Source of the DNA: a virus
Strand: one strand, 5' to 3'
Virus record (IMG/VR): IMGVR_UViG_3300018083_000114
Location: 1 to 23,430 of that record
Length of the DNA: 23,430 nucleotides
In this document: piece by piece, positions 1 to 23,430 of the stretch
Numbering within the stretch: the first letter of the stretch is position 1
Layout of the letters: each line of letters starts with the position of its first letter
Made by a program: the position numbers and the translations under genes
The notes under the pieces: generated by a model
What the model was told of the DNA's origin: nothing
Databases searched by the model: none
What the model saw: only the letters and a program-made list of their open reading frames with translations

Positions 1-96
1 AGCACCGCCATCAACAGGCCTTAGTGCGTTATCAGCTAGTTTAGATTCAGTTATAGATGAGTCCTGAATTTGATCTGTACCTATTTGCGTTGCCAT
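1..96 (-). CDS. Tail fibre-like protein, N-terminal fragment (cut by window edge)
   Basis: The first 32 codons of a minus-strand gene are visible; the frame is open to the window edge. It begins MATQIGTDQIQDSSITESKL, a soluble, low-complexity start of the kind seen in phage tail fibre and tail appendage proteins, where a 'xDxIxdsSIt.sKLadnAL' pattern is common. Its ATG shares one base with the stop codon of the upstream fibre gene (TAATG), so it is translated as part of the same tail operon. Nothing can be said of its C-terminal function. Tail fibre or appendage is inferred from position and N-terminal style only. Confidence 0.55.
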   Translation of the reverse strand, partial: MATQIGTDQIQDSSITESKLADNALRPVDGGA

Positions 97-1553
97 TATT
101 TTCTGTAGTTAAAAACTAATTTACTTCCTGTTGTTGGAGCTACCGCAAAAGTTACAGTTGCGCCGCTTATTGTGTAATCATCCCCCTCATCCTGTAGTAG
201 TCCGTTTTTAAAACCGCATTCACTACCAACTATTGGTAAATTTGCAAGTGTGTAAACCGTGTTAGAGCTATTAATAAGCCCTGACGGAGTTTCCCTTGTG
301 ATAAAAGAAGTTAATCCTGCCTTTTCTGTATCTAGCTCGTTGATTGCCGCCTGAATTGTAGTTGATGCAATATTCCCCGATGGTGCGTTTATTACATTCG
401 TCGCTACAATTCCGGTGATGTTAGTCCCTACACCGCTAGCCGGAGTCCCCAAAGCCGGAGTTACCAACGTGGGCGAAGTCGCAAATACCAAAGCACCCGT
501 TCCGGTTTCCCCGGTTACCGCTGAGGCTAAATTGGCACTCGATGGAGTTGCCAAAAATGTAGCTACCCCAGTTCCTAGCCCTGAAATTCCCGTACTTACC
601 GGCAGGCCTGTACAGTTAGTTAACGTACCCGAAGAAGGCGTGCCAAGAGCTGGAGTAGTGAATGAAGGTGAAATTAAATTAGCCTTCAAAGCTAGCGCAG
701 TAGTAATACTGTTTCGGTCCATTGACCCATCAGTACTAGAACCTGTGGAAGTATAAAGCCGAGCCACTCCCTTAACCGTCGGGCTAGCATCCTGAACCGA
801 CGTTCCTAATTGGCTAAATACGATATCAGAACTTCCTAAAGTGATATTGTCGGTAGTTTGTATCCAAGACGTATTGGCTTGAGTAGTCCCTTGTTGCACT
901 GACACCGCCGCACCCTCAAGTTCTATAGCCGTATTGGCATCTGTAGACCTGGACCACGCCCCGGCAGCAGTATCATAAATTCCATTCTGTGAAGCTGTGC
1001 TTTGATTTTTGACTAAAACCCGTGAGGTGCTTGTTAAAACTCCGTCTATTGTCTGTTCTCCTGATAGGGTGATATTTGCGGTAGTTGCCACATCAGCAGC
1101 CGCCTTCCATGAACTGACCAACCCAGAAGCTATATCGTCAACGTATGCGATAGTGGCTTTTAAAGCCAATTCATCAAATACCACATTCTGCGATGGCGCT
1201 TTATCAGTAACTCCGTTAACTATTGCGTCCTCAATAAGAGTTATTGAACCTGATCCTAAAACAGATACGCCGTTAATATTTTTAATATTCGTTCCGGCGA
1301 CTAAAGTATCCTGCTTCCCGTCAAGCGCATTAAATACTGCATTTTGAGATGGTGCCTTTTCGGTCTCTCCATTTACTATTACATCCTCGACAACATCACC
1401 TATAGCCAAATCAATTGCCGCCGCAAGCCCGTTTTGATTCGCGTTAACAACGCTTTTAATCTCATTTAAATCAACGTCACGGATCTTCTTTCTAGGATTA
1501 GCAGAGCCAGTGGGTAGTGAACTATCTTTATCGTCGTATGTTATTAATGCCAT
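96..1553 (-). CDS. Phage tail fibre / appendage protein (485 aa)
   Basis: A modular tail fibre-like protein. Residues about 55-135 carry two copies of a 'VNGxTxKAPSQNxVF' repeat. Residues about 135-260 form a domain with 'VATTANITLSGEQTIDGV', 'RVLVKNQSTASQNGIY' and 'ELEGAAVSVQQGTTQANTSW', a module found in many phage fibres. Residues about 290-385 carry two 'TPALGTPxSG' repeats, a low-complexity fibre element. The last ~70 residues ('TVYTLANLPIVGSE..NG..DDYTISGATVTFAVAPTTGSKL') match a small beta-rich terminal domain common in phage tail proteins. The ~125-residue module is shared with the 480-aa protein two genes upstream. It overlaps both neighbours by a base or two, so translation is probably coupled. 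Adhesion or tail-tip structure is inferred; no enzymatic motif is visible. Confidence 0.8.
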   Translation of the reverse strand: MALITYDDKDSSLPTGSANPRKKIRDVDLNEIKSVVNANQNGLAAAIDLAIGDVVEDVIVNGETEKAPSQNAVFNALDGKQDTLVAGTNIKNINGVSVLGSGSITLIEDAIVNGVTDKAPSQNVVFDELALKATIAYVDDIASGLVSSWKAAADVATTANITLSGEQTIDGVLTSTSRVLVKNQSTASQNGIYDTAAGAWSRSTDANTAIELEGAAVSVQQGTTQANTSWIQTTDNITLGSSDIVFSQLGTSVQDASPTVKGVARLYTSTGSSTDGSMDRNSITTALALKANLISPSFTTPALGTPSSGTLTNCTGLPVSTGISGLGTGVATFLATPSSANLASAVTGETGTGALVFATSPTLVTPALGTPASGVGTNITGIVATNVINAPSGNIASTTIQAAINELDTEKAGLTSFITRETPSGLINSSNTVYTLANLPIVGSECGFKNGLLQDEGDDYTISGATVTFAVAPTTGSKLVFNYRK

Positions 1554-3481
1554 TAGATTCCAAGTTCGGTTTTAATAGTCTGCTTTAACTCATCATTGAA
1601 ATACTGTATTGATACCCGTGTAGTTGTTGTGCTAGTTTCATCGAACCAAGCACCCTGCATATTCAAGTCATCGCGCCCGTGAATAAAGAACGGATAGCCA
1701 GTTTCATACCCCTGACTGTCACCCTGAAACCTTTGGAAAACAGTATAAGTCGTTTTAGCTGTCCATTCTGAAATACCATTTGTAACAATAGCAGACGCTA
1801 AAGCATACTTGCAGTGCATCCTTCTGGTTAATCTATTAACCCATGTGGCCTCTATCACTCTTGTGCCATCAATTAGAAAACTTCTAAGCATTGGAGGGTG
1901 AGCAAACAGCGCGCCCCCGAAAGGAGTATCGCCCTGATTTGACCATGTAGCCATATCATCGGTGCTATAAAATTGCCTGAACTTGAAAACACCACCACTA
2001 ACAGCCTCAATACGACTCCATAGAATCCAATTATTACCACCCAGCCATCCTAAACTAGATTCGTTTATATAAGCAGATCCAGAAGAAAATACTTCTGCGA
2101 ATGACCATGTCAGACCATCATCAGTTGATCGCATTATATAAACCTTATAAAGAGCCGTAGTTGAAAATGCGTACAACGGTATAGCTACATCACCATTGTT
2201 ACACGCCTCTAGTTTATCATGTGCCAACCAAAAAGTTAAAGCCGGAGAAGTGGTCGGAAGTGTTATGGTGATTTCAGAACTCCAACTAGTACCCCCATCT
2301 GTTGATCTTCTGCAAACTAAATCAGTGTATGCCCCTGTTGCTGTTGTCCACTTTGAGTAAACTGCTATCAGTGTATCTGTTGCTGGATTGTATCCGCCGA
2401 ATGGAGGCATTATAGTTTTTGTGGCATCTGTCCAGATCGCTGTACCGAAATCTGCAGGCCATGTAAAGCCGTCATCTGTAGACATCATTTGTACACCATC
2501 CCGGTTAGTACCGACAGCGAAGTGGTCCGCTCCAAGTGAAGCTATTAAGACTGTTTTTGATCGGTCTGCATTCTTTGCATAAAGCCCACCTAAAACATAA
2601 TCATCAGTGAACGATTTAAGCGTTCGCCCTGTAGACCTTATTGTTGTGTTTCCCCTGGTGTTATATTTTCCAAAATAAGCCTCTATTCCGCGGACATCGA
2701 AAAGGTTTAAAACCTCATCATAGATTGCAAATTGCTTCATGGTACTCCCTGCCGCCTGAATGAATGTTCCATTACCGGCCGCGCCAATTGCAAGATCATA
2801 CGTTGCTGCCGATGATGAAGGTGTTACAACTGTACCCACACTAACCGCCGTGTTTGCTGTCGTTCGTGATCTGTCAGAGATTGAAACAACATCGCCGTCC
2901 TTAATTAAAAAATCAGGATCTAATACGGATGATGGTATTAAATTCCACCATAAGCATTGCTCTGTATTGTATGATCCGTTATTTAATACACTGTTAAAAA
3001 CAGTGCTTCCCGGTGTTCCTTTCACAATAAGTCTTTGCACGCCTCTGTTGCCTGCCGAGATAGCGTTACGGTTATCAACATGACACATCATGCCAATGTT
3101 TGCAGATGTAAAAGCGTTATTACCACAAATAGAAAACTGGGCATCAGGACTTGAACTTGTTCCTAATTTACAGATAGCCATTACTGTATAATCAGTGGCT
3201 AAACTGTGATATTTTGTAAATGGAGTTTTTGAACTATTGCAAACAATGTAAGAACCGTTAAACTCAAATTCTTTATTACCACTACCATCTAATTGCACTT
3301 CTAGCGTTGAGCCTGACACTACGAATGTAGCGCCATTGGTGCCTTTGTTAGTGATCGATGCTCCATTTGAAAAAGTACCTACAGAGTAGTCGTTAGCATC
3401 AATCCAAACAGCGCAAGACTTATAAGTCGGCTTAACTATATTTTCCCTTTTAGTGCTGATTGTTGCGTTACTCCCTATCAT
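1553..3481 (-). CDS. Tail protein with lectin-like and sialidase-like beta-propeller domains
   Basis: 642 aa. Residues about 20-275 look like a concanavalin A/LamG-type jelly roll. Residues about 290-600 look like a sialidase (BNR) propeller: four Asp-box motifs of the S/T-x-D-x-G-x-T-W type are visible (STDDGFTW near 334, STDGGTSW near 393, STDDGLTW near 452 and a degenerate STDDMATW near 506). 'NESSLGWLGGNNWILWSR' (473-490) resembles the sialidase stretch that carries the catalytic Glu, followed by an Arg of the carboxylate-binding set; a full Arg triad and nucleophilic Tyr could not be assigned. It lies between two fibre genes and overlaps the upstream one by ATGA, so it is very likely virion-borne. 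Likely role: binding or trimming a host surface glycan during adsorption. The domain fold is well supported; sialidase activity and substrate are inferred. Confidence 0.75.
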   Translation of the reverse strand: MIGSNATISTKRENIVKPTYKSCAVWIDANDYSVGTFSNGASITNKGTNGATFVVSGSTLEVQLDGSGNKEFEFNGSYIVCNSSKTPFTKYHSLATDYTVMAICKLGTSSSPDAQFSICGNNAFTSANIGMMCHVDNRNAISAGNRGVQRLIVKGTPGSTVFNSVLNNGSYNTEQCLWWNLIPSSVLDPDFLIKDGDVVSISDRSRTTANTAVSVGTVVTPSSSAATYDLAIGAAGNGTFIQAAGSTMKQFAIYDEVLNLFDVRGIEAYFGKYNTRGNTTIRSTGRTLKSFTDDYVLGGLYAKNADRSKTVLIASLGADHFAVGTNRDGVQMMSTDDGFTWPADFGTAIWTDATKTIMPPFGGYNPATDTLIAVYSKWTTATGAYTDLVCRRSTDGGTSWSSEITITLPTTSPALTFWLAHDKLEACNNGDVAIPLYAFSTTALYKVYIMRSTDDGLTWSFAEVFSSGSAYINESSLGWLGGNNWILWSRIEAVSGGVFKFRQFYSTDDMATWSNQGDTPFGGALFAHPPMLRSFLIDGTRVIEATWVNRLTRRMHCKYALASAIVTNGISEWTAKTTYTVFQRFQGDSQGYETGYPFFIHGRDDLNMQGAWFDETSTTTTRVSIQYFNDELKQTIKTELGI

Positions 3482-4920
3482 ATGAACGGTCCTGCTACTT
3501 TAACATACCAAACATTATTCACGTCATCAAACGAACCGCCAAATTCAAACTTACCTGTAGTCGGAGGAGTCCAAGTTGAACCGTTAAAATCAGGTGAAGA
3601 TGAAAGCCAATCAGAAGGAAATGTTAAAACAGCACTTACCGATGTTACTTCAAAAACCCAGTTGAAAAAAAAGCTATTCGTTGTGTTACTCATTGCCACC
3701 GCTTTAGCTGCCGAGAATGTAGCAGACCCAACGTGTGAGCGCTGTACCTGGCTATTCATATCAAGGGTTATCGTTCCACCTGATGTCGACGTTGTCGCCT
3801 GATCGATAATGTATTTTGCAAAATCAGTGATTAAAAGTCTTAAATCCGCATATACTTTTACCGCGTTCTGTGTTGGCGCTCCATCGGTATTGGTTCCTAA
3901 AGATGTTGATGGATAAAGTTTAGCTATTCCTTTTGTTGTGGCATCCGCGTCAGTGGTACTTGATCCGAATTGAGTAAAAACTATATTAGAACTTCCTAAA
4001 GTAAGTCCGTCGGTAGTTTGAATCCATGTAGTATTAGCATTCGCTGTTCCTTCCGACACGCTAACCGCCGCGCCCTCCAATTCAGTGCCTGTATCTGCGT
4101 CTACTGCCCTCGTTGGAGCACCTGCACCATTTACAGTATAAATACCGTTCTCGGTCTGAGTCGTTTGGTTCTTCAATAAAATCCTATTACCTGTAGCCAA
4201 AACTACACCGTCAACAGTATCGCCGTTTTCGTAGGCTGATGCTAATGTTCCATTCACCGTAGTTGCAACACGTACCGCATCCTTCCACTTTAATCCAGAT
4301 ATTGCCGCCGTTATTCGACTGTCAACTTCGGTGTCAAGTTCAGATAATGCCGCTTGAACATCTGTAGCAGCTATTCCACCTACTGGCGTGAATGCTATGT
4401 CCCCGGCAACTAAAGTGACCGAAGGTCCACTGTCACCATTTACAGAAGTCACCCCACCTCCGCCGCCGCCGGTTGAACTTCCGCCAATCATTAAAAATCC
4501 ACCAGCAGCAGAATCTAGCGCCGTGTCATAAATCAAAAAGTAAATCTGTCCTGCTGTTATTTCACCTGTTCCAACTTGTGATGTCGGATTGGTATATATT
4601 TTCTTATCACCTATACCGTTTAGATTTAAGGTTGAATCACTAGTGCTTGCGTTAGTAAATTTTATCTGGAATTTCTGCGCGTTGGCATAAGCAGTTATAG
4701 CAGGATTCAAGGTAGCTGCATAAGTATCTGTACCTGAAGCTGTGGCCTGTGGAAATACTAACGTATAAACATCATCTGTTTTATTTAGTGTGGAGTCGGT
4801 CACGTCTTGGCCGAACGTTCTCATGTCCTGTTCACTTATTTCCCCTGTTTGGTTATCAGGGAAAGTTGTGCCTGATGTACCGTATAATGTTTGTAGATTG
4901 GTTCTATTTAAGTTTGACAT
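3478..4920 (-). CDS. Phage tail fibre / baseplate-attached appendage protein (480 aa)
   Basis: The N-terminus (MSNLNRTNLQTLYGTSGTTF...) followed by 'GEISEQDMRTFGQDVTDS' is a tail-attachment style start placed directly after the hub gene. A hexaglycine hinge near residue 152 leads into 'VTSVNGDSGPSVTLVAGDI..IAATDVQAALSELDTEV', a common phage fibre linker. Residues about 200-330 hold the fibre module ('TVDGVVLATGNRILLKNQTTQTENGIY', quoted here only as a pattern around TENGIY and ELEGAAVSV) shared with the 485-aa fibre gene. The C-terminal ~100 residues are rich in Trp and Phe and end in 'FDDVNNVWYVKVAGPFI', a beta-sandwich-like tail terminus. Its ATG follows the hub gene stop by 11 nt and its stop overlaps the next start as ATGA. 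Structural or adhesive role inferred. Confidence 0.78.
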   Translation of the reverse strand: MSNLNRTNLQTLYGTSGTTFPDNQTGEISEQDMRTFGQDVTDSTLNKTDDVYTLVFPQATASGTDTYAATLNPAITAYANAQKFQIKFTNASTSDSTLNLNGIGDKKIYTNPTSQVGTGEITAGQIYFLIYDTALDSAAGGFLMIGGSSTGGGGGGVTSVNGDSGPSVTLVAGDIAFTPVGGIAATDVQAALSELDTEVDSRITAAISGLKWKDAVRVATTVNGTLASAYENGDTVDGVVLATGNRILLKNQTTQTENGIYTVNGAGAPTRAVDADTGTELEGAAVSVSEGTANANTTWIQTTDGLTLGSSNIVFTQFGSSTTDADATTKGIAKLYPSTSLGTNTDGAPTQNAVKVYADLRLLITDFAKYIIDQATTSTSGGTITLDMNSQVQRSHVGSATFSAAKAVAMSNTTNSFFFNWVFEVTSVSAVLTFPSDWLSSSPDFNGSTWTPPTTGKFEFGGSFDDVNNVWYVKVAGPFI

Positions 4921-4931
4921 ATCTTTATTTA

Positions 4932-7900
4932 TTAATCGAAACCGTTAGGCCCGTATCCTATTGTAAATCCACTGCTAAAAGGTGTTCCGACTTCACCAAC
5001 GCTACCGGCTGTTGAAGCTCCTATTTCTACAAACTCCCCATTCCATGTTCTCATTTTTTCGTCATACGATAACCCCATCGGTAAATAGACTCTGTTTGCG
5101 TCGTGGGGATTTCTCATGGAGTTTAAAAGGCCAAAATATCGTATCGCATACATGCTCCCCCTGAATAGTCTCCAGGATTTTTTATACTGTGAGGCGTACT
5201 GTTTTAATAAAATACCATGAAGTTTATCAGACTCAGCCACACCATCACGGGTAAAGTATTCATATCCTTCACCTGTGGCGCTTCTTAGATAGCCTGTGTA
5301 AATTAAATCTGATGATAAAATGTTAGTTGTATGTATGGCCAACCCACCCCCTGGAGGGAAAAATATACCAAGATCAAAAGAAAAGCTAGGCTCAGTAACA
5401 ATTAGATCTGAATGAGAGCCAAGAATTACCTTTTTTTCTAAAACAATTGGGTTGCCACTCTCCCCGTTTATAGTTCTTACTATTGTGTCAATTGGATCAT
5501 CACCCTCAGTCAAGTATGATATAACAACCCTATCGATAGCAAAAGGGAAAACATTAACCTGTGATAATGTTCCGCTTGCCGCCTTAGTGGTTTTTAAAAT
5601 CCATTTTTTAGGATTAAATACCGCATCATAATCATCTGGCTCTACAACAAAAACACCATCGTCTGTAGCGACGCTTTTTTCAAATTCGTAGTAGAACATA
5701 TCACCAAAAAAACCACCAGCATCCGCATCTCTTAGTTCTGTTCTATACCCTGTTGGTATAGTTGGATCTACACCGTTATACGTTTGAAACGCTCTTAAAT
5801 CTGCCAACTCAAAAAAATCAGCGTGATAAGCATATCCATGATAAACACGAACGTCTAAATCCATGCCTCCAACCGGGCTTGATGTTGTTGGCTGCTGTGC
5901 TAGTATTTCATAATCAACATATTTATTAAACTCTGTACAATAAAACACTAGGATACTATCCCCCTCCGCCCATGCTCCATTAGATTGAAGTGATAAATCA
6001 CCGTATTTAACTCTAATTCTGATTTTTACATAAGGGACATCTATTGTATAGGTTAATAGTCCAAAGTAAGCACTAACACGGCTAACCTTACAGCGGACTA
6101 AAATCTTCAATTGATTATTAGCCCCCATTTTTACAAAATATGTTTCACTCTGTAAATAAGCCTCGCCACCCCATTCCCCAGTTAAAGTATCTGTAGCGCT
6201 GGAAATAGTATAAGCAACGTTGGTTTTATCTATAAACTCATATCCCTCCGTTAACACATAGCCAGCATTCACAAGCGTCCATCCATCTCTATTTATGTCA
6301 TAGAAATAAGTATTAGAAAAAGGGTTATAGAATGACTTTAGCCTGAAATCACCGTTACTTAAAATGTTGGGTTTTAGTCCTAGTCTGTAGATTCCTTTGA
6401 TTTTTCCGTACCCTGGTTTCAGTTCTAAATTATGATCCGCGTTAGCCAGGATCACCCCTACGCTTGTTCCTAATTCAGCATCTAATTCAGCATCTAATTC
6501 CAGATCCCCTACAGCGTCATTGGGATATAAAACATCTATAACCGGATTAAAGTGATCGTTCAATAAGTAGTTTCCGTCTTTGTCAAACTCCCTTCTGTCA
6601 TATTCCGCCAGCATCTCCTCCACCCGAACGATATTCCACTTATCCTCCCATTGTGTAATTCTACATCCGAAGGCCTCCAAAATAGATTTAAGGACAAAGT
6701 CTAACGTAGGCTCTGCTTCTGCCAGATAGAAAGCGTCAAAATCTACATAGGCCTGTTCGAAAGGATCGTTAGCGTCCTCCTGTAGCATATTCTCAGCGTA
6801 CAGATTGCACCCGACGCGGATGTTTAAATCCAGCTTGATAAACTTCAAACAATGAGCGACTAATTTAATAAGGCTTATAGTCCCGAAATATTTACTTCCA
6901 TCTGGCTGAATCAGATAGTAGTTTTGAAGTTCAGCCAGCCCGTCAGTAGCCACAACAGAAACATAGTAAGGAGGGAATTTATACTCTTCCGAATACTGCT
7001 GAGGTAAAATCTTACCTTTCCATAAAATCTCATACCCTATCGCTACAGGAGGCGTAGATGGAATAGTCGCCGTTACATTGCTGAAATAGTTTATTCTCTT
7101 CTGGCAAAAGGTAGAAGGCGATCCGCATGAGGCTGCGCTGAATATTTGAATACCTATTTTAGCCGCTCCCGATGGCGCGGTTACAATGTAGTAACCAGCC
7201 TGAGTGACTTGTGAGATAATTATATCTGTATTGAGCAATTCAACGTTTGAACTATCTAATATTTTTACTTTAAACGTTCCAAAAGCATTCTCACAGAAGA
7301 ACTCATAGTAAAAAGTATACTCTCTTCCCTCTTCGAATGCGTAATCAGTTCGTAGTAAATCAGAGGTAATATTTAAACCTAAAAGATTAAAGTCTATGTA
7401 GGGCGTGAGTGAAATATTCCACGCCGGGCCGCCAGTATCAATGTTGGTCCATGCCGAAAGATTCGCTAAAGGCGCCGGGGTGAAACCAAACTCCTCATCG
7501 GTCATATTATTAAAGTCCTTAGAATATTCTATTCTAAAAAGGTTAGGATCGTTAGTGTATAGTTCTAAGAACTGCGAATCTGTCTCTGATACTAAACTCA
7601 AATTCCCCTGTGAAGACATTAAAGGCTCAAACTTATTCTGAGATCCTTCACCCCTTAAAAGGATTTGAAAAGGCGTCCCAGATCCGCATACCTCAGTGAT
7701 TGAACCAGAATAACCACGTTGTAAAACGTCAATCTTTGTTAGGCAAGAATCATTATCGTAATACTCTAACCTGTATTTAGGCCCGTATACGTTGCTAAAG
7801 TTTAGATCAACCAAAACATTAACCCCACAATTCGCGGAGTCCCTTAAATACACCCGGTAAGATCCTGGAAGAAGTCCACTAAAATAAGATTCTAGCGATG

Positions 7901-8399
7901 CTGTACCGTCATCATACGCGAAGTCAGCGTTTAACTTATATTGAATGTCATTGGATGAAGTGGCGTATACATGGATGGCTCCATCCGCCGTTACTGAATC
8001 AGTCGCTGGAGTGACTATAGGCACTCCCACTACCATCAAATTGCAGGTAGGTGAGTTTATTTGACATGAGTAGTGATTCTCCTGAGAGTAGTATGTAGTG
8101 TATGGCCAAAATCCAGCAAGGCCGAAAACAAGCAATGAGGTACCGCTACATATTTGTGGGCTAAATTCCTGTATCGCCATTATGGAAGGCGAGAAGTCTA
8201 AAATAAAACCAGCTCCTGCCAGTGGGTAATCGACGCTGTTTAGAAGCACTGATATTCCAGCGCCCTGATTGTCGAAAGGGGCCGATGGAACAACAGCTAA
8301 ATCAGTGTCCATGAAAATATCCAATACATCACCCGTCATAAACGATCCGAAAGGATTATTCGCAAGAAACTGAATGCGATATATTTGAACACTAGCCAC
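4932..8399 (-). CDS. Large tail hub / baseplate protein with SprB-like repeat (1155 aa)
   Basis: The largest protein in the window, directly after the tape measure, the usual place of the distal tail and hub proteins. Residues about 128-197 ('TADGAIHVYATSSNDIQYKL' then 'FSGLLPGSYRVYLRDSANC') resemble an SprB repeat, a Bacteroidota adhesin module. From about 208 ('YGPKYRLEYYD', 'FRIEYSKD', 'GYEILWKGKILPQQYSEEYK', 'VVATDGLAELQNYYLI', 'FGCRITQWEDKWNIVRVEE') the layout matches large tail-hub proteins that I associate with Bacteroidota phages, in which a membrane- or receptor-facing part follows a gp27-like core. No peptidase or muramidase motif is visible. It overlaps the tape measure end by 8 nt. 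Tail hub is inferred from position and layout; the SprB-like match rests on pattern reading only. Confidence 0.72.
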   Translation of the reverse strand: MASVQIYRIQFLANNPFGSFMTGDVLDIFMDTDLAVVPSAPFDNQGAGISVLLNSVDYPLAGAGFILDFSPSIMAIQEFSPQICSGTSLLVFGLAGFWPYTTYYSQENHYSCQINSPTCNLMVVGVPIVTPATDSVTADGAIHVYATSSNDIQYKLNADFAYDDGTASLESYFSGLLPGSYRVYLRDSANCGVNVLVDLNFSNVYGPKYRLEYYDNDSCLTKIDVLQRGYSGSITEVCGSGTPFQILLRGEGSQNKFEPLMSSQGNLSLVSETDSQFLELYTNDPNLFRIEYSKDFNNMTDEEFGFTPAPLANLSAWTNIDTGGPAWNISLTPYIDFNLLGLNITSDLLRTDYAFEEGREYTFYYEFFCENAFGTFKVKILDSSNVELLNTDIIISQVTQAGYYIVTAPSGAAKIGIQIFSAASCGSPSTFCQKRINYFSNVTATIPSTPPVAIGYEILWKGKILPQQYSEEYKFPPYYVSVVATDGLAELQNYYLIQPDGSKYFGTISLIKLVAHCLKFIKLDLNIRVGCNLYAENMLQEDANDPFEQAYVDFDAFYLAEAEPTLDFVLKSILEAFGCRITQWEDKWNIVRVEEMLAEYDRREFDKDGNYLLNDHFNPVIDVLYPNDAVGDLELDAELDAELGTSVGVILANADHNLELKPGYGKIKGIYRLGLKPNILSNGDFRLKSFYNPFSNTYFYDINRDGWTLVNAGYVLTEGYEFIDKTNVAYTISSATDTLTGEWGGEAYLQSETYFVKMGANNQLKILVRCKVSRVSAYFGLLTYTIDVPYVKIRIRVKYGDLSLQSNGAWAEGDSILVFYCTEFNKYVDYEILAQQPTTSSPVGGMDLDVRVYHGYAYHADFFELADLRAFQTYNGVDPTIPTGYRTELRDADAGGFFGDMFYYEFEKSVATDDGVFVVEPDDYDAVFNPKKWILKTTKAASGTLSQVNVFPFAIDRVVISYLTEGDDPIDTIVRTINGESGNPIVLEKKVILGSHSDLIVTEPSFSFDLGIFFPPGGGLAIHTTNILSSDLIYTGYLRSATGEGYEYFTRDGVAESDKLHGILLKQYASQYKKSWRLFRGSMYAIRYFGLLNSMRNPHDANRVYLPMGLSYDEKMRTWNGEFVEIGASTAGSVGEVGTPFSSGFTIGYGPNGFD

Positions 8400-10317
8400 C
8401 TGTAGCCTTAGTAAATTTATTGTTGTCTTCTACATTTTTAAATAGGATCCACATATCCTGACCGCGCACCTGTACTGAGCCGCTAACTTTTACATCTTGT
8501 GCCGTTGTTGCGCTTGAGCTAATGGAATCACCACCACCACTCCTTGTAGCTGTTGTAGCACCCGGACCACCAATACTAGAACTGTGAGCTTTGCTAATTG
8601 AAGATGAAAGAGCCGATGAAATAGCAACTAAGGCCACTCCCGCGGCGATCGCTGTATAAGGATTTTTTAAAGCGAACTTCGCCGCTAGTAATGCAACACC
8701 CTGGGCTATTAATATTTCACCAAGTTGCTTCCCGAACGTGGCAACTGTCTTTAAAATATCTTCGCCGAAGTTCCCAACTCCAGCAATAGCATTTCCTAAC
8801 GCCTCACCTATCCCCGCGAGTGAATTTGCTATCAGTGGTCCTAAGTCTATAAATGCCTGTTGAATTTTAGCCGTATGAGTTTGGGCGCTCGCTGCCATCT
8901 TCGCTAGACCAGCTTCAAACCTCGCCGCTACTGTTTCTGAGTCTATCCCCTTAAATAAAGATGCTGTGTCAGGAGGTGTAACTACTGTTGCTGAAAGATC
9001 CTGAAAGCTTTGTTTTAATCTGTCTACCGATTTAATAGCTTCCTGATAACCGGCTACCTGAGCCGACAATATTCTAAGCCTTGAAGTATCGTTTACATTA
9101 GTATTCTCAATCTCCTTATTCAGTTTGGCAATAGCTTCCTGATAAGCATTGACGGTATCCGGTTTAAGGTCTGATTTCTCCCTGGCTTTCCGTAGTTCTT
9201 CTAACTTCTTTATTTGGGCATTTGTAGCAATTATCTCAGCACCAATGTTTGCAAGTTTCTGCTGATCTACTACGTTGGTCTCTTCAAATTGGTCGTTAAG
9301 GTCTTTAATCTTAGCCTGCAAAGAATCTAAAGTGGTAATCTGCTGTTGTGTGGCTGGCCCCGCAATGGTCTGTATCTTAGAAGTAGTATCTACAAGTACC
9401 TTGCTTAATCCTGTAGCCTCGTCAGTTAACTTAATAAGTTTAATTCCTAACCTATCCGCTACCACGCCAGCCTCTTTAAAAGCCGTGGCGTAAGTTTCTG
9501 CGTTTAACTCTCCACTGTTCAGACCCTTAATTAAGAAGTCTAAACCTTCTTTCATTTGGTCTACCGAAGCCTGACCACCTAAAAGAGAATTGAAAAAGTT
9601 TAGAAAACCTTCTGTAGCATCTGACAGCGCACCGACGAAACTACTTTTACCTAAAGAGACTTTAAAGTTCTCCCATGAAGCCGTCAACCGGGCTACTTTG
9701 GTAGCAGTGTTCTCAGAGAACCCGCCCATTTTAGTTAACTCATCCTCTGCTATCTTTCCGACAGCCTCTGAAACTTCAGCTATCGAAGCGGTAGCCAGTG
9801 CCACGCCTCCCATTTTCTCTTTAAGAGCTACCGCACTAATACCTAAGTTGTCCAGGATTAAAGGAGACTTTCGGCCAATACCGGTAACGATAGAATCTAC
9901 CAGGTAGTCAACTGACTGCCCTGTTTGCTGTGCCCTGATGGCTGCAAACTCTAAAAGTTTAGGAAGTGCCTCTAGCGATATCCCAAAGTTTGTGGCTTGG
10001 ACGGTTCTTTTCATTAACTCCAACTCACTTACCGTTCCTGCTGTGGCTTCCTTTAGTTGCGTCATCAGCTTAGTGGCGTTAGGAAGCCTATCGAATGCTG
10101 CCTTTACGCCTTCAGCCTCACCGGCTAATTTAGCTACCTCAAAAGCAAAACTAGCCACCTGTTGGACGCCAAAAGCGATACCCACAGTTTTGGCCATAGA
10201 AGAAAGACCGCTAGTAAATGAGTTTAGCTTGCTTTGAGTCTGCGAAAGTTGTTTTGTGAAATTTGCCGCGTTAGCAGAAATTTCAACAGCCATTTTAGCT
10301 AGTACCGTTTCTGCCAT
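8392..10317 (-). CDS. Tail tape measure protein
   Basis: 641 aa. The N-terminus 'MAVEISANAANFTKQLSQTQ' (from residue 9) is the typical opening of tape measure proteins (ana.F...l....). The middle (about 330-440) is charged, heptad-like coiled coil with many Gln, Lys and Leu. The stretch 540-595 is Ala-, Leu- and Val-rich and could insert in a membrane during DNA ejection. The short length implies a tail of under about 100 nm if the usual rule of ~1.5 angstrom per residue holds. It follows the chaperone G/G-T pair with a 23-nt overlap, the canonical order for siphophages. Either ATG (10317 or the second Met at 10293) could be the start; the first one is used because it keeps the overlap with the G-T frame. 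Confidence 0.9.
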   Translation of the reverse strand: MAETVLAKMAVEISANAANFTKQLSQTQSKLNSFTSGLSSMAKTVGIAFGVQQVASFAFEVAKLAGEAEGVKAAFDRLPNATKLMTQLKEATAGTVSELELMKRTVQATNFGISLEALPKLLEFAAIRAQQTGQSVDYLVDSIVTGIGRKSPLILDNLGISAVALKEKMGGVALATASIAEVSEAVGKIAEDELTKMGGFSENTATKVARLTASWENFKVSLGKSSFVGALSDATEGFLNFFNSLLGGQASVDQMKEGLDFLIKGLNSGELNAETYATAFKEAGVVADRLGIKLIKLTDEATGLSKVLVDTTSKIQTIAGPATQQQITTLDSLQAKIKDLNDQFEETNVVDQQKLANIGAEIIATNAQIKKLEELRKAREKSDLKPDTVNAYQEAIAKLNKEIENTNVNDTSRLRILSAQVAGYQEAIKSVDRLKQSFQDLSATVVTPPDTASLFKGIDSETVAARFEAGLAKMAASAQTHTAKIQQAFIDLGPLIANSLAGIGEALGNAIAGVGNFGEDILKTVATFGKQLGEILIAQGVALLAAKFALKNPYTAIAAGVALVAISSALSSSISKAHSSSIGGPGATTATRSGGGDSISSSATTAQDVKVSGSVQVRGQDMWILFKNVEDNNKFTKATGG

Positions 10318-10998
10318 TCTTGCGGTTCTTTATGGGTTTGTCTCTAAACCTATCCAACATTTGCTGATAAAGTATTTTACCCGTTATCCGTTCAGCCTTA
10401 TCAGAATGATCTTTTATATCATCATACGATAGCTTGTAAAAATCTTGCCCCTCAAATTGCTCCCCGTTTTCTTTCTTCCAATTCGCATTTGCAAATAGTG
10501 CATCTGAATTTCTCGCTAGCAGGATCATTAGTTCGTGATCCTCTTTCCTTTTCTGCTGTAATCCTAAAATTCTATCTATCCAAATGCTCCAATCATATAA
10601 ACTAAGCCCCCAGAAGTACTCTGACTTCATCCCCAGTTCTACGATGGCTAGATAATGCCATTGCTCGACTGTAGTACTTGCCCCGTCGCCGGGGCTGGAA
10701 GGTTTTTTAGTAAATACACTTTAAATAATTCTGTCGTGATCTCAGTCATTTTCGTTTGACCTAATTCATCCAGCCAATCCGATACATCCACTTCCAGAAA
10801 GTCAATCGGTTGTTTATTTGACATTGCATAGTGTTTGGCGCAACAGAAATAAAAGGTCAAATTGAAATCTATGTCGTTAGACTTCATCTGCTCGAAAACA
10901 TCTTCGATAGTTTTCGTTCCTGCTATCTGGTTTATCAACTTGAAAGTATAAGTTCCAAGTTTAAAACCTCGCTGTTTACCAAATACCTCAAATTCCAT
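10295..10998 (-). CDS. Tail assembly chaperone gpG-T, made by -1 ribosomal frameshift
   Basis: A fusion of the G frame (10998 to the slip site at 10702-10708) with the -1 frame down to 10295, giving about 234 aa. The second frame is open through the slip site: after the shift it reads PSSPGDGASTTVEQWHYLAI and then VELGMKSEYFWGLSLYDW, the classic start of the T domain ('lA...LGms...fw.Ls..e'). A stand-alone start at ATG 10630 would cut off that conserved 'EQWHYLAIVELG' stretch, which argues that the natural product is the fusion. In lambda-like phages, G and G-T bind the tape measure and recruit tail tube subunits; the gene order here (tube, G/G-T, tape measure) fits. The frameshift efficiency cannot be read from sequence. 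Confidence 0.85.
10648..10998 (-). CDS. Tail assembly chaperone gpG
   Basis: 116 aa, produced when ribosomes do not slip. 'MEFEVFGKQRGFKLGTYTFK' and 'FEQMKSNDIDFNLTFYFCCA' match the small alpha-helical chaperones encoded between the tail tube and tape measure genes. The C-terminal ~17 residues after the slippery codons (LPAPATGQVLQSSNGII) are low complexity, as expected of sequence that overlaps the -1 frame. Its ATG overlaps the stop of the major tail protein by one base (TAATG). It is expected to be a cytoplasmic, non-virion helper that coats the tape measure before tube polymerisation. Confidence 0.85.
   Translation of the reverse strand: MEFEVFGKQRGFKLGTYTFKLINQIAGTKTIEDVFEQMKSNDIDFNLTFYFCCAKHYAMSNKQPIDFLEVDVSDWLDELGQTKMTEITTELFKVYLLKNLPAPATGQVLQSSNGII
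10680..10708 (-). promoter_or_regulatory. -1 programmed ribosomal frameshift signal
   Basis: On the minus strand the heptamer A AAA AAC (10702-10708) is in phase with the G reading frame (CTA AAA AAC). Six bases later comes a perfect 6-bp GC stem, GCCCCG with CGGGGC, closed by the tetraloop GCGA, a GNRA loop (10680-10695). Slippery heptamer, 6-nt spacer and stable stem are the standard parts of a -1 frameshift site, and slipping here joins G to the open T frame. Confidence 0.88.
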
Positions 10999-11411
10999 TA
11001 CGAGTTATATAAGTAAAGTGGTCCGCGTGGGGTGAATGTTGCTGAATATGTCGAAGGCGCGTTTACCGGGTTAGTCCATGTGAATGAACTTACAAAAGCC
11101 TCACCTTCAAAGTATGGATCGTCCACAGTATTAGACGTAGCCATCCGAACGGTCACAGTAGCTTTATTCATCGCTAGTTCTGCGAGTGCCTGTAGTCCTA
11201 CAGGAGCATCAAGTTTAGTATTACCGTCTACTTGAATATTCCAGTCCGTAGATCCTGCCGCGTACGTCACCGCCCCGTCATTGTCCTTACAAGTCGTTTC
11301 AATTTGATTATTGGTTATAGTGAGGGTTCCGCCAGTAGTACAGCCGATAGCCGTACCATCGAGATAAACCAGCACGCCATTACCTGATATAGTTCCTGCT
11401 GTTACTGCCAT
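10998..11411 (-). CDS. Major tail tube protein
   Basis: 137 aa. 'GNGVLVYLDGTAIGCTTGGT' with 'LTITNNQIETTCKDNDGA', 'WNIQVDGNTKLD' and a late 'GEAFVSSFTWTNPVNAPSTY' is the pattern of the small tail tube proteins of long-tailed phages (beta-sandwich, 'SatS..G..ysatftg.G'). It lies between the tail completion genes and the chaperones, its normal place. The ATG is preceded at 9 nt by the element ATCACAATTAAAAA, which also precedes the capsid gene; both products are needed in hundreds of copies per virion. Confidence 0.88.
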   Translation of the reverse strand: MAVTAGTISGNGVLVYLDGTAIGCTTGGTLTITNNQIETTCKDNDGAVTYAAGSTDWNIQVDGNTKLDAPVGLQALAELAMNKATVTVRMATSNTVDDPYFEGEAFVSSFTWTNPVNAPSTYSATFTPRGPLYLYNS

Positions 11412-11415
11412 TTTA

Positions 11416-11592
11416 TTAAGTTTTTAATTGTGATAGGTTCATTTTATGTTTCTTCTTTGGCGGAAACACGCCTTTATACTCTTCACAGGAACTACCTAGC
11501 TCCTTAAATTTCTCTTCTGTTACTACCAGCACCGTGTTAACTGGCTTCATTTTACCTAGTATCTCAGTGGACTTTGTTAATATCACTCTCAC
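11416..11592 (-). CDS. Small hypothetical protein between tail completion and tail tube genes (58 aa)
   Basis: An open frame filling the gap between its neighbours. It starts at GTG 11592, which overlaps the TGA of the upstream gene (GTGA), and stops TAA at 11416, five bases before the tail tube ATG. It begins MRVILTKSTEILGKMKPVNT and ends 'PPKKKHKMNLSQLKT'; it is basic with a short hydrophobic strand (VNTVLVV). A second GTG at 11586 is an alternative start. The tight fit between both neighbours supports it being real. I do not recognise the family; a small neck or tail accessory protein is possible. Its last codons are part of the 14-bp element before the tail tube gene. Confidence 0.6.
   Translation of the reverse strand: MRVILTKSTEILGKMKPVNTVLVVTEEKFKELGSSCEEYKGVFPPKKKHKMNLSQLKT
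11421..11434 (-). promoter_or_regulatory. Shared 14-bp leader element (copy before major tail gene)
   Basis: On the minus strand this reads ATCACAATTAAAAA, identical to the 14 bases directly before the major capsid ATG (15641-15654). Here it ends 9 nt upstream of the major tail ATG. An A-rich unstructured leader favours translation in Bacteroidota, which often lack Shine-Dalgarno pairing. A promoter or mRNA-processing role is also possible. Function is inferred from the repeat and its placement. Confidence 0.45.
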
Positions 11593-12005
11593 GTTACCGT
11601 TCTATATTGTTCCGCTGCATAAGTCGTTACATGCACATGCATTTCAGCCGACTCATCAAAAGCATCTCTATCCGTCACTAGCCAAATTCTTTTGAACGTA
11701 CAAACTGCTGTTACTGAACTCACATTATCTAGTGCCGCCCTTGTCGCTTCGTGTAGCTGCTCAGTTAGTCTAAAGTTCTTAGCGTAGTGCAATACGTCAT
11801 AAGTAGGGTAATCTAAAGTGCTTTCAATCTCCTTTCCCTGACTTACTGAACTGTTCGCTGTTTTCGCTACTACTATGTATGGCCCCTTCTCAGTTTGTGG
11901 TGCTTTAAAAGGATAAACTTTAAACTTGCTTGTGGCCTCATTCTGCCCAACAAGAACCTGTACTTGATTGCTATCAGTTAAAATTTCTACTATCCCTGAT
12001 GTCAT
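11589..12005 (-). CDS. Tail completion / tail terminator protein (DUF3168-like)
   Basis: 138 aa. 'TEKGPYIVVAKTANSSVSQG' followed by 'STLDYPTYDVLHYAKNFRLT' and 'ALDNVSSVTAVCTFKRIWLVTDRDAFDESAEMH' (given as separate patterns) matches the tail completion proteins that cap the tail tube and join it to the head (HK97 gp10 neighbour, lambda gpU-like). It sits between the gp10-like gene and the tail tube gene, the expected location. Its ATG overlaps the upstream stop by 4 nt. Assignment rests on size, order and the 'P.i.....' beta-strand pattern; confidence is moderate to high. Confidence 0.72.
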   Translation of the reverse strand: MTSGIVEILTDSNQVQVLVGQNEATSKFKVYPFKAPQTEKGPYIVVAKTANSSVSQGKEIESTLDYPTYDVLHYAKNFRLTEQLHEATRAALDNVSSVTAVCTFKRIWLVTDRDAFDESAEMHVHVTTYAAEQYRTVT

Positions 12006-12445
12006 TTTAAGTACCTCCTCATTGTTCTTACCATTACTTTTCCAATCTCCTTCGCTATCCCACCTTCTACTATTCCTTTCGTTAAATTGAAAGCTGGCTT
12101 CATAAAAGGCTTAGGCCTCATAAATCCACGCCTCGCTCCTTTCCTATTCCTTCTGGGTTTAGTCCCGTATTCCACCAAGTGCCCAGAGAACCCCTTAAAA
12201 CCTCCCTTTCTTCTCGGACCTACTCTAACTTCGCCTAATTTGTCAGCCCTCTTTACGTTTACCTTAGTGACTCCTATTGAATCAACTAGATTTCCAGTCG
12301 GCCCCTCTGGCGCTAAACCTTTAGCCCGTTCTACCAGTGGTTTCGCTGCCGCAGCGTGTGCCGTTCCTAAAGTGGAATGTTGTAACTGTTTAGGCCACTC
12401 CCTCAGCACGTCATCAATCTCCTTTTTACCAGTAACTGAAATCAT
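12002..12445 (-). CDS. HK97 gp10-like neck/tail component
   Basis: 147 aa, strongly basic. It has the HK97 gp10 pattern: an N-terminal helix ('KKEIDDVLREWPKQLQ'), 'ERAKGLAPEGPTGNLVDSIG', 'GFSGHLVEYGT' and 'RGFMRPKPFMKPAFN'. The 'GHLVEYGT..RP.PFM.PA' core is characteristic. Proteins of this family act at the head-tail interface or as tail accessory proteins. Between 'GT' and 'RRGFM' there is an Arg/Lys-rich insert. It overlaps the head closure gene by 20 nt and the tail completion gene by 4 nt. Confidence 0.85.
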   Translation of the reverse strand: MISVTGKKEIDDVLREWPKQLQHSTLGTAHAAAAKPLVERAKGLAPEGPTGNLVDSIGVTKVNVKRADKLGEVRVGPRRKGGFKGFSGHLVEYGTKPRRNRKGARRGFMRPKPFMKPAFNLTKGIVEGGIAKEIGKVMVRTMRRYLK

Positions 12446-12842
12446 ATATTAACCCAGAAGAAAACCCAATCGTAAAACCACCTTCCAACTGTTCCACGTA
12501 CTCCCCACCGCTTTCAGTCTCGATACTTAAATATCCCTTTCTTCCTATCTCTGTTACTGAGATGATGTTGTAAGGAATACCATCACAAACAATCCTGTTT
12601 TTTGGAGTGATGTCATCCCGATAACGGCACGTAAACTCTACATTCAAAAAATCCGTGAGTTTATCCGCCCGATAAGACTCATTCCCTCTGCGTTCATTTT
12701 TACTAGCCCAAACAGTTGGATTAATACCTATACTCTCCCATCCTGACTCTTCATCTTCGTTAGACTCGTTCTCACCTACAACCTTATATTGAAAGGTTAT
12801 ACGCCTATCGAGTCTGCCAATTTGTTCTTTAGTGTTAAGCAT
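12426..12842 (-). CDS. Head closure / head-tail adaptor protein
   Basis: 138 aa. The start 'IGRLDRRITFQYKVVGENES' is the signature opening of SPP1 gp16-like head closure proteins ('G.LdrRItiq...'), followed by 'WASKNERRGNESYRADKLTD' and 'TCRYRDDITPKNRIVCDGIPYNIISV', the family's 'f..Ry..di...~ri...g..Y.I..v' pattern. It plugs the connector after DNA filling and receives the tail. The ATG at 12842 lies inside the end of the upstream glycosyltransferase gene (46-nt overlap); no later Met precedes the conserved start, so this start is kept. Confidence 0.85.
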   Translation of the reverse strand: MLNTKEQIGRLDRRITFQYKVVGENESNEDEESGWESIGINPTVWASKNERRGNESYRADKLTDFLNVEFTCRYRDDITPKNRIVCDGIPYNIISVTEIGRKGYLSIETESGGEYVEQLEGGFTIGFSSGLIYDFSYW

Positions 12843-13516
12843 TGGATAGCGTTTATCTCTTCGTTGCTCAGTCCATTAAGAGCTTGTTCTAGTGAATATT
12901 CACTACCTAACTTTTCAAAAGGCCAAATATTAACGTCACTCTTTAACCCTATGGCTACCGGTTCGCTTGTTGCAATTCTCTTTTCTAAAAAACCCTTCCT
13001 GGCCATTATCATCGTAGAGTTGTTGTCTAACCCTTTGTTGATGTTATCCGGCCAAATAGTTCCTACTGCCTGGAGTGCCTTCTTAGAGATTGCCCTACCC
13101 GTTCCAAAGTATGCGTGATGCTTAGTCATACGCCTGCATTCCCCCGTTCTCGTGTCCATCATAATGAAGTCTGAAAGCGCCATTATATCCCGGTCCCAGT
13201 TGTACAGGTTTAGGAACTCATCTTTAAAAAGGTCATCCGAACCAATCTCAACCAGATAGTCAAAATCTTTTCTTAATGCCTGACTTATCCCGTAGTTTTT
13301 CTTAGCTCCCAGCGGATCATTCTTAGTAAAGCACCAATCAACCCCATACTTTTCGCAAAGTGGTATCATTGACTCTTCAGAAATTACCGCCAGTACTTGG
13401 ATGTTAAAACCCGGAACTTTGCGGAGTCTGGAGATGCCCATAAAACATATTTCAGTTATCACGGGCCGTTTCCAGACTGCCACAAAGAACAATAGCTTAA
13501 TAGCAGTATTCTGCAT
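12797..13516 (-). CDS. GT-A-like glycosyltransferase inside the head-neck gene block
   Basis: 239 aa. It opens with a beta strand and 'WKRPVITEI', then 'NDPLGAKKN' (66-74) and 'DYLVEIGSDDLF' (about 86-97), where GSDD fits the metal-binding DxD region of GT-A enzymes. A C-terminal 'VAIGLKSDVNIWPFEK' follows. The motifs and their spacing are shared with the gene at 20405-21193 (NNPLGFKWN, FVGSSDW, STNLWPQK), so the two are paralogues. It overlaps the connector gene by 20 nt and the head closure gene by 46 nt, so it is made with virion proteins. Donor and acceptor are unknown: a virion protein or a host glycan could be modified. Glycosyltransferase fold is well supported; the target is inference. 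Confidence 0.72.
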   Translation of the reverse strand: MQNTAIKLLFFVAVWKRPVITEICFMGISRLRKVPGFNIQVLAVISEESMIPLCEKYGVDWCFTKNDPLGAKKNYGISQALRKDFDYLVEIGSDDLFKDEFLNLYNWDRDIMALSDFIMMDTRTGECRRMTKHHAYFGTGRAISKKALQAVGTIWPDNINKGLDNNSTMIMARKGFLEKRIATSEPVAIGLKSDVNIWPFEKLGSEYSLEQALNGLSNEEINAIQCLTLKNKLADSIGV

Positions 13517-14063
13517 TCCAGTAAACTTTTATAGGGTCTAACGTCTTCATCCAGGCGTCTGAGTTTTCCATAGTGTCTCCCCGTTTCTCATAGTCTACAG
13601 CGATCTTTTTTTTAACCGCTGTTTTTATGATCTCAGGTACAGCCGCGGCGTTAGCATAACCGGCCACGTAAGTAATTACTACGTTACTCAATGACAGATT
13701 TGTAGAAGGCCACGTATCAGTCACTCGCACGCGCGCGAGGCCCGAAGCTATGTCTACAGAATAGTCACCTGAATCGATTGTCTGACTTCCGTCATCCTGA
13801 TCCGAGTAAACTATTGAAGTCAAAGCCGTCACAGGCCCGTAAGGAAGTAATACTTCTTTGCCTATTAGAGCAGTGAGACTTACCGTCCTTGTACGAGTGA
13901 TAAAACTAAGCCCCGCGTATGCCTCACACTCAGCAGTCGCAGACGCAATCAAAGACGTCAATAAAACGTCTTCGCTACTACTGTCGATCTTTAGCCAGGT
14001 TTTAACCTCTTCTAAAGAAACGACTAGTGTAGCCGGTTGCGTCGCGTTGCTGTAGATTATCAT
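13497..14063 (-). CDS. Head-tail connector protein (HK97 gp6-like)
   Basis: 188 aa. 'VSLEEVKTWLKIDSSSEDVL' then 'LTSLIASATAECEAYAG' is the standard gp6-like opening ('l.evK.~L.id...dD..l..li.aA...~e.~t'). The family is all-helical at the start and forms a ring under the portal that later binds head closure protein. Here a beta-rich middle ('LTSIVYSDQDDGSQTIDSGDYSVDI') and 'NVVITYVAGYANAAAVPEII' complete a longer, SPP1 gp15 / HK97 gp6-like version. It follows the 71-aa gene by 22 nt. Its last codons overlap the downstream glycosyltransferase start. Confidence 0.85.
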   Translation of the reverse strand: MIIYSNATQPATLVVSLEEVKTWLKIDSSSEDVLLTSLIASATAECEAYAGLSFITRTRTVSLTALIGKEVLLPYGPVTALTSIVYSDQDDGSQTIDSGDYSVDIASGLARVRVTDTWPSTNLSLSNVVITYVAGYANAAAVPEIIKTAVKKKIAVDYEKRGDTMENSDAWMKTLDPIKVYWNAEYCY

Positions 14064-14085
14064 CTGGTGTGAACCTTTTTAACTC

Positions 14086-14301
14086 CTACACGATGCGGCG
14101 CAAATCCGAGTTCGGCTGTCTTGATCTTACGATCAATTTTTTTTTATCAGCTTCATCAAATTCAAAGAGACCAAAAAACAATGCTGCTTCCTTATCGGAA
14201 ACCTCAATCTTTACGCCTCTCTTAGCGACGACATCTTTCTTTTTTCCATTTTCTAGTTCGACCTGGCGAAGCAGAAAATCTTTTTTAGGTATTACTTTCA
14301 T
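14086..14301 (-). CDS. Small hypothetical protein after major capsid (71 aa)
   Basis: A short, Lys-rich protein (starts MKVIPKKDFLLRQVELENGK) with an acidic middle and a 'ALFFGLFEFDEADKKKLIV' helix-turn-helix-like stretch. It starts two bases after the capsid stop (TAATATG), so translation is probably coupled. Position between capsid and connector suggests a small head accessory protein, but no family is recognised and nothing proves virion incorporation. The overlapping plus-strand frame in this stretch is judged a shadow. Confidence 0.6.
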   Translation of the reverse strand: MKVIPKKDFLLRQVELENGKKKDVVAKRGVKIEVSDKEAALFFGLFEFDEADKKKLIVRSRQPNSDLRRIV

Positions 14302-14302
14302 A

Positions 14303-15640
14303 TTATGTTAATGCTGGTACGGTAGTCACCCAATCTTTAATTACTGCAAACTCCTGAGGTTGCTCAATATCAACGTCAGCGTAAGTGTTAACCACGATAC
14401 GTATCTTGTTAACAAGCGCTTGCGTGTATGGATCGAAAAGTATACCAACACCGCCCCAGGTAGCAAGAATTGCTGAACTCCAGTTTGTGGAGAAGATCAT
14501 TGCAGATAGCGCAGTAGTTGTCTCTGTCAAATCGTTAGGAACGCGATTCGTTACGATGAATGGATGCCCCAGCAACGATGTGTCTTGTGGATTAAGGATA
14601 AAATTACCTTCAACTCCTGACGCTTGTCGTGGTGTTCTAAGCAAAACAGCATATCCATCAGTATTGAACAACCAACCTGAACGACCATCACGTGCGTTGT
14701 CTACCATAGGAGCCGTAAGCATAGCTACGATAGCACCGTAGGTCAAGTCACCTCCAGAAGATCCCAAAGAAATAACATTTACCCCAGTAGTGTTTATAAT
14801 ACCTACAGGATTGTTGCCACCGGTAGCTCCTGAAATAAATGCTGCGTCAATTGCTTGCGCGATACCGCGTTCAATCTTAGATCTTAGATACTGTTCTGTG
14901 ATTTCGTTGGATTGCACCAGCATCTGACCTGAAATGTCCGTGTAACCTGCGAGTCTCTTAGGAGACAAGTCAACAGCGTCAAAAGTCAGCGTAAACTCGT
15001 CAGCAGAACTGTTTTCAGTCTCCCATGCAAACGTAGCCTCATTAGTTGAACGTGGTATTTTAATATTACCTTTTAGCCCGGTGTATTTGGTCACCCCAAG
15101 ACGATCAACAACAGGGTCGATACTTAAAGAAGGGATCATTGGACGATACTCAGTTCTTACAAGGTCTACTCCTTCAGTGGCGACATCCAGTAAGCTCTTG
15201 TGACCATATTGAATCATCCTATTAGGGATAAGGATATTCCCGTTAAGCGTAAGACCTGATTCAGAGGCTTCTTTAATAGCTTCTTCAGCCATCTCTTTTT
15301 CAAAACCACTGACAGAACCTAGTCTGCCCTCTTTCTTGTTCCATACATCTGCAAAAGCCTTCCTATAGGAATACCTGGAAAGCTCTTTATTCTCAGAATA
15401 GTTATCCTGAACTGCACCAACAGCGGAGGCTGCTTTTTCTGCTACGCTCTTTTTCTTCCGGTTTTCAATAGCTTCGAGTTTCTTAATCTCAGCTTCTAAA
15501 ACTTCCAACTCATCGTTATAAGTTGAAAGTTGTGTTTCCTCTGCTTCGGCGAGTACACGGCTTTTAGCCGCTTCAACCAGGGCATCAAATTTATTTTGCT
15601 TATCCGCCCGATCTTCGAGTTTACTTTTTAATTTGTCCAT
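14303..15640 (-). CDS. Major capsid protein, HK97 fold
   Basis: 445 aa. Residues 1 to about 115 are charged coiled coil (KLKSKLEDRADKQNKFDALV), the delta scaffolding domain that the prohead protease removes. The capsid body starts near 'GNILIPNRMI' and shows HK97 gp5 marks: 'NIKIPRSTNEATFAWETE', 'LSPKRLAGYTDISGQMLVQS', 'IERGIAQAIDAAFISGATGG' and 'NPVGIINTTG', ending in 'FAVIKDW'. No Lys-Asn cross-link site could be assigned. The ATG follows the 14-bp element ATCACAATTAAAAA with no gap. It overlaps the protease gene by 20 nt. Confidence 0.95.
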   Translation of the reverse strand: MDKLKSKLEDRADKQNKFDALVEAAKSRVLAEAEETQLSTYNDELEVLEAEIKKLEAIENRKKKSVAEKAASAVGAVQDNYSENKELSRYSYRKAFADVWNKKEGRLGSVSGFEKEMAEEAIKEASESGLTLNGNILIPNRMIQYGHKSLLDVATEGVDLVRTEYRPMIPSLSIDPVVDRLGVTKYTGLKGNIKIPRSTNEATFAWETENSSADEFTLTFDAVDLSPKRLAGYTDISGQMLVQSNEITEQYLRSKIERGIAQAIDAAFISGATGGNNPVGIINTTGVNVISLGSSGGDLTYGAIVAMLTAPMVDNARDGRSGWLFNTDGYAVLLRTPRQASGVEGNFILNPQDTSLLGHPFIVTNRVPNDLTETTTALSAMIFSTNWSSAILATWGGVGILFDPYTQALVNKIRIVVNTYADVDIEQPQEFAVIKDWVTTVPALT

Positions 15641-16319
15641 TTTTTAATTGTGATTGCATTTGTAAATACTTATTTAGATTCGGGTCAGGCCCGGAAATTT
15701 CTTTATGGCATAGAGCCTCAATTATTTCTTCTTTTTCTTCTTTGGAAAGTTGCTCCAGGTCTGAAATAATACGGGACTTTCTAAGTGCTGCTGGATCTGC
15801 TGGAATGTGCACTATACTCCACTCTACAAGTGACTGACCAGGGAAATTCAGTAGATAATCCGTGATTTCTTTCTTGTCATTTCGAATTACTTCTGACTTG
15901 ATCGGTCCCGTAGGAAGAACTCCAACAGAGGAGGAGTTAAGAGAGCCGAAAATGATCTTTCTAAAAACTTTGTCTGCAGTGGCGTTCAGTTCAGCAGGTT
16001 CGAAAGTAACTTTGCTCATTACAACTTTCTTTCCTTTAAATGTATCCATCCATGCCGTTGCTTTTCCTATTACGTCATCAGGATTAGGAGGTAAGAACAT
16101 ATTATCACCATATAGATTATGCTGATAACCTACAATAGGGTTAGAGTTGAAACTATCTAAGTCCCAAGAGTCCCAATTGTAAATAAATTTGTTCCTATGG
16201 CTTCTTCCTGTGGCTTCAGAGGCTATAACGAAAGTTATCTCCCGTGTTGATTCAACAGTCTCTTTCTCTATTTGAGCTTCAAATGTTGATCGATGATATT
16301 TAATTGACGTGGTGTCCAT
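15621..16319 (-). CDS. Prohead maturation serine protease (HK97 gp4-like, U35 family)
   Basis: 232 aa. 'FVIASEATGRSHRNKFIYNW' opens the fold, 'FNSNPIVGYQHN' holds the likely catalytic His, 'IFGSLNSSSVGVLP' the likely catalytic Ser, and 'LVEWSIVHIPADPAALR' is the conserved 'L.EvS.V..PAnp.A' strand of the family. It cleaves the capsid scaffolding domain inside the prohead. It lies between portal and capsid, as in HK97, and overlaps both by 20 nt. The C-terminus (SQLKNGQIKK) is encoded by the 14-bp element that precedes the capsid start. Confidence 0.92.
   Translation of the reverse strand: MDTTSIKYHRSTFEAQIEKETVESTREITFVIASEATGRSHRNKFIYNWDSWDLDSFNSNPIVGYQHNLYGDNMFLPPNPDDVIGKATAWMDTFKGKKVVMSKVTFEPAELNATADKVFRKIIFGSLNSSSVGVLPTGPIKSEVIRNDKKEITDYLLNFPGQSLVEWSIVHIPADPAALRKSRIISDLEQLSKEEKEEIIEALCHKEISGPDPNLNKYLQMQSQLKNGQIKK
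15641..15654 (-). promoter_or_regulatory. Shared 14-bp leader element (copy before major capsid gene)
   Basis: ATCACAATTAAAAA on the minus strand, abutting the capsid ATG. The same 14 bases precede the major tail gene. In both places the element is also coding: it gives Ser-Gln-Leu-Lys at the C-terminus of two unrelated upstream proteins, which suggests selection on the nucleotides. An enhancer of translation initiation is the simplest reading; a promoter is an alternative. Confidence 0.45.
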
Positions 16320-17565
16320 TTAATTTTGATATTGGTGCTGTTGGTATTACTTCAGTCTCCATTTTCTTCCTTAGTGCTTCAATCCCCTCCTCATCACCCA
16401 TCGTCATGGCCCCTTGAATTAAAGGCACTTCTCCACCCTTGTAAGGATTCAAATCTTCGTATTCACGAGCCTCATTTCGAGTCATCACGCCAGTATTAAC
16501 CATAGATTGATAGAATGATTGTCTCGACGCGATATCCCCGCGAAGCAGGCCGTTCATATTAAATTTCGTGTATGTGTTAGCCTTCTCCTTTTCGAAGAAT
16601 AGCTTCATGTTGTTCTCTAATTCTAGATTTCTACAGATAGGAGTAACAGTGTGTTTAGCGTAGACTAGATCCATCTGCTCCGCATTTGAAAAAGTGGATC
16701 TTTCCAGGTCCTGTACGAACTGTGGAGGCATCTGCCAAATCCCCAGCAGGTCGGTTTTGTTCTGTCTCTTGGAGATAGCGAAAGCGCTTTCATCAGCAGT
16801 GCTCATTAGCTGCTGATACTTGAACCCACCGTCTAAAACTCTAACGTCGCCAGCCCTGGCCCCCTGCCATGCGTTTTTATTTTGCGTTTTCTGCTCTGGA
16901 GTTAATGACTTCTCGGTACTTAGAATCCCCGGAGGCTGTATACCCATTAAAATTGCCGAGTACCGATCTAACTTTAGAGCCATACCTATAGTATTGGCGT
17001 TTTCCATCACTGGCGACCGTCCACAGACACCATCCCACGAATAAAATCGGTAGTGAAGCACATTCCTTCCAGGAACCTGATCGCCGTTGTAGGTGTAAAA
17101 TACATCTCCGTCCTCGAATGTTATAGTAACTTCCCATGGCTCCCATATATGCAGAGCTACCGGATTCTGTCTTGAGTCCCGCTGAATGAAAGCGTATGCG
17201 TTACCCCAAATGTCAACATGGAGCATTAAAGTCTTCCAGAAATTAGCCGCCGTCATATACGAATTGGGCTGATCGTGAAGCAGGTAATAAGCGTAATGAT
17301 CTACTAGAATTTCCTTCTTCCCTTTGCTTTCTTCAATGACACTACAGGGAAGGGAAGCTATAGTATTACCGCGAACGTTGACTGCGGAGTAGATAGTAGG
17401 ATTCTTTAACGCCGTCCTAGGGGTTACTACTTCATCGGTGAAATTATCAGTTGAATAAAACGAGTTAATTATACCCGCCCTGACATCCATAATAGCGTCG
17501 TACCAATTACTTTTGGATGTCTCCCAAATATTATCGTTAAACCACTTTTGCAGTTTCCCCGGCAT
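16300..17565 (-). CDS. Portal protein (HK97 gp3-like)
   Basis: 421 aa from the ATG at 17565; an upstream in-frame TTG at 17619 would add 18 residues, but the sequence from 'MPGKLQKWFNDNIW' on is the expected start. Portal marks are 'NPTIYSAVNVRGNTIASLPC', 'HDQPNSYMTAANFWKTLMLH', 'GNAYAFIQRD', 'HYRFYSWDGVCGRSPV' and 'SNAEQMDLVYAKHTVTPICR'. It forms the dodecameric DNA channel at one capsid vertex and contacts terminase. It is the first gene of the head operon after the terminator region and is divergent from the 58-aa plus-strand gene. A promoter for it is expected between 17566 and 17652; no clear TAnnTTTG (-7) box was found. Confidence 0.93.
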   Translation of the reverse strand: MPGKLQKWFNDNIWETSKSNWYDAIMDVRAGIINSFYSTDNFTDEVVTPRTALKNPTIYSAVNVRGNTIASLPCSVIEESKGKKEILVDHYAYYLLHDQPNSYMTAANFWKTLMLHVDIWGNAYAFIQRDSRQNPVALHIWEPWEVTITFEDGDVFYTYNGDQVPGRNVLHYRFYSWDGVCGRSPVMENANTIGMALKLDRYSAILMGIQPPGILSTEKSLTPEQKTQNKNAWQGARAGDVRVLDGGFKYQQLMSTADESAFAISKRQNKTDLLGIWQMPPQFVQDLERSTFSNAEQMDLVYAKHTVTPICRNLELENNMKLFFEKEKANTYTKFNMNGLLRGDIASRQSFYQSMVNTGVMTRNEAREYEDLNPYKGGEVPLIQGAMTMGDEEGIEALRKKMETEVIPTAPISKLNGHHVN

Positions 17566-17652
17566 AATTGCCGTGAATGAGGAAATTTTTTCCAGTGTTA
17601 CTGTGGTAAGAATTACCAAATTTGGATAAATTGCCTAAACCTTACGTTAAAT

Positions 17653-17829
17653 ATGGCTAAAACCCTGTTCGAAGTTTTCAACGAAGACTTTTCTAAGGAG
17701 ATAAAAAAAGCAAGGAACTATCCAGAAGCATACGAAAAAGCTACCGAAAAATTTGAGCTAAATCATGGCTTCACTCCTTTCAATTCATACGAAACATTCA
17801 GGAGGAAAAAGAAAAAGCCCCGTGATTAG
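17653..17829 (+). CDS. Small plus-strand hypothetical protein (58 aa)
   Basis: The only supported plus-strand gene. ATG 17653 to TAG 17829 encodes a 58-aa, highly charged protein beginning MAKTLFEVFNEDFSKEIKKA, with 'YPEAYEKATEKFELNHGF' and a basic tail 'RRKKKKPRD'. The Tyr/Phe-Glu-Lys spacing reads like a helical pair with good coding character, and I recall similar short proteins in Bacteroidota phages and prophages, but no function is known to me. It is divergent from portal and convergent with the amidotransferase gene, and its stop codon falls in the loop of the terminator hairpin at 17814-17838. It may be transcribed apart from the late block; the palindrome CCAAATTTGG lies about 28 nt upstream. 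Confidence 0.6.
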   Translation: MAKTLFEVFNEDFSKEIKKARNYPEAYEKATEKFELNHGFTPFNSYETFRRKKKKPRD

Positions 17830-17838
17830 TGAGGCTTT
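17814..17838. terminator. Intrinsic terminator hairpin between convergent genes
   Basis: Stem AAAGCC with GGCTTT around a 13-nt loop. Read on the minus strand, the stem is followed by a T-rich tract (TTTTTCTTTTTCC region), a good stop for the operon that ends with the amidotransferase gene. Read on the plus strand, it is followed by CTTTG, a weaker stop for the 58-aa gene. The 3' end of that gene runs through it. Confidence 0.55.
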
Positions 17839-17942
17839 CTTTGATTAGTTTGGGGTCTTCCAACCCCGCGTCCGAGCCTTGCGGCTATGTTCCTTCGCGC
17901 CGGATTGCGGCATGCGCTTTTACAAATATAAAAAATCGTGCC
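17839..17942. other. Intergenic stretch with three consecutive GC-rich hairpins
   Basis: No open frame is supported. Three inverted repeats follow each other: GGGGT/ACCCC (17852-17867), AGCC/GGCT with a 4-nt loop (17875-17886), and GCGC/GCGC enclosing a shorter stem (17897-17917), the last followed on the plus strand by TTTT. It is GC-rich against AT-rich flanks. It could be a compound terminator, a small structured RNA or a processing site. It does not fold as a tRNA by eye. Confidence 0.4.
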
Positions 17943-19064
17943 CTATTTACAATATTTGTGATATGCAGTCGTTGGGAACACTCCCAGCTTAGTCAACAAC
18001 CATAAAACAGGCTTCCATGCTTTGTAATTATACCCGCCGTATATCTTGCGTTCACGTATTGGCGACATATCAGCGAGTCTTAATATACGATCTTTGTCAG
18101 GTCCAAGTAAGTCAAGATTAAATTCGCTCTTGTCTTCCAGAAATTCTCTCGCTTGAAACTTTGTTAAGGTTCCTTCACGGATTTGAGCTGATAGATAGGT
18201 TTTACGTTTGTCAATGTGAAACTTTCTTGGTAATAGATGCCCTCCAACGTACCAAGTATAAATGTTTTCGGTATGCTTCGCACCGTAGGACTGCCAGCCC
18301 CAAGCGTATAGTTGATTGAGTATAGGTCCTCGATCAATCTTCTCATAGTGGAACGGCCTGATTTGTTTTATGCCTAAAATCCCTGCCCATATTTGGTGCC
18401 ATATGGTTAATATAGGATAATTCTGTAGTTTCTGGCCAGAATACAGCGTGTAAATATTGGAAAGGTACTTGCCGTCTATGCGCGACCACTTCGCCGGGCT
18501 AGATCCTTCCTCCCTGAATGAATGGCCGTTGAAAATGTACTTTATACCGTATTGCTTGCAGGCCTGATCCATCAACCGGGCCATGATTACGTCATTAGTT
18601 ATGTCAGCATCAGGAACACCCGCCCAAAGTAGCGAATCGTTGATCGTGTCGTATTCTTTTTTATTTGTAAAGTACCGGATGAAGTCTACACTAAGATTTT
18701 TTACAAGTACCGATATATTATTATTTGCTTCCGGAACGTTCCAATGATTATCAAAGTGAATGACTAGCGGTCTAAGGCCCCATACTTTAACCGTTAAATA
18801 CAGTAAAATACTGGAGTCTTCCCCGCCACTGATACCAACTAAACAATCATATTTTTTACCTTTGCCCTTCTTTTTAATCCGGTCCACTACGTTAATAAAC
18901 GGTTCCCGCGCCTGATTTCTTAGCTGTCCCTGGAGTTTACAATATTCGCAAATCCCGTCGTCGTGGATCTTTGCAAATGACGAATCGAACAGGCATGTTT
19001 TGCACTCCGTCTTGTGTCGAAGTTGTTGGATTTTAAGGGTGAGTTCTTGAGCTAAGTTTTTCAT
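17943..19064 (-). CDS. N-acetyl-sugar amidotransferase (PseA/WbpG-like, PP-loop ATPase)
   Basis: 373 aa from the ATG at 19064, which overlaps the upstream stop as ATGA; an ATG four codons earlier (19076) is the alternative, and residue numbers here count from it. A zinc-ribbon of four Cys (CKTC near 25-28, CEYC near 43-46) precedes the PP-loop 'VGISGGEDSS' (SGGxDS, 83-88). Further family marks are 'NGHSFREEG' (183-191), 'YAWGWQSYGAKHTENIYTWY' and 'LPRKFHIDKRKTYLSAQI'. The family uses ATP to activate a sugar N-acetyl group and ammonia from glutamine to make an acetamidino sugar, as in pseudaminic acid derivatives or LPS amino-uronates. No HisH/HisF-like partner is visible in the window. It is the last gene of the cassette after the large terminase. 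Family assignment is strong; the sugar substrate is unknown. Confidence 0.85.
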   Translation of the reverse strand: MKNLAQELTLKIQQLRHKTECKTCLFDSSFAKIHDDGICEYCKLQGQLRNQAREPFINVVDRIKKKGKGKKYDCLVGISGGEDSSILLYLTVKVWGLRPLVIHFDNHWNVPEANNNISVLVKNLSVDFIRYFTNKKEYDTINDSLLWAGVPDADITNDVIMARLMDQACKQYGIKYIFNGHSFREEGSSPAKWSRIDGKYLSNIYTLYSGQKLQNYPILTIWHQIWAGILGIKQIRPFHYEKIDRGPILNQLYAWGWQSYGAKHTENIYTWYVGGHLLPRKFHIDKRKTYLSAQIREGTLTKFQAREFLEDKSEFNLDLLGPDKDRILRLADMSPIRERKIYGGYNYKAWKPVLWLLTKLGVFPTTAYHKYCK

Positions 19065-19792
19065 ATGTTTAACCATTCATGTTTATGATCCAGATTACGC
19101 CAAACCTTTTCAGCTAAATTAACACTTCGATGTCCGATAAATTGAGTCTCATCTTCAATCGCTTTCACTACGTCGTTTATAGAATCCCAAGGTATGCAGT
19201 TTGGTAAATCGAAAACATTAGTTACCACCTTCAACCCACGCAATCCCATTTCTATTATCGTACCGCCACCCCCTGCAAATTCAGAAAGACACAATCCAAT
19301 ATAGCAATCTTTGTAATGAAAATCTCCTATTCCGTTTCTCCATTGTGCTTGTGTAAAGGTTCCATCACCAATTAAAATCTCATAACCTCCACACCGTAGT
19401 TCGTCGATGATTTTTTTTCCGTGATAGTCTGGCGCTGATGCCGGGCAATAGGCGTAGATCTTTTTACCCAGTACTTGTGGTTTCTGCTCATTAAGGAATG
19501 CAGCCGGTTTTACTAATTTGCAATCCTCATCAAATGATAAAATACGTTTGGCAACTTTCGGATGAGCCGTGACGTTCCTGTGAGGAAAATCATTTGAATC
19601 TAAAGCATCCTGACCAGTCCAAAACACTGTCTGTTGCCCGTGGTGCATAGCCGCTAATGTAAAGTCTTCATATCGGTACATTCCAAAAAATACACAAGGA
19701 TTACCAAGGCAATTATAATCATCCAACTTATAAACCTCATGAAAGGGAAAATCCATTACGCTTTTACTGACATAGCCTTGAGATATCCTCAT
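19061..19792 (-). CDS. GT-B-like glycosyltransferase
   Basis: 243 aa. The C-terminal half reads as a GT-B nucleotide-sugar domain: 'KKIYAYCPASAPDYHGKKII' strand and helix, 'GGYEILIGDGTFTQ', 'YKDCYIGLCLSEFAGGGGTI' with the Gly-rich/acidic 'EFAGGGGTIIEM' loop and 'GLKVVTNVFDLPNCIPW'. The N-terminal half is short, so it is a compact or partial GT-B enzyme. The present start is ATG 19792, which falls just after the inserted HNH gene; the ancestral start may be the ATG at 20408, giving MKTSK joined to ISQGYVSKSV if the insert is removed. The end overlaps the amidotransferase start as ATGA, so the two are co-translated. Glycosyltransferase is inferred from fold marks; donor and acceptor are unknown. 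Confidence 0.65.
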   Translation of the reverse strand: MRISQGYVSKSVMDFPFHEVYKLDDYNCLGNPCVFFGMYRYEDFTLAAMHHGQQTVFWTGQDALDSNDFPHRNVTAHPKVAKRILSFDEDCKLVKPAAFLNEQKPQVLGKKIYAYCPASAPDYHGKKIIDELRCGGYEILIGDGTFTQAQWRNGIGDFHYKDCYIGLCLSEFAGGGGTIIEMGLRGLKVVTNVFDLPNCIPWDSINDVVKAIEDETQFIGHRSVNLAEKVWRNLDHKHEWLNI

Positions 19793-20318
19793 GGTATATT
19801 GATTTGAATCTTTGTTTGAAAATATTTTCAGGCTTAATAATTAAATCAACGTCATTAAGACAAGCAAATTCACCGTGATGTATTTTTGCGGCAATATTGT
19901 AGGCTTCGGCCGCTTCGCATTCTCTTTTGAAATACCCTAGCTCTATTGTTTTGCCATGCGAAAAAATCTTTGACCTCCAACGCCCAACCGATTTGTTAAA
20001 ATTGATTCCTTTGTAAATGGATTTGGCGGATTTTTTAAGTTTTCGCGAGTTCCTTATGTTTTCAGCAAACGTACAAATCCTTAAATTAGACTTACTGTTA
20101 TTTAATACGTTATGATCCTTATGGTCAACTATCCCGGTTGGATTACCCATTATTAACCTGTGTAAATTAACCTGTTTACCTTTAGAATCTTTAGATACAA
20201 CGTAGTGCCTATCTTGCCTACCTCCACCAATATGCCACCGATAATGTTTTACTAACTCATAATCCTCATCATCAATAATAGCGTAGTTAACTTTCCTTGT
20301 GTTTAATTTTAATTCCAT
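19764..20318 (-). CDS. HNH homing endonuclease with AP2 DNA-binding domain
   Basis: 184 aa from the ATG at 20318. 'IIDDEDYELVKHYRWHI' is the usual N-terminal fold of phage HNH proteins, 'VNLHRLIMG', 'IVDHKDHNVLNNSKSNLRIC' give the HNH motif, and 'SIYKGINFNKSVGRWRSKIF', 'GYFKRECEAAEAYNIAAKIH' and 'GEFACLN' form an AP2 domain. It makes a DNA break that spreads the element to allelic sites. An in-frame upstream ATG (20408) would add 30 residues (MKTSKICLVILCLLHFRAVG...) that do not look like HNH sequence; these are more likely the 5' end of the interrupted glycosyltransferase gene plus element leader. It overlaps the start of the next gene by 29 nt. Confidence 0.85.
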   Translation of the reverse strand: MELKLNTRKVNYAIIDDEDYELVKHYRWHIGGGRQDRHYVVSKDSKGKQVNLHRLIMGNPTGIVDHKDHNVLNNSKSNLRICTFAENIRNSRKLKKSAKSIYKGINFNKSVGRWRSKIFSHGKTIELGYFKRECEAAEAYNIAAKIHHGEFACLNDVDLIIKPENIFKQRFKSIYHEDISRLCQ

Positions 20319-20328
20319 AAAAAATGTA

Positions 20329-20389
20329 GCCCCGCTAAACTGTGGCGTTCCAACAGCACGAAAGTGCAAGAGGCACAGAATAACGAGGC
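20329..20389 (-). other. Nested inverted repeats at the 5' edge of the HNH element
   Basis: Three nested pairs are visible on the minus strand: GCCTCG with CGGGGC (one U-G pair), then CTGTG with CACAG, then GCAC with GTGC around a 4-nt loop. On the plus strand the inner loop reads GAAA, but the outer stem then has a C-A mismatch. It lies between the ATG at 20408 and the HNH start, and may be an intron or element leader RNA or a translational control of the endonuclease. No ribozyme core was identified. Confidence 0.4.
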
Positions 20390-20404
20390 ATATTTTTGAT
20401 GTTT

Positions 20405-21193
20405 TCATTTGTCAGAACGCACTTCTAATGTACACAACGATTTTATTAGTTCCAATGCCTCAGGAAAGTTTTGTAATAGAAACTCCTCTACATTATATAA
20501 CTTCTTGCTAGGAAGTATTCCTAAATAATGGTCAGCGAATTTATGTTTCTGTGGCCATAGGTTAGTGGATAGGCTCAAAGCAACTATGTTTTTATTGTCT
20601 ACAAGGTGTATACGGGCTGCATGTATACTGCTAATGTCCTGCATAGAATTGTCTAAACTACTCTCTAAACGCTCTTTAAACGGTTTGAACTGTATACGGT
20701 CTAACAGTTGCCGGCCGAGCATCCGCCCAATGCCGATACTTTCGCCCCTCCGTTGATTTATATATCCCGGCCAACAGCATAAAAGCGGATCTTCACAGAC
20801 GTGAAGTAGGTGCATTCCAGGAACGCCGACTAAATCGTAACTTTCTAAATAGGGCCGCATGATCGGAATCCAATTATCTGAAAGCCAATCAGAGCTTCCC
20901 ACGAATAAGCAAGCATCAGGGTCAAACTGTCGCGCAGCTTCAAAACTTTTATTCCATTTAAACCCTAGCGGATTATTCCTGGCCTGTACCCACACTGCCC
21001 CGGCACGTTCACAGACTTCCCGGTCTTTAGGATCGTGCCCTGCACAAATTACTTTATAACATCCGTTCTTTTCGTACAGTCTACGAATTGTAAGTTCCAA
21101 CAATGGAAGCCTACCTAGTACAGCAAGACAAGCCACAACCCTAAATTGTGGAGGCTGTGCCATTCCTAAATCGTCATCGGGGTTTATTCTCAT
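20405..21193 (-). CDS. GT-A-like glycosyltransferase downstream of large terminase
   Basis: 262 aa from ATG 21193, three bases after the terminase stop; an in-frame TTG at 21202 is less likely. 'RVVACLAVLGRLPLLELTIRR' (written here as the first strand and helix), 'NNPLGFKWN' (73-81) and 'ACLFVGSSDWLSDNW' (about 94-108) match the GT-A pattern seen in the gene at 12797-13516, and 'NIVALSLSTNLWPQKHKF' parallels that gene's C-terminal 'VAIGLKSDVNIWPFEK'. The metal-site region is S-S-D-W instead of S-D-D. Its stop overlaps the ATG at 20408 as ATGA. It is the first gene of the sugar cassette. Target unknown; host surface or virion glycosylation are the main options. Confidence 0.7.
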   Translation of the reverse strand: MRINPDDDLGMAQPPQFRVVACLAVLGRLPLLELTIRRLYEKNGCYKVICAGHDPKDREVCERAGAVWVQARNNPLGFKWNKSFEAARQFDPDACLFVGSSDWLSDNWIPIMRPYLESYDLVGVPGMHLLHVCEDPLLCCWPGYINQRRGESIGIGRMLGRQLLDRIQFKPFKERLESSLDNSMQDISSIHAARIHLVDNKNIVALSLSTNLWPQKHKFADHYLGILPSKKLYNVEEFLLQNFPEALELIKSLCTLEVRSDK

Positions 21194-21195
21194 AT

Positions 21196-22863
21196 TTACC
21201 AAATATCTACGGTTGCCGGTCCTCCCTCATTTGCAAGTACTGATCGCCATTGACTCCACGCATTCAGACAAGCATAAATTCCTAGTACTTTACCGTTCTT
21301 TTCTATCCTTGTTCCTGATTCCTTACGTACAGCCAGACAGTTAGAGTTATGCATCTTTAGAATCGGATTGTTAAAATGTTCTACTTGTCCAGACCTTAGT
21401 GCTTTCTCCCATTCACCAGTAGCGTCTGCGATGCCAGCCATCCCCTGGCTGATTGGGTTACCCTCATATCCTAGCTTAATTAATCCCTGTACTATGCTGT
21501 TATTCTTTTGGGTGTTTGGGAAACAGAACGAGTGTAAATTATACCTTTGAAACTCTTCTACTATCCACCTAATAGCTACCTCATTTTCAACCTCATTACC
21601 TGGATCCACTTTAATAAATTGTTGGTTATCCCTGTAGAAGTCGTTTAGTTTTAGAGCCTCGCCAGCGATCCAAAAGGTCATTTTAATTGATGTGGTTTCA
21701 CGTGGAAACAGCAAAGCTAGTGCGCTGATTTCTCCAGATGGTCCAATCTCTAAACCACCGTAACAAGAGTCGCCATCCTCTACGGTTTCGCCGTGGCTGT
21801 TGGTATCCCAAATCTCCCCGGATATAAAAACCTCAGGAGAGTCTACCCACATATTAAAGTTTAGAGTCTTGACGTCTGTCTCGGTTCTCCCACCGTAGGT
21901 GACGGCGTCTGATACCATGCCCCTGAGGAACTCACGGTTGACGGATACGTCCAGGTTTGGGTTACATTTATGCCAGTTCTTTTCATCTTTCCAGTCATCG
22001 CCTTCGTCCATTTCGTAAATGATCGGTAGGTAATTGTCTTTAATAACTGTCCCTTCCAATACCTGTATCCCCACCTTTCTAAGTTCCTGGAAACATGGCC
22101 CGTCCATATTGAAACCAGCAGTCGTAATGTAGAACATGAGACGCTCTTTACGGGAGGCCATTGAGGTCTTAATAGACTTCGACGCCCCGTGATCCGGCGA
22201 CATTCCAAACTCATCCACGATTCCAAGCGACGCATTAACGCCATGCTTACCGCCTGCCGTCTTGCTCTTTTTGTCAGATGTTTCCTTGGAAAACGCTTTG
22301 ATAAAACCATTTTTGTCGGTGTTTACAATCTCAGTTATGTTATCCTTGTAGTTAAATATTCTTAAACTCCCTTCATCGACTAGTTCTTTAAGATCCGGCG
22401 AAGCCTCGATAATCCGACCCGCCATGTTTACACATATCTTTGCCTGATCCTCGTTATTAGCTGCCGTAAATACTTTAGGTGTGTTTACTTTATCCGCTAT
22501 CAAATGGAAGTCTGACAGCACCGCACACATAGAACTTTTACCGTTCTTCTTTGCCACCTGCACGTAAACCTCGTCAAACCTACGCGTCTTTGAATCAGTC
22601 CGGTACCATCCGAATATTTGCTGAAATATAAACCACTGCCACGGCTGCCACTTAATTAAAATCCCCTGGAAGTCACCCTCCCATTGATAGCAATACCGCT
22701 CCCCAAAGATGGGCATACGCGACCCTTCAACCTCATCGAAGTAAATGTCTTCTCGTTTTAAATCTGATAGGAAACGTTTGGCGGCAAGTTTAACCAGGTT
22801 CCCCGTTAGGTGAATGTTGGAATGGGACAGAACCCAGTTAGCGTATGATTCAGCGGCGCTCAT
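21196..22863 (-). CDS. Terminase large subunit
   Basis: 555 aa. The ATPase part has a Walker A-like 'VAKKNGKSS' (104-111), 'VFTAANNEDQAKICVNMAGR' and a Walker B 'SLGIVDEFG' (212-220), then a coupling 'ITTAG'. The nuclease part starts at 'CYGGLEIGPSGEISALALLF' (368-387) and ends with 'VEHFNNPILKMHNSNCLAV' and 'TRIEKNGKVLGIYACLNAW' (519-536). The protein cuts and translocates the genome into the prohead through the portal. Two positions normally Asp in the HK97/lambda-type nuclease (GLD, RID) appear as Glu372 and Glu521. Its ATG overlaps the preceding small gene as ATGA. Confidence 0.95.
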   Translation of the reverse strand: MSAAESYANWVLSHSNIHLTGNLVKLAAKRFLSDLKREDIYFDEVEGSRMPIFGERYCYQWEGDFQGILIKWQPWQWFIFQQIFGWYRTDSKTRRFDEVYVQVAKKNGKSSMCAVLSDFHLIADKVNTPKVFTAANNEDQAKICVNMAGRIIEASPDLKELVDEGSLRIFNYKDNITEIVNTDKNGFIKAFSKETSDKKSKTAGGKHGVNASLGIVDEFGMSPDHGASKSIKTSMASRKERLMFYITTAGFNMDGPCFQELRKVGIQVLEGTVIKDNYLPIIYEMDEGDDWKDEKNWHKCNPNLDVSVNREFLRGMVSDAVTYGGRTETDVKTLNFNMWVDSPEVFISGEIWDTNSHGETVEDGDSCYGGLEIGPSGEISALALLFPRETTSIKMTFWIAGEALKLNDFYRDNQQFIKVDPGNEVENEVAIRWIVEEFQRYNLHSFCFPNTQKNNSIVQGLIKLGYEGNPISQGMAGIADATGEWEKALRSGQVEHFNNPILKMHNSNCLAVRKESGTRIEKNGKVLGIYACLNAWSQWRSVLANEGGPATVDIW

Positions 22864-23054
22864 TTCTTCTTTAAGTCCTTCAGGAATTTCTTTGCAAAGC
22901 CTATACCTCGGGGAGTTAGGTGAATCTCAGCACCTAAGACAGTACCATCACCCCACCATGTCCATTCATGGCTAATCTCTTCCAATAGTCTAATAAGGGT
23001 TTCTTTGTCCCTGTCTGATAAGTAAACAGTTGTTCCAAATACCTCTGTTTTCAT
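22860..23054 (-). CDS. Small hypothetical protein between terminase subunits (64 aa)
   Basis: MKTEVFGTTVYLSDRDKETL... with a Trp pair (EWTWWGDG) and a C-terminal 'IHLTPRGIGFAKKFLKDLKK' that recalls the last strand-turn-helix of winged-helix proteins. The stop overlaps the large terminase ATG (ATGA), a sign of coupled translation. A role in packaging or DNA binding is possible from place and the weak winged-helix look, but no family is recognised. Confidence 0.6.
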   Translation of the reverse strand: MKTEVFGTTVYLSDRDKETLIRLLEEISHEWTWWGDGTVLGAEIHLTPRGIGFAKKFLKDLKKK

Positions 23055-23119
23055 TTACTTGAGTTAACTTATTTTGTCTTGCGTCGGTAAATTCGAGCCT
23101 TTAAGCGGTTTTTAAAATA

Positions 23120-23183
23120 GTCCGGGCGTTCTAATTAAACTAATGGACTAGCCACGAGGGACTTGAACCCCTATTTCCCGGAC
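23120..23183. repeat. 7-bp inverted repeat flanking a tRNA T-arm-like motif
   Basis: GTCCGGG (23120-23126) and CCCGGAC (23177-23183) are perfect inverted copies 50 bp apart. Between them the minus strand reads GGGGTTCAAGTCCCTC (about 23155-23170), which matches the T-arm consensus GGTTCRANNCC, followed by GTGGCTA. A 7-bp acceptor partner (TAGCCAC) at tRNA distance is missing, so no complete tRNA is called. The whole gap 23055-23193 holds no supported gene. Confidence 0.4.
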
Positions 23184-23193
23184 ATATCTTTAA

Positions 23194-23430
23194 TCATGCC
23201 GCTTTCATATCAGTATTGAACCCCTTCTTTTTATTCTCATCCTTCATCTTCTTGAATATCTTATCCCTATCCCCTGGATTCAATCCAAACTTACCAGCGT
23301 GTTTCAGGATGTTTCCGTACTCGTTCTTCATAACCGTATACTCTGGCCGGATCTGTTCATACTTACCGCCCTTATCATTTATAAGACTCATGCTTATACC
23401 AGACTCATTGCACACTTTAGCGCTCACCGC
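23194..23430 (-). CDS. Terminase small subunit, P27-like (C-terminal part, cut by window edge)
   Basis: The frame is open to the right edge; the GTG at 23427 is not taken as the true start. The visible part has 'GGKYEQIRPEYTVMKNEYGN', then 'HAGKFGLNPGDRDKIFKKMK', the P27-family end pattern ('P....~~....~....fGltP.sR.ki'). The small subunit recognises the packaging site and loads the large subunit. It ends in a Lys-rich tail (KDENKKKGFNTDMKAA). Position ahead of the large terminase supports the call; the N-terminal DNA-binding part is outside the window. Confidence 0.8.
   Translation of the reverse strand, partial: AVSAKVCNESGISMSLINDKGGKYEQIRPEYTVMKNEYGNILKHAGKFGLNPGDRDKIFKKMKDENKKKGFNTDMKAA

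Follow-up and report, generated by a model that had tools for sequence, protein, structure and literature searches.

Three genes lying between the large terminase and portal genes of an uncultured phage encode a GT-A-fold glycosyltransferase (GTA), a GT-B-like protein (GTB) and an N-acetyl-sugar amidotransferase (AMT), which together probably attach a sugar and then add a positively charged amidine group to it. The favoured reading, held at a probability of roughly 0.45, is that this cassette decorates the virion late in infection with an amidino-sugar glycan. (A first-pass annotation of the same DNA had placed recoding of the host surface ahead of virion decoration; that order is reversed here.) The enzyme families, their conservation and linkage, the co-location with packaging genes and the absence of sugar-synthesis and glutaminase genes are supported by sequence or predicted structure; the acceptor is argued for below.

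Arrangement of the cassette

The window, that is, the whole stretch of DNA analysed, is 23,430 nt long (positions 1 to 23,430 of IMG/VR record IMGVR_UViG_3300018083_000114), and all genes described here are on its (-) strand. The HK97-like large terminase subunit gene, terL (21196..22863; PF03354/PF20441), and the portal gene (16300..17619; PF04860) bracket the cassette, just as the first-pass annotation had placed it. The GTA gene (20405..21193, 262 aa) has its ATG 2 nt past the terL stop codon. GTB (19061..19792, 243 aa) is followed by AMT (17943..19064, 373 aa), whose start overlaps the GTB stop in an ATGA; a longer AMT reading begins at 19076. Scans for sigma-70-like promoters and terminators gave no excess over shuffled sequence. 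The enzymes had been described as a co-translated set of three; the genes are indeed open and intact, but the run is not uninterrupted, because a further open reading frame (19764..20408) intervenes between GTA and GTB.

This intervening frame, overlooked previously, is an HNH homing endonuclease gene with an AP2-like domain. It matches PHROG_99 (HNH endonuclease) at E 2.4e-34, HNH_3 of Pfam at E 1.5e-4 (below cut-off) and AP2 at E 0.004. It starts at 20408 with an ATG that shares an ATGA with the GTA stop, or alternatively at an ATG at 20318. It is missing from the cassette of L002, a close relative, which is otherwise the same. The family match likens it to the free-standing HNH/AP2 homing endonucleases, an ordinary mobile gene outside the function of the cassette. 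A structured RNA or intron at this site is rejected: Rfam gives no notable match, and in L002 neither flanking gene is interrupted, which leaves a free-standing homing endonuclease as a sufficient account. Truncation of GTB by the insertion is likewise rejected, since L002 has the equivalent ATG (MRITQGYVSKS against MRISQGYVSKS).

The enzymes

The GT-A assignment made at first pass is borne out by the AlphaFold model of GTA (pLDDT 91), whose best Foldseek matches are PDB glycosyltransferases (E 1.7e-7). An SSDW motif and a late Asp, D181 (presumptively the late catalytic Asp), are invariant, and GTA is 42% identical to a GTA-type protein of uncultured Caudovirales in BFVD. A second GT-A-like gene lies among the head-tail connector genes (12797..13516); searched as a single sequence, it scores 36.9 bits (E 1.5e-13) against the GTA-family HMM, and it matches the GTA of G006, another locus with the cassette, by blastp at E 2.5e-8. 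It may serve in the same glycan pathway. In G006 itself, further GT-A genes flank the cassette.

The GT-B call is the weaker of the two. GTB matches no Pfam or PHROG family, its AlphaFold model has a pLDDT of 71, and its best Foldseek match, SdgB, is weak (E 8e-4, TM 0.42), followed by a Rickettsia glycosyltransferase and Asp1/Gap at E 8e-4 and weaker; neither Foldseek nor HMM searches gave anything specific as the closest enzyme. No membrane segment is found in GTA, GTB or AMT (maximum 19-residue hydropathy 1.6).

AMT is of the NASAT/WbuX/WbpG type. It matches TIGR03573 at E 6.4e-43 over profile positions 4-315 of 344, with a score (147.5 bits) below the trusted cut-off of 203.2, as are the scores of all 13 related records. 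The zinc site of this family is a tetracysteine, CXXC...[GN]XCXXC (PMC10607449); C25, C28, C43 and C46 of AMT are invariant in a 12-sequence alignment, the window protein has GICEYC, and many relatives differ at the [GN] position. The PP-loop reads SGGEDSS in the window protein, and SGG.DSS is invariant among the 12 aligned sequences. Both motifs had been noted at first pass and both are kept. AMT is collinear over its full length with the bacterial enzymes (WbpG/WbuX), including the WxxYGGKHxEN...LPxKFxIDKR region, and the phage homologue L008 reaches 36-38% identity with bacterial N-acetyl sugar amidotransferases. In a tree, the phage sequences form a clade separate from the 6 bacterial sequences used.

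Likeness to the NASAT family (WbpG, WbuX, PseA and LpNASAT, PDB 8WEX) thus extends to SGGxDS, the zinc tetracysteine, collinearity and nearby glycosyltransferases. On the other hand, the bacterial genes lie in O-antigen clusters, whereas this AMT is phage-encoded, accompanies packaging genes and has no HisH glutaminase or HisF2/AglZ partner. At the bacterial loci examined AMT sits within polysaccharide clusters with hisH/hisF2 partners, hisH being near AMT in 5/6; PF00117 and PF00977 are absent from 13 phage records (14/14 control genomes were positive). In these phages AMT would have to work without such partners. The missing partners, the sub-threshold score and a C-terminal extension ending KYC would all fit an AMT that has drifted to another PP-loop reaction (such as thiolation or the ligation of some other amide) and yields a non-amidino glycan or a small molecule. 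Such drift is improbable in view of the full-length collinearity and the retained tetracysteine; moreover, the C-terminal segment is shared with an Agrobacterium homologue annotated as an N-acetyl sugar amidotransferase, itself without hisH within the stretch shown.

Two families of sugar-synthesis enzymes, PF01370 and PF01041, are absent from the window and from 13 related records, in keeping with the earlier remark that synthetic enzymes are lacking. The proposal that a WbpG/PseA-type amidotransferase and its companions modify a host-made precursor is, at the level of sequence, well supported.

Linkage and distribution

Relatives of AMT were found at 188 viral-contig loci. At every distinct locus whose flank is long enough (62/62), the same GTA lies just upstream of AMT, and so the co-occurrence proposed as a check at first pass holds for GTA; for GTB it varies, since the middle gene is replaceable. 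Between GTA and AMT there may be a GT-B gene or its 27-residue remnant (five loci), a methyltransferase or a different glycosyltransferase, or no gene at all, and parsimony on the AMT tree gives 12 changes, a high turnover. Degraded copies, named earlier as an observation that would count against the cassette, are thus confined to GT-B, none being seen for GTA or AMT. Relative to L002, dN/dS is about 0.17 for GTA and 0.10 for GTB; these low values, with a GTA/AMT pair that recurs in every testable relative, argue that the cassette is not there by chance.

The cassette adjoins four dissimilar large terminases, and a terminase is its neighbour in every lineage examined. In one freshwater lineage AMT is present in 47/47 testable loci and GTA in 31/31, so that the cassette is apparently core there. 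Among 50,697 records of cultured phages no relative turned up, and the literature searched held no relevant paper on a phage system with this enzyme, which is consistent with the earlier statement that none with this set had been described. Integrase (PF00589) is absent from 14 records, some of them possibly incomplete. The hosts are probably Bacteroidota, judging from scarce Shine-Dalgarno-like sites and from tail proteins that match those of Cellulophaga, Flavobacterium and Elizabethkingia phages; two contig scans of bacterial genomes for a host gave no AMT or portal relative.

The acceptor

The proposal is that the phage genes, expressed late in infection, build a glycan. GTA would take a host-made, presumably N-acetylated sugar from its nucleotide donor and attach it to an acceptor; extension or capping would fall to the middle enzyme (GT-B here, but a methyltransferase in other phages); and AMT would use ATP to activate the N-acetyl oxygen, which ammonia then replaces, so that the sugar gains an acetamidino group with a positive charge. 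A virion protein is the likeliest acceptor, in which case a short glycan with an amidino sugar would be borne by the progeny particles. The virion is ranked first because the cassette begins 2 nt after terL, the neighbouring terminases are of four dissimilar kinds, one lineage carries the cassette as core (47/47), and 14 records show no integrase. The AMT family and motifs, the GT-A fold, the 62/62 linkage, the ATGA overlaps, the further GT-A genes and the lack of membrane segments are also counted in its favour, and the AMT score below the TIGR03573 cut-off and the missing hisH/hisF2 partners are counted against it. Soluble cytoplasmic glycosyltransferases also make LPS core and flagellin glycans, which likewise weighs against the virion, and the timing of expression may be all that the cassette's place near late genes reflects.

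Unlikely, though the strongest competitor, is the idea that the targets of GTA, GTB and AMT are surface molecules of the infected cell (LPS core, O-antigen or a glycoprotein), whose alteration would keep released progeny from binding to debris again and deny adsorption to competing phages. Known bacterial AMTs work in O-antigen pathways (PMC10607449; bacterial loci), the 12 changes of the middle gene fit a shifting surface recognition, a Campylobacter phage protein binds acetamidino-pseudaminic acid (PMC4690887), and prophage-encoded epaA/epaB change capsular pseudaminic acid in Acinetobacter (PMC12053666). Yet a late-gene position would leave little time for surface remodelling, the cassette proteins have no membrane segment, and the sugars would vary by host while the GTA/AMT pair is invariant. 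P22 GtrABC and Acinetobacter EpaA/EpaB resemble the cassette in that phage genes alter a sugar or glycan that the host already makes; these are prophage functions, however, and Gtr uses membrane proteins, whereas the cassette enzymes are soluble. Gtr-like conversion would call for a temperate phage with a membrane glycosyltransferase/flippase; no PF00589 integrase is found in 14 records (some possibly incomplete), which makes lysogenic conversion unlikely.

There is a small chance that amidino-sugar glycosylation is tied functionally to DNA packaging, particle maturation requiring a positively charged glycan that is carried either by the packaged DNA or by a capsid, portal or packaging protein; this would explain why the GTA/AMT pair sits beside four dissimilar terminases and is never missing in one lineage. 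Slightly less probable still is DNA hypermodification, in which the glycosyltransferases would act on modified bases and AMT on the charge of the resulting glycan, protecting DNA in packaging or infection: virus-encoded glycosyltransferases can build complex DNA glycans (Pyle 2024, cited in PMC12619734) and the terminase is always adjacent, but the thymidylate-synthase/dCMP-hydroxymethylase family (PF00303), and with it hydroxymethyl-pyrimidine synthesis, is found in 0/14 records, some possibly incomplete, against 9/14 control genomes (a Tet/JBP family search was positive in no control genome).

Decoration of the virion has a precedent in mycobacteriophage capsid glycosylation of the Che8 type (Freeman 2023, as cited in PMC11256854), where phage glycosyltransferases are likewise thought to act on particle proteins. 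There, glycans are shown on capsid proteins; the hosts are unrelated, and the genes of Maravista lie near the 3' end of the genome rather than beside the terminase (same source). The cassette is a conserved, apparently core sugar-chemistry module of uncultured freshwater phages, invisible in cultured collections and PHROGs, and it supplies a concrete enzyme set with the virion, the host surface or DNA as candidate acceptors. We know of no amidotransferase in mycobacteriophage virion glycosylation. Should the product of the present cassette lie on the virion, phage glycobiology would gain a charge-changing step and, to our knowledge, its first case of a particle bearing an amidino-sugar glycan.

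Gene order and enzyme identities

The cassette lies on the minus strand. The large terminase gene (terL, 21196-22863) is directly 5' of GTA, a GT-A-fold glycosyltransferase gene that begins 2 nt further on (ATG at 21193, end at 20405). GTB, encoding a GT-B-like protein (19792-19061), shares an ATGA overlap with AMT, the N-acetyl-sugar amidotransferase gene (19064-17943); an intergenic stretch holding a small plus-strand ORF separates AMT from the portal gene, which begins at 17619 (minus strand). The first-pass annotation had the coordinates and the three enzymes of this virus record (IMG/VR, 23,430 bases) right. The run is not uninterrupted, however: an overlooked HNH ORF (19764-20408, minus strand; a PHROG_99 member) has an ATGA overlap with GTA and overlaps the start of GTB with its 3' end.

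AMT matches TIGR03573 (WbuX, N-acetyl sugar amidotransferase) over nearly the whole profile (E 6.4e-43), at a score of 147.5 bits, below the trusted cut-off of 203.2. The paper on the LpNASAT structure (PMC10607449) gives two motifs as characteristic of the family, the zinc tetracysteine and SGGxDS, and AMT keeps both. Its identity to the six bacterial sequences used is 25-32%; a phage homologue (L008) reaches 36-38% with bacterial proteins annotated as N-acetyl sugar amidotransferases. The window's GTA has no significant Pfam match, but of 24 relatives 11 show a weak one to Glycos_transf_2. For GTA the AlphaFold model is confident (pLDDT 91); glycosyltransferases are the best PDB matches (E 1.7e-7), and the best viral match (TM 0.81 by query length, 42% identity) is a GTA-type protein from an uncultured Caudovirales phage. 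GTB is assigned with less certainty (pLDDT 71, with SdgB as best match at E 8e-4).

In L002, a close relative (AMT 79% and TerL 89% identical), the cassette likewise lies between terL and portal and is free of HNH, the start of GTB lying inside the end of GTA. Judged by this comparison, the HNH gene is an insertion; it occupies the GTA/GTB junction, and both flanking genes remain open. Pairwise NG86 dN/dS values against L002 (GTA 0.395/2.299, GTB 0.227/2.222, TerL 0.086/1.094; AMT dN 0.176 with dS saturated) point to purifying selection, the ratios being rough at such high dS. L002 also has a 112-residue ORF (2373-2711, plus strand) between terL and GTA that is absent from the window, so that this gap tolerates further insertions. 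The plus-strand ORF between AMT and portal (17653-17829, 58 residues) lies in a stretch alignable with L002. Near it, at about 17860-17940, are hairpin-like sequence and a TATATTTG box resembling a Bacteroidota promoter element.

Linkage and turnover among relatives

Scans of viral contigs yielded 58 loci with AMT as query and 188 with the AMT family alignment. The best 80 of the latter were kept. In 62 of 80 distinct loci the sequence extends 1.8 kb or more upstream of AMT, and every one of these 62 has GTA in that stretch; having been picked by AMT, the loci measure linkage, not frequency. Frequency was addressed with the main clade's large terminase as starting point (the main clade being the lineage with Terminase_6N beside the cassette): in the 80 relatives closest to it (87% identity or more), AMT is present in 47/47 with at least 1.5 kb upstream, and GTA in 31/31 with at least 3.3 kb. 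At the middle position, 49 cases (counting the window) have GTB, 13 have a SAM methyltransferase, 5 keep a 27-residue GTB remnant, 1 has a different glycosyltransferase-like gene and 9 are empty; by parsimony on the AMT tree (43 rows) this takes 12 changes. GTA and AMT thus form a fixed core between which the middle enzyme is swapped.

Degraded copies in homologous phages do exist for GTB: L039, L041, L043, L099 and L110 retain only its 3' remnant between GTA and AMT, which is, as read from the sequences, visible gene loss.

For AMT, GTA and GTB alike, no relative turned up among 50,697 phage records, and bacterial genome contigs gave no close AMT relative with the patterns used.

Genomic context, hosts and substrate supply

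The large terminase beside the cassette is of four dissimilar kinds: an HK97-like one in the window and L002, Terminase_6N in the main clade, Terminase_3 in G006/G007 and one with a Terminase_3/6N match in L003. In blastp comparisons no two of them share more than a single weak match (E 5e-4). Extra glycosyltransferase-like genes flank the cassette on both sides in G006; in the window, another GT-A-like gene (12797-13516, minus strand) lies between the gp6-like head-tail connector and head-completion genes. In G002 (L129/L130), a main-clade phage, there are also genes for a DNA methylase and an HNH_3 endonuclease, as well as one whose product shows a weak McrBC-like match. The window's 1155-residue tail protein matches Cellulophaga and Flavobacterium phages only, and in the other clade a structural protein of 801 residues matches Cellulophaga and Elizabethkingia phages only, so Bacteroidota are likely hosts for both clades.

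A HisH glutaminase gene lies near AMT in 5 of 6 bacterial loci examined, with a HisF-type partner in 4 of those (in the stretch shown). Neither GATase nor His_biosynth domains are present in 13 phage records, and 14 hold no epimerase or sugar aminotransferase of the families PF01370 and PF01041, which for these two families bears out the earlier remark that sugar-synthesis enzymes are absent. Hence phage AMT probably takes its ammonia in free form or from a host partner, and acts on a host-made N-acetyl sugar. A bacterial NASAT homologue on an Agrobacterium sp. RAC06 plasmid (L142, 2866-4143) stands beside asnB and a formyltransferase-like gene, with no hisH in the stretch shown; since it shares with the phage AMT type a C-terminal segment ending KYC, a partner-independent subfamily is possible.

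Candidate acceptors

Virion decoration is our first choice, the acceptor being one that we infer, because 14 phage records contain no integrase, the enzymes are soluble and the genes have a late-gene placement. Recoding of the host surface, with an equally presumptive acceptor, comes second. The records, some of which may be incomplete, contain no thymidylate-synthase-type genes, which speaks against DNA modification by the cassette.

Phage glycosyltransferases and bacterial NASATs are each already known; a fixed phage pairing of the two beside packaging genes is, to our knowledge, undescribed. The cassette and its enzymes are real and conserved, and they occur widely in uncultured phages.
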